A DNA stretch of 64,000 bases from Phialocephala subalpina (lineage: Eukaryota; Ascomycota; Leotiomycetes; Helotiales; Mollisiaceae), in assembly GCA_900073065.1 (NCBI GenBank), contig FJOG01000002.1, positions 2,728,354-2,792,353 on the forward strand, given 5' to 3'. This document shows positions 1 to 64,000 of the stretch, one piece after another. How positions within the stretch are numbered: position 1 is the first letter of the stretch; the number at the start of each line of letters is the position of its first letter. Under the pieces are notes generated by a model. The model searched no databases. It was not told the origin of the DNA and saw only the letters and a program-made list of their open reading frames with translations. Position numbers and translations under genes: made by a program.

Positions 1-1
1 T

Positions 2-1072
2 GACAACAAATTGGTCGCGAATCCGGACCAAATACCTAGTTCAGAGTACACACCACCCCAACCTAGGACCGCATTTTCTTCATTCGTTGATCACCCAGAT
101 GAGTTCATAGTGTTCTTAGAGGCTTGCTTGAAGGAGAAAGACCTCAAAGAGCGAGACAAGATTGATCTCTACACAACACTTTTCGAGATGTACTTGCATA
201 AGTCGAATGAGAAGAAGGGCGCCAACAGAGAGGAATGGGAAGCCAAGGCCAAGAAGTTGATTGAAGGCAAAGATATCCCGATCGACACTTCCAATGTCCT
301 GTTGCTGTCTCATCTTTCGAACTTCCGCGATGGTACCATTCTTGTTCGGGAACAAGCTGGCCTTCGTTTTGACATTTTCCGTTCTTATACCTCTGCGAAA
401 GACACCCGTGGCGCCATCAAGGCGTTGAAGAAGTATGGTCCAGAAGAGCCGCAGCTTTATCCTGCTGCATTGGCATATTTCACTTCCGACCCGCGCATCC
501 TTGAGGAAGCTGGAGACGAACTTGATGCGGTTCTCCAGAAAATTGACGAAGACGGGCTCATGGCGCCTCTGCAGGTCATCCAGACGCTCAGTACGAATGC
601 CGTTGCTACAATGGGCATGGTGAAGACCTATCTTCAACAGACCATCGAGCGAGAACGCAAAGAGATCGCATCAAATCGCCGACTCATCACCTCATACCGG
701 AACGAGACTATCGACAAGCGCCAAGAAATGGCAGACCTATCCAACAAGGCACAAACATTCAACAATACCAGGTGTGCTTTCTGTGGCTCACCACTTACTC
801 TACCGACGGTCCATTTCCTCTGCAAGCACAGTTTCCATCAGACTTGCCTGAACATGGAGGTCAATGAAGATGGAAATGTGGAAGGTACTTGTCCAAACTG
901 CAGGAAGGACAATGATACCATTCGAGCCATCCGGAGGGCACAGGAGGATAGCGCTGATAGGCATGATATTTTCTTAGACGAACTATCGAGGAGTGGAGAT
1001 AAATTCGGGACGATCAGCGAGTGGTATGGAAGAGGAGTCATGCAAGTTGACAATCTGAGACCTCAGACTTGA
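2..1072 (+). CDS. VPS11: VPS11/Pep5, C-terminal part (5' end outside window)
   Basis: The frame is open from the window edge, so the gene starts upstream; about 356 C-terminal residues are visible. Vps11 is a core subunit of the CORVET and HOPS tethering complexes that drive endosome and vacuole fusion. The visible part has an alpha-solenoid-like stretch, a coiled-coil-like segment (around IERERKEIASNRRLI), then a C-terminal RING-H2 finger: CAFCGS, CKHSFHQTC and CPNCRKD, giving the C-x2-C ... C-x-H-x2-H-x2-C ... C-x2-C ligand order expected for Vps11. The stop is followed by a 1-kb spacer. No intron is seen in this part. Identification is from the solenoid-plus-RING layout and RING sequence; Vps8, Vps18 and Vps41 also carry such RINGs, but the sequence around the finger fits Vps11 best. 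Confidence 0.87.
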   Translation, partial: DNKLVANPDQIPSSEYTPPQPRTAFSSFVDHPDEFIVFLEACLKEKDLKERDKIDLYTTLFEMYLHKSNEKKGANREEWEAKAKKLIEGKDIPIDTSNVLLLSHLSNFRDGTILVREQAGLRFDIFRSYTSAKDTRGAIKALKKYGPEEPQLYPAALAYFTSDPRILEEAGDELDAVLQKIDEDGLMAPLQVIQTLSTNAVATMGMVKTYLQQTIERERKEIASNRRLITSYRNETIDKRQEMADLSNKAQTFNNTRCAFCGSPLTLPTVHFLCKHSFHQTCLNMEVNEDGNVEGTCPNCRKDNDTIRAIRRAQEDSADRHDIFLDELSRSGDKFGTISEWYGRGVMQVDNLRPQT

Positions 1073-2080
1073 AGAATGGATGGTGAGAAATGAGAATGGA
1101 TGCAAGTCTGAGGGTGGAATGGTTGGAGGTATGTAATTCATAATAGTGTTCATGCTCACAATATCCCAAAACCTATTCTTCTTGTCTTTGTCGTGTCCTG
1201 CAATCTTGGTTGTTGGTGGCGATATTACGCATTTCGCTTGAAAAGGAGATCCCAGTAAAAGACTACCGGGTTGTTCGGACCCACTCATCACTATCCAACC
1301 ATTTCTACATTATTACACATCTTTTCGCCTCTTCTGTTACCTGTATGGCCTAAAGTTTGTGTTTTGTTGCACGTCTTACTTATCAGCCACCTTCGTCACA
1401 TCGAAATTTAGTGGCGGGCGCTTCGAGTTCGGGTTCCATTGTCCTGGGTCGATTCTCGCTTGAGTTTTCTCGTTGTCCCTTGTTTGGTGGGACATTGTGC
1501 TCTGTTATGCCGCTTCCCCTCTCTTTCGAGTGGTAAATTACCCTTCTTTTTGTATGGCTGCAATGGGTAGCGAAGGGTCGTCGAGTTTGATTTGCAGACC
1601 TCCTTCGATGGTCGTCACGTGACCATGTTTTTAATTTAGAGTTTCTTGATTCGTGGGCATTTAGCAGTCGAGGGTCTTCAGCAGAGCGTGGACACGATCT
1701 GGATGTGACTTTTCTCTGCTGTGAATGACTGGACAGACTGGGCCCCTGCCTTCTACGACTTGCAGCTTCCATTTTGATCACGACGGGAACTAGTTACCAA
1801 TCCCGGAAATATACATTCCTAATCTCCTTGCAGTATAGCTTATGCCTTTCAAGATACAGTGAAGTTAGGATTTGGACCGAATGAGAAGAGTGATATTTAA
1901 AGTGCGCTGCATAAATATGCTCAGAATCTGTCCACCATATCATGACCAACTCAAACTTCAACATTTGCCGAACGTTATAGCAGCCCAACAACCATCAGTC
2001 CACCAAGTACAGTCACGCTTCTCACAAGTTAGAACGACAATAATACCTATTTATCAGTCACTCTCTTAACAAATTTCAAC
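1073..2080. other. Intergenic spacer, no gene seen
   Basis: The short reading frames here lack coding character or family resemblance. The last 150 bases before 2081 are rich in CAAC/ACAA and end in an A-rich leader (TTTCAACATGG), as is common in fungal 5' UTRs, so this probably holds the VPS11 3' UTR and the promoter of the next gene. Confidence 0.5.
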
Positions 2081-2608
2081 ATGGACGCCGTCGAACAATT
2101 CCTCCTCGACTTCCAAGCGGAGAAATTTGGGGGCGAGCTCTTCGAACCAAACCTCGTCGCATCATCAGGCATGAACGTCGGCGAAATCCTTGCAATACCA
2201 GGCGCTCAATACGTCAAAACGCTCACCTACGATGGACATTCAACGTTGCAGCTTATTCACATCTCCGTATCCGCCCTCATGAGCTTTCTACTGATCCTGC
2301 TCTTCCTATATCTTCAAGTACACGCACGATTTGTCGAGAACAGAGAAGTTGACCCGGTTTACCAGGCAATTTGTGTCTTTAAAGCGATTGCAGTGTTCTC
2401 AGGTATTGGAAGGCTACTCATGCTTTATGCGCAGCGGTGGTCCAAGAGTGGGTCTTTGATTGAGACTATCAAGACGGGTTTCTGGCATTGGGAAGAGGAG
2501 CTAGTCTTTTTAATAGTGCTCGCAACTGTGCTGATTTTTTATATTGTCGATAAATTGGATGTCGTCCAAGGCCCACCGGGGTTTCTAGAAGAGGAGGGAA
2601 GATTATAA
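2081..2608 (+). CDS. Small integral membrane protein, unknown function
   Basis: A single-exon 175-residue protein. The start has a good context (CAACATGG) and follows an A/C-rich leader. The N-terminal 65 residues are soluble-looking. Three hydrophobic segments follow: about residues 70-92 (SVSALMSFLLILLFLYLQV), 108-124 (IAVFSGIGRLLMLY) and 150-168 (VFLIVLATVLIFYIV). The C-terminus is acidic (FLEEEGRL). I do not recognise the family and see no catalytic motif. No partner is suggested by the neighbours. The membrane segments and start context make a real gene likely, but homologues would be needed to be sure. Confidence 0.6.
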   Translation: MDAVEQFLLDFQAEKFGGELFEPNLVASSGMNVGEILAIPGAQYVKTLTYDGHSTLQLIHISVSALMSFLLILLFLYLQVHARFVENREVDPVYQAICVFKAIAVFSGIGRLLMLYAQRWSKSGSLIETIKTGFWHWEEELVFLIVLATVLIFYIVDKLDVVQGPPGFLEEEGRL

Positions 2609-2773
2609 AGACGATAAGGAAATAGGACGAGAGGATTGGGGAATGTTGGGGGAACGCAAGTAAGAAACCACCCAAAGAGAACAAACATGTATAAGGTGAG
2701 GCAGCCAAGGAATTGATGTTATCTGCTTACTTGGATATCTTTGTCAGAAACCCACAACTAACGCAATCACGAC

Positions 2774-4025
2774 TTACTGTCCCTTCAACCTCTCCAATTC
2801 CTTCAATCTCTCCGCCTCCTGCCTCTTTATACGATTTGACACCCATTCCCTCCGTGGTCCCGTGATCTTCCATCCTTTCAATCCCTCAGACATCCCTAAA
2901 TCCTTGAGCGTCTTCAGCTCTACCAGACTATATTCGCTTGGATCCTCTCTATCGAAGTTGAATGGCTCTTTCAGACTGACAGGTGGGTTGGTGATGATTC
3001 TCGGTATCCTCAAGAGGTTCTTGGAGGCTGAGTGTAGCATCAAGGGATGAAGGAGGAACACGTCTCCGACTTCGCCTGTGGCTTCATGGAAGCTTTCATC
3101 TCGTGTTTTGGATGGGTCCCATGCTATTTGAGACCAGAAATCTCGACCTTGATGACCCAGGATCTCGGAGTTAGCATTCTTATTTCAAGCACTTCAAAAA
3201 GGGCAAGAGGGGAGAATGTTCCAGGAGTCTCGGGACATTCAAGACTCTCGAAACACTGAGGAAAGGAGAAGATGGCACCGAGAAGGTGGGTTTACCTTCA
3301 TATCTCGAGTGCGTAGGATCGTTGACGGATCTCATCCATGGGGTCGTGCCTTCAGGGTGGTCATACTCGGCATTTGTCAGATACAAGCCCAAAAGAAGGA
3401 GTGAACAGAAATACCAAATGTTTAGCAATGTATTTTATGCCGTCACCACAAATTGCCGTAGCGCCCCCTTTATGTACGATATCGCTCCAAAGCGGAATGA
3501 CAAGCAGAGCTTGCTCGGGACTATCAAGAAAATGTACGAAGAAATCTCCATCGTTATGCCAATTGTCCAAGGCTACCGGAGTCAGCAAAGCCTTTCTCGA
3601 TGTCCCAGCAGAGCTGGAACACCGAAGTAGGAGAAGTTCACGAGATATTACCTACATCTCAAATTCAACTCCTGCTCCCCACTATACCCCTCCCTCCCCA
3701 AATTCACAATGAACCCATCGCTCCAACCACGGAACCCCGGCTTTTCCGAAATCCTATCCACACCACCAAGCAACTGTCCCATCGCACTCCAAGCCTTGGG
3801 ACTAAACTCCGAAACAGAAACGTGATAATGCCACGGCATGTTCGTCTTCTCCGTCGTCCATGTCGATTTATCGGTAGGAGACATGCCTAGTCTCGTCCAC
3901 ATGCCCTCTGTAAACTTTGCAGCGGCTTCACGAGTGAAGCATTGTGGGATCTTAACATAGCCGTGTTCGAGGAAATGGGCTTTTTGCTCTTCGCTCAAGA
4001 TGTATTCTTCGGAGATGCTGCCCAT
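2774..4025 (-). CDS. Phytanoyl-CoA dioxygenase (PhyH) family oxygenase
   Basis: A multi-exon gene of the Fe(II)/2-oxoglutarate-dependent PhyH superfamily, whose members hydroxylate acyl-CoAs or small molecules. It starts MGSISEEYILSEEQKAHF. The iron-binding HxD is visible in NWHNDGDFF (exon 2), followed by the usual LDSPEQALLVIPLWSDI. The penultimate part reads HQGRDFWSQIAWDPSKTRDE, then FHEATGEVGDVFLLHPLML, where HP contains the likely distal iron ligand. At least three introns: one near 3614-3651, a clear 50-nt one after KYIAKHL (then YDHPEG), and one or two between about 3090 and 3310. I could not settle the exon joins around 3180-3310; the most obvious junction there meets stop codons, so either an unusual splice or a lesion is possible. 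Substrate unknown. It lies downstream of creC on the same strand. Confidence 0.72.
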
Positions 4026-4687
4026 TTGGGAATTGTAGAGACTGGATGAAATGACGGAAAAATGGTTCGTATGGAAAGAAGAAAGTCAGAGAAACGGGAA
4101 GGAGAATCATCACTTGACGAGGTGACTGCTTTCTTTTTATGCGAGAAAGGGTGGTGTATTGAAGATCGACACGCTTCTTGGCCGCCTTTTTGTAAGCGCA
4201 TCGTCTGATAGGAGAGAGCTTCGACATTAGCCGGCGGGGCGAGGCGGGGGAACTGGCATTTTTCCGTGCCGGTGGTACAGTACACGAGAATTGAAGAGAG
4301 ATCTCGATGTGCGTAGCTCCCGATGTCCAAAAAAGTGACACACCAATGTCCTATGAAATGAAGGAGATTGATTCGAAAATTTTGAGAATTCAACTCTGGG
4401 CTGATCTCAACACGTCCGGTTCGGAGACTCGCTAGAGAAATAACAAAAAGCTCACTTCGAAAGTCCCTACAATTCTGGGACATTCTCCTCTAGATGCCAG
4501 CTTTTGGTATGTGGCTCTTTCTCGACAACGCGAGCGTGGCATGGCTTGGAAGTGGTCTTATCAAGGGAAGCTGCTTTTGTGGGACAGGGTAATTCAAGAG
4601 AAGCCAAAAAGAACTTGGCAATGCAAAATGTGATATTTTCACGGTCTAAACTAGCTGTGCAAAGAAACTAATCATTCATATAAACGC
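4026..4687. other. Spacer between creC 3' end and PhyH-like gene
   Basis: About 660 bases containing the promoter of the PhyH-like gene and the creC 3' UTR. A TTTTTATGCG stretch near 4135 and a CCGGCGGGGCGAGGCGGGGG G-rich tract near 4230-4250 (reverse: CCCCGCC) are the only notable features. No coding sequence supported. Confidence 0.45.
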
Positions 4688-7012
4688 TCAAGATGCAGAT
4701 ACAGATGCCAACGTGGTTTCACTCTTGCTTGCTGCTGAGTCCCGAGGTCGATCCCAAGTCCGAATATGTCCTTTGATTTGTTAGCTTTATTTTGACGATG
4801 TTAAAGATTGTAGTTCTTACCACTCTTGCAACTCGTGATGATTGACTCTTCTGTGAAGTCCAACCAGCACAATGGATCTGGGTCTACCACTTTGGACTGT
4901 GAAATATTAGTATAGTTGAGAAGATCATGGAGATGAGGAGGCTCACCATCACGGGCGGAAGCATCGCAGTCGTGGCCCTGGGCTCCACCGGATGCTCAAT
5001 GGTATGCTCTTCATCGCCCTCAGCAGAAGCGCTCGAATTCGATCTTAGTCTCGTTGAAGTCTGCGTTTCAGCTCTTTGCAGCGGATTTGCAAAGCGTGAA
5101 GAGATACTCCCCCTTTGCCGTACGGAGGACTATCTCACTGTCAGTCGCGAACTTCAATCCGATCGTGGAAACTCACAGCTTTCGGCCGATGTAGCATTCC
5201 GACGCTGAAATCCCACAACAGTAGCCGACAGTCTTCACCGACACTACCAAAGCGATAGTTCTTGTCATCACAGCGCCATGGGTCGAAAGCAACTGCTGTT
5301 ACCCAGGATTGATGACCCTGGCAGCGTGCAACAATGGTAGCCTCGGTCATCGACCAGATAGATACAAGGTCATCTTGACCACCTGTGAGAACATACTTTC
5401 CATCCGGAGACCAGCAGACGCAGATAAAGCCTCCATAGTAGCTGGCGTAGAGGTCAAGAAGTCTGCTGTTGTCAGCTTGTCGCTTGAATATTCGCCAGAT
5501 TGCCACTTACTGCTCCTTCAGGTAGTCAATGATACGAAGTGTACCATCCTCAGAGACCACAGCTAGATGCCTGTTATCCGGAGAGAATGCAAATGCATTG
5601 ATGCGCTGGTTGGAGAGTTTCCAGAAAGAGACCGGGTTGAATTTCTGATTCTTGGAGTGCACAGATTTATCGACATGAAGCTTCGCTGCATGTTCGCCAT
5701 AACCGTTACTGTTGCCATTCTCTGAGTTGCCATTCGTCTGAGTGCCATTTTCTTCAGGTAGGAAAGCTGAATCGTCTTTCTCCTTGTCATATACAACGAG
5801 TGAGCCGTCCATGTGTGCAGCCAAGAATAAGTTCTCGGAGCCGGGTATCCAACGAATTTCGGAGACTGGAGTGGCGTTTATGATGCCCTAGCTTCATGTT
5901 AGCATTACGAACATTCAACCTGCGCCGAGTAGATCGTACATTCTTATTCAATCTTGTATATTTCTGAGATATTGGCTCAAACCATATTATTTCACCTGTC
6001 GAGAAGCCCATAATCAGATCAATGTGATTCTGGCTCTTGGTTACTTGGTTAATATCATGACAGAGACAGTGTCCCTTTGTGAAAAGAATCTTCGTGAGAT
6101 GGTCCGCCTAATTCACTCTCAGCTACTGGCTCATAAATAAGTCCCGGCATTGTTGTTTTATACCTTTTGAGGAGACGATAAGTCAATCCATTGGAATGCT
6201 CGATTGATGTTCGCAAATGCAAAGTAGCCATCTGCCGGACGGTCTACTAATCGCTTCGCCATATTTTCGTGAACTATGCATCGGGATATGAACGAAGAGT
6301 TGCTCTTAGCAATGTTGTTCTTCGGTTTCCTCCGCTTGCCTACGTCTTTGCCTGTAGCTGACAGCATTGAGTTGCCTTCACCGAAGGCTGGAGCAGATCC
6401 TATCGACAACGTAGCTCTCGCGCTACCAGTGATCGACGTTCCTCCTCCATCACTACTTCCAGGAACTACATCCGCAGAATCTCGTCCTTCGCTGGGATGT
6501 TCTTGTATGCTACTTTGAAGGCCTCCTGATCTTGTGCTCCTGTTCGTATCGACTTTGTATAGCAATGGCGCCGAGCTCCGCGAGCTGAAGGACAATAGCG
6601 ATATCTTGGTTCCAGCTGTCGCTGGTTGCGGAGTCGTCGCAAGAGGATTCGGATTTATAATTGGAGCTTCTGAGGGATGAGGCGGCGGCGTCGCAAGGTG
6701 TAAGTCTTCCTTGAGAAGGTAGGTTCCTAGCATTGCGGTCAACACCGAACTCGAGCCGCTGATACAGCTGGGCAGCCATACCTTCACCCACCACCAACTG
6801 ATACTCGGGCCCCGTTGGATGGGTTAGGATATTGTTTGTCTCGATCATGGGCGCAGCTTGTCCATTCGCAACGGCCAGGTTGTAAGCTGCCTGTGAGGGA
6901 TATCGCGGCGGAGGCGGGAGCTATATCTTATCATCAGAGACATTGTGGTTCGCAGGATGGAGCGCTGTAAAGGGTGACAGGTAAGGAGAAGGACTTAACC
7001 TACGACAAACAT
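4688..7012 (-). CDS. creC: CreC-like WD40 protein (carbon catabolite repression)
   Basis: Nine exons give 627 residues. CreC is the WD40 partner of the deubiquitinase CreB in carbon catabolite repression (known for Aspergillus; human WDR20 plays the same role for USP12/46). Exons, 5' to 3': 7012-7004, 6920-6782, 6726-6164, 6107-5940, 5887-5511, 5462-5177, 5129-4947, 4896-4821, 4770-4688; introns 47-83 nt, all GT-AG, and the summed length is whole codons. The first exon is only 9 nt (MFV), joining [14 protein letters not shown] to recreate the family's [11 protein letters not shown] start. Other hallmarks: [104 protein letters not shown], and a terminal HIRTWDRP. It ends ASVSAS. Divergent from gem1. 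Confidence 0.93.
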
Positions 7013-7604
7013 GGCTGTGGCGGGGTCTGCTAAGTGCAGACAAGACTTAATGGTATAGCTATAGCCAAAACTTATCACTCAAATGATTCAAACCGTCTTG
7101 CGTGTACCAGCAACGAGAAATTGGCAGCAATTGAGAGGCCTGCAGGTACGAAAGTGTGGGGTAACGTTATGCCTGTAGCTTTCGCAAGCTCGTGGAGGCG
7201 AGGATGATGCGGTCGTGAAGCGACAGACAATATTTTGGAATGGATATTTAAATATTGCAATTATATCTTCAATAGCAGAGAAGCAAGAACGATTGCAAAG
7301 GAGTGAAGTCTAGACAATGGGATGCGATCGTCGTTGGATGGTATGGCGCATACCCTAGTGCGGAGACGATATTTAGGCTCTCGGTCCAGCAGACCGAGCA
7401 AACCCGAATGTGTGGGCAACGAACTAACCTCACAGTATCATCAGACGACTCAAGCGCGGCTCTTAAGATTCAATAAGCGCCTAGCTTTGGAGCTCTGTTC
7501 GGCCGAGAACCCTACGACAGGACATAAATTGTTCTCGTGTGACTCTCTGCTTGTCCCAGTGATGGAAGGTCGTTGACAGGGATCAAAGGTTGGAACCCAG
7601 CGTG
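7013..7604. promoter_or_regulatory. Shared promoter region of creC and gem1
   Basis: Divergent 592-base interval between the creC start (minus) and the gem1 start (plus). It contains an AT-rich block near 7240-7265 (GATATTTAAATATTGCAATT, partly palindromic). No long reading frame has coding character. I see no exact operator that I can name. Confidence 0.45.
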
Positions 7605-9547
7605 ATGGCTACAGGTATGCTCGGCCCTCTCTTCCGGATAGCTATCATTGCAGTGACTTACTTGCTTTAGTTCGAATATGCGTCTGCGGAGACGAAGGGA
7701 CCGGGAAATCGAGCCTCATTACATCTTTAGTAAAAGATGTTTATGTGAAAAATAGGATACAATCAGTTCTTCCTCAAATTACAATTCCGCCTACGATTGG
7801 GACACCTGAGAATGTCACGACCACGATCGTCGATACTTCAGCCCTACCCCAAGAACGAAATACCCTACGAAAGGAGATACGCAAGTCGAATGTTATACTG
7901 CTGGTCTACTCAGACCACTACAGCTATGAGCGGGTGGCACTGTTCTGGATGCCATACTTTCGCTCCCTTGGAGTCAATGTACCGGTAGTCCTATGTGCCA
8001 ACAAGTCCGACTTGACCACGAATGGAAATACGACACAAGTCGTGGAGGAGGAAATGTTGCCGGTCATGGCAGAATTCAAGGAGATAGACTCTTGCATACG
8101 GACTAGCGCAAGAGAACACCATAATGTTAATGAGGTCTTCTTTCTTTGCCAGAAAGCAGTCACCCATCCGATAGCGCCTCTGTTCGACTCGAAGGAGGGA
8201 AATTTGAAGCCAGCAGCAGTAGCTGCTTTGAAGCGGATATTCTATTTGTGCGATAAGGATCAGGACGGGTACTTGAATGACAAAGAGATGCACGATTTTC
8301 AGGCGAAATGTTTTGAGAAGCCATTGTCTCTGGAGGATTTGGACAATATCAAATTGTCAATAAGCAAGGCTTCACCAAAGTCTGATATCAACAAGGGCAT
8401 TGATCAGAGAGGATTCATACATTTGAACAAGATCTTTGCAGAGAAAGGAAGACATGAGACCATATGGATTATCTTACGGCAATTTCATTACACAGACAGT
8501 TTGAGCTTGAAAGATAGCTTCCTACACCCTAAATTCGAGATACCGGAGTACTCTTCTGCTGAGCTAAGTCCTGCTGGGTACAGGTTCTTCGTTGACCTGT
8601 TCCTTCTATTCGACAAGGACAATGATGGTGGTCTGAACGATTCAGAGCTGGACGCACTTTTTGCACCAACTCCAGGCCTGCCATCCTCATGGCTCGAGAC
8701 CTCGTTTCCTTCTTCGACGGTCCAAAACGAAGCTGGGCATATCACGCTTCAAGGATGGCTTGCTCAATGGTCGATGACCACATTCACATCACCGAGTACA
8801 ACTCTCTCGTACCTCGCATACCTCGGCTTTGAGCCTGCAACCGGACCTCGAACCGCCACAACAGCTGCTCTAAAGATCACGAAGCCAAGGAAGAGGCGGC
8901 GGCGTCCAGGACGAGTGGAGCGGAATGTGGTCCTATGCTATGTTATCGGGGCTCCTTCTTCAGGAAAATCGTCGCTATTGGACGCATTTCTCAATCGACC
9001 ATTCGATTCGTTATACCGGCCAACAATCAAGCCTCGAACAGCAGTCAACAGTGTCGAGCTCCAAGGTGGCAAACAATGCTATCTCATCTTGGAAGAGCTT
9101 GGAGAGCTAGAACCAGCCATTCTTGAAAACCGGGCGAAACTCGATGCATGTGACCTAGTTTGCTACACCTACGACTCCTCAGATCCAGACTCATTCTCAC
9201 ACATCGTCTTATTGAGAGAAAAGTACCCTCAACTAGATGAGCTACCAGCTATCTACACGGCCCTAAAAGCAGATCAAGACAAGACCACACAGCGATCTGA
9301 GATGCAGCCAGACGAATACACCTTGAGCCTGAACATGAATGCACCATTACATGTTAGCGTCACATGGAACAGCATCTCTGAGCTATTCATCACCTTAGCT
9401 GAAGCTGCTACGAATCCGAGTTTGGCGTTCCCGAAGAGTGAGGAAGAGGCGCCGGATAGGACGGGTATGTATATTGCGGCTGGTGCTACGGCGGCTGCGT
9501 TGGTGGCTGCTGTGATGGTTTGGAGACGAGTGTCGAACTCTAATTGA
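7605..9547 (+). CDS. GEM1: Gem1/Miro mitochondrial Rho GTPase
   Basis: Two exons (7605-7614 and 7671-9547) give 628 residues. Miro proteins sit in the outer mitochondrial membrane with two GTPase domains flanking calcium-binding EF-hands and control mitochondrial shape, inheritance and ER contacts (in yeast with ERMES). First GTPase: P-loop [17 protein letters not shown] (residues about 10-165). EF-hands: [12 protein letters not shown] and [12 protein letters not shown], both with canonical acidic ligands. Second GTPase: P-loop [14 protein letters not shown], but TALKADQD replaces a clean NKxD, as in other fungal Gem1. A C-terminal tail anchor ([19 protein letters not shown]) is followed by a basic end (RRVSNSN). 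The 10-nt first exon encodes MAT plus one base; without it the frame lacks the P-loop. Confidence 0.95.
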
Positions 9548-10156
9548 GGCGTGAGGTTATCAAGCAGGACAGGAATTGGTGCGACATTTATGCGGTTGTA
9601 ATTTGATGATACCCACCCTTCTCAATGTCTTAGCGTTAGTAATTGATACATAATAATCATCTTCGATTTCACAAATACTTCGGAAATACAATGTACTTGT
9701 AAGATTACGATGAACTGTTATTCGTTAGATTCTGAGCTACAGTACTGGCAGTGTAAGTCGCAAAACGTGCTGACTGAGAACATGCCTGCCAAAGTTCAAG
9801 GTCGCCTCACCTCTTTCCGAAGTTTATATTGGGCAAAGATGGACAAGAGTTGGTTGTTTGAACGAGGAGCAATGGTAATTTCTCACGTCTATGTGTGTTG
9901 TTGACGAAGACACTAGTGCTGGGCAAAATTCTAGAGTTTTGACGCATGGTGCTTCTCTCCTCTCAATGAGTCACTATACGTGTTTTTGTTACGAAAAACA
10001 ATGGTTCAATTCAAGTACCATCTAAGGCAAGGGGTGTGTATAAGTTAATTGTAAGATGCTTTTGCTTATGTGCCGTCAAGAGACAGCTTCGTCGTAGTGA
10101 CTATTTTGATGCCCGCTAACAAGATCTGAGATCTTCCCATGGCATCTGCCTCCCTT
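9548..10156. other. Spacer after gem1
   Basis: Contains the gem1 3' UTR (AT-rich, 9600-9700). The short open frames have no coding character. Nothing else supported. Confidence 0.4.
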
Positions 10157-10530
10157 TATGTTATTAACCTCTACCAAAAGCCAATTTGATTTTGAAAGAA
10201 CCCTGAGATAAGGTTCGTAGGGATCCTGGAAAAATCCTAAGCAGGGAACAGTCGCGGAAGATCATGTGTTCGAAGTGCCCACCCCAGATCGAGAAGTTGT
10301 ACCTCACAAGGAGTCCGATGCGAAGTTGATCGAGGGAATCGTCGGACTTCATCACCTAGAAAGCAGTTTGCATCGGATTCCCAGACCAGCCAGTCAACCA
10401 TGAGAGTTCGGATTGGGTCTGTTGATGTAGTATTCTCCCAGACATAGGGAAAACTTGCCAGCGGAAGATTGTTCCTCTTCACAACAGCAGACAGCCTTTG
10501 GCAAGCCTTAGCAGCACAGACGCGCAAAGC
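10157..10530 (-). pseudogene. BTB-type protein C-terminal relic
   Basis: On the minus strand an open stretch reads ALRVCAAKACQRL, then LASFPYVWENTTSTDPIRTL, then MVDWLVWESDANCFLGDEV. This has the look of the C-terminal half of fungal BTB/POZ proteins, where a VYENT/VWENT motif and a VDWxxW motif follow the BTB fold. The frame upstream closes at a TGA within a few codons, so no BTB domain or start is attached. Past LGDEVRR two frames both look plausible (one gives VMKSDDSLDQLRIG), suggesting a frameshift. I read this as a broken gene rather than a spliced one. Its missing N-terminal half may be the oppositely oriented fragment at 10742-11107. Confidence 0.5.
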
Positions 10531-10741
10531 CCATCATCACTCAGAATCCCTCTCAACCTCTCGCGCGGACCACGTCAACTGTTAGGTAGTCATGCCTTCC
10601 AAGCCATCAAAGATGTAAGCAAAATCAGCGTGTTCAATTTGTTCCAAATCTCATCCCAAGAAATGCTTGTAGTGGATACCTTCACTTTCATTTTGCAATT
10701 TTTACTTCAAATTTGGTGGGCAAGCATGGTTAACTCGGAGT

Positions 10742-11107
10742 AGAAAGCTCGGCTACGATATCGTTCATATTAAAGTCGGAGAGGAGCAGAAAGACTTCGC
10801 CATCCACAAAGATCTCATCTGCCACTATTCGCCGTACTTCAGGTCCGCGTTCAATTCTCGATTCAAGGAAGCCGAAACCGGTGTCATGGTGCTCAAGGAG
10901 ACCGAATCACACATATTCGAAATCTTCTATCAATGGCTCTATTCTCAAGTGTTGTGAGACAAGACTGCCGACCAGGATGAATGGCCAGATACGGACGATT
11001 TGATGAAGCTATACGTGTTTGCAGACATGACGAGAGTGATTCCACTAAAGAATCAGGTTATGGACGCCGTTCATGCACTCAACGATGTCATGGGAGGGAT
11101 CTCGTAG
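10742..11107 (+). pseudogene. BTB/POZ domain relic
   Basis: One frame reads GYDIVHIKVGEEQKDFAIHK, then DLICHYSPYFRSAFNSRFKE, then ETESHIFEIFYQWLYSQVL: a recognisable BTB fold (the FAIHKDLICHYSPYFRSAF core is typical). An in-frame TGA at 10955-10957 interrupts it. The same frame then resumes with DDLMKLYVFADMTRVIPLK and NQVMDAVHALNDVMGGIS before a TAG at 11105. Such proteins normally continue with a LYVFAD-like segment, so the TGA is a lesion, not a natural end. No start codon or intact N-terminus is visible; upstream the frame runs into stops. BTB proteins of this fungal family are of unknown function and often occur in large, rapidly decaying sets. Confidence 0.6.
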
Positions 11108-12174
11108 TTGGGAAGATGGAGTAGACTTTGACGCGTCGAGACTACACCTGGTTTGAATTTTGGTTGGCTGATATTGATTGTTGATCCAACGTGCTTGAAG
11201 GATTGTCGAAGAGGATCTTGAGGAGGTGGGTAGATACGGTAGCGAACAGGAAAGACTCGATTTCGCGATTGTGATGCAGTGAATGATGGTGACGAGTGAC
11301 GAGCTCAACTTTAAAATCTACTACCCAAATCTAGACAGCTAATTGTCATGTGAAACCCTTCGAAAAATAGACTCGATGTGACCCCTCTAGTCGCATAAGT
11401 TCATTTGGAGGCATCTGGAGATAAATCTGGTCGAGAGCAACGGGAGGTATACTCGGCAAGCTCTGAGCACCACTGGAAGCCCACAGAAAAGGAGCTCAAT
11501 GTGACAATTGACAGACTCAGACTCCTTCCAGTAGATGCAACCCTGTTTTGGAATGAAGCGATGTGCTAGAGAGGGATATAGAGAAGGCTCCAAATCTAGG
11601 CAAGATTTGTCTGAAGGCTGGACATAACTTAGAACGAGCTTCAAACATGTATATGGCATGTCATGCTTCTCTATCACTTTCTTGTCTCTTGATTCGAGAG
11701 CTCCGATGTCCCTCACATGTGGGTGCTTTGAAAATGCTCCTTTTAGGGTGGATATTTCCCGTGGCCAAAAATTTCAATTTGGGGAGCTTTGAGTTCTTCA
11801 TTTCCAGCATTGCAGTAATGTCACCGCGTCTTGAACAGAGTCTGATATTGACATCGACACACACACCTTCAAGGGCAATGATGCAAGTAAAGAAGAAAAG
11901 GGGTTGTCATCGCGGAGCCGGGATTAAAGAAGAAGCGGCGATCTCACTAGCGCGGCTAGCGAGCCAATAGAACAGCTAGGCTCAACATGCGGCTAAGCCC
12001 GTTTGTAAACCTTGAGGAAGTCGCGATTTGGCTCACAAAAGCTCAAGACGAAGAAGAAACAACTTCCCCATCCGACTCTTTTTTCCCAGACCCCCATCTC
12101 TTCCCTGTTTTGTGCGCATAAAACATTCGCAGCTGAAACCACTTCCACAACCTCTACAACACCTTTCTAACGTC
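11108..12174. other. Intergenic, no gene seen
   Basis: About 1 kb without a supportable gene. Frames at 11387-11716 (minus) and 11563-11970 (plus) overlap each other and lack coding character. The last 100 bases before 12175 are CTTCC/ACAAC rich and look like a fungal 5' leader. Confidence 0.45.
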
Positions 12175-14560
12175 ATGGCTGTAAGTTTTCTCCTCGATCT
12201 ATCAACAGCTCCTGCACCTTTCTTTCAAGCCTCGATATCCATCGCAGCTAGCATGGAGGCATCATTTAGCAGATGCTTGAGCTATCTGCTAGACCTCCAC
12301 ACCTCAGAGGACCTCGAAACTGACTGCAAAATTCACAGCAACGCCCTCACTACAATCAAGGATACCTTCCAAACGGCGCCGCAGGAGGACACACTGGACT
12401 GCCACCCGGAGCTGCACCTCTACTTCCTAATAACGGCCGTATCATTCAGACTGGAGGGGTAAGAGTACTGTGTGTTGCGGATGTTCGAGGTAAATTAGGA
12501 GAGCAGCGCCTGTCCGCAGCCTGCGCTGACAGGTACCAGGAAATCTCAGATCTTTGAACGATCTTGCAAAGCAAGCACGCGCCGATCATATCATTCATAC
12601 TGGGGACTTTGGTTTCTACGATGGCACGTCCTTAGATCGAATTGCGGAGAAGTGAGAGAGCTCCTGCTTCCCATTTCGCCACGTGCTAACGTGAATTTCC
12701 AGGACCCTCAAGCACGTTGCTCAATACTCACCTTTGATCTCAGAACCAGTGAAGAAGGCGATTGGAGCACCTGGAGCGCCGGTGAAGCAGCGATTCAATG
12801 CGAGCGACCTTCCTCTTTCCGAACTCCCTCAGTTTCTCGACGGCAGCCTTAAACTCGATGTGCCGGTATACACGGTTTGGGGCGCGTGTGAAGATGTGCG
12901 TGTGCTAGAGAAGTTCAGATCCGGCGAATACAAGGTCACAAATCTCCATATCATCGATGAGGCGCGTTCGATGCTACTGGAAATTGGAGGTGTAAAGCTG
13001 AGGCTGTTAGGTCTAGGCGGAGCTGTTGTTATGCACAAGCTATTCGATAACGGTGAAGGACGAACAACCATTGCAGGCGGCCAAGGCACGATGTGGACGA
13101 CGTTGTTACAGATGGGCGAGTTGGTAGACACTGCTAACCGTGTTTACGACCCTACCGAGACACGTATATTCATCACACACGCTTCACCAGCTCGTGAGGG
13201 TATCCTCAACCAGCTTTCTGTCACTCTAAAATCCGACTTCTCGATATCTGCAGGCCTGCATTTCCGTTATGGTAGCTCCTACAACGAGTTCAGTGTCAAT
13301 CCTACCTTGGACCACTACCGCGGAAAGCTTGCTGCCTCGAAGGCATCATTCAACGATGTTTGGGAAACCGTGAAGGGAGAGGTGCAACCAGCCATTTCGC
13401 AGAACGAGGCACAACAAAACTTGTTGCACAACGCGCTGGACATAGTCGACAAGATGCCAAGCACCGCTCTTGGTGGCAATCCTTTTGGTGGCCCTGTTGG
13501 TGGTGCTAATGCGGCAGGTGTTGGGCAGGTCGATGAGAGTGCATTCAAGAACATGTGGAACTTCAATCTGGCGGACGCTGCTTTCGGTTGGCTGGTATTG
13601 GAGGTTCAAGACGGCAGAATTGGGACGGAGATGAGAGCTCAAGGATTCAACTTTGCACACCGAGGCGCAAAGCAACACCCAGCTCATGTCAACCAGCAAG
13701 CCGCCGCACAAGCTCCATCGACTGGATCTGGTACACCTGGATCGAGCCACGCCCTTGTCGCTTCTGCTCCACCAACAGGTCCGGCACGATCACCTTCTGG
13801 GCAACCTGGTCAGCAGCCTTTCAATCAGAGCCAGCAACAGCGTCCTCCACAACAGGCACCAAGAGGTCCAGCTGTGCCAGATGTGAAGTCAGAATCGCCA
13901 GCACCAAAGCCAGCAACTCCTCAACCCCAGACCCAAGTCAACCTTCCAGGACCCACCGACAAGAAGGAAAATGAGAAGATATCGACCCCTGCGGCTACAA
14001 ATGGCACGTCAAATGGAGACGCCGCATCGCCAGTCACGAAGACACAGTCCTCGGAGCCTATCATTGGTCTCTTTATTATGAATGTGACCTCCGATGAGGC
14101 CGTGAGAGAGCTGTTTAAGGACGAGGATAAGGAGAAGATTCTCAAGATAGAGAAGTGGGGTCAATCGAATAAGGTTGCCCATTTCAAGACGATAGAGGAG
14201 CGAGATGCAGTTCTGGCAAGCTTACCAGAGGACGTGAAATCCCGAGCTGGCGAAGACAGAAGCCGTCCACTTGTCAAGATTTTCCAGCCAAGAGAGAGCA
14301 AGTCCTTTGGCGGTAATCGTGGTGGAGCAGGTAATTGGGGCAGCAGCAGAGGCGGAAACAGCTCGAGCACTCCTCAAGGCGGATACCGCAGCGGAGGTGC
14401 AAGCGACAGCGAAGGCGGGCGTGGAGGCCGTGGCGGACGTGGCGCACCAAGAGGAGCACGAGGTGGAGAGAGAGGCCGTGGACGTGGACGAGGCTTCAAG
14501 AGCGGCGAATCATCATCGCCAGCTCCATCCAACGCGACACCTGCTACCGGCGACTCTTAA
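12175..14560 (+). CDS. Calcineurin-like phosphoesterase with RRM-like and RGG regions
   Basis: Four exons (12175-12180, 12339-12489, 12540-12651, 12703-14560) give 708 residues. After MA the second exon reads QRPHYNQGYLPNG, then GGVRVLCVADVRG; the next gives NLRSLNDLAKQARADHIIHT and GDFGFYDG, the metal-binding DxxG ... GDFGFYDG pattern of metallophosphoesterases. Later motifs are YTVWGACEDVRVLEKF and FITHASPAREGILNQLS, with the expected histidine. This fits the fungal DUF2433-type phosphoesterases. A Pro/Gln-rich linker (about residues 320-440) leads to a short RRM-like segment (PIIGLFIMNVTSDEAVREL ... VAHFKTIEERDAVL) and a C-terminal RGG box (GGRGGRGGRGAPRGARGG). The tail implies RNA binding; an RNA-linked phosphoesterase role is inference. 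Introns 2 and 3 have clear branch sites (GCTAAC before 12703); the join of the 6-nt first exon is the least certain. Confidence 0.78.
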
Positions 14561-14984
14561 TCTCCTCGTTTACGATATTCCCTTGCTTTCCACCAAAAGT
14601 CCGCATTCTAGTACATCTTCTTAATGGTCACTTTACGTGATCTGAAGACATCATTGGCCGTTCAGTTTTTCGGCTTTTCCAATAGGTATCAGTGATCTGG
14701 GAACGGAGGCGGAGTTAAATCAGCTTATGCTTCTCTATTTGGGGAGCGATGATAGCTTTTTATTCTGTGTACTTTGGCCCCCATTATTGCAGCATTGATT
14801 GCCTCAAATAGCGTTGCGTGTATTCTAGTTGCGCCAGAAGACAGGGACGTTGGCTGGTGAAGGTGTTTGATCAGCATAGAAAAATACTACAAATCCTTTG
14901 TATCATATACATGATGCCTACATGTGACCTTGGCATGCTTCAGAGCAGAGTCTATACTACAATATGGTACAGTAAATTGCAGAT
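14561..14984. other. Convergent 3' spacer
   Basis: Lies between two convergent stops (phosphoesterase gene and COQ5). Presumed 3' UTRs; nothing else seen. Confidence 0.4.
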
Positions 14985-16047
14985 CTAAGCCTTCTCAACA
15001 GGCTTGATTCCCTTATGAATAGCAGCAATCCCACCCGTCAGATCTTCCCATCCCTTTCCTGGAACCACAAACCCAGCATCCTTAATCATATCCCTAAACT
15101 CCTCCTGCTTCGGAAACTTCTCAATACTCTCAACAAGATACTGATAGCTCGCCCTATCCCCAGCAACCAACTGTCCAATCAACGGTATAGCACCGAAACT
15201 CCACCTCTTATACACAGCATCAAACAACGGATTCGTCACCCCACTAAACTCCAAACAAGCAAACACACCACCCGGCTTCAACACCCTATACGCCTCCCTT
15301 AGTGCTTTCTCCTTATTCGTGAAATTCCTAATCCCGAAAGCAACAGTGTATAAATCCACACTATTCGATTCCACGGTATCGAGATGCTCGGCGTTGGCTA
15401 CAAGCCAGTTTATGCGGGGAGAGTTGGCGTAGGAGGTTTGGAGAGAGCGTTTTTTGCCTTCGGCCAACATGGAAGGGTTTATGTCTGAGATTGTTATGGT
15501 GGACTGGGGGGAGTTATTGATATCTGTGCAGTGGTCGAGGAGGCGGAAGGCGATGTCTCCGGTGCCGCCGGCGATGTCGAGCATTGTCCAGCCCGAGGAG
15601 GGGATGGTTGAGGAGGATCCGGGGTTGATAGAGCGGACGAAATGATCTCTGAATGTTTGTTAGTATACGAATGTACCACATCGGTTTGGAACATAGTATG
15701 AGAGAAGTGAGGTGGGAGAGAACGTACTTCCATAATCTGTGAATCCCTAACGACATGAAGTCGTTCATGGTATCGTACGAGGCTGCTACATTGCTGAATA
15801 CACCAGCAACTTTGGGGTTTCAATCAGCCCAATTCCTCTCAAATCTAGCAGCATATATACCTCTAGCCTCCTTCTCTGCCTCAGCTACCGTCTCGAATCC
15901 AAAATGTGTCGTTCTCTCATGATTCGTAGATTGTGATGGCGATTCTGCTCGTCTGGTTGTACTCGTAAAACACCGGTGAACTTGAGTTGCTTGGAATTGG
16001 GGCTTTGCTGCTCGCAGAAGCGGCCGTAAAGCTAATCTTGAGGCCAT
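14985..16047 (-). CDS. COQ5: COQ5, ubiquinone biosynthesis C-methyltransferase
   Basis: Three exons (16047-15861, 15809-15728, 15648-14985) give 310 residues. COQ5 is the mitochondrial SAM-dependent C-methylase (UbiE family) that makes 2-methoxy-5-methyl-6-polyprenyl-benzoquinol. The N-terminus ([19 protein letters not shown] ... RCFTSTTRR) is a typical matrix-targeting sequence. Family motifs are split by introns: [32 protein letters not shown], then the SAM site [32 protein letters not shown], and [20 protein letters not shown] with [13 protein letters not shown]. The start at 16047 is the first ATG of the targeting sequence; an in-frame TTG further upstream is not credible. Introns are 51 and 79 nt. 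Length is normal for fungal Coq5. Confidence 0.95.
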
Positions 16048-16391
16048 TGAGCAGGGACGAGTGAGAATCAATCAGTTTGAATTCTCCTGAGGGAACGAGG
16101 CTGATCAAAAAATGTCAACTCGTTCGAGTTCTTCAGCCTCGCTGCCTGAGGCTGAAAGCCTTATAGGTCACGTGTAATATCAGGGGTACAATTTTGGAGA
16201 TTAATATGAAGGTTTCTAGGTAGTATTCATCATTGGTATACTTTAATTAGGCTTCAGAAAGGGTGTTGTAGAGTCCTCAAGCGTTGAGGAGTGCAGAACA
16301 GCGCTGCAGCGAGGACATTGTCCGTCAAGTCTATAGCTTCAGAGTAGGCGAGGAGATTTCGAGTAGATTTCGAACAATATATCATATTTAT
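16048..16391. promoter_or_regulatory. COQ5 upstream region
   Basis: 344 bases between the COQ5 start and the stop of the upstream Zn2Cys6 gene, both minus strand. It contains a GC-rich inverted repeat near 16135-16155 (CAGCCTCGCTGCCTGAGGCTG; AGCCT/AGGCT arms). No gene. Confidence 0.35.
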
Positions 16392-18243
16392 TCATTGTTG
16401 CCATACATCAAGATCGACAAGGTCCAGATCTTTTCTCTTTTCTTCGACTATCTCCCAAAGTTCTTTGAATGGTACTTCACAGAAGTACTCCATCCATAGC
16501 ACCTTCGTTAAGTGTGGCTTCATCTCTGCCCAGGAACGAATGCGCATAGCCGTAACCACAGGAACAAGATGTCCTATGAACCAGTTTCTCTCCGGAGGCT
16601 CAGATACAAGAGCACCAGTTGATAGCAGCCATGGCAGAAGAGTATGATTCCCCCCAGAGATTGTCAGCAAAGGACCGAGGGCGAGCTTCAGTTTATGCAT
16701 CATTGTATTCAACATGAGCCTGTTGTATTGTTAGTAAGAGCAAGACATGCGATGAAGAGACGACATACTCAGGACTAGGGTAGTTGTTCTTCCAAGGCAT
16801 GAAACAGAGAGAGACTGCTGCCAACCGCATTGATTCTGAGACGCTGGCAACCAACGGCCCTTCATCAACTGGTATGGGCAATGCCAGCACGCGAGCCAAA
16901 ATTTCTGAGCACTTTGATGGAGCAGCATTATGTGGCCAAGTCATGTCCGCTAAGTTGGTCATGTATCTCAGAAATCTCAGTATTTGGGCATGGTCCTTCG
17001 CGAGATCAGCGTTGTCGAATCGAAATAGTCGTAGATCGGGCGCGAGCTCCATTGTGTCTGCAGACATAGGCTCGAAACGCGTTTCTGGTATGAATTGCAG
17101 TTCAGTCGTCACTGTCAAGGTGATTCTATTAAATGTTAGAGTGTGTGACAGATATTGTGAAGTGATGTACAGACCCGAATATTAGATTGGCTAACATGTG
17201 GTTGCTTTCTCTGATCTCTTCAAGACCTCCTCTCAGTTTGACCATCCTCTTTAGGCCACTGACGTGCATTTCGACCATCCTGAAATTGTTCCTTTCAAAC
17301 TTCAAAACGGTCAAGTTAGCTAAGAGACCTTTAGATACACTAGAATTTCAGGCACATACCTCGACGATGATAAGGAACAACACGGAAGCGATAGTCTGAT
17401 CACTTAGACCTAAAATAGGGTCTTCGACTCGTTCTCGTAGAAGACTGATACACTCCTTGTTGAGGAGGAATTTGTTCTGTGCTTCGCGATCGCCACCCCT
17501 CAGGATCTCTAAGTCTAGGGCGCTGAGTTGTAAAGTTGCGTGGAACAATACAGGATCATCAGCTGCTAATTGCCATACAGCCTGAGTATGTTAGAATATA
17601 TCTTCTCTTCTGCGGACTTGTGAGATATTGACTTACCTGCATGATTGGGAATGCCTCGTGGTCAAGATGTACTGGATAGGTTTTATTATTGAAGTTTTGA
17701 AAATCTAAAAGTTTTCCAAGAAATTAACAAATGCATCAAAAGGGATAGAATATTTTGAAGCGAACGAAGTTTTGTGTTTACTTACAGTGATGCATTAATC
17801 GCTGAGTATTGGGGACGTGGGATTTTGGGTAACACTCGAATGGGTCTATCCCGGAGCCAGGGCCAAAAAGGAGGACATTCTTCGGTGGCTTGCGGGCCAT
17901 ACCACTTGTTTTCTTGATGGATAACAGAGGACGGGCGGGTACAATGTGTGGCTCATTCTGAGTGGTCGCAAAGTCGCATTTCTCTATGTCTTTGTAGTGC
18001 CTTGCACAGTTCTTACCTTATTCATATTAGTTAAAAGAACGATTTCAAGAATAAAAAGTTCGGGGCCTCACATAGAGGTCTTCTCTCATCGCACTGTTTT
18101 CCGTATGAGCATTACTCCAAACCTATTCAACCAATCAAACTCACCTTGACTTTACGAAGCTTGCATTGCTGGCATCCATTACGAGACTTCTTGTGCTGTC
18201 TCTTTGGAACTAAAACAGGGGTTGCAGCCTCTTCGGGTGACAT
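16392..18243 (-). CDS. Zn2Cys6 binuclear-cluster transcription factor
   Basis: A multi-exon fungal regulator starting MSPEEAATPVLVPKRQHKKS. The DNA-binding cluster is assembled from three exons (18243-18145, 18093-18072, 18016-17786): NGCQQCKLRKVK + CDERRPL + CKNCARHYKDIEKC, giving C-x2-C-x6-C-x6-C-x2-C-x9-C, slightly long in the last loop. The middle exon is only 22 nt. Downstream segments include FGPGSGIDPFECYPKSHVPN, YPVHLDHEAFPIMQAVWQLA, then the regulatory region (LELAP-type text MELAPDLRLFRFDNADLAKD) and a C-terminal PHLTKVLWMEYFCEVPF ending DVWQQ. This middle and C-terminal style is that of Zn2Cys6 proteins with the fungal-specific Fungal_trans_2-like region. Targets unknown. It lies 0.8 kb from a dead GMC oxidoreductase that it may once have regulated (speculation). 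Confidence 0.85.
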
Positions 18244-19076
18244 GATTGAATAATGGGAAGAAGAATGGAGAAAGACACGCAATGGCTGAAAATTCAAACA
18301 CTGGAACCCGAGCTTCTGCAGCAGCTCAAGATAAATATGCTTAAGAAAGCAAGTCGGACGGCACTTGCACATCAACGTTCTCGGCACAGTCAGCGTTAGG
18401 GATGAAGTGTTTGTGATCCCGGAAAGTAGATCCTCTGGTGCGTGCTCAGATGTACCAAACAAGCATCATCTGCGAATCATTCAGCACATCATGCACCTCA
18501 ATCCGAACCCGAGTTCTTCAGGGGGTTTTGGTGGGTCGTGGTCGTGCATTATTCGAGATTGACTACACGTCAACACCGTCAACCTTGCATCATGCTCTCC
18601 TCCATTGAGCCTCTCAACTTCCCCAACTGTGCTCTAATTTGCCTAAACATGCACCGCGCCAAGGGTTTCATTAGCTCACTTACGTCTCGACAAACGAAGA
18701 AAGCTTTCAAGTAACATGTTGCATCGCAATCCAAAGACGCACCTGAAAACGAACCCGGAGAGGCCAAATGCCTAGCCCATTTCGAGCCAATCAGGAGATG
18801 TCGCTTACACGGCCCAACACTTCCCCTTTGTGGTTGTTCTTGCGCCCGCCTTGAGGCTCGATCATGGGGAGCAAGTCAGCTCGAAACACTTTCTTTTCCA
18901 GTATAAGTATGCTTTCTGCTATCCTCTCTGTCGTTTTCATAAGAAGGGACTGCCTCACGTGAGGTTTTGAGTTCTGCGGTATCCTGGACATCAGAGCAAA
19001 GAAACGAACATCAGAAAACGCGTTGCATCAAGACCGAGCAGACGAATATCTTTGGATATACTTCAGAGTGGTCAAT
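18244..19076. other. Spacer between divergent Zn2Cys6 and GMC relic
   Basis: 833 bases with no supportable gene. It would hold the promoter of the regulator on one side and of the decayed oxidoreductase on the other. Confidence 0.4.
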
Positions 19077-20968
19077 ATGACTTCATCCACCCTTAAAGAA
19101 TCTTAATATGACTTCATAGGAGGAGGAGGAGGAACGGCAGGTTTGGTCGTCGCTGCCCGTCTAGTATAAGACTCCAACATCCATGTTCTAGTCATCGAAG
19201 CAGGCCCCGATCCCAGCGAGGACTTTCGAGTCAACACTCCAGCCATGTGGCCAAGCTTGGGCGGATCTGATGTCGATTGGCAATTCAAGTTGACTCCGCA
19301 ATTTTTCTCCATTGTCCCACTTCATCTGGTACTTTCACTGACAGATTTTAGAAGCATCTCAATGGCCGCGAGGTAAAACATCCTCAAGGTCGAGCCCTTG
19401 GAGGTTCAAGTGCTATCAATGCTGAGGCTTGGATTCCGCCTTCTGCAGCTGTTGTCGATGCATGGGAGCAGATGGGGAATCCTAGCTGGAATTGGTTGAC
19501 TCTCGCACCATACTATCGCAAATCTCACACTCTTGTCTTGCTAGACGCATGGACATCTACGCATCTAGGTCTCAAATGGGTTGATGAGCAGCTAAAAGGC
19601 GACTCGGGACCAATCCTTCCTTGGCTTGACTGAGGATCCGATGTCCAAAGCCTGGAACGATACCTTCAAGACTCTCAACCATGAGATTACTGGCGATCCA
19701 TTTTCAGGCCAATCCACTGGAGGCTACAGCAACCCGAGTTCTGTCGATCCAGCTTCGAAGACGCGGAGCTATTCTGTCTCTGGGTACCTCAAACCTGTCA
19801 GGAAGCGAGGAAGCCTCAAAGCCATGACAGGCACCCCAGCTCAGCGAATTGTCTTCGAAGCCGCCGGTGAAAATCATACCGCACGTGGCGTGGAGGTTCT
19901 TCAAGACGGAAAACCTATCATTATCACCGCCAAGAAGGAGGTCATCCTGGCCGCTGGCTGTTTCCGATCCCCAAAGCTTCTCGAGTTGTCTGGTATTGGA
20001 AGCAGCCAATTGCTGGGGTCTCTCAATGTCCCTCTTTTGGTCGACAATCCGAACGTGGGAGAGAACTTGCAAGATCATCTCATGACTGGTATCAGCTTCG
20101 AAGTTAAGGAAGGTATCGAGGCCAAAGATCCACTGATTCGTCAGGAGCCAGACGCTATTCAAACCGCCCTGAAGATGTATGCAGAAGAGAAGAAGGGCCA
20201 ACTTTGCCTTGCAGGTATTGGATCTCATGGCTTCATGCCCTTGCTTGACTCGGAATCTGGAGACGGGAAACAAGAGCAGGACGAGCTGATCGATCAATAT
20301 ATATCTGAAGGCGACGATCCTGTCTTCAAAGAACATGTCCGTTCGCTGTTGAAGAACCCGGACGAAGGATCAGGAGCATTGTTCATGATCCTCGCTCAGG
20401 CGAATTGGCATGGCAATCCTCCACAACCAGAGAACTTTGCGACTCTTGGCGTCATCCAAACACACCCAATGTCCCATGGCTCGGTGCACCTTGCTTCCAA
20501 AGACGGCTAGGGCCACCGAAGATTGGGTCGAACTACCTACCTCACCCATTGGATCTCGAGGTATATGCCCGTCATATCCTCTTCCTCCAGACTCTCGCCA
20601 AGACCGAACCATCGGCATCATATCTCAAGCCTGACGGCAAGCGAAACTATCCCACTGCCTTCCTCAAGAATCTCGATGACGCGAAAGAATATGCTCGACC
20701 GACCTCTGTACCAGGTTATCATTATTCTGGAATGTGCGCTATATTGCCGAGAGACAAAGGAGGCGTCGTCAACGAGCGGTTTTTGGTTCATGGGACGAAA
20801 AATTTGCGAGTAGTGGATGCCAGTATCATGCCGCTCATTTAAAGAGGTAATTGTCAGACTTCTGTGTATGCTGTTGCGGAACGAGCGGCGGATTTGATTA
20901 AGTTGTACCGCGGATTGAAAGTGTATGATGGATGTGGTGGTAGCCAGAGTCTCGACGCGGGTAGCTGA
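19077..20968 (+). pseudogene. GMC oxidoreductase (FAD), multiply broken
   Basis: The conce-intact product would be a glucose-methanol-choline flavoenzyme: GGGGTAGLVVAARL (FAD Rossmann site), VLVIEAGPDPSEDFRVNTPA, HPQGRALGGSSAINAEAWIP, ELSGIGSSQLLGSL, VGENLQDHLMTG, GYHYSGMCAILPRDKGGVVN and FLVHGTKNLRVVDASIMPL are all present in order, with a plausible intron ending near 19351. Lesions: TAA at 19104-19106 directly after MTSSTLKES; TAA at 19167-19169 after VAARLV; a frame change near 19605-19625 (in the stretch before LTEDPMSKAW); TAG at 20508-20510 with a frame change before PPKIGSNYL; and TAA at 20840-20842, after which RGNCQTSVYAVAERAADLIK continues in the same frame to 20968. Five independent lesions rule out a simple sequencing slip. 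Substrate unknown. Confidence 0.85.
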
Positions 20969-21659
20969 TGAAGTTGAGATAGCAGTCGAGGCGACGAGGA
21001 TAACGAGAGATGAGAAACACGTAGGGTATGAAGCAATTAATTTTGAAGAGAACATCCTACTCACACCCTCAATGCATGACTAGTCCCATCATAGATTGTC
21101 TTGAAGCGAGAAGTGAAAGTGATCTTGTCCGCCTCAGCTCTGTTCGCTTTCACAACCACCGATATAGATTTAAATAAGCATAACTACTTCCAAGAATTAG
21201 TGAGTTGGATTACTAGAAACGGGTTTAAAGGACATGTGTCTAGCCGAGAAAAGAGACTCACTGGTCGAACTAGGGTTAACACCTGAAAGAGATCGTGCTA
21301 AGGATAAACAACGTTAAATCGTTGTACTAAGCCACCTACTTGCCATGGTCCTAGCAGTTAGGTGGCAAATGTTTGCCAATTTTTTCTATGAATTCTGTCT
21401 CTTTTTTGGAGCCTTTTTTGCTCTTTTTGAATCTTCAAGTAAAGGGGAAGGCATTCAGGGGCTGCGGATCCGAATACTGTAAGCGAATTGTTAACCCCAC
21501 AATCCGGGGAAAGGCTCGAGCGGCTTGCTTCGGCTGACCACACTTTCGAAGATCAACAAACTCCTTTCGCCGTGAACAATGTCATGAACTCCCATTGATG
21601 TCCGACTTCAAGTCGGGAACATTTCAAAAGATACACGAATCTCATACACGACCTCAGTC
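20969..21659. other. Spacer upstream of the E1-alpha gene
   Basis: No gene supported. Contains AT-rich text near 21165-21200 and the promoter of the next gene. Confidence 0.4.
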
Positions 21660-23107
21660 ATGAAAGTCCCTCTTCAGCGCCTGGCGCGCAGACCTCAGCC
21701 CTTCAAAGCACATCCCTTCCTTCGACCTCTACACTCACAACGATGGAACTCCTCTCTATCCCAGAAGCCAGGAGCAGCAGGGTAATTTTCCTCTCCATAA
21801 CATGTTGGCACCTGCTCAACAAAACCAGTGTCCGCTTCCCCGGCGCAGTCGACAGCAAGTTCACCTCCGCTCTCTTCTTCGAGCACCCCTCTACCTACCC
21901 CGCGATCCCCACCTACCGCTGCATGTCCCCCGACGGCGACATAATCGACCCAGCCTTCACTCCCGCCTCCGATACTCTCGCCCTCCAAATGTACGAAAAC
22001 ATGCTGTCCGTCTCGATAATGGACGTAATCATGTTCGACGCCCAACGACAAGGCCGACTCAGTTTCTACATGACAGGACAAGGGGAAGAAGGGACGTGTG
22101 TTGGATCTGCGAGTGCATTGGAGATTGAGGACGTGGTGTTTTGTCAGTATAGGGAGGCGGGGGTGTTTAAGCAGCGGGGATATACATTTGAGGATTTTAT
22201 GAGCCAGTTGTTTGCGAACAAGAAAGATCATGGGAGAGGAAGGAATATGCCAGTGCATTATGGGAGTAAAGCTTTGAATATCGTATGTCCCCTACCAAAC
22301 CCAATCGTAGAAATAGCTGCTGACCAAGAATAGCACACAATATCCTCCCCACTAGCAACACAAATCCCCCAAGCCTCCGGAGCAGCCTATGCCTTAAAAA
22401 TGCAACGCCTCACAAACCCTAACATCCCACCCCGAATAGTAGCCTGCTACTTCGGCGAAGGCGCCGCGTCCGAAGGAGACTTCCATGCCGCTCTAAATAT
22501 AGCAGCCACTCGCTCCTGTCCCGTAGTCTTCATCTGTCGAAACAACGGATACGCAATCAGTACTCCAACTCTCGAACAATACCGAGGAGATGGAATTGCG
22601 AGTCGAGGGATAGGGTATGGGATTGATACTATTCGTGTGGATGGAAATGATATCTGGGCAGTGAGGGAAGTGACGAAGCGAGCTAGGGAATTGGCGTTGA
22701 AGGACGGAGGGAGACCGGTGTTGATTGAGGCTATGAGTTATAGGATAAGTCATCACAGTACGAGTGATGATTCATTTGCCTATAGAGCGAGGGTTGAGGT
22801 TGAGGATTGGAAGAGGAGGGATAACCCTATTACGAGATTACGGAAGTATTTGGAGAAGAAGGGGGTTTGGGATGAGGAGAAAGAGAATGAGGCCAGAGGA
22901 AGGATACGGAAGGAGGCCTTGATGGCATTTGCACAGGCTGAGAAGGAGAAGAAGCCGGCGCTGAGGTGTATGTTTGAGGATGTCTATGAAGAGATGACGC
23001 CTGAAGTTAAGGCGCAGATGAAGGAGCTCAAGGATGTACTTGATAGGTATCCGGAAGAGTACGATGTTGCTGAGTTTGAGGGTGGGAAAGATACCTTGTC
23101 ACAATAG
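21660..23107 (+). CDS. BCKDHA: Branched-chain 2-oxoacid dehydrogenase E1 alpha, mitochondrial
   Basis: Three exons (21660-21781, 21829-22282, 22334-23107) give 449 residues. The E1 alpha subunit uses thiamine diphosphate to decarboxylate 2-oxoisovalerate and related acids from valine, leucine and isoleucine. The start ([20 protein letters not shown]) is a mitochondrial presequence. Family landmarks are [81 protein letters not shown], the ThDP-binding [33 protein letters not shown], and the phosphorylation-loop region [12 protein letters not shown]. The spacing and length are normal. It converges with the Cue2-like gene; their stops are 220 bases apart. Confidence 0.95.
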
Positions 23108-23327
23108 ACAATTAGATGTACATTCACCAAAGTCTCGTCTGAGTGTCAACAATGATTATGAATTACTTCAAATCTATGCTCTATCGACATAGAACATACA
23201 CCTCTAGACTATACAGCGCCTCATGTCTATGTGTCTAGCTCATGGTATCATGAACATAAACCCAACGCTAAACCATATCCCAAACTCCACAAAATGCCAA
23301 CAAGATCGTCAACTCACATCTCTTTCA

Positions 23328-24996
23328 TCATCTCTTAGTCGCTACACCAGTAACAACTAACTTCCCATTATTACCAGATAGAACCTCAACCTTCCACCCC
23401 TCCTTCATAAGCATCTTCACCACAGCAGGCCCCAACTTCCCCCTCCCACCATCAGTGTGCCTCCCCTGACCGGTAACAATGAAATATCCACTCCCCACAC
23501 CTTTCCCACCAACTCTCCCTTCACCCAGTTGATGCCACCAAGCTGTGACCTTCTCCCTACTGACCCTCACGGCGTCCTTGACATTCAATCCATGCAAGTC
23601 CAACTCGTTTCTCGTACTTTGAGTTGCAACCAAGGCATCTGCAGCATCACTCACAGCACTCCTAGCTTTGGCATCAAGATCCCTGCCAATTTGCGAATAG
23701 TATGCAGCAACTTCACCCATTAGATGGTTTGATTTACCCTTTCGGTACGCAGCATGAGCCTGCGTAAACGCTGCATTTCGTCCTTCGCGGTAACTCGACA
23801 CCATGGCTGCAGCCTCGGCACGATCAAAGGGTTGAACAGCATTGTGAGCTCGGAGTTTAGCCTTCGATGGTTCGGGATCTAGTTGAAGCGGTGCATGGCG
23901 GATGTCGAGTCGTATTCCGGATTTCTTGTTGGGACGAGAAGCAAGAGCCTTCGCGAGATCCCTTGCATTGGATATCGAGGGATACGTGATCTGGACCAGG
24001 ATTTCCATTTCTGATTGAGGAATGGTAGGGTAGTCTTGTCTCAGTTCTGCAGTGTTGATCTGGACCATGGGGTCATCGGATTCGATGTTTAAAGCTGCGT
24101 GCGCCTGGACGATTGCTGAGATTGTAGTCGGTACTGATCCTCCGCTGTTGTGAAAGATTGAATTGACTTGCTGTATCGGCATACCGGTCTTGTCTGCGAT
24201 GAATTGAATATCCTGTTTTCCGGTATCCCATTTGCTTGCTGGAGATTCGGGAGTTGCAGGACTGGCAGGGCTCTCACTGTGCCATTCTTCTGCTCGTGTA
24301 TTGCGTTTCTTCTTCCCCTTGCCCTTTCGCGGTCGGCGACTAGCTTCGCTTTCTGAGAAAGCTTCGATTCCTCTATGACGGGTACCACTCTCCTCCAAGA
24401 AAGACTGTGTCATGAGCTCGTCAATAGCTAGTCCTCCGTCTCCTTTGCATTTTTTCAAGGTCCATTTAATGTCGAAAGGGTTCAAGGCCGGGAACATGCC
24501 CATGAGTATGTTTTCTTTGCTTTCCTGATCGAGTCCATCAAGTGGACTTGGGTATGTCTGATCCGTGCTGTCATCTCTGCTGCCTTCTGAGAAGTCTAGT
24601 CCATCGAGGTCCAAGGAGGAAAGATCCTGATTCAGGGATGTGTCATCTGTCTGGCTCCTCCAGCCTCGTGCGCTTCTCGCACTCGCGCTCTCATCCTCCC
24701 CCCTCGCACTTTCTTGATCATCGTTTGTTCCGCTTGCGCCGCTGGGATCAAATCCGGTCGCTTCGTCGCTTGTAACAGTGGATTTGAGGATCTCGAGGGT
24801 GTGTCGCGCTTCTTCCAGCTGTGACGCGTTGGCAACATCGTAGTCCGAGAGGATGGCTAGAACTGTAGATGCATCGATGTATTTAGAGTATTCTTCCTAC
24901 AGCGACAAACACATAGTTAGACAATTCTATAAGCGAAATATACAGTGTCGAAAAACGTACCAGCAATTGAGCTTGGAGCCCCGCGATATTGGTCAT
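23328..24996 (-). CDS. CUE-like/DUF1771/SMR-domain endonuclease (Cue2-like)
   Basis: Two exons (24996-24961, 24896-23328) give 534 residues. The 36-nt first exon encodes MTNIAGLQAQLL and joins EEYSKYIDASTVLAILSDYD. A CUE-like helical segment follows (KENILMGMFPALNPFDIKWT), then a basic linker (RRPRKGKGKKKRNTR), a second CUE-like unit (DIQFIADKTGMPIQQVNSIF), DUF1771 (YREGRNAAFTQAHAAYRKGK), and a C-terminal SMR domain with LDLHGLNVKDAVRV and GSGYFIVTGQGRHTDGGRGK. This layout matches yeast Cue2 and its relatives, which cut mRNA in stalled-ribosome (no-go) decay. The LDLHG and GQGRHT motifs are the expected catalytic and binding elements. Orthology to Cue2 is inference from architecture, so no symbol is given. 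Confidence 0.85.
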
Positions 24997-26017
24997 CGCG
25001 AGGCAACCGACCTAGGGTGGCACCTTCAAGAGAGGTCTTTGTATGGTCTGATCCAAAGGAGAATTCGTAGTTTTGAGTGAGAGTTTATGGTAGTTCCTGA
25101 ATACATGGTGCAATGGTGGGATAGTGGTTTTAATTTGGACTTGCCTTCCAACATCGTGAAGTCATACGGCTGGATGCCCTAGTCTCACGGACCGAGATTT
25201 ACCGTACTAGCCCAACATGGCTGTTCTTTTCCTCAGATGATGCTCGAGTCGATGCCGACGAGATACTAGCAGAGAGAGTATTTTTATTCTCATCCGAGGA
25301 CCAAACAATGAAGTTTTGATGTCAATTGTCAGCTCCGAAATCCATAAGGGTTGGGGCGATCTCTTCAATTTTACAGTAGCAACGGTAGCAACTTTTACAG
25401 GCTATCAGTACGCTGAAATATCACAGGGTAACCTAAGTGTAAGCAACTGCGTGCTTGGAAATGACCCCACTATGGATTGGCCGCACCGAGAGTGCTTTGT
25501 TCTTTAGGCAGTATTCTCTCATCTCGCAGAAATGCCTTTCATGATCCTCGGCAGACATAATATGACGATGACTCCGTTTTTTCCAGCTTCACCTAAAGTT
25601 CTGGAATAAACAGAGTCTCTAGCAAATCCTGATAATATGCAATTCAAAATGTACTGCAAAGGCTGGGAGATGAGAAAGAGAATGAAAGAAATCTACTCTC
25701 ATACCAGGTCAATTCACATGGACAAACAGTTTATGACTGGGGGATGAATTCATATATCTAATGGACTGCAAAAAGCTGAACCCGGCCTTTCATATGATCC
25801 TCCACGGGTAATACGCCCAAACGACCATCCATGCAATCTGAGTTGATGAACCACTCGAATTTTCGGTGGCTGAGAAACATGACGGGCAGCTCGTGATACA
25901 TAAAATGCAAGGAAAGCACCGATCATCTGGTGGAAATAAAACGCTGGGATCGAAACCACCGCTCAATGTGATGCGCAATGCTGGACTCACTTGTTGTGAC
26001 CTTTCAATATAGACACC
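24997..26017. other. Intergenic, no gene seen
   Basis: Holds the promoter of the SMR gene and the 3' UTR of UFD4. Short frames show no family resemblance or coding character. Confidence 0.45.
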
Positions 26018-29000
26018 CTATGACAAGTGGAAAGCTCCTTGCCCTTCCTTGATCGCAATATTCATACGACGTCGCATAACATCTAGTGAAGTGTAGTCGG
26101 GCAATTTGAGGTAGTTCACACATGTCATGACGCTGGGTAGGTAGTCGTCAGACGTGTATGGTGGCTCGCTTGGCTTGCAAACGACCGTGAACATGGGCGT
26201 CAAGGACTTGAAGCCTGTAGAACATGTTAGTATCGGTTTATTCCATTGTTCAAAGAAGTACTTACCTCCAATCGGGAGCTTTGGACTACCCGTCGTAAAC
26301 TGCAGGAAATCTCGGCGTTCAGGTAGTGTAAGTTCGCTCATGGTCTGTAGCAAGTTCTTGACACTTCTGCTATCCATATTGAAACCATGGTCTGCCTTGA
26401 TGGAGTCCATGAGAGCTAGAAACGGTTAGTAATGAGCCATAACATGTGGATGCTAGAAGGGAACTCACTCTCTAGTGACCAATCTTCCTCGATTCTGCCA
26501 AAGAGCATGACCAGCTCATCTGGTGTGAATGCACTTAAAGCCGAATATGGGAAAACCTGTGTGAATCCGGCGCGGAAAGCATCGACCTGTCGCTGAACAC
26601 CACTGCCCAAAGTCATATCGATGACTCGTTCCAGATAAAGCTCGACATTATCGATCGAAACCGACATCTGAGAACCATTTGGAAGGAGGTCAATGGAAGA
26701 GTATCCGGGAAGAGTGAAGTCCAGTCCTAGGTCGTCAATGTGAACATTATCAATCTCGAGAGCTTCTGCATGGGCGACTTTTTGGGCAGGGGTCAGATTT
26801 GGATTCTCATCAATGGCTTTCTTTCCGACGGCGAATTTCTTGATCAACTTCAAAGACTTTGCAAGCCAAGGATCGACTGTCTTGACGGCTCCTAAGGATG
26901 GTGTGACTGGATTAGAACCGTCACCAATTCGGAAGAAGGTTGGATTGAACGAGACATCAATGATGCGAGAATCAATCATGGATCTGGCAACGAATTTTCC
27001 GAGCATCTTGAATAGATGAAGAATGCGTTTTCCGTTCTCATTGGAAGCCTGTTCTTCACTCATCGGTGCCGGGAAAAGACCACGAATACCGAATGCATAT
27101 TCGTCGGCATCGTTGGCATCTGTCTCTCGCCAGAGCTTGAGCTTCTTCTTAGAAAACTCTTTTGACACCGTTGAGTAGAACTCCAAGGTAGGACCAAGAC
27201 CAGTTCCGACTTCTTCAAAATATTCAACTTCTAGGATGCTTTGAGAGGCGCCATACAACTCCATGACCTTCAATGCCGACTCGAGAATCTTAGACCGTGA
27301 GATCCGAACCTTCTGTCGTTGAAGTCTACCAAGAAAAGGTCGTTCATCACGATGACGATCTCGACGAGACTCTTCAGCGGACTGAGCATTTTGCCACCTA
27401 GTCATAGAGCGAGCATATCCAAAAGATGTAGATTGCAAGAAGAGGTGTCGTGTCTCGAATGGAAACAAGAATGGATACAGACGGGCAAGATCTTCACTCC
27501 AGCTAGGAAGGCAATTGCTCGCCACAATGAGCGGCTCTTCGAGTTGTCTATTGAGCTTGGCGGTGAGCTTCGTGTTGACGAATTGGGACAGTGGCTCAGC
27601 ATTAAGCTTCAGAGCATCTTTGTTCTCTGCCAGAACATCATCTAGGTTTGCATTTAATGCATGTAATATGTTGAGAAGGCGAAGGATGGATGACGTGGCA
27701 GGATGCTTATCCAATGAAGCCGGGATACCAGAGGCTGTCGTCTCGGTGCTGACTTCGGAAGCTTGAGTAAGAGAGCTTGGCTCTGGAGGTGGAGGGCCAG
27801 GGACTCGCTTGAACTTGATTGGATGAATGGCCGACCAGACGCTCCGGTTTGTATGCTCTTCCACAGTTGTTGAAGTGCTGTGGACAGCACGGTATATGGT
27901 GGTCTCATTAGTAATCACTTTTTCGTCAAGGCTAAACTCGATATGCCAATCTTGTGGTACGGCTTGAATGGCAGCAGCATATGACATAGGTCGTGAGGCC
28001 GAAGGAGTGCTCAGAGCTGACTGGGCGGCTTGCAAAGCTGATGAACGAGGATTAGTCCCAGGTAGTTGCGATGGTGTAGCGACCCTATAGAGAAGTTAGT
28101 ATTAGATCCACAACGGATGTAAAGAGCTTAGGCGCTGAGCTCTCCCGAATGTCCCGAGGGTCTCGGTCCTTTTTAATATCCTGAAAACAAAGGCAAAATC
28201 TGACGTACCGGGTACCGTCTTCCTTGCGTGCAGTGACCTTACCACCTGCAGCGACTTCGAGATTCACAGCCGTGGGATCTGGAGGCGATCCTTCGTCCAT
28301 CTCATCTTCCAGATCGCCAACTATAGTGTCTAAGGCGGTGCTGTCCTCCATATCCTCATCATCTGTGAGCTGTCTCTCATCTGCACATTCCAATGCACCA
28401 GCTAAAGTGTCCTCATCTTGCATAGGGGGAGGAGGCGCTGGATCTGTTTGTGCTTGGCGTCTGCTAGATCGACGAGAGGTGGACTTTTCCTGAGGGGTGA
28501 TTGCTGCAGACTGGCCTCCAGAAGCTGGTGTTGCAGCGGGAGCTGTCTTGGACTTTGCCTTTCGGGAGCTTCGAGTTGTTGATGGAGTTGGTGCCGTGGG
28601 GGTAGCGGCGTTTGCGGAGGCTAAACCACGTTCTAGAAAACGAGCTTGAGCATTAGAAGATCCAGAAAATGGGTTAGGCATACCAGCAGCTGCAAGTGCG
28701 GCCAACGCACTTGAGAGACCCTCTCTCCTTGAACCTCGAGATGGACGTTCGGTCATGCTGATTCTCGGACGTAGGTAGTCATCAAGAGCCTTGAATGTTG
28801 CGATAGCATGGATGGAGACCATAATATTGCGATATGGCTTTGGTATCTCCGAGTCATCGTCAGCGACCAATTTGAGGCGAATCTGCTTCGCAAGCATCGA
28901 CGCAGCGCTGCTCCTATTTCCGTCGAAAGTGTTTTGGTGAACAGTGATGACCTCGAAGTGCTCCGAACGGCTCAAGAGATCTTGTAATTTGTGAATGAGA

Positions 29001-32000
29001 ATGCTGAAAGGGGTCGCTGGCGAGTCTGCTGCGGTAGTCTTGGGCTTGTTTGAGACTGTTCGACCCATGAAGACCTCGAGGAACGCCGAGCGTGCATCGT
29101 TACTCAGTCGTTCGTCTGGATTGTTGAAGACAGAAAGGAGAACTCGAACGACCTCGGAGTTCAGTAGTTCAGCACTTGTGACACTCTCCAAGACATCGCC
29201 ATCGAAGTAAGAAGCAAGTGTGTTAAACAGATCAATGCCATTGCCCTTAGCTTGACCAAGATAATGTGCCTCAATCTCCGAAGCAAGGACCTGAAGACTG
29301 GTCAAGATCTTTGTTGCCTTCTTCTTCATGTTCTTGCTGTTCTTTTCTGTCTCATGGACATCCAGAAAATTCTTGGCTCGTTGAGCAATGAGCTGCTTCA
29401 TACTGGAGGTATCATGTGGTGTCCGATGTTGTGGCCCATCCAAAGACATCGTGGATCCTCTTGAACTTGCTGGTGATGGACTGACGTCGTCTGGGACATC
29501 ATCCTGCTCGTTCTCATCCTCATTCTCGTCATCTGAGGAATCGTCATCATCGTCACCAGGTTCTCCACGATCGACCTTCTCGGAGATTTTCTTGGTACCA
29601 TTAGCCTCGGTGGAATCTGCCGCTTCAATGACCAGGGAGTCTTTCGAGGTGGAAGAACCGGCATCTGAAGTTACTGCCAATTTGGAAACCTCGGCAATCA
29701 CACCCTCACGGTAGAACTGGTAACGATAGATGTCGTCAAGGCGGTCCAAAAGCAGCTCAGCGGCCTGAAGTGCATAATTGACAAGGCTTGGATGGTCCTG
29801 CTGTGAGAGTATTGCCGCCAAAAAAGAGGCATACGGAACGGACCGTAAAGCTTCCAGCAATATGTCCTTGTCGAGATTCGATAGCATCTTCAATTGAGCT
29901 GTCAACACCTTCTGACGAACGCTCAGATTGACAGTGCTGGAGAAGGCATCCGTCAATGTTGGGAACAGGATGATGGCGAAACGCTTAACTTCGTCCTTGC
30001 ATCCTTCCAGGAGCTCGAGGCGTTTCTCATTTGACGACTGCTTTCGAGAGCTAGAAGGGGGAGCTGCAGGTGGTGCAGATGCAGGATCAATATCCATAAT
30101 CTCATCCAAGGCCGGCTGAGATTCTCTGGGCAAACCAGGGAGGAGTTCACAAATGACATTCAAAGTCTCAATGACTTGCTCTCGAGGCCTATGGATCAAT
30201 GCTTGCATGATGACGACACTGTCCAGCTTCGATGCAAGATCCTCATCTGGGTTTGGAGGCGAGACACCGGTCAAAATCTGGTACAGCGTTTCGACCACAT
30301 TCATCTTGAAAAGTTCCGCTGATAGGCTTGCACTGGCTTTGGCCGTGAATGCTAGGACTCGTAGAAATTGGGTATGGATATTCGGCCCAATGAGATTTGT
30401 TGTTCCAGGCAGTAACAAACGAAGGATGGCTCTAAGCAGGTCCGTGCTAACAAGCTCTTCGAGTTTTTCGGGGTGATATCTGAAGCTTTCCACGATACGG
30501 GACACACAAAGGGAGCCCTGCTCTACGACCTTTTGATCGCTGGAGCTGAGCACATTGAGAAGGATCCCCATAACATCTCGAACCGTGTCAAATGAGTCTT
30601 CTGGGATGTTTCGGCAGCAGTTCGCAGCCGTAGTGACAGCGGTTCTCTGCGTACTTGTGGCGAAGAAGTCAAGGTAGGTCAGACAAGCGGTTAGTCCACC
30701 TTCGCGAACAATGGATGCGGGATATTCGACAGAGATCTTCTCTAAAGTCTGTACGTTGTTAGATAGTGCTTCCTTATAGGACAAAGGGAACTTACGCTGA
30801 GTGCTTGCTCGGCCAGATCAATGAAGTGGATCTCAAGGAGCTTCGCGCAAAGTATAGGAACGGCTCCTCCATACACTACATTCGCTGTGCTGGCAGGCAG
30901 TGCCTCCATAAGATTGGCAAGGCAACGGCAGGCAAGCAGCATAATCTCCTGACAAAATTTGTTAGTAATGGTAGACGATACAGGTCCAAAATGGTTCCAG
31001 GATGACAGTGTGCCATTAGTCGAGCCTAAGGCTCGAGTGATGGGCGGCCTCCTTTCGGATGTGGGCCTTTGTTTCTTGTGCTGGGCTAGGTGAGCAGGGC
31101 TTAGAGCAGCATAGTCACAGGGCTCGCAATAGAACTTCTTGGCATCCCTGGCCGTGTCGCGTGAATTGGCCTTGAGCTCCTTGTTCCTTTTAGGGGGTTT
31201 TCCGAGCCAATCTGCATGATTCGCCGCTTTTCTGGCACGTACTCTCACAGGACTCCGTTTCAGAGCTTTCTTAAAAGTACTTTTGTTGGATTCGTTCCTC
31301 TTGACGCGGTTCCTTTCGGCGAGTTCGGTGGCTTGAGCTGCCGGCTGCTCATCGGTGAAGTCATGGCTGCCAATGGGGCCTTCGCTGAAGGCGGGATGGG
31401 AGCATAGCCCGTCATATTCCAGAGTATCTCGAGGCCAGAGATGAGACATTCCGTAGTAGTCTTTTTTAACGGTGTACATAGCCCAGAAATCCCAAGACAA
31501 AGTAGCTTCAAGTGCAACAATCAAGACCTTGACTTTATGTTGTAAGATTGGGGGAGGAATAGGCATCCAACAAGTATTCCGTAGTGTGTAATCTAGTAGC
31601 TGACCTTCAAGGCCAACTCGAGGTACTGTGTATAGTGCAATCCGTGAAGCAACACCTTGAGAAAGTTCGGTTCTTGAGCCAATATAGGTTTGGAATCGAC
31701 AGCTTGGCTTCTCAGGTACTGACAGATGGACGGCCCATGGGCGTACAAGCTTTGAACGACGGTAGAGGGGAGATGGTGTAGGAGGTTGAAGAGTGTTGAA
31801 GATCGCAGCAGCAGCGACCAGAGACATCTGGTCCGGTGTCCAGGCAGGTACATCCAGCAGCTGGCCAATGCAGAAGGCAGTCCCATGATGAGGGGCTGAT
31901 GGTCGTCCATCTTGAGGGCAAGTGCTATCCGGCTGGAGAAAAAGGAAGGGGGAAGGGGGAAGGGGGAAGGGGGAAAATCTTACAGGGTTTTCTTCGCCAA

Positions 32001-32995
32001 AATCCGATGGCTGCATCAAAGCAACGAGTTCCTTGACGAAAGAATCTGGCGAGAAATGACCTGACAGGTTGTCTTCTGTGGACACAAGAAGGATCTCAGA
32101 CAGCTCTTGAAGGGCAATCAGCTGCACTGAAGGGTCATCCTTCTGCTTGAGGTTGACCAAGATCTCGCGCAATCTCTGGGAAACCCCTTGAATCATACCA
32201 CTCAATGCTCGTAATGTGCCCGAAAGACCCTGTGGGGGTCCTCCAGCCCCACCAAAGCCTCCAAAGGGATCTTGATCGTCATCGTCGTCGTCGTCTCGAC
32301 CATCGTAGTCTCGAGGTATTCTGTCATCCACCGGATCATCACTGCCATCATCGTCATCGACAGGTGGAGGCTTATCATCCAAACCGTGATCTAACGAATT
32401 GTCCCCATCCTTGTTACCAGCGATGGTCTTCTTTGCTCGGCGGTTGGAGCTTGGAGTCGATATGGAGGGATCTGTATTGATTGTCAGGTCTGTAGTAGAA
32501 ACTGCTCTAGGGAAATTTGACAGACCTTGGCCACCTTTCTTATTTCTAGATGACTTTCGTTTCGAAGTAGTTGATGTACTCGGTGGATCGTTGGAAGGAC
32601 CAGCAGAATCACTAAGAGATAGTCAGTACCAACAGATGTAGGACCGGGAGGAGATTCACATACCCAGGACTCGACATAACCGCAGGAGTCTTTCCTTTCT
32701 TTCGTCGAGATGAAGGTTGCGCTGCAGGTGCAGGAGGCTGTGGACGGGGAATCTCTGGCTCTGCTACCTTCTGCCGCTTAGGACGTCTCGACGATGAGGG
32801 CTTCGCAGACTCAGGCTCAGGTGCTGGGCTGGTATCTCGTGGAGGTGCTTTACGCTTTCTCGATGGTGCCGGGGTTGGATTTGGGGCAGGCGCAGAAGTT
32901 GACAGAGCACTCGTAGACGCGGTATTGGATGTGGACTCCGACGAGCTGGCTAGTTGTCTCGCCGCCGCCCTTGTGATTCTGTTGGTTGGAGGCAT
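26018..32995 (-). CDS. UFD4: UFD4/TRIP12-type HECT E3 ubiquitin ligase
   Basis: Eight exons: 32995-32664, 32611-32526, 32471-31984, 30948-30796, 30748-28209, 28084-26469, 26415-26266, 26214-26018. They sum to whole codons (1,853 residues). UFD4 is the HECT ligase of the ubiquitin-fusion-degradation pathway. The N-terminus is basic and Ser/Pro rich, followed by an acidic run (DDDDGSDDPVDD). The ARM-repeat region has SGMIQGVSQRLREILVNLKQ, EIMLLACRCLANLMEALPAS, NVVYGGAVPILCAKLLEIHF and DLAEQALSTLEKISVEYPAS; an acidic linker and a WWE-like/TRIP12 middle follow. The C-terminal HECT domain has FEEVGTGLGPTLEFYSTVSK, LFPAPMSEEQ, and the catalytic cysteine in PSVMTCVNYLKLPDYTS. All introns are GT-AG with lengths of 47-124 nt, except intron 3 (30949-31983), which carries its own reading frame (separate entry). 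Confidence 0.93.
30949..31983 (-). mobile_element. Open, in-frame spliceosomal intron encoding a GIY-YIG-like nuclease
   Basis: Intron 3 of UFD4 is 1,035 nt (345 codons exactly) and has no stop in frame with both flanking exons. Its ends are canonical: GTAAGA directly after ...GEENP, and ACTAACAAATTTTGTCAG before EIMLLACR. Residues about 80-205 of the intron frame resemble fungal GIY-YIG nucleases: QTYIGSRTELSQGVASRIAL (YIG and the conserved Arg), CWMPIPPP, KVLIVALEATLSWDFWAMYT (LEA with the likely catalytic Glu, residue 159), then YYGMSHLWPRDTLEYDGLCS and HPAFSEG. A very basic tail (KRNESNKSTFKKALKRSPVR) ends in a zinc-finger-like C-x2-C-x8-H-x3-H (YCEPCDYAALSPAHLAQH, residues 285-302). A clear GIY half is not seen; WAVHLSV may be its counterpart. 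The family match is from memory and needs a profile search. See finding 1. Confidence 0.65.
31946..31973. repeat. Four perfect copies of a 7-mer (AAGGGGG)
   Basis: On the transcribed strand this is a CCCCCTT tract about 10 nt inside the 5' splice site of UFD4 intron 3, encoding Pro/Phe/Ser-rich text in the intron frame. A pyrimidine tract this close to a donor, rather than an acceptor, is odd. Confidence 0.9.
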
Positions 32996-35463
32996 GAGTA
33001 CTTGAGTCTGAAGAAGATGTTGGATGCTGGATGAAGGTTGAAGAAGATCGAAGATGGAATTTAAAGGTGGTAAGGGCTCAAGGCAGAAGGAAGGAGCTGG
33101 TGGGAGTAGTGAATTGAATTGCCTAACCTGGAAGTAACAATCGGGGTTCTCCTATCGTTTTCGAGACTTGAAGTAGAGTTCATTCGTGAATCCATTTGCT
33201 CACGCCATTTGTTGGCAGGAGATGGCAGTAGTTGGTCAGGAGGTTGAAGAAGTTGCGTGTAGGTTTAATAGTTGTTCGTTCGTTCTGCGAGTTGTGATAG
33301 CAAGATGCTTCGCTAGCCGTAATTTGGCGCCGCCCGCAATGCCGCTTCGAGGATTAAGGTTACTGGAAACCTCCCTCAAATACAAGAAAAATAAAGATGC
33401 ACAAGGATTGTTCAGAGGTACTAGTTGCTTCGGTCAGTCTTCTAGATCTTTGTAGACCTTGGGCAACTAATTTGTTCCCAACGAAGAATGTTATCGATAC
33501 ACGTATCACCGAACATTTGGTCGCCATAAAAACTTCGGGACGATGACGCGATATGGCTGCCGCGCCCCAATATTTCCATTTCAAACTTTCAAATGCCTTA
33601 CAGTCTGCCACATACTGTCTACATACTTCAATGCTCGGTTCTCTACAGCTTGCTGAATGTTGTTGTGCGCTTGTAGCCTTTTCTGTTGTGTAGCGTTTTT
33701 CTTGATAATCCACGAGCTTCCCCACGCCATTCTTGCTTCCGGCACATCGATGAATATTATCTAAATATTGTTTGGCATGAAGGAGAGAGATTCACAAACT
33801 GCTATCGGTTTAATGCGATGGGATCTTCTAGTACTGTTCCAAGCACTGTTGGAAATCGAAAATATCATCTCTTGACCAACACTCCTCGAATCTCCATGGT
33901 TTCCAGTTGGTTTATTAAGATAGCCAGACGGTCCTAATCGTTGAAGTCTCCAATGATCGTTTCGTCTCATGTTTCCACTCAAGATGTGCTGTCAATCTCC
34001 CTTAGTTGTGTTTTCGTCTGATTCGCTTGTAATGGATGAGGGAAAACCAGCAACATTGGACACAGCGCTCAAGGACTGTTGCAAGACACCTAGGACTTTC
34101 AAGTATGATTTTCTATTACTGAACCATTTTCAGTGCCTCTGGGTGATTGCATGCGGCGCAACGCGAGAATCTCCGGATTGCTCAGAAACCCATGTGATGA
34201 TATCGCCAAAGACGGAAGGGAAATCTGCCAAGCATGCTCTGCTCGATACCGGTAAACGTTCGCTCTGAAAGGTATCGGCATGAACTCCGAATAACAACTA
34301 CCGAGAGAAAGAGAAAGTAATCCGAAAATTATGGGCAAGGTATGCCTCTAACATAGCCCGGTTGAAGAGCTCACCTATAGATCAAGGAGGAAGCCTCTTT
34401 GAACATGGAGAATGCAAAGGGTTTATGATGCAGGTACGCATCCCGTGCTCATTCCGAATAAATATAGAAATATCATTACAGATGTCTCCTAGGTCTAGGG
34501 ACACGGCTTATCAGCCTCAAAACTCACGATATTGATACGGGTAGTGGGGTTCCTCGTAGAGGGGTTCCTTCAAGGGTCCAAAGAGGTTAGCATAGAATAA
34601 GCATTGCGCAATACCCACAACCCCCTCGAGAAAGGTCTGATCAGAACTTCTGCTCTCAGACCTTCAAGCAGACCAGGATGTTGTCGCCGCTTATCTACTG
34701 ATGATGCAAGAGCTTCTAACAATTGTCCCTTCTTCTGACCGACAATTTGATGACTCTCGGTATGAAAATTGTCAAACATTTTTGAGGGCCTCAGACTCAC
34801 GCACTAGTATCATGTACTGAGCAATACTGACGACGAGCCTGATAATTGCAATTCCAGTTGCGCCGACGATCTCGGTGCTCTGAAACAAGTCATCGCTTGC
34901 ATTAAATGACTCGAGGATTGACTTGCACCCTGAATCAGTGAAGAAACAAGAAGATTCTCCAAATGATCGACAGCGATGAGACGATGTCCCACGGGTAGGC
35001 AAGTAATGAAGCTTGTCTACCACAAAGAAAAATATTGAAAAGCGTCGCATTGTCTAAATCCGTAAGAAGGAAAAGTCCTCAGTGACATTCTGACTTCTCG
35101 CTTTTAGAGTACTCTGATCTCCTTGATATCTCCGTTCAAATCAAAATCCCGCCACCTTTTCAGTTAGCCTCCCGACGTCCGGTGAAGCTTAGAACACTTT
35201 AGCGGGGCAATCGACCCAAGGCGACAACCGCTCTTGGCTACCTACCAACCTCTGTACAAGTACGACTTCTTTTCATATTTCTACTTCCCGGAGCGCCTTT
35301 CACCTTCCATGCTATTGCGAACTCAAGCTGCCCTAAACTTTATCGCAAATATACCACGATCGGCTACCTATCGACTGCCCGTAAACCCCCACCCAATCGT
35401 CCCGTTCTTGCTGCGACATCGACTACATTGAACCCTCGAAACCTCTCCTCTCAACCTGCACTC
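32996..35463. other. 2.5-kb intergenic region, no supportable gene
   Basis: Holds the UFD4 and NMNAT promoters (divergent). Frames on the minus strand at 34570-35050 (for example SILESFNASDDLFQSTEI, QLLEALASSVDKRRQ) have some helical character and could be a relic, but there is no start, no clear splice chain and no family I recognise. The remainder looks noncoding. Confidence 0.4.
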
Positions 35464-37123
35464 ATGGCTACCAATCTGCCAGTTCAGTCCGCCTCTGCGC
35501 AAACTCTGCAGACCTACCGCTTCCCCCGGGACAAGTTGCGCCTGACCCAAAGCGATCCTGAACGTTGTCCACTCATTTTGGTGGCATGTGGTAGTTTCTC
35601 ACCAGTTACCGTACGTATATCCTTCTCTGCACCTTTGAAGTTCGAAGCTAATTTAATCCCTAGTTCCTCCATCGTAAGCCAATATCTTCTAATTTCCGCT
35701 ATATCATCATATACTGCGTCGGAGGACTCCGGTCGAAAGAGCTATAGAGTCATATTTGAGGGTCTTACGCGTCCACCAAGCATACCATATTTCACGTCTA
35801 AGATTTGGGACCATGATTGCTAACATTCTCTTCTTTCAGTTCGAATGTTTGAGATGGCAGTAAGTAGAGAATGGCCTGCTATGTGGAACAATTGGCTGAC
35901 TTTTGTTTAGTCGGACTTTACAAAGTTCAATACCAACTTCGAACTGATGGGCGCATACTTCTCCCCTGTCTCTGATGCATATAAGAAAGCTGGATTGGCT
36001 TCTTCAGTAAGACTCCCGATATTTCTGAAAGAGGTATGCTGACTCGAGGATGTCTAGGTACATAGGCGAGTCGATCCGGTGGCTTTCCGATACATTGCTA
36101 ACTCTTGTAGGCTGCGAATGTGTGAACTGGCATGCCAAAACAACTGGGGGGTTATGGTGGACCCATGGGAAACTGTTCAGACAGGGTACGTGAAATTTTG
36201 CTTTTGTTTTGAGGGGATTTTGGGAGCCTAGCTTCTTGGGGTAGTCTGTCGGGAGAGCTCGATTCTGCTCTTCGACATGATAAGAAATTTCATATTAATT
36301 TCCCCATAGATACACGCCCACAGCCGCGGTCCTAGACCATTTCAACCACGAGATAAACGAGGTCTTAGGAGGTGTAGAGAGGCCCGACGGCACTAGAGTA
36401 CCGGTTCGCATTGCGCTGCTCGCGGGAGCTGACTTGATTCAAACTATGGTATGTGCTCCGAGTAGGCTCATTCATGCGCTCGACCCTTATCCTTTCATTT
36501 CACTAACGTCTTCTTTAGTCAACACCAGGCGTATGGTCAGAAAACGATCTTGATCATATCTTGGGGAAGTTCGGCACGTTCATTGTCGAGAGAATAGGCA
36601 CCGACATCGAGGACGCCATCTCAAATCTCCAACCTTACAAAGACAACATCTATGTCATCCAGCAGCTTATCCGTAAGTAAACGGGGAAGAAATATCTGAA
36701 CGGGGTATAAGTTCCTTGAAAGGGCAATTGCTGACTTGTCCATCAGATAATGATGTGTCCTCGACCAAGATTCGCCTAGTATGTATAAATCCTGACCTAA
36801 TCTACCATTTCGTAGGGAGCCGAGCTCTCGAAGAGTTCGGCTCCTCGACTCCTCGACTCCTCGACTAAAACCTTTGAAACCACATACTAATTTCTTGTAG
36901 TTCTTAAGAAGAGAAATGTCTATCCAATACTTGAGTAAGTCCACTTGAAACCCCCTTGGATACTTTTCAGCACTAATTTGTGTCAGTACCTGCACCAGTT
37001 ATTGAGTACATAGAACAAAACGAACTTTATCTTGACGACTCCAGTGTAGACGGGAAGGGGAAGACGAACGGACAAGGCTCTGGTCGAGCTTCACCTGCAG
37101 TTGGTAGTTCGTCCAAGAGCTAA
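35464..37123 (+). CDS. NMA1: Nicotinamide/nicotinate mononucleotide adenylyltransferase
   Basis: Eleven exons. NMNAT makes NAD or deamido-NAD from the mononucleotide and ATP. The nucleotidyl-transferase motif is spread over three exons: 35464-35610 ends ACGSFSPVT, 35664-35673 (10 nt) gives FLH plus one base, 35840-35859 (20 nt) completes LRMFEMA. Then exon 35911-36006 (SDFTKFNTNFELMGAYFSPV ... GLASS), an 8-nt exon 36058-36065 (VHR), and 36111-36185 (RMCELACQNNWGVMVDPWET). The join GLASS-VHR-LRMCELACQ matches the family's GLxSSxHRLxMCxLA. The intron after the 8-nt exon has a GC donor (AG|GCGAGT) and GCTAAC branch site. Later exons: 36310-36448, 36519-36672 (MSTPGVWSENDLDHIL), 36747-36778 (NDVSSTKIRL; the SSTxIR motif), 36901-36934 (FLRREMSIQYL), 36987-37123 (PAPVIEYIEQNELYL ... 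SSSKS). The symbol follows yeast usage; the substrate preference cannot be told. Confidence 0.92.
36817..36866. repeat. Intron hairpin plus octamer repeat
   Basis: Inside NMNAT intron 36779-36900: GAGCCGA-G-CTCT-CGA-AGAG-T-TCGGCTC (36817-36843) folds as a 12-bp stem with one G-U and a 3-nt loop. It is followed by about three copies of CTCCTCGA (36841-36866). Confidence 0.8.
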
Positions 37124-37955
37124 ATTCTTCGGAAGGAAGCTTATAAAACATCACACTCGACTCACACAGCGACACTGCTCAATTCAGAGCCAACGGCCCA
37201 CACGCCTATATCCACGCACCAGGCTCTCCTTGCAGCTAGCACTGTGCAAACCCTTCCTGGTACAGTACTATGGAGACCCGCCCATTTCCCTCTTGTGCCT
37301 CGAAAGTGCTGTATCCTAAGCACAGCACGCCTCTATCATATTTCTTTCCATGGATTTTGCATTGGGTCGGCATAAGGGCGGCGGATGATTTGATTTTGGG
37401 TACGGATATCTGATTGCTTAGATCTGGACCTAATGCGAGGCTCAGAGCCAGCCGATATACCCAAAGAGAGACTCTGATCTTTTAAAGATTGAGAAATAGA
37501 TCTTTGAGCCATGTTTTTACACCGCTTTCATGGCCTAAAATATCACAGTGCATTTGGTACATGAAGAACAGTGTGAATGTCCCAGACTCCAACCCACATT
37601 TGGCCGTTATTCAATGTCCCATTTGCCAACATACTTTCACGCCTTTCAAAGCATCTATGTAACGTTTCTAAATCTCGATTGCCTCTGCTCATATAAATCT
37701 CCGTCAGCCTCATATTTTTTTCAGGCACCGGCATCAACCGTCGAAAGGCCCGTGCGCTTGGGCCGTATGGGCGCGTCATAGGTAATGTGGTGGCTGGCTT
37801 GGAGCTGGTGACCTTGACTCAACACTCACATCTTCATAACTCTTGTGAGAGCGACAACTCGAGTCGCAGAAAACCGAATACTACAATCCTTGATTCCGAG
37901 CGTTTTCTTTCCATCATTACGATAATCCTGCGGCCCTGAGCGCCGCCACTCCGAG
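37124..37955. other. Spacer between NMNAT and NPC1
   Basis: 832 bases. No gene supported; 3' UTR of NMNAT and promoter of NPC1. Confidence 0.45.
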
Positions 37956-40900
37956 ATGAGACTGAGGCACTTCGTCGCTGTTGCGGGGCTGCTCAGTCTA
38001 ACATCAGGCGAGTTATTTACACCCAAGCATGAGGCAGGACGATGTGCCATACGAGGGAACTGTGGGGGAGGAGGATTCTTTGCACCGCCATTGCCATGTC
38101 CTGATAATGGAGTTGCCGAGGATCCAGAGGACGATGTTAGACAACAGTTGGTGGAAATGTGCGGGCCAAAGTGGAAGACTGGCCCAGTATGTTGTGAAGG
38201 AGGACAGGTACGTACATTTACACCATTATGAGAACTTTGCTGATTTGCTATAGCTTGATACACTATCCGACAACCTCCAGAAAGCACAGCAGTTCATTTC
38301 CGCCTGCCCAGCCTGCAAGGAGAACTTCTACAACCTATTCTGCACATTTACCTGCTCGCCAGACCAATCGCTATTCATAAATGTCACAAAGACCGAGGAG
38401 AAGAGCGGGAAGCTGGCTGTTACAGAACTAGACCAGCTCATCTCAGACGACTATGGCTCTGGATTCTACAACAGCTGCAAAGATGTGAAGTTTGGGCCTA
38501 CAAATACAAATGCTATGAGCTTCATTGGAGGAGGTGCAAAGGAATATACGGCTTTCCTGGCATTCCTCGGGAAGAAGAACCCTCCATTCGGCTCTCCTTT
38601 CCAGATCAACTTCCCAAGACCGAGCAATTACTCTGAACCTGGAATGGGACCATTGGGTATGGGAGCGAAGAAGTGCAATGACGAGGACGAGAGTTTCCGA
38701 TGTGCTTGTATCGACTGTCCTGCGGTTTGTCCCAAGCTACCAGAAGTTTCCGAAGCAGGCTCATGCCATGTTGGACAACTCCCTTGCCTGTCATTCGCAG
38801 CTATCTTGACCTACGGCGTCATCCTTCTCTTGCTTGCTACGGCGGTATTTGGTCATATTGCTTACGCAAAGCATGCTCGAAGGAAGAGTGAGCGTCTACG
38901 ACTCTTGCAAGATACCAGTCCAAGTGACGACGAGGATGAAGGAGACATGGTCCACAACGGTGCGATGTACGATCGCCCGCAGAGAAATTACTGGATCAAT
39001 TCTGTTTGTGACAGTGCCTTCAGCAGGCTGGGATATGCAACTGCTAAGTTTCCTGGAATTACCATTGGTACCAGCATTCTGATCGTTGGACTACTAAGTC
39101 TAGGATGGATCAGATTCAAGGTTGAGACCGATCCTGCTAGATTGTGGGTCAGTCCAACTTCAGATGCTGCTCAGGAGAAGGCCTTTTTCGACGAGAATTT
39201 CGGACCTTTCTACCGAGCCGAGCAGGTCTTCTTGGTAAATGATACGGTCACGAATACCACGAGCCCAGTCCTTAGCTATGAAACTCTCAAGTGGTGGATT
39301 GATGTTGAGGAAAGGATCAGTGGTCTTAAGGGAAATAAAACTGGAGCCACTCTTGATGATGTTTGCTTCAAACCTACGGGTGAAGGTTGCGTAGTTCAAT
39401 CAGTGGCTGCATACTTTGGAAACGATCTTTCAAATTACAACGAAAACGACTGGGTTGACAGACTTCGAGACTGTGCAGATACTCCTGTTGACTGTCTTCC
39501 GGAATTTCAGCAGCCTATTGAGCCAACCATGATTTTTGGAGGAGCCAACGGCTCCAGCGATCCTGCAGATTCATCTGCCATCATTATTACTTGGGCTGTG
39601 AACAACTTTTACGAAGGCACGAATGAGCTTGATCGAGCTATGGACTGGGAAGAATCTATGAAGGCGACTCTACTCGGCTTACAACGCGAAGCTGAGGACC
39701 GTGGACTGAGGCTGTCATTTTCCACAGAAATCAGTTTGGAGCAAGAGCTTAATAAGTCGACCAACACCGACGCCAAGATCGTGGTCATCAGCTACGTTAT
39801 TATGTTCTGCTACGTATCACTGGCGCTGGGATCAACTACATTGTCATTGAGATCTATTTTACGCAATCCGGCTACCTCCCTTGTCGAGTCCAAGTTTACT
39901 CTTGGTATTGTAGGCATCTTGATTGTGTTGATGTCTATCTCAGCGTCCATCGGGCTGTTCTCAGCTGCAGGTGTCAAGGTGACTCTCATTATCGCCGAAG
40001 TCATTCCTTTCATCGTACTAGCAGTCGGCGTCGACAACATTTTCTTGATTGTTCACGAGTTTGAGAGAGTGAACATCAGCCACGCCGACGAAGTGGTTGA
40101 GTACAGGATTGCCAAGGCTCTAGGCCGAATGGGACCATCTATCCTTCTGTCCGCGATCACTGAAACAATCGCTTTTGCCCTAGGTGCCTTTGTAGGCATG
40201 CCGGCAGTCCGGAACTTTGCAGTTTATGCTGCCGGTGCCGTTTTCATCAATGCACTACTGCAGGTGACGATGTTCGTCTCTGTACTGACACTCAACCAAC
40301 ACAGAGTTGAAGACCATCGAGCTGACTGCTTCCCGTGCATCAAGATTAAGGATGCGGGGGTGCACCTAGGTGGTTCCAACGGAAACGGCTACCCAAGAGC
40401 TTACGAAGGTCAAGATGAGGGGGCTTTGCAAGCGTTCATCCGCAAGCACTACGCTCCCACTCTTCTTGGCAAGAAGATGAAAGTGGCTATCGTAGTCCTT
40501 TTCCTGGGTCTTTTCACAGCAGGTGTCTCTCTGATACCCGAAGTGTCACTGGGACTAGACCAAAGGGTTGCAATCCCCGACGACTCGTATCTGATTCAAT
40601 ATTTCAATGATCTCTACGATTACTTCGAATCAGGTCCTCCAGTCTACTTTGTCACCCGAGAGTTGAACTTCACAGAGAGAGTGCACCAACAGGAAATCTG
40701 CGCGCGCTTCACAACATGCGAGCAAGAATCACTCACAAATATCCTCGAGCAAGAGCGGAAGAGACCAAATATCTCGTACATTGCAACTTCGACAGCAAGC
40801 TGGATTGACGACTATTTCCGTTGGCTGGATCCTGCTGCTTATGACTGTTGCATCGAGGGGGTTGGGAGGAACAAACATACATGCTTTGAAGACCGTGATC

Positions 40901-41841
40901 CAGCTTGGAACATCACGTTGTCTGGCATGCCTGAGGGCGATGAGTTCATCCACTACATCCAGAAGTGGCTTGACTCTCCAACAGATGCCAGCTGCGCCCT
41001 TGGCGGTAAAGCTTCCTACAGCACCGCTCTTGTTGTTGACGCAGAGCGAGACACAATCCCAGCCAGCCACTTCCGCACCAGTCATACCCCACTTCGAAGC
41101 CAAGATAACTTCATCGATGCATACGCCTCGGCACGTAGAATATCGAAGAGCATCACAAAAAGCACTGGTGTGGAAGTTTTCCCCTACAGCGTATTCTACA
41201 TCTTCTTCGATCAATATGCCTCCATCGTCCGCCTGACAGCCACCCTCCTCGGTTCAGCACTGGCTCTGATCCTGATCATCTCATCCATTCTTCTTGGATC
41301 CCTCAGAACAGGCGCAGTTGTTACCGCAACAGTGATCATGATCGTTGTCGACATCATCGGTACCATGGCTGTCTTCAACGTCTCCTTGAACGCCGTCAGT
41401 CTCGTCAACCTCGTGATCTGCGTCGGCATCGGAGTCGAGTTCTGCGCCCACATTGCACGAGCATTCATGTTCCCATCTCGTGCCGTCATGGAACGAGCAA
41501 AGAACAAGTTCCGTGGTCGTGATGCTCGAGCATGGACTGCACTCGTAAATGTTGGTGGCTCTGTCTTCTCTGGTATCACTATCACCAAGCTTCTTGGTGT
41601 TTTCGTGCTCGCGTTCACGAGGAGCAAGATCTTTGAGATTTACTATTTCAGGATCTGGTTGGCGCTAGTCGTCTTCGCTGCTACACATGCTTTGATATTC
41701 TTGCCCGTAGCACTCAGTCTCGTAGGTGGAGATGGCTACATTGACCCTGAATCTGATGGTGGTTTGGAGGAAGATCTGGCAAGCAGACGATACAGGGCTA
41801 TGTTGCCAGATGATGAGGATGATACGGATGATGAATATTAA
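37956..41841 (+). CDS. NCR1: NPC1/Ncr1, Niemann-Pick type C sterol transporter
   Basis: Two exons (37956-38207, 38254-41841) give 1,279 residues, the usual length for fungal NPC1. The protein sits in the vacuole/lysosome membrane and moves sterols received from NPC2. It begins with a signal peptide (MRLRHFVAVAGLLSLTSG), then the cysteine-rich sterol-binding N-terminal domain (RCAIRGNCGGGGFF ... CPACKENFYNLFCTFTCSPD). A membrane segment at LTYGVILLLLATAVFGHI precedes the first luminal domain; the sterol-sensing domain spans about VVISYVIMFCYVSLALGS to FVSVLTLNQHRVE. The cysteine-rich second luminal loop carries FTTCEQESL and YDCCIEG. The RND-like C-terminal half ends with an acidic tail (MLPDDEDDTDDEY). 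The single 46-nt intron lies in the N-terminal domain; its phase joins CCEGGQ to LDTLSDNLQKAQQF. Confidence 0.97.
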
Positions 41842-42491
41842 GCCTGAAATTGTAATTTTGTAGATAGATTCCCCTTTTGGTAACAGGTCACAGCATAGCG
41901 CCAATGTATTTTATTGATTTTATTACCTTCGTCTCCCTAGTATTATCTGACCCTTTTCAGGTCGGCGGTAAAACATTCACTCGTGACTCGTAGGAGATGA
42001 CTGACCAGCTTGCCAAACCCCACCTGACTAAATTGGCCCATACGAGAGCTGTCATTCGTTTCTTAACTCATGTGCATCGAATTATCACGTACCAGTAGCT
42101 CAAGTCAGTATTTTGACAAGTTTGAAGTTTGAAGTCGCCTTCATTATCCATTATGGAAGTCATTAATTATACTTCGTACAGACTACGCTACATAGACCAT
42201 AAGTCCTGGTTCAGATCCGTAATACCAACACTATCACACCATATTCATACAAACAATACAGACCCAATACAACAGGCCACTCGCCCCTCAACCCAAAACA
42301 ACCCACCATACTCAAACAACAATCATACCAATCATCAAAAAACCACCCACCCTCCCAAAAATTTTCCAACCCAACACCAATATCGAATGCCCACAAAACA
42401 ACAGCAAGTAAGCAATCATCTTCAGCGCAAGTCTCAGCAACAAGACCGTACCGCCCAAGGCGGCAATGGCCGGTACAGTCCATATTCGTGG
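41842..42491. other. Convergent spacer
   Basis: Lies between the NPC1 stop and the stop of the low-complexity gene block. The 240-residue forward frame starting at 42129 overlaps coding sequence on the other strand and is composition-driven (Pro/Gln/His/Asn). Nothing else seen. Confidence 0.4.
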
Positions 42492-44866
42492 TCAATGACT
42501 GCTTCCCAACATAATCCTCCTATTCTTCTTAATCAAAGCATTCAACCTCTTCTCCAAAATCTCCGCATCCTTCCTCGCAAGCTGCATAGCGGTTTCCGAT
42601 TCCGGCAAGCTGAGCAAGGAGACAGTGCTAGGTTGGCTGCGGGTCATGTCGCCACCGACGGCAAAGTGTGCTGTCATGCTTTCCAATCCTGTAGCAATCA
42701 TACCCTCGCGATTGGTAGGGCCGTAGCCATTTTCGTTATTCTCGAGATGTGGAGTTGTTGGATCTGTGCCCCAAGAAGTCCAAGCCGCGGAGGCACCGGA
42801 ACGCATCATCTCTGTATCCAATGCGTTTGCGTTCAAAGCTTGCTCTAGTTGCATCGAGGTTGACAGCGATGGCAGGACATACTGGTTGATGTAGCTGAGT
42901 GCCTCATCACGATTAATCTTGCCCACTGGATCCATTGGAGTAGTACCGGTATTCGACATAGGGAAGAAGGATGGAGGTCCATTTGGTACCGCACGACCTT
43001 CAATCAAAGCAAATCCATTGCCAGCGTGATGTCTAGATGAGACGAACGCAGTGGCACCCGATTGTTCTGCGATGCGAGCTTGCAGGTCAAGATATCGCTT
43101 CTCTTCTTCTGTCGTTAGATTGCGGACACAATCACCATTTGGCGTCAACATGATTCTACCCGATCCGTCCGTGACCTTGTGGACCGATTGACCAGAGAGC
43201 AGTGCAGCTCGGTCTTCGGGAGTGATGACTAACTTCGGGTTGAAGCTTGGGTTTTCTGTGACGGGGTCCTGGTGTCGATAGCTCATTGGAGGATTCTTAA
43301 GGAAGGCCAGATCGTTTACGTCCTTGATGAAGCCAGAAGACGTGAGATACTGGAAGATCGAGGCTGGAGTTGACATTGGCTTGTTAACTGCCTCATCCTC
43401 AGCCTCGGAAGCAACGGGAGCAGGCTCTGGAGACCGCTGTCGTTGTATTTTGGCTTTGCCCTTGCCTTTGGAGTCTTGGGCCTTTGGTTGATTTCGAGCA
43501 GACGACTCGGATTCTGCCAAAGTAACCTTCTCTGAAGCTTTAACTGGTTGTTCAATCTTTGTAACCTTTGGTTCTTCAACGACCGATTCCGAAGGGCCAG
43601 GAGATGACGGCCTGCTAACAGCAGGGGTTGATCCTCCAGCGGCGCTGTGAATGGGTTCCTTCTTGACCTTTTTCTTCCTACCCATGATAGGTGCAATTTC
43701 TGGTTCAGGTTCTGTCTTTGCCACAGCTGCCTCCAATTCCGCCCTCTCTTTCTCTTTCTGAACTTCCTTGCGCTGCTTTCTCTGCATGCTCTTGGTAGTT
43801 TGACGAACAGGTGCAGAACCTATCTTGGAAGGTGGCGGTGAGCTAGCTCTCGACATGGAGGCAGATGTAATCGATGCGTTATCTGACAACATCTCGCTAG
43901 TGGGTGTCCCAGGGCGATCAAGTCTTGAGACAGATGCTAGACTTGGTTGGCGTGATGGAAGGAACGTGGGAGGAAACATGGATGTGACCGAGGATGGTGT
44001 TGCACTTCCAGCTGTTGGAGTCTCGGTCTTTGGGGTAGACGTGAGGCGTAAGGTTGTTGGAGCTTTGCGCGACAGCGGAGACTGCACAGCTGCTGTAGGT
44101 GCTGTACTTGCGGGAAGTGGAGGGAATGCTGCTGCCGCTACTGCGGATTTTCCAGGTGTCGCAGGACCGGCGGGTGTCTTGGCAGAAGGTTTCACTGGGA
44201 CAGATATATTCAGGCCTGCCGCGGACCGCTTGTCTGCCGGCTTCGGAGTCGTTTGGGCGACTTGTGTACTACTGGTAGATTGAGCAGCTGACTTCTTGTT
44301 CGCAATACTGGCAACAGCTGGCTTCGTTGTAGGAGTCTTAGCTGGAACCACTGTCGCTGTAGCCTTGCTCTTTCCACTGTCCAATGCAGGGAAGTCCTCA
44401 GATTTCAGGCTGGGTTGCGAAGATTGAGAGGCAATGGCTTTTGAAAGCCCTGTGTTTGTAGCTAATGTTTTCAGATCTTTCTTAGCTTGTGCGGTAGAAG
44501 TTTCCGCGGGAGTGTTTGCATTGGATTCGGGAATGGTGGGAGCAACCGTTGAGACGTTAGCCAATGGTGTCGCAGCTCTGGGAATAAAAGTGTTGCTTCG
44601 AGATGGCTGGAACGAGGCCGCAGTTGCTGCACCTGGCAAAATTCGAGACGCAGGTTTCGCCGATAATTCATCCAAGGAAGAAGAAGCAGGTGGGTGGGCG
44701 TGAGGCAATCCAAGGCCAGGGGGAACAGAGGGCGTTGACGACCGTGATGCTCTCGGGCTGTCATAGATATCTGGAATTGCTGGAAGAGTGAAATCGTCTG
44801 GGGAGCTATCTGCAACCAAGGCATCTACAAAAGAAGCTTCTTCAAGGGAAAGTGGTCCTTGGTCAT
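42492..44866 (-). CDS. Low-complexity Ser/Thr/Ala/Pro-rich protein; possibly the NOT4 C-terminus
   Basis: One long exon of about 791 codons that begins at a strong acceptor (GCTAACAAGTCTATTATCAG at 44867) in phase 1, so at least one upstream exon exists. It opens DDQGPLSLEEASFVDALVAD, then VPPGLGLPHAHPP, a long Ala/Thr/Ser/Pro-rich region with LKSEDFPALDSGKSK, a Lys/Glu coiled patch (MQRKQRKEVQKEKERAELEA), then a more ordered C-terminus: SIFQYLTSSGFIKDVNDLAF, HKVTDGSGRIMLTPNGDCVR, LTTEEEKRYLDLQARI and a terminal LEKRLNALIKKNRRIML. No ATG in frame near the start. Two readings: an independent gene with an unseen first exon, or the C-terminal half of NOT4 via the phase-1 donor CAAG|GTGGGT at 45471. 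I cannot decide by eye. Confidence 0.6.
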
Positions 44867-45415
44867 CTGATAATAGACTTGTTAGCAAGCGACCATAAAG
44901 TTCCAATTCAAATCGAACATAAAACAATAAGCAATACAGCGCGATTCTTGCGCATCTCCAAACTTGACTACATCACGTCACGGGTCCATCATCGTCTTCG
45001 AGGTAAAAGTAGAGGCTACTGAGGGCACAAAATGTGTGAGAATGCTATATTTGACCAGCCAATCAATTGGCGTGGGGTCGGGGACTTTAACGTACATGAG
45101 ATCCGGCCGACGAAGACGATGATGGAGTTCCCGACGCAACCTTTGTGCCAAGTCCGCTATAGCCAACGAATTGATGGCCCCGAAAGCAACGCAACTGAAA
45201 GGAAACTGCAAATTCATGAGATCCCCTCATTTCCCAAAGTGCAAATGACGCCAGAGCATCCGAAGCTTCCACCTTGGAGCTCGTCCATGCTCGCTAAAAC
45301 AAATATGCTAGCCCCAAGCAAATGCGACGCCCTCTTAAGGGGTCTTTGCCAACGCCACGAAGCCCAATATCTACAAAATCCCAACCGAAACAAACGCCTG
45401 CCGTAACCGCCGTAT
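44867..45415. other. Spacer or large intron between NOT4 and the low-complexity block
   Basis: Either the promoter and first intron of a separate gene, or part of a 605-nt NOT4 intron (44867-45471). A small frame at 45087-45272 (minus) ends near a good GTACGT donor but is in the wrong phase to join 44866. Confidence 0.35.
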
Positions 45416-48003
45416 CTACCACCCGCGATGCTGCATTCCTGCGCCATACATCATGCTCGGATTGTACCCACCTTGAGCCTGACCGCCAAACAGTCCCTGT
45501 CCGACTCCGGCATTGCTCTGTTGCTGGTGCTGCTGCATTCTCGCTTGCAAGATACTCGGGTCCGCAAGATCGACTAAACCACCTCCCCCAGAGGAGGAAG
45601 TGTTAGCATGTCTGTGCTTCTTTCCCTTCTTCTTCTGCTTTTGACCGAAGTCGTGCAATGCTCCAGTCTGAGGACCATAGAGCGATGCCAAGAGGCCAGA
45701 AGCAGGAGCTGGAGTGGAGGAGGCAGATGGGTACTGTTGAAGAAAAGAAGGAAACATGTACTCACGCTTGCCTGTATCATGCGATTGACCACCCGCCGCG
45801 CCACGATTTCGGAGCATCTCTCGAAGCATATCACTACCATTATCCTTCGCCAAACCACCAAAGGCCGAATTGCCGCCCATCGAGTTTCCAAAACCGTGAC
45901 CCTGACCAAACATGCCGCCAATTGGTGGAGTTCCAGAGGATTTGAGTCCAGGAGGTGGACCAGGCATGGAAGATCCATAGAATTGACTGGATGCAGACGG
46001 CATCATAGAAGACTGCTGCGCCATCAACTTGGGATTTGCTGACGGCTTGACAGAACTTGAAGAGGATGAGCCGTCGTTGGCAAAGCTGTATCGAGAAGAC
46101 TGTCTATTGTGACCTTGCTGTTGGAACAATGCAGACCCTTGACCACCGAGTTGGTTTCTCATTCCAGGTGGGTACTGGTCCATGAAGCCTGGAGATTGAG
46201 ATTGACCTGCCGATCCCAGACGCAGCTGTTCCATTTGTTGCGGAGTTAGAGTACGTCCATTTATGGAGCTCAAATTGTTCAAATTTTGGGGGAAGTTCTG
46301 GGACAAGCTAGGTCCAAATGGTCCTCCATTGGAAGCTCTCTGTATCGGAAGTTGCGTGCTTGGTCGTCTGTTGAACATGGGCAGGCTATCCCTGATGTCG
46401 TGTCTGTCTTCCGGCTCGCCACCTAGCTGCAGACTGCCGCTTTCAGGAGCTTCTTCCTCGAGGGGTTCGGCAACCGATTGTAGATCTGCCAACGAATCTT
46501 GTTCCACATGCAGGCGAGCCTCTTCTTGTTGTCCTTCCCGCATAACTCTGCGCTTCTCTCCACCTAAATTGTCAAAGAGTGGTGGGAATGATGACTCGGC
46601 ATTTTGGCATGATCTTGCGTAGTTGACCTCTATTGAGTTGATAGCTCTCAACAAGGCGATGAGAACTGGATCCCTCGCAGGCCGTGGCGGTTCGGAAGTT
46701 GTCGCTACATCTGATCGCGACTGGTCGTCTGCAACCTCTGCAAGTTGTTCTTGAGGTTGATCTTGCGCTGGCCCAGCGGCCTCGGTGGAGACAGGAACTG
46801 CTTGTGAGAAGGCAGGACTCGAGGCAGCGCCACTCGTAGCCACACTGCCTCTTCTGCTTCGTTGTGGAATCCCCTTATTTGCCCAGCTTGCAGATGATGG
46901 AAGTGCTGAGCCATCGCCACTGTCAGACCCCTCCTTACTGTTGTCCCTCGCCATCGGCTGCGCAGCAGCAGCCACAGGTTGTGCCTGCTGAATTGGAGCT
47001 TGGATCTGAGTAGCTTGTCGAGATGAAGTGGACGCAGAGCTTGATGCTGCGACTGGAAGAGGACGCTGTGTATTGACACTGTTGAGGGATGATAGATCCT
47101 GCCGCGAATAACTGTCGTTGTTGTCGCCAGGTTCGTGAAGGAACATGCAGTTCTTATTCGTACATGTCTCATTCCGTAAGTAGGCCGAGCAATACTTGGT
47201 GGTCCCAAGTTGTGCCCGCAGTACACGTTCGCCATTCTGTGAACCATTCACTGCGGCTATGCATCTGGCGGCGTCTTCGTTCCGAGCAAAAGTAACATAG
47301 ACTCCCAACGAATTTCCATTCGGGCCTGTTTCGTTCGTCTTCTTGTTGCTAACCACGATTTTGACAATCTTCCCATACTGGCCAAAGTATCTATCACCGC
47401 GTAATGTTGACAGAATTTCTTGTTCTGGTATGCCTGGACTTAGACCGACCACATACACGAGGTTTTTCTGAAGAACTCGGAGCCCGGACAGGTGTTTGCG
47501 GTTGAGATTTTCGACTTCTCGCTTTTGTGCTTCCTTCTGCCGTTGTTCTTGGTTCTTCTTTGCCTTCTTCTGAGTCTCGGCCTTAAATCGTGCGATCCTA
47601 ACAAAAGTGGTTAGTAAAAGTCGTCTTCATGGAAGGCTACCTACTCCTCTGGTGTCACAACTTTCCACTCTATCGTCTTGTCATCGTATGGTCTGCGGCA
47701 TGCTGGGCATAACCCATTAAGATTCTGTCTGATGTTGTTGAAGCAGAACTGGCAAATCTGTGGCAAAGTACTGTATCAGCGAAAACTCAGTGGTGGCAAC
47801 CTGCGGAGCGGAGATGTACCTGGTAGCCACAAGGACACGGTCGAAAATTCTTGTCCGAAAGGTCGAACTCTTCTACACATAGGGGACTGAAGACATTCTG
47901 TTAGCAAAGAGCTCAAGGCGGCAGCAGGATCGAGATGACCACCAGGTGGAGAGACATACCACGACTCTTCGTCATCATCAATAAAGCTATCTTGAGGTGC
48001 CAT
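45416..48003 (-). CDS. NOT4: NOT4, RING E3 ligase of the CCR4-NOT complex
   Basis: Four exons (48003-47960, 47886-47820, 47757-47645, 47597-45416) give 801 residues if it ends at the TAG at 45416. NOT4 ubiquitylates ribosomal and nascent-chain quality-control targets and joins mRNA decay. The N-terminus MAPQDSFIDDDEES leads to the C4C4 RING: CPLCVEEFDLSDKNFRPCPC, GYQICQFC and CPACRRPYDD, split over three exons. A Lys/Arg/Gln coiled coil follows (KKAKKNQEQRQKEAQKREVE), then the RRM (LVYVVGLSPGIPEQEILSTL ... GVYVTFARNEDAARCIAAV) and a CCCH finger (CSAYLRNETCTNKNCMFLHE). The rest is Ser/Gln-rich, with SPQF-like GLLASLYGPQTG and LADPSILQARMQQHQQQ, ending MMYGAGMQHRGW. It may instead continue into the block at 42492-44866. 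Divergent from NDUFS3. Confidence 0.93.
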
Positions 48004-48421
48004 ATCGAAGTGAGGTATGATGCGCGCAGGACTGGTTGTGACGTCCGAGACGTGAAGAGCTTAAATGGCGGATGGCGCGCGAGGGAGGTGTTGATGGCGC
48101 GTCGGAGAGAAATTATGAAGTATCTTATCGACTCCGTACAACCAGTTCGTAGGTTGTCTGCTGTAGAAATTGGTAGAGGAGTTGTGGCATTAATGGCGGA
48201 AGAATAGAATTGTGGTGAAAGGATGTTCGATGGCTTCCTCAAGAAGGAGCGAAGAGTAGTGAAGCGCTAAGGCCAAATAGGTTAAACCTCGTTAGCTGGT
48301 TTTAGAGTGCACTAGAACCAATCAAATCATGATGAAATTGGAGGCGAGTGCTTCCACCTCGAGACTTGAAGCCCGGACAGCTTCTCACTGCAATTGGGAA
48401 AACTACACTTGCTCCTCGACC
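48004..48421. promoter_or_regulatory. Bidirectional promoter, NOT4 / NDUFS3
   Basis: 418 bases between two divergent starts. No TATA-like element stands out; a broad housekeeping promoter is likely. Confidence 0.45.
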
Positions 48422-49405
48422 ATGGCAATGAGGGTGTCAAACCGTGGGGCGCTGGCCTCAGCTCTGCGATCATCGAGGACAGCTTTTTCGCGCCGCAATA
48501 AGTCTGCGTTCCGAACGTTCACCTCGACACAACACGCTAAAGTTGTAGTCTCTCCCGATACACCAAACATGCGTTTCGCCCAGCGAGAACCAGATGCTGC
48601 CCTTCGTGCCCCTCCGCTCAATCCAGCAGACAAGTATGCAGCAAAAGCAGATGACATGCACAAGTATGGATCATGGCTTATGGGCTGTCTCCCCAAGTAC
48701 ATCCAGCAATTCTCTGTCTGGAAGGACGAGCTGGTTATCTACATTTCACCCTCTGGTGTTATTCCAGTGTTCACCTTCCTCAAATGTACGTTATTCGGAG
48801 GTCTACTCCCTTCTATGTCATGGTTTAAACTGAATTATTGCAGACAACACTGCTGCCGAATTCACCCAAGTCTCCGACATCACCGCCGTTGACTTCCCCA
48901 CACGAGACCAGCGATTTGAGGTCGTCTACAATCTTCTCAGTGTCCGTCACAACTCTCGAATTCGAGTGAAAACATACGCAGATGAAGCATCTCCCGTCCC
49001 TAGCATCACAGGCCTTTACGATGGCGCAAACTGGTACGAGCGCGAGGTCTATGATCTATTTGGTGTATTCTTCGTTGGGCACCCAGATTTACGACGAATT
49101 ATGACCGACTATGGCTTTGATGGACATCCGCTCCGGAAGGATTTCCCTTTGACTGGATATACAGAGATTCGATATGACGAGGAGAAGAAGCGAATTGTTG
49201 TGGAACCACTAGAGTTGACACAAGCCTTCAGAAATTTCGAGGGAGGAAGTGCTGCATGGGAGGTATGTTTTCTATCAATTCTAGAAGCCATGAGTTCTTA
49301 GCTAACATCGTACAGCAAGTTGGGCCCGGTGTGGATAGAACGCCGGAAACATTCAAACTACCAACAGTGAAGCCAGAGGAGAAAAAAGAGGAGCCGAAGA
49401 AATAG
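48422..49405 (+). CDS. NDUFS3: Complex I 30-kDa subunit (NDUFS3/NuoC type)
   Basis: Three exons (48422-48785, 48844-49262, 49316-49405) give 290 residues. This core matrix-arm subunit of NADH:ubiquinone oxidoreductase is the NuoC homologue (nuo-30.4 in Neurospora). The N-terminus ([20 protein letters not shown]) is a presequence. Family text is clear: [120 protein letters not shown]. The last exon supplies the fungal C-terminal extension ([13 protein letters not shown]). Start chosen as the first ATG before the presequence. Confidence 0.96.
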
Positions 49406-50477
49406 ACGCGATAGTTCACTTGTACATACATGCTGTCACAATATTGATCCCTTTGCGGAGTTCGTATTGATTGGAAGCCTTTGTTCGTGAGGTGCTGCCT
49501 CTTACCTCCCTCCACATCTTCTGAATTGCTCACATTTTTGCTTGTCTTGCTGCTTACCAGCTGCCAGCACTATCTTATACCACAGTGCATTTTTGAGGTT
49601 CAAAATCTGTATTGGAAGTTGTAAGTGCATTTCGCATGCTTAATTTTTAGCACGCCAGGCGGTACCGTCGCCACTGAAAACAACATCCAAGCTCCGCTTT
49701 TGAGGGACAAGTATTGATTTTTGGGCCGTACATTTTTCTGCGTAATTTTGCGTTGTGTTATTTCAAGTTTTTCTTGCATTTCGACACATTTGAGGGGTCA
49801 AAGATCATATTGCGTAAACAAATACGCGGCAGAGTGAGTTGTATGCATTTTGAGCTACAACATTCCCGTAAAATGCTATGTATTTCTGCTGTTAAGAGAA
49901 GTCACTCCAATTTTATCACTTGGATATGGTATAGTGCCTCGGCTCTCTGGTTGCACGTATATCAGCAAAGGGGTTCGCTAATAAGGTACCATCAAAAATC
50001 TTGAACAGCGTTTCTTCTGGAAAACTACAAGAACTAAAGTTCAATGAGATAAATCGCACCATAACCGCAGCTTCCAACCTTCCTTGAGTCACCGTGTTTA
50101 TCCAAAGTATTCTATTGCAATCCTTACGATCATGTCAACTGTGGTTTGTTGCAATTCGCGCTGTTCGCCTATTCGCTACATTAAGGGGGCCATCCAAGAA
50201 TGGCAACGCCTCGTCCATTTCCACGGTGCCAACAAAGTATATTTTGATGCCAATTGAAGTGACTCATACGTCCATATGAGCGTTCTGCTACTATCTCGCC
50301 CTGAAAAGCGTACCAGAACTGCAAAATTTATTCGGTTCTGGACTAGCCTGTAACATATCTGTATAAACTCTACTCCGCCTTCCATTTTCACTTCCTCCTG
50401 CATGCATTTTCCAAGTTACTACCGAAGTGAGCAAGCCTACACAAAATTCTCAATTTCGCAATCTCAACAGCATCAAA
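49406..50477. other. Intergenic, no gene seen
   Basis: AT-rich, with poly-T stretches near 49720-49780. No coding character in the short frames. The last 60 bases look like an A/C-rich leader for the small frame at 50478. Confidence 0.45.
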
Positions 50478-50741
50478 ATGTCTATCGGATCAGTCCAAGC
50501 CAACATGGCTCGCTTGAGCATTGAAAGTCAAACCTTATTCGACACTTACCGCCGCGAAGCGGCTGAAGCAAAGCTCTACTACATGCGCGACACTCTCGAC
50601 AACGCCGCATTCGACGACCTCGTCGAGAAAGAAATCCAAAGATCAATGTCCAACTCGGATACTGAAATCGACCTCAAAGATCTCGCCAGAAAGATCAAGA
50701 ACAAAATCAGCAAGCTTTTCTGCAAAAGCGCAGAGCAATAA
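50478..50741 (+). CDS. Small hypothetical protein, 87 residues
   Basis: A single exon with a good fungal start context (ATCAAAATGTC). The product begins MSIGSVQANMARLSIESQTL and is predicted to be helical and charged, with DTYRREAAEAKLYYMRDTL and EIDLKDLARKIKNKISKLF. No signal peptide, no membrane segment, no family I recognise. The codon usage looks more ordered than that of the surrounding spacer (many C-ending codons), which is the main reason to list it. An in-frame ATG at 50427 would add 17 residues but has a poorer context. Confidence 0.42.
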   Translation: MSIGSVQANMARLSIESQTLFDTYRREAAEAKLYYMRDTLDNAAFDDLVEKEIQRSMSNSDTEIDLKDLARKIKNKISKLFCKSAEQ

Positions 50742-52235
50742 ACGACATCAAAGTACCTCCACGCCTCACGAATGGCAGACGGAGATGAATAATTTCAAAA
50801 TATCAGGTTTGTGTGCGCTCTCTTCCATCATGCTTGAGTCACCTTCATCGTCGAACCATGGTTCTCCTTATTGGCCCAAGCGTCTGATTTATGACCAACA
50901 CACAAAAATACCTACATTGGAACCACACTCAAAGGAGACCAAACTGGATTTGGAGCGGTCACATGGAATATACTCAAGTAAGCTTAACCATTTATCCTAC
51001 CCCAGTTTTGCTTACGCTAATCCGAGATAGAAAGGTTCCTCGGTGAAAGCACTGGAGAGAACACCTCAAATCACTCGGCGAATGTCCTTGGAGATTGGGA
51101 ACAGCACAGCAAACCCGACGGCTTCGCCGATAATCACAGTCTAGAAGCATCGTCAAAATGACGACGCCGCGTTCAAATTTGCATTGCTACGAAAGCATTT
51201 GCACAACAAGTCCGAAGCACAACTTGCGTCATGACAGATGATCCAAAATCATAGTGTCAACGACTACAACAACAAAGTCACAACACAGTCTTTCCCAACA
51301 AATCTGGAGAATCCTCAATCAACACTCACAAGAGGAGAACGACGAAACATCGCCGTCTCAAACGAAGAGACTGGACAAAAACACCAACCACAACAACTGG
51401 CCCAAGTCACTCGTCAATATCCGGAGAAAAACAACACCATACAAAAGCCAACCTTAAACTACAACAATTGGATTGATTATGAACATCGAGAGTTCCCTTG
51501 GGTCCTCGTGTGGCCTAAGGGAGGAAGGGATATGAACTCGGGGGCTGAGAAGAACAGATTCATTGGGTCCTCGTAGGGCCTAATGGAAGAATGGTTACTA
51601 ACATGAAAGAAAGCACTCGAGAAATCAACCAAACGACATCACGACAAATACGACAACTTCACCGACTCGGCAACTTTAACCACTCGACAACTTCAACCAC
51701 TCGATGACTTCAATAATTCGACAAACTTTATCAGAGATCTGATTTACGGAAGGACATTCAATGGATAGGATACGTACTTGCTAGACGAGAGATGTTTTTG
51801 GAATCTGATATATATATAAAGGCTGGCCCAAAGTGGAGCATACCTTTTCCCCTGAGACTGCAAGTCAATAAGCAGCGAGGTTTATCGGTGCTCGGGATTT
51901 TGGTTTGGTTTAGATTTTCGTGGGAAAGGTGAGAAGGCAACGACGAGGAATCTACAAGTTTCCAACAAGAGTGCTCATGCTTATTTTGGTGACTTCTAAT
52001 TTCCCCGCCAAGATCAATGTCCTTCCCACGCGTAATGATTCATAATTGGGTCGTGAAAATTTCCCTCAGTCTGTGAAGCACATTATCCACGTGACACACG
52101 TAATATATACACTGACCCTGTCTCGCAACGCGTCGGCTGAGTCTTTGATCTGATGAATTCATAAATCAGAACTCCACACGGATCTTCGCAATTCTTCTGA
52201 CAGCGAACCCTCTTGTGGACGTCGAACTCTCCTTC
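50742..52235. other. Gene-poor region with CAAC-rich text and repeats
   Basis: About 1.5 kb. The frame at 51238-51576 is driven by CAA/ACA composition. Contains the duplicated segment at 51499/51563 and a degenerate CAACTT...ACTCGAC array at 51646-51725. A CACGTG and a TATATA element lie near 52088-52110, upstream of the F-box-like relic. Confidence 0.45.
51499..51590. repeat. Imperfect direct repeat, two 27-28 nt copies
   Basis: 51499-51525 and 51563-51590 share TTGGGTCCTCGT followed by a GGCCTAA...GGA core; the second copy differs at a few bases. Function unknown. Confidence 0.7.
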
Positions 52236-53844
52236 ATGGCTTTGAAAAATCTCCCTCCGGGGCTATGCGAAGTTGTTCTCAGCCATGTGGAACAATTATC
52301 ATGGAAATCTTTGCACCTCGTGAATAAGACTTGGGCGTGTCAAGTCAATCCGGTGCTGTTCTCTGACCTCAGTGTCTGGATCGAGACCAAGTCCTTACAA
52401 CGGTAAATGCCTCTAGGCTTTTGAACACTTTGACTTGAGCTCACATCATCTTAGGCTTGTCTCGATCGCGAGCGATAATACCATCAAGCATTATTATGTA
52501 CGAAGCCTTACTATTAGCAACGAATTCCTAAGTGTCTCTACTCCAAGTCCAAAGACTCTGATATATGCAATTCAAGGGCCCGACTCCGATTCGGGTCGGC
52601 CATATCGAGTATATGAGCACCTATTAGATAAGGCGATGCGCATTACGCCTACGAGTTCTCAAGATCTCATTATTCCCCATGAGATGATGGTTTTGGGGTG
52701 GGGCCGCCAACGACTCTTCGATACATGGCTGCTACACAAAGAACTTGCGGAGGAACAGAATGCCTTGATTCGCGATACTGGCTCCGCTGATCCCGATGCC
52801 GACCCTGAGTATTTAGACATCAAACTTCTATCAGAGGCACTCAACTCTTTACCGAATCTCTCGGAGATCCGACTCTCTACTAACGGCCTTGGTGTTGAAG
52901 AAAAACTGTTGGCAACAAGAGGCCCTCGAATATATACTACATGCCGTGAATGTCGCTCTGATGGAAGACAACTCTACATATTACTTCATGCCGCCGCCGC
53001 CTCCTCTTTCAACTCCAAAAATCGAGCAAAGATCACGAAATTGATCATAGATAAGGACTTCTAGAGAAATTTTCGAACGCCTGAATGGAGGTACTATCAC
53101 CTCTTCGTACATTGGGATTACCTGCGTGCAGCAATGCCGATATTCAAGAATATTACCTCCTTGAGCCTACCCGCCGAATCTAGTCTCAATCCTAATACTA
53201 ATCACATTTCGACGAAAGACGGCCTTATCGACTTTCTCCGCGGTCTTCCTCATCTTGAATATTTCGCTTTACAAGGTCGTGGTCCTCCAATCGCCAAGAT
53301 GCTGAACACTCGGGACATATTTGCTGCGGTAGCAAGCACATCTTTCCGGAGTCTCGATTTGGCATAATGTGTATTGGATTTGCCTGGCATGGCGAAATTA
53401 CTGGAAGGTCGGTTCGCGAATCTGGAAGAACTATATCTCACCAACATCGCACTGAAGGGTGGTCATTATGATGCGTTCTTTACACAAGTTCGAAAGGCGT
53501 TGAATCTGAAGCACTTCTCGCTGAAAGGCCACTTGTTGGAAGTAAAGGCACATGAGTGCCTTTGGCGTCCCGATGAAGAACAAGATGAAAATGTCCTCAA
53601 TCGCCTCGAGGAACGTCGCCAGAATGCCAGGCAGGCCATTGAGGGATTCGTGCTCCACGAAAAGAAACAATTCCCCTCGGAATTGCTGGACATCGACACG
53701 TCCAAAGCTGTTTCATGGACGCCTACAAGCATAAAAGTCGTGCTGGGCGAATCAAACTGTTCATCCCGAGAGTGTACGCTTCCGATGAATCTTCCGACGA
53801 AAACTACTGGGATGAGGCTTATTGAATGCAACATCATGTTATGA
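52236..53844 (+). pseudogene. F-box-like protein, two in-frame stops
   Basis: Exon 1 starts MALKNLPPGLCEVVLSHVEQ and LSWKSLHLVNKTWACQVNPV, an F-box-like N-terminus (LPPGLCEVVLSHVEQLSWKSL). A 53-nt intron (52404-52456) joins KSLQR to LVSIASDNTIKHYYVRSLTI. The single following frame has leucine-rich text (EALNSLPNLSEIRLSTNGLG; GLPHLEYFALQGRG; RFANLEELYLTNIALKGGHY) but is cut by TAG at 53062-53064 and TAA at 53365-53367. After 53700 another frame (MDAYKHKSRAGRIKLF ... ASDESSDENYWDEAY) looks like the natural acidic C-terminus, implying a frameshift too. F-box proteins recruit substrates to SCF ligases; this copy is most likely dead. A splice model that avoids both stops is not evident. Confidence 0.65.
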
Positions 53845-54240
53845 GATCCTGTATACAAGATTTATATTGAAGTGGAAGTTCTCATGGAGTTTTAATTTCT
53901 GTTTGTGGATGACGCTAGCCGTTTCTGCCTTCGAATATACCCGGTTTTCAGGTTCTTTAGCGTATCCCTCTTTCATTCTCCTTTTTTGGGGGGGGGGGGG
54001 GACACCGGACAGATGAGCACGAAGAGCATAAAAGCCGAGGAGTCAAGTATGCAGTGGTAGTTTCACAAGACTCTCGTCGAAGATTACTCCAGATTCAGCT
54101 CTGTTTTGCATTATATCGTTTCAGAAAGTGTAGAAACTACATACTCTGTGTCGTTTATTCTGCACACAAGGAGATTATCAAGCACGTTCCAGGTCAAGTC
54201 ATGACCTATACAAAAGCGCAGCCGTCTACGTCCAGAGCGT
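53845..54240. other. Spacer with a 14-G run
   Basis: Includes an uninterrupted run of 14 G at 53988-54001. It holds the 3' UTR of the DHA2 transporter on the minus strand. No gene. Confidence 0.5.
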
Positions 54241-56399
54241 TCAGCATGAACCGACCTGCACCGGATTTGTCTGAGGAATCGGGACATCGATTCCAGTCTT
54301 CGTCTCAACATGATCCTTGCTCAACACCTTCTTCTTGATGAAGAGAGTAGCAACAATACAACACCCCGAGGCAACAGTGTAAAAGATCCAGCTATTACGC
54401 AGGCTCCCTGCATACGCTTTCTGAACAGCCATTTTCTGTGCCTGATCCTGGATCAAGTTAACCGCGATAACATTTGCAGCCGCTTGACCCTTCGACAACA
54501 AGTCCGTGATATTGGAGGGCAAATTCAGTGGCGGCGTACTCAACGTATCAACTCGACTATCCATGGTATTCTGGAAGATCACGCCTCCAATGACAACCGA
54601 CATCGCTGTCCCAATACTGCGAATGAATCCGTACGTCGAAGATGCAGTAGCGACGTTCTGTTGCGGGACAAAGGCCTGGAGAGCAAGAAGAGGTGGTCCG
54701 AATAGCAATCCGCAGCCAATTCCTGTGAGGATTTGGAGCCCGACGACCTCGCCTGTCGAACTTGTGGCTGAGAAGAGAATGTACATGCCGACACCGATTG
54801 TCATTATAACAGGCCCAATACGGATCAGCTCGAGGTAGTGTCCTGTACGGTGGATGAATACGCCGGAGAAAATTGACATCAGTGACTCGGTCACTACTAA
54901 AGGCAGGCTTAGAACTCCGGAGTGCAGTGGCGAAGCACCTAGAGCTGCTTGGAAGTACAGCGGAGGATAATATTCAATGGCAAGGGAGATCTATACAATT
55001 TCAGTGACCAGCCTACTCTATGATCAATGAGATCACCCACCATCCCATGGAAAAACACAAGAACTAAGACGGCAACGTTTGAGCTCTCCCGGAAGATTTC
55101 AAGGGGCATGAGAGGATACTTGGCAAGCCGTTTCTCACTGAACACGAAGAAAATGCTCATCAGAGACCCAAATAGCACCAAACAGATGACTTGAGGCGAG
55201 CTCCAACTACCATAATCAGCCATAGTCCCAAGCTTTGAGAGACTTTGCACTTACGGGAAAGTTGCCCCTCCAAAATCAAGACCAAGAAGGAGCATCAATA
55301 TCAATCCAAGGATGCACAGACCTCCAGCCCAGTCGATAGCCTTGATTCCATCTCTCATTTTGGTTTTGGGATTATGGACATCGAGAAATCCTAAAATCAT
55401 GAAGAAAGCAGACCCTGATATAGGAAGGTTGATCCAGAAAATCCATCTGACAGTATCTTTAGCTTGAGATGTCGATCATTGCGGAAGAACTTGCCGCCAC
55501 CCAATAGTCTGAGCGAAGACCCCTCCCATGATCGGTCCTGCAGCACCAGCGACAGTGAACACAAGTGCCGTAAGTCCCATAGGCAGACTCCTCTCTCTAC
55601 TCTTAATCAGCACTGTCCCTCTCAAACCATTCTTCAGAAACTCACCTCATGCTAAACATATCACTAATAACAATATACACCTGTGTAACCAACCCTCCAC
55701 TCGACAACCCTTGAAAACTTCTTGCTATAATCAACATTTTCATACTCCTACTTTCGGCTGCCAAGATAGAGCTTCCGAAAAACATGGCTGAACTGGTGAG
55801 AATGATCGGCTTTCGTCCCCAGATATCTGAGAGCTTTGTCCAGATGGGAGAAGAAGCTGCATTTGCGATGATATAAGCGCCACCAATCCAAACGTAACCA
55901 GATGCGGTGCCGAGATCAGACACGATGGTGGGGATTGCTGTTGCTACAATGGTTTCTGGGGTGGGAAGCAGTGAGCATTCGTTCCCTCTTAAAAAATCCC
56001 AAGTTGACAGAAGACAAGTACACCAGAGACCACACGGAGACTTGTGTAAAGGATAGAGAAGTCCACCTCAAAAAACTCGACGACGAGTCGAAGACAGGGA
56101 ACATCAATCAAACTCACGGTCCAAAGCAGAAATGAACAACACCAACTAGACCATCAGTCAGTACCATCCAACTCACTTCAAACAATTCCAATTCAACTTA
56201 CATTCAACGCCACCACGATAGCAATAAGTCTCACTTTACTTCTTTTTTTTACTCCCAATTCCTCGGTCACTACCAACTCTCCCGGAACTGTGAGCTCGAT
56301 ACCCGCACCGACTATGCTCGAGGCAGAGGGCGTTGCTGCAACGACATCGATATCCATTGTCTCTTCACCCGCTAGGTTTAACTTTTTGGTTTCGTCCAT
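54241..56399 (-). CDS. MFS drug:H+ antiporter, DHA2 (14-TM) type
   Basis: Seven exons (56399-56202, 56145-56118, 55955-55646, 55596-55495, 55446-55255, 55206-55041, 54990-54241) give 581 residues. DHA2 transporters export drugs and toxins by proton antiport. A soluble N-terminus (MDETKKLNLAGEETMDIDVV) precedes TM1 with LVLFISALDQTIVATAIPTI, the DHA2 motif D (LDxTIVxxAxPxI). Motif A is IWTKLSDIWGRKP; motif C is LVFTVAGAAGPIMGGVFAQT; then GWRWIFWINLPISGSAFFMI. The C-terminal half carries GVLSLPLVVTESLMSIFSGV and ILTGIGCGLLFGPPLLALQA. It ends NPVQVGSC. The 48-nt intron 55447-55494 has a GCAAGT donor (GC-AG) and joins GWR to WIFW. The 28-nt second exon is needed to build motif D. The substrate cannot be told; the next genes do not form a biosynthetic cluster. 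Confidence 0.92.
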
Positions 56400-56811
56400 A
56401 TTGTAGGCATGGAGAGAGATGAAAAAAAGTAAGCACACGAGACGTGGGGAAAGCGATCAAATATCAGAGGTTGAGATGATTATACGCTAGTCCTAATTTA
56501 GCCAAAGACAAGAAAGGTGGATCCGGGGAAACTTTAAAGGCGCACCCGCTCCCGCTTGGCAGCTAAATAAGGACTCGAGGCTCCTCCAGCCAGGGGAACT
56601 TCTGATTGCATGCAAGATTGTAACAGCAGTCAAAAGTATCAGTGGTCACTGTCTTACTAGCTGCCAAATCTTGATAGTGTTCCCAACCCTTATTCCCTAT
56701 TCCATGTCCTCCCTCCTCGACTCGACTCAAGCACACATCTCCTCCTCAATTTCTTCCCAAACTATTCTAACAGCCTTCACTCCTTGCAGCCCCATCATCC
56801 CCTCACTTCCT
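56400..56811. other. Spacer / promoter of DHA2 transporter
   Basis: 412 bases between two same-strand (minus) genes. Contains the effector-like gene's 3' UTR. No gene. Confidence 0.4.
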
Positions 56812-57365
56812 CTACCCAAGGTAGCAGCTAAAACTAGCAACCTTATCATTGAACGCCGTCGGCCCAAGACCCGGACAACTCAAATCATTCTGTCCAACCT
56901 GGATTGTCCCAGAGTCTCCAGTGCAGTCATCGGAGCTACCGCCTCGTCAATTTTATATTTTATAATATCCAAAGACAGAACCCACAAATAAATATCACAA
57001 CCATAAACCCCTCCCACAACATTTGGAATCTCAACAAACGTCAAGTTGTTGACCAACGGCACAACATCCTCTCCAGGAAACGAATTCCAATTATCTGCAC
57101 ATCACGAGTATCAAAATTCCAGAAGGTAGGGAAGGGAAGAGGATGGAAAAGTAAGGGGAGGAATACAGCAAACACCCGCCACAACACTCAAAGTAGCGCA
57201 AAACCCACTCCCCCTCGAAATCCCATACGGACACGGATCTCCCTCCGGAAACGTCGAATCTGTACATGGATAAATATCGCCAGCTGTCTGGCGAACAACG
57301 TTGGGAGCGGCTGAGATGAGGGTGGCGATTGAGGCCAGAGACATTAGACTCGTAATGAACTGCAT
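56812..57365 (-). CDS. Small secreted cysteine-rich protein (8 Cys)
   Basis: Three exons (57365-57167, 57094-56986, 56935-56812) give 143 residues; the exon sum is whole codons. The signal peptide is MQFITSLMSLASIATLISAA. The mature part has eight cysteines: IYPCTD, GDPCPYG, GFCATL, GVCYNWNSF, GVYGCDIYF, DDCTGDSGT, DLSCPG and FSCYLG at the end. The last two exons were found from splice logic (GCAG|ATAATTGG; GGTAG|CTCCGATGAC) and turn a truncated frame into a complete, even-cysteine protein that ends two residues after the eighth Cys. A TATATA element sits about 100 bases upstream of the start (near 57463-57469). It resembles fungal small secreted proteins and effectors; the CxYNWNSFPG text recalls crystallin-like fold fragments, but I assign no function. 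Confidence 0.75.
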
Positions 57366-57993
57366 CTTGAATCTTGGGATTGAGATTGAGAATGAGGTAA
57401 TGATATGGATTTTCGTGCTGTTGATCGTGATGCTGTGTAACTTTGACCTGATCAGGAGGCTCATATATACCCAAAGCTTGTCACAACGAAGCATCAAGCC
57501 TCAACCACGAATCCCAAACCCCGGTCAGCAATACGGGACGGGAGGACGAAAAAAGATACGATCTTGGTATCATCCTTCCACGTCGCATATGCCAAGACGC
57601 TTTATGATTATTAAGGAGGAACACGAATTAGACGAAGAAGAGATTTTTAGAATACTTCCGAGTTTGTATAGTGTCGATACAAATCATGCCTTCCTGTTGC
57701 GGCCGCAGCTAGAGGAAGTCCGTAGCCGGCTTCGCTGATCGATGAGGGATTGAATTCGAGGACTTCTCGCTTCGAGCTGACTCGGACCATGACCACCATT
57801 CTTGCATTGGTGATCACGAATAAAGCCGAAATACTGAAGTACGCTTGTGAACTACCGGAGAAGTCTGATCTGGTCGTCCTTGCGCTTCGCAACTCGCCCT
57901 GACCCCTGCTTACCACTTGGAAGCTAAATATGCACATCGTAAAGTATTAGGGAATAGCCGCTTATTCGACGAGGTTGCATTATCCCGCTGCAT
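57366..57993. other. Spacer with effector-like gene promoter
   Basis: 628 bases. The forward frame 57301-57738 overlaps the secreted-protein promoter and shows no family resemblance. TATA-like element near 57463-57469 on the minus strand. Confidence 0.45.
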
Positions 57994-59860
57994 CTAAACA
58001 GCAACACCACGTCTGGACCAACCATGAGGGCCCTTCCAAGCCTATTACGAGTCAGTATTCCTCTTTCGTAAAAAAATGGGGGGTTTGAGGAGTTGCTTTC
58101 ATAGAGCTCATGAACAGCGCCAGAAGAGGAAATATGGCTGAGGAGAAGTCGACTTACCCAAACCCAAAGACCGCATCCGATCCACACGGACACAGCCATC
58201 AGCCAAAACGTCGGGGCATAACATTGCTTGCCATAACACAAAACATCTTCATCCATATCGCTGAAAGAAGATCCCTTGTTAGCCGCCCACTGATAAACAT
58301 TCGAATAAATAACCCCCCAAATCGTCGCTCCCGCTGCAGGCACCATTGCCACAATCCCCCAATTCGTCCCGAAATTCTCCACGCCCCAGATGACGCTTAT
58401 AATCAGAGGCGTCAAACTGAACAGGGCTCCGTACCCTGAACCGATCAGGGTTGATACTAACCAGAATCGTTCGGCATGATTCTGGATGAGGCCTGAAGCC
58501 AAGATGACTTGGCCTAAGGAGAGCAATAATGCAGATACGAGTAGGAATGTTATTCGAGAGATTGTGAATCGGGTTTCACGTGGTGGTAGTGAGGCCAGTG
58601 AGTTGGCGGCTGATTGGTAGTGGTGTGCTGCTGGAGTAGGGGCCAGGAGATCCGTCATGGTTCCAAAGAATATACGAGCAACTGTCGATGTGATTGCCAC
58701 GATGGACACATGCGTAGCTGCCGATGTAGGCACAATAGCGATGGCCGGATGTGGAGGGTATAGGGTACCAATAATGGTTCCCAGGTTGGTGATGAAGGCT
58801 TCGCCAGGTCCTGCAAAATTGTTAGAAGGCATCTTTCTCTTTGAAATGAAAACATACCTGAAACCATGAGGAAACCCGCTGCCAACCACCACATTGTGCG
58901 GTCTTTGAGGAATCTTCGGGTTTCCTCATTCAACAGCCAAGTCTTCTTTCGGGCCTCCTCTTCCTCATGCGCCTTATTGTCGTCCTCTATACTCCTGATC
59001 TCATGAGCATCGTCGTCCAGGGCATTATCAATCGCGCCATAGCCTCTGCCACCTCGGAAGAACTCGCTGTCCTCCAAGAGACCGCTCCTCTCAAGCTCCT
59101 CAACCGCCTCATCGATCAATTCGTCCTCGTCCACAATCTTCAGTAGGAACGTCCCAAGCAAGCCCACCGCCAGCAGTGTGAATGCCAGAAATAGAAAGAA
59201 CTTGAAAACATCCACATCACCCCTCTCTCCATTATGCCGTCTTTCGTATAATATCCGACTGCCAACCTGACTCTGCCACATCCCGCTGAGCCCGAAGGCA
59301 GCAATTGGGCTTGCCAACGCCAGTCCCTTATGCTTTCCTTTTCCGAAATTCTTCGCACATGTCGTAACAGCGCTAAGATACATCAACGTAGTCGCCATGC
59401 CAATGATAACAAATGCTGTCACCATAACCCACAAAGGCCAACCCCGCTCTATTGTGTAGCCATAGTAATCCTTTGCCCCGCTCTTATATGTGAATGCTGC
59501 CAGCAGATATCCCAGGCTGAATAGTATAGCAGAACAAAATGAAAGGGGAGCTGGTCCATATCGATCGCAGAAGTATCCGAATAGGGATACTGGGAGGTAT
59601 AATGCTAGCTCTGCCCCAATAACGACGATGTTCACTTGGAGTTGTGTGTACCGGAGGCGTTCCTGGAACAGATGACCGTAGAGCGAGTAGGCAGTGATTG
59701 AGCCCGCGCAGAGGCATGATAATATGGCAGACGAGAAAGCAACATATCTCGTAATGTCTCGTCGTCTCGCGAGGTTCTTTCGTGCAAGGGAGGAGGAGGA
59801 GGAGGAGCTAATGAATGATTCGTGGTCGGGTGCGAGGAGGGGTGTGCGATTCGAAGTCAT
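57994..59860 (-). CDS. Mch1-like MFS transporter (nodulin/monocarboxylate-like)
   Basis: Three exons (59860-58858, 58810-58158, 58041-57994) give 567 residues. It belongs to the fungal Mch1/nodulin-like MFS group; substrates are not known, and yeast Mch1 does not carry monocarboxylates despite its name. The N-terminus is Ser-rich (ESFISSSSSSSLARKNLARR). Landmarks: YVAFSSAILSCLCAGSITAY, LYGHLFQERLRYTQLQVNIV, LFGYFCDRYGPAPLSF, then a long acidic loop (LEDSEFFRGGRGYGAIDNAL), FLMVSGPGEAFITNLGTIIG, and IVAITSTVARIFFGTMTDLL with NFGTNWGIVAMVPAAGATIW. The final 48-nt exon adds AWKGPHGWSRRGVAV; without it the frame reads through 60 implausible residues. Confidence 0.87.
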
Positions 59861-60336
59861 GCTTGTGGCTGAGAGGATGTGCCGTTTGTAGGACGGCGCC
59901 TGTCTAATGTTACATGTATGAAAAGATATGTACAATGGTAGATATTAAGTAGATGTTGTTCATGTTGTGTATGTTGTGTCGAGGAGGTTGGAGCACGACA
60001 TCGCTTGACTCCGCATGCGGCGCTCGGAAGCTCATGAGCCAATGCCTGCCGAGCGTCATCGACCTTCCTTTCTTCCTCATGATCAAAAACATCGCGAATC
60101 GTGGCTGAAAACCCATGCGCGTACCTGCGTCAAGAAAATTATCCTCACCGGTGACCTTCAAGTACCAAATTATCGTAGACAGGTTTAATTTATGTTTTTC
60201 TGCCTTTTCGCTGCATCAGAGATTTCATTGCAAAGCATGGTCATCCTCTTTCCGCGACTTTTTCCGCGCATTTGTCTTTTGAATTGTCGGTCACAAGAAG
60301 AGAAAATCTGAGTAGTTCCTTGCTTCATGCGTTAGC
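59861..60336. other. Spacer, no gene seen
   Basis: Promoter of the Mch1-like gene and 3' UTR of the next minus-strand gene. Confidence 0.4.
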
Positions 60337-61481
60337 TTACAGTCTCTCACTCCTGACCGTCGTCCATTCTATTCTATCTGGTTGAACCTCAATCAGAGAC
60401 CCTGGGCCTGCAACGGACATATCGTAGTGGCTTCCGGTCACTTCTATCCTCCCTCTGTCCCGCACGAGAGGCGTGAGTTGAGCAACTATGACCCCGCTCT
60501 GAGCTTTTGGTAATCCTCGTAGTACAATCTCAGGGATCCGACCATACACTTGGTCTCCTTGGGCCTTAAGAGGTTGGACTTGAGGAAGGACATCATCTTC
60601 GGGCCAGGCGACGAAGTCGATGGCTAGCCTTTTGAGTCGCGGGAATGCCGACATATGCATCTCGATATACGATGGTATCTTGCTCAGATCCGTCTTGCAA
60701 TAGGGATGCCAGGCACTGTCATCGACGCTGTTGTCATCTTCCTTCCCCCAGATGGCACCGAGATATCGAACTTCAACAAACTGCAGGTTACAGTACGCCA
60801 GCTTGCTTGTCTTGATACTTTCCGGCCATAGGACTTGGATCGGTCTTTCCATGCTCTCGCCTATGAGGCCTTTAAGGATTGTGTCCTGTAGGAGTCAGCA
60901 TTGATGGATTCTAGGTAGGGACATAACGCACCGCCGTGGTATGTGGTGATATGGATCGATGTGTTCCCGTGTGCCAGAGGAATTCAACTCGTTTCTTCTG
61001 ACCAGCAAGCAAGCCAGTTATCTCAGCATGCCCATGAATTCTGAAAGCGCTCTCGAGACCAGGTCCAAAATTGAACGCAACGGCTTGATTTCTGAGTATA
61101 ATGCGAATACCCTCGGTTTGGAAGAAGTGGTCCACCTTGAGGAAATTTGAGATATGAGTTTTGAATTCCTGTTGTTTTGACTTGGCATCCCCATTCAGCA
61201 GCCGGTTCGCTGCTCCAACACCCGCAAAACGACAGTCACCGCCCCGGATATTGGAGACCATGATAAACTTCCCATCTGGATCGATAAGAGCCGGGCCGGC
61301 TAGGATTTTTTCTAGGATTAACAACTTGATGATGTCGTCGAACCTCGCAAACACTGTAGATCTCGAGTCAGCAAATTGCTTTCATAAGGCATTTCCACGG
61401 GAGCATTGTGCTACCCTTGTCTTCTTGCACATCACTTCCGCTGCCAAGATTCAGCTCTCCAAGAGATTCTTCTATTGGCAT
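60337..61481 (-). CDS. Hypothetical protein, 345 residues
   Basis: Three exons (61481-61415, 61353-60932, 60885-60337) sum to whole codons. The start exon gives MPIEESLGELNLGSGSDVQE and joins VFARFDDIIKLLILEKILAG. The middle includes GPALIDPDGKFIMVSNIRGG, IRIILRNQAVAFNFGPGLES and FRIHGHAEITGLLAGQKKRV; the last exon has RLKRLAIDFVAWPEDDVLP and GRIEVTGSHYDMSVAGPGSL, ending TTVRSERL. No signal peptide or membrane segment. It resembles the many lineage-specific soluble proteins of unknown function in plant-associated ascomycetes, but I recognise no domain. Splice sites are good and no lesion is seen, so a live gene is likely. Confidence 0.65.
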
Positions 61482-62274
61482 TGTACTGCAAGTGTCGGGA
61501 CTTTGAGCCTGCCTCAATCACACAGCGCTTGAGTGATGAACGCAGATGCTTAATCAATCACAGGCCCAGAAACTGGCTTTATTGTAAGTAGATTTATTGG
61601 ACAAAGCTGCGCAGGATTCTTTGACGAGCGTTCTGACAGCCACATTGCACAGTACATGCTGGTTGCCATGCCCAATTAATCTGACTTCCATTTTGTAATG
61701 TCCCAGAAAACAACGTACATAGTCAATTTAAACTTCCTTGCCACAAAGACTGCTCGCAACAAACCTGAACCTAATCGTCTAGCACTCTCCCACACCCCTT
61801 TTTCCCTTTTCGCCCATCCTCGCTTCCGCCCGCCTCCCTCCCAACGTCTATAGAGATTTAAATAAGCAGATTTCTTTCAACTTAAGCACAAATCGTGACT
61901 ACCTACGGTCGTCTAGTTGGGTTGTGGTGTCCAGCTGCAATTGTATCAGTCTCACCAGAATGTCGCGCGTTCGATTCGCGGCTGAGGGATTTCAAATCCT
62001 TTTTGCTTGGGGGGTGTTTTTTTTTAGATAAATCCTTTTTGGGCTTTTTGATAGAACGGTATCTCTTTGTGACTTATGGGTTATCAAATAAAGCCGAATG
62101 GGAAGTATATTGAAAGCTTTTTGCAAAAGGAGTTCTTCCCCATTGCTCGGCTAGTGCTTTGGGGGCACTGCCTTCACTCCCACACGCCTCCTTTTCACAC
62201 CTTTTCACACCCAAACCCCTCTTTCCCTTTTCTCTTCCCAAAATAACAAAAAAAAACCAAAAAGTATTCAAAGT
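61482..62274. other. Spacer with tRNA-like fragments and T-runs
   Basis: No protein gene. Near 61960-61990 a box-B-like CGCGTTCGATTCGCGG occurs without a matching acceptor stem. On the minus strand, directly downstream of the tRNA-like unit (62245-62260), there is a T9 run (plus-strand A run) suited to Pol III termination. Confidence 0.4.
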
Positions 62275-62397
62275 GGCCAGGCAAGGACTCGAACCTCGAT
62301 CTTCCCATCGCTCTCCACCCAAAATGGCAGATCAAAAACCCGGTCAAGGGTTGCGGAGAGCATTGACAGGACGTGCTAACCATTGCACCACCCGGCC
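62275..62397 (-). tRNA. tRNA-like Pol III gene with interrupted, extended anticodon arm (isotype unclear)
   Basis: Minus strand, 123 nt. Acceptor GGCCGGG pairs CCTGGCC (one G-U). D-arm GTGC-AATGGTTA-GCAC is perfect; box A is GGTGCAATGGTTAGCAC. T-arm CGAGG-TTCGAGT-CCTTG carries a perfect box B (GGTTCGAGTCC). Between them the anticodon region is TCCTGTC ... GATGGGA, pairing through two wobbles, then a second 7-bp stem GCTCTCC/GGAGAGC enclosing about 35 nt. An intron of about 50 nt after position 37 would give a normal-sized tRNA, but the residue at position 33 would be C, not U, so the anticodon cannot be read safely. A T-run lies about 25 nt downstream. Either an intron-bearing tRNA with an odd loop, a tRNA pseudogene, or a tRNA-derived SINE head. 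Confidence 0.55.
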
Positions 62398-62813
62398 TAT
62401 GGCCATTACGCCATGAAAACGTTAAGGTTGTTTGATGACGGATTTGTGCTTATTTAAAACGATACGGGTGTTTCGGTGATCGGCGGGAAGTCGGGGGAGC
62501 CGCGACTCGGTTAGGATTTGTTGAAGGCAATGAAGGAGAGGAAGGGTGTTAGGATGGGGGAAACCGAAGGGATGAATATCCCAGCCATTCTGGGACATTG
62601 AAATCTGCTAAGTGTCACGTCTCCGATCTGTACAATCACCTTTTAGCTTGCCGGACGGCATTGTCTGTTTCCCGACATTTGCTCCAGATCAGAGCTGTAA
62701 CGCGACCAGATGACAATGTCCTAGACCTGCTGGGACATTCACCAATCTCATTTTCTCTAAGGTCTTTGAAACTGGCATTTCATTCATGAAGGGTATAATA
62801 CATGTTACTCAAG
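62398..62813. other. Spacer, no gene seen
   Basis: Contains two copies of CTGGGACATT (62590-62599, 62730-62739), the second in an inverted-repeat context with AATGTCCTAG at 62714-62723. Confidence 0.4.
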
Positions 62814-64000
62814 TCACCCCCTATCCTTCCTCCCTCTCCCCGGCGTCCCATTCACCGGATGTCCATTCATCCCATTCATCCCATCCCTACTCCCACTCGT
62901 ACTACTCGAGTCCCTCAAGTACTCAGCATACAACTCCCTCCTCCCTGTATCCTCCCCTTTAACGCCCATCTCCCCTCCATTCCCCATCGCAAACCCATTC
63001 ACCTCTCCCCAATCCTCGTCCTCCTACGTAAGTCCAACCTCACCATCCATATGATCACCATCCACACTCCCCGCCTTCCTCACACTCGGCGTCCTACTCC
63101 CTGCTCTAGAAACCCGTCCATAAGCCCCATATCTCCTCTTATCATCTAAGATAACATCATAGACCAACATATCAGCCACATGATCTCTCCTCCCCAAGCT
63201 GCCTGTTAGGGAAATACTCCCTAGTCCCCCATTATACTGATGTCTCTCCTGCTCTCCACCCACGGGAATTAGCACAACCTCTCAACCCCTACTCTATCAT
63301 CACCCCCTAAAAGAGGAGTGCAACGGATAAACCGGGGTTTAACTTCAGCGGGTCCACGACCGCGTTCTCCGGCGTAGGTATTTTTCGGGAGCCATAACAC
63401 TTTGCCGGTTATGGAGGCGCCGGCTTGGAAGGCGGATTCGAGGGCGGAGATTGTGGCGGAAGGGCCGCCGAGCTTGGTGAAGAGGTGGGTGCGGAGGAGG
63501 CCGGGGATTCGGAGGGACGGAGAGACGAATATTATTTGTAAGGAGGGATGTGGGCGAACGAGTAGGTACTGACCAAGTGTCAGTCAAGAATTGGAGAATT
63601 AAAAGGGAAAGCAGAGGGAGCAAAACAGTTGCCCCAAAGTCCGAAAGAGACTGGCCATGAATGCCGCTGCTTGTAACTTCGTATGTTCTTCCACACTTGA
63701 GGAATTGGGAGAAACTTACGTGTTTGTAAACCCCAGGCAAACTACTCGTCGCCGGATTCCCATTAAGATTAAGCCCACTCAAACCTAAGCCCCCGGTACC
63801 CTCCCCCAACTCATCCCCCCAATAATCCTCCTCCTCTGCCCCCTATCCTTAACACTAGTCGGCACCCCACTCCTCACACTCCCCGCATCCGTATTATTAT
63901 CTCCTCCGCTCAAATTCCTACTCACCACATGACTCTCATCTTGACCGAACATCATGCTCAACTCCTGTAACTTCTCATGTTTGTTTTTCATCTTTGGTAT
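62814..64000 (-). pseudogene. PAS-domain protein with frameshifts (5' end outside window)
   Basis: Minus strand, running off the right edge. The frame begins with a coiled lead-in (KNKHEKLQELSMMFGQDESH, VVSRNLSGGDNN) and, after a 1-nt frame change in a G-run at 63839-63843, continues EEDYWGDELGEGTGG, LSGLNLNGNPATSSLPGVYK. An intron with a good GTAAGT donor and CTGAC branch leads to YLLVRPHPSLQIIFVSPSLR, IPGLLRTHLFTKLGGPSATI, ALESAFQAGASITGKVLWLP and PAEVKPRFIRCTPLLGGDDR: a fungal PAS-fold protein as far as I can recognise. At about 63279-63289 the frame slips by one base before VVLIPVGGEQERHQYNGGLG; a TAG at 63024-63026 interrupts before EDEDWGEVNGFAMGNG; the end is GRGRKDRG. Two frameshifts plus a stop suggest decay, although two lie in simple runs where base-call errors are possible. 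Confidence 0.6.

Follow-up and report, generated by a model that had tools for sequence, protein, structure and literature searches.

The window analysed here, a stretch of 64,000 nucleotides from the genome of the fungus Phialocephala subalpina, harbors on its minus strand a gene for a UFD4 ligase that is interrupted by a long intron with an open reading frame. This intron (30949..31983, 1,035 nt, phase 0) is preceded by an exon (31984..32611) whose 3' end reads ...GEENP, and is followed by an exon (30796..30948) whose first letters are EIMLLACRCLANL, all on the minus strand. It begins with the donor GTAAGA, ends with the acceptor TTTTGTCAG and contains the branch-site-like hexamer ACTAAC (30961..30966, minus strand), and the next intron of the gene (30795-30749) spans 47 nt. 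The long open frame of the host matches the Pfam model of the TRIP12 N-terminal part, and the joined exons align to human TRIP12 with a gap-free junction and a 4-residue gap just upstream of it. Frame 0 of the intron runs through 345 codons without a stop and is included in a 626-codon open frame spanning both exons, and the remaining two frames hold 8 and 14 stops. Among 2,000 copies of the intron generated under a first-order Markov model, none was stop-free in one frame. An earlier note on this DNA had named UFD4 as the host, had described the length, the donor, the ACTAAC, the CAG acceptor and the passage of 345 stop-free codons through both exons, and had held this openness to exceed chance; all of these points were borne out.

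The translated intron frame was searched as a protein query against the genome (68,147,902 bases in 119 contigs) and recovered itself and five other loci. Five other family proteins, used as queries, each led to the identical seven loci, with a locus in a tricalbin-like gene added, although one of the five reached the UFD4 locus only at E 0.039. The family accordingly consists of at least seven loci, seven being a lower bound because the search scores the best candidates only. Weak extra matches on contigs C115, C38 and C43 (with one query) and C46 (with another) had E values of 0.03-0.42 and lay for the most part over the finger or linker, and no free-standing copy of the family was found in protein searches of the same genome. 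At the DNA level, the UFD4 intron recovered itself alone in its own genome, and the intron of the carbamoyl-phosphate synthase (CPS) gene recovered itself together with 68 nt of the GPI1 intron. Relatives in viral contigs and prokaryote genomes amounted to pattern matches, of which none was confirmed.

All seven loci are situated in the sense orientation inside introns of 830-2,248 nt of conserved genes, the flanks being identified as clathrin, Gpi1, ATP synthase alpha, a DEAD helicase, a CPSase, an SMP/C2 protein and the TRIP12-like ligase. Three copies retain an uninterrupted frame, counted from stop to stop: that of the clathrin heavy chain gene (C51:1682456; intron of 2,027 nt, phase 1, donor GTAAGA) with 390 codons, that of the ATP synthase alpha gene ATP1 (C34:1322840; 2,067 nt, phase 1, donor GTTCGT) with 409 codons, and that of a DED1-like helicase gene (C70:157092; 2,248 nt, phase 1, donor GTGTGT) with 443 codons. 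One frame change each is found in the copies of GPI1 (C73:295578; 2,217 nt, phase 0, donor GTAAGT) and of the CPS large chain gene (C51:1258225; 1,931 nt, phase 0, donor GTATGT), and the copy in the tricalbin-like SMP/C2 gene (C51:2653476; 830 nt, phase 0, donor GTGAGT) is truncated. The phases of the seven introns were assigned by eye. The search for similar introns in other genes that the earlier note had proposed as a check thus yielded six relatives, each of them intron-resident and in sense. The one-off capture of a nuclease gene fragment, which had been named as the dull alternative, is contradicted, because seven of seven loci share this residence and orientation in conserved genes.

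The borders of the inserts were picked as GT..AG pairs that restore the host protein, and such predicted splice sites were obtained for all seven introns. The joined flanks were compared with solved structures of clathrin, ATP synthase alpha, DDX3X and CPS1, and the junction was gap-free in four of four. For GPI1, whose joined peptide had no match in the PDB, the Pfam Gpi1 model matched across the junction with 121.6 bits, and in the tricalbin-like peptide the SMP model covers residues 142-283, with the junction after residue 190. Upstream of the acceptor, CTAAC or CTAAT occurs in six of the seven introns and CTGAC in the tricalbin one, as judged by eye. In the clathrin, ATP1 and CPS genes, six introns from the neighbourhood measure 53-142 nt (one of the CPS gene having been cut 3 nt differently from the CPS join), compared with 830-2,248 nt for the family introns. 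No group I or group II intron was matched in the seven loci by Rfam at E values up to 1, and for lack of any Rfam group I match the loci were not classed with the GIY-YIG-bearing group I introns of mitochondria or phages. The atypical donor GTTCGT of ATP1 is counted against a reading of the family as homing introns.

The family protein displays a core of fixed order, W-x-V-Y followed by (Y/C)-(I/V/C)-G-S-G-T, then G-x3-R and later a Glu, after which comes a basic linker that leads to C2H2 fingers, one to three in number as counted by eye. GIY-YIG nucleases are characterized by the motif order V-Y ... YIG ... R ... E. This order (GIY, YIG, Arg, Glu) is found in the six copies other than UFD4, in which V-Y, G-S-G-T and R are present in six of six and the Glu in all five that keep the region; the Y of YIG is present in five of the six, ATP1 having C. 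The Pfam model PF01541 had no match in six family members, and GIY-YIG was called in the family neither by the Pfam, PHROGs and NCBIfam libraries nor by a profile search of the PDB, the PHROGs and NCBIfam searches giving nothing meaningful. Comparison by hhalign with six T4 domains gave no convincing match, and that with 19 I-TevI-like domains (19 of 30 loci, those excluded being mostly duplicates and partial matches) gave a score of 22.3 and a P of 0.0027, at a stated probability of only 11%; the best of 100 column-shuffled controls scored 17.2. In this placement V-Y lies near GIY, and IYIGSGT falls upon VYVGSA. The label GIY-YIG-like has been chosen because the hhalign match is weak and the libraries do not recognize the domain; it rests on the motif order and the profile match rather than on Pfam.

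An alternative is that the family is a C2H2 DNA-binding protein, not a nuclease, whose residence in introns would serve some regulatory end. The fingers are indeed the sole domains recognized (in Pfam, those of the clathrin and ATP1 copies score over the cut-off), and GIY-YIG goes unrecognized by the profile libraries; however, the conserved order V-Y ... IGSGT ... R ... E is that of GIY-YIG, the profile match exceeds its shuffled controls, and no function unites the host genes, so that this alternative appears improbable beside a GIY-YIG-like protein with fingers. For the ten pairs of reading frames that can be formed from five copies, pN (0.33-0.53) was below pS (0.68-0.84, near saturation) in every case, as would be expected for protein-coding sequence under constraint. 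A separate ATG is located 4-6 codons after an in-frame stop in the clathrin, GPI1, CPS and ATP1 copies; inside these four introns 7-12 further ATGs precede the start of the reading frame, a circumstance counted against the homing-intron reading. The only PF01541 match in the genome (C14:162658-162798) lies outside the intron family and is presumably the SLX1 resolvase, which is our guess.

Judged by its alignment with these relatives, the UFD4 intron is a decayed copy whose family residues are spread over three frames, and not one intact nuclease frame as had been supposed. A profile built from the six other copies matched UFD4 frame 0 at E 1.9e-39, so much of that frame is inherited, and the match is confined to two stretches of the minus strand, approximately codons 54-115 (31639..31824) and 134-303 (31075..31584). 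The first of them contains WAVH (31737-31726) in place of W-x-V-Y, then YIGSRT (31686-31669) and the Arg; the second contains LEAT (31512-31501), the basic linker and the first part of a C2H2 finger. Nineteen family positions that belong between the Arg motif and a conserved C-W are read in frame 1 (31572..31628, minus strand), with a TAG inside them at 31595-31593, and this block scored 33.2, whereas none of 1,000 shuffled introns exceeded 25.3. Twelve residues forming the end of the C-terminal finger are read in frame 2 (31043..31078, minus strand) with a score of 18.2 (95% of 1,000 controls were below 12.5, and their maximum was 19.6), so that this block is by itself within chance but is collinear with the family. 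Frame 2 then arrives at what was putatively the stop codon of the ancestral gene (31016..31018, minus strand), 22 codons ahead of the acceptor.

Of the motif residues, the YIG, Arg and Glu listed by the earlier note do occur, but the first motif is AVH, against (G/A/S)-V-Y in the six other copies, the Tyr having become His, and the IGSGT of the family is now IGSRT. The finger pattern C-x2-C-x8-H-x3-H exists in the letters, whereas the family spacing, taken by eye from the other copies, is C-x2-C-x12-H-x4-5-H, and the last His of UFD4 now lies in another frame. The Pfam profile check of the 345 residues yielded no GIY-YIG match, and a structure prediction of the frame alone had a pLDDT of 33.8, too low for a fold search. 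Given its broken frames, the TAG inside the family reading and the loss of the first Tyr, the copy holds no intact endonuclease. Frameshift-aware alignment did not decide the question of frames, since two of three such alignments (with the clathrin and ATP1 proteins) kept frame 0 with gaps and the third, with the DED1 protein, preferred a frameshift with a stop; the decision was based on the scan against shuffled introns.

The openness of frame 0 can be accounted for without present use, because it consists mostly of inherited coding sequence together with 114 other codons that happen to be stop-free. These 114 codons form three stretches without family homology, for which the chance of being stop-free is p = 0.012, with limits that were set post hoc, after the alignment had been viewed. 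It had been proposed that the frame still works, either through intron retention as a ligase-nuclease fusion or as an exon-fused nuclease of the kind found in mitochondrial group I introns, and the 345 codons open through both exons and the failure of any of the 2,000 model introns to remain open would fit such use. Opposed to it are the scatter of family residues over three frames, the TAG, the exchanges of Tyr for His and of GSRT for GSGT, the broken finger, the value of p outside the family blocks and the 5-16 stops that the frame of the upstream exon contains in each of the six other copies, four of which have their own ATG. These stops show that fusion to the exon does not characterize the family, and continued use of the UFD4 frame is regarded as extremely improbable; the reading of a decayed copy is retained.

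Outside the reading frame, DNA similarity among the introns is highest between CPS and GPI1, whose 5' parts are 70-83% alike over 47-115 nt, beginning 39 nt behind the GPI1 donor. The heptamer TTTTGGA is located 16-28 nt after the stop in five of six copies examined, GPI1 being the exception, and occurs twice near the 3' end of the tricalbin intron; in UFD4 it stands at 30985..30991 (minus strand), 24 nt after the ancestral stop. Its background in the window is 19 occurrences per 128,000 nt, both strands counted. A hairpin adjoins the ancestral stop of UFD4 (31020..31036, minus strand) and has counterparts in the copies of clathrin, DED1 and CPS; by eye, one pair of its stem is changed on both sides relative to the clathrin and CPS stems. 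Folding covered six copies, tricalbin being left out, and windows as stable as the stop hairpin numbered 3/197 in clathrin, 2/219 in DED1, 4/188 in CPS and 11/98 in UFD4, the corresponding windows of ATP1 (46/201) and GPI1 (104/216) being unremarkable. The stop-codon hairpin possibly acts as a 3'-end or translation signal for RNA without poly(A). With the hairpin and TTTTGGA beside 31018-31016, the ancestral gene therefore most likely ended there, and frame 0 runs beyond its end.

A further signal is the palindrome ATCGTGGNNCACGAT, which in three copies, those of clathrin, GPI1 and CPS, lies over the start codon. It is located at intron nucleotide 612 in clathrin, at 527, 797 and 1996 in GPI1 and at 472 and 1805 in CPS, which gives one extra copy in CPS and two in GPI1, and the introns of ATP1, DED1, tricalbin and UFD4 lack it. 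The 17-mer with GG has six perfect matches genome-wide, four of them in family introns, compared with one match of a control pattern; the other two (C112:1180862-1180878 and C112:1189637-1189653) have no family protein near them within the 3-kb loci searched. As RNA, the start-codon palindromes are not unusually stable (38/198, 23/217 and 49/189; ATP1, 123/202). They could be an operator for self-regulation, which is a guess.

These shared parts bear on the main rival explanation, according to which the nuclease-like gene alone was mobile and entered short introns that already existed, the intron having been its shelter rather than its cargo. The seven insertion sites have no evident common sequence and the DNA similarity between introns stops short of the splice sites, two observations that are counted against homing introns and the second of which also agrees with the insertion of a gene into older introns; several host genes, moreover, have other short introns nearby. 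The resemblance of the CPS and GPI1 5' parts, on the other hand, extends beyond the gene, as do the TTTTGGA and the hairpins after the stop that are common to copies, although the outermost tens of bases could still be older. Mobility of the gene alone is accordingly held to be unlikely, though less so than the other alternatives weighed here.

We consider it probable that the UFD4 intron belongs, as a degenerate copy, to a family of spliceosomal introns of homing origin, each carrying a GIY-YIG-like gene with C2H2 fingers. The seven related loci, along with their common non-coding signals, three uninterrupted frames and protein constraint, are established at the level of sequence, and they suggest that such introns once spread through DNA cleavage, because the six relatives of the UFD4 copy also reside in introns and in the same orientation. 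The idea of a mobile nuclear spliceosomal intron carrying a nuclease, put forward in the earlier note, thus survives as an account of origin but not of the UFD4 copy itself, which is degenerate. For the family we infer nuclease activity, homing, loss after fixation and splicing in vivo. The proposed cycle is drawn by analogy from group I introns and from the introns of mirusviruses discussed below. It would start in a cell holding intron-bearing and intron-free alleles, in which a nuclease made within the intron would cut the intron-free exon, and repair templated by the other allele would copy the intron in. The conserved gene would tolerate the intron because the spliceosome would remove the insert from the mRNA. 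Once fixed, copies would lose their target, the nuclease gene would decay and the intron would shrink; the fingers may guide target choice, which is a guess. The coexistence of uninterrupted, frame-broken and shortened copies agrees with such a cycle of invasion and decay. To the fullest form of this reading, a selfish family of cellular nuclear homing introns whose finger-guided GIY-YIG-type nuclease would have invaded fungal housekeeping exons and then decayed, with control elements of its own at start and stop, we give an even chance. The stages assigned within it, UFD4 and tricalbin being late and clathrin, ATP1 and DED1 uninterrupted, could equally well prove right or wrong.

Introners are short and are not known to carry a nuclease gene. 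The present family resembles them in being spliceosomal introns that would spread as mobile DNA, and differs in comprising seven introns that have diverged and hold a gene or the remains of one; introners are also named in a report on mirusviruses (PMC12768974). That report, published in 2025, described 'spliceosomal homing introns' (shintrons), and its authors state that an association of endonucleases with spliceosomal introns had been unobserved until then. The family is best read as a cellular counterpart of these shintrons, with UFD4 as a degenerate member. Both are GT-AG introns without a group I or II signature that have conserved genes as hosts; the shintrons hold an endonuclease-type gene, GIY-YIG included (PMC12768974), and the family introns a putative one. 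Shintron-type endonucleases were taken here to be HNH, GIY-YIG, VSR-like and PD-(D/E)XK, and the present introns have GT-AG borders in protein genes and no group I or II structure. The mirusvirus shintrons, according to the same report, are viral and mostly in virion genes, whereas the family described here is housed in a nuclear genome, in housekeeping genes of a cellular organism; it also has C2H2 fingers, its nuclease type is less certain and its UFD4 copy is decayed. The GIY-YIG endonucleases encoded in group I introns (I-TevI of phage T4 and fungal mitochondrial ones; PMC7487136) share the order V-Y ... YIG ... R ... E, and by analogy intron residence and the proposed homing; a zinc finger in I-TevI is indicated by the title of a reference in PMC7487136. 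The hosts of those endonucleases are self-splicing, in contrast with the family introns and their lack of any Rfam group I or II match, and similarity of sequence between the family and I-TevI-like domains is weak.

The origin of new spliceosomal introns is a long-standing open question, and the family, if the homing reading is true, would be a source of them in eukaryotic genes. A family of seven loci in a fungal nucleus would extend endonuclease-bearing spliceosomal introns to cellular genomes, and the interest rests on these seven members, little of it on the UFD4 frame alone. No cellular nuclear case was seen in the titles and abstract beginnings among the matches listed from open-licence papers, which is not proof of absence. 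Because such genomes can be grown and crossed, and the family would present uninterrupted and decayed stages side by side, homing of spliceosomal introns would become directly testable. As a separate observation, in ATP1 (L011:3188-5496) the gene-bearing intron is followed by an exon of 11 nt and two further short introns, and this crowded conserved place possibly preserves, speculatively, traces of earlier intron invasions.
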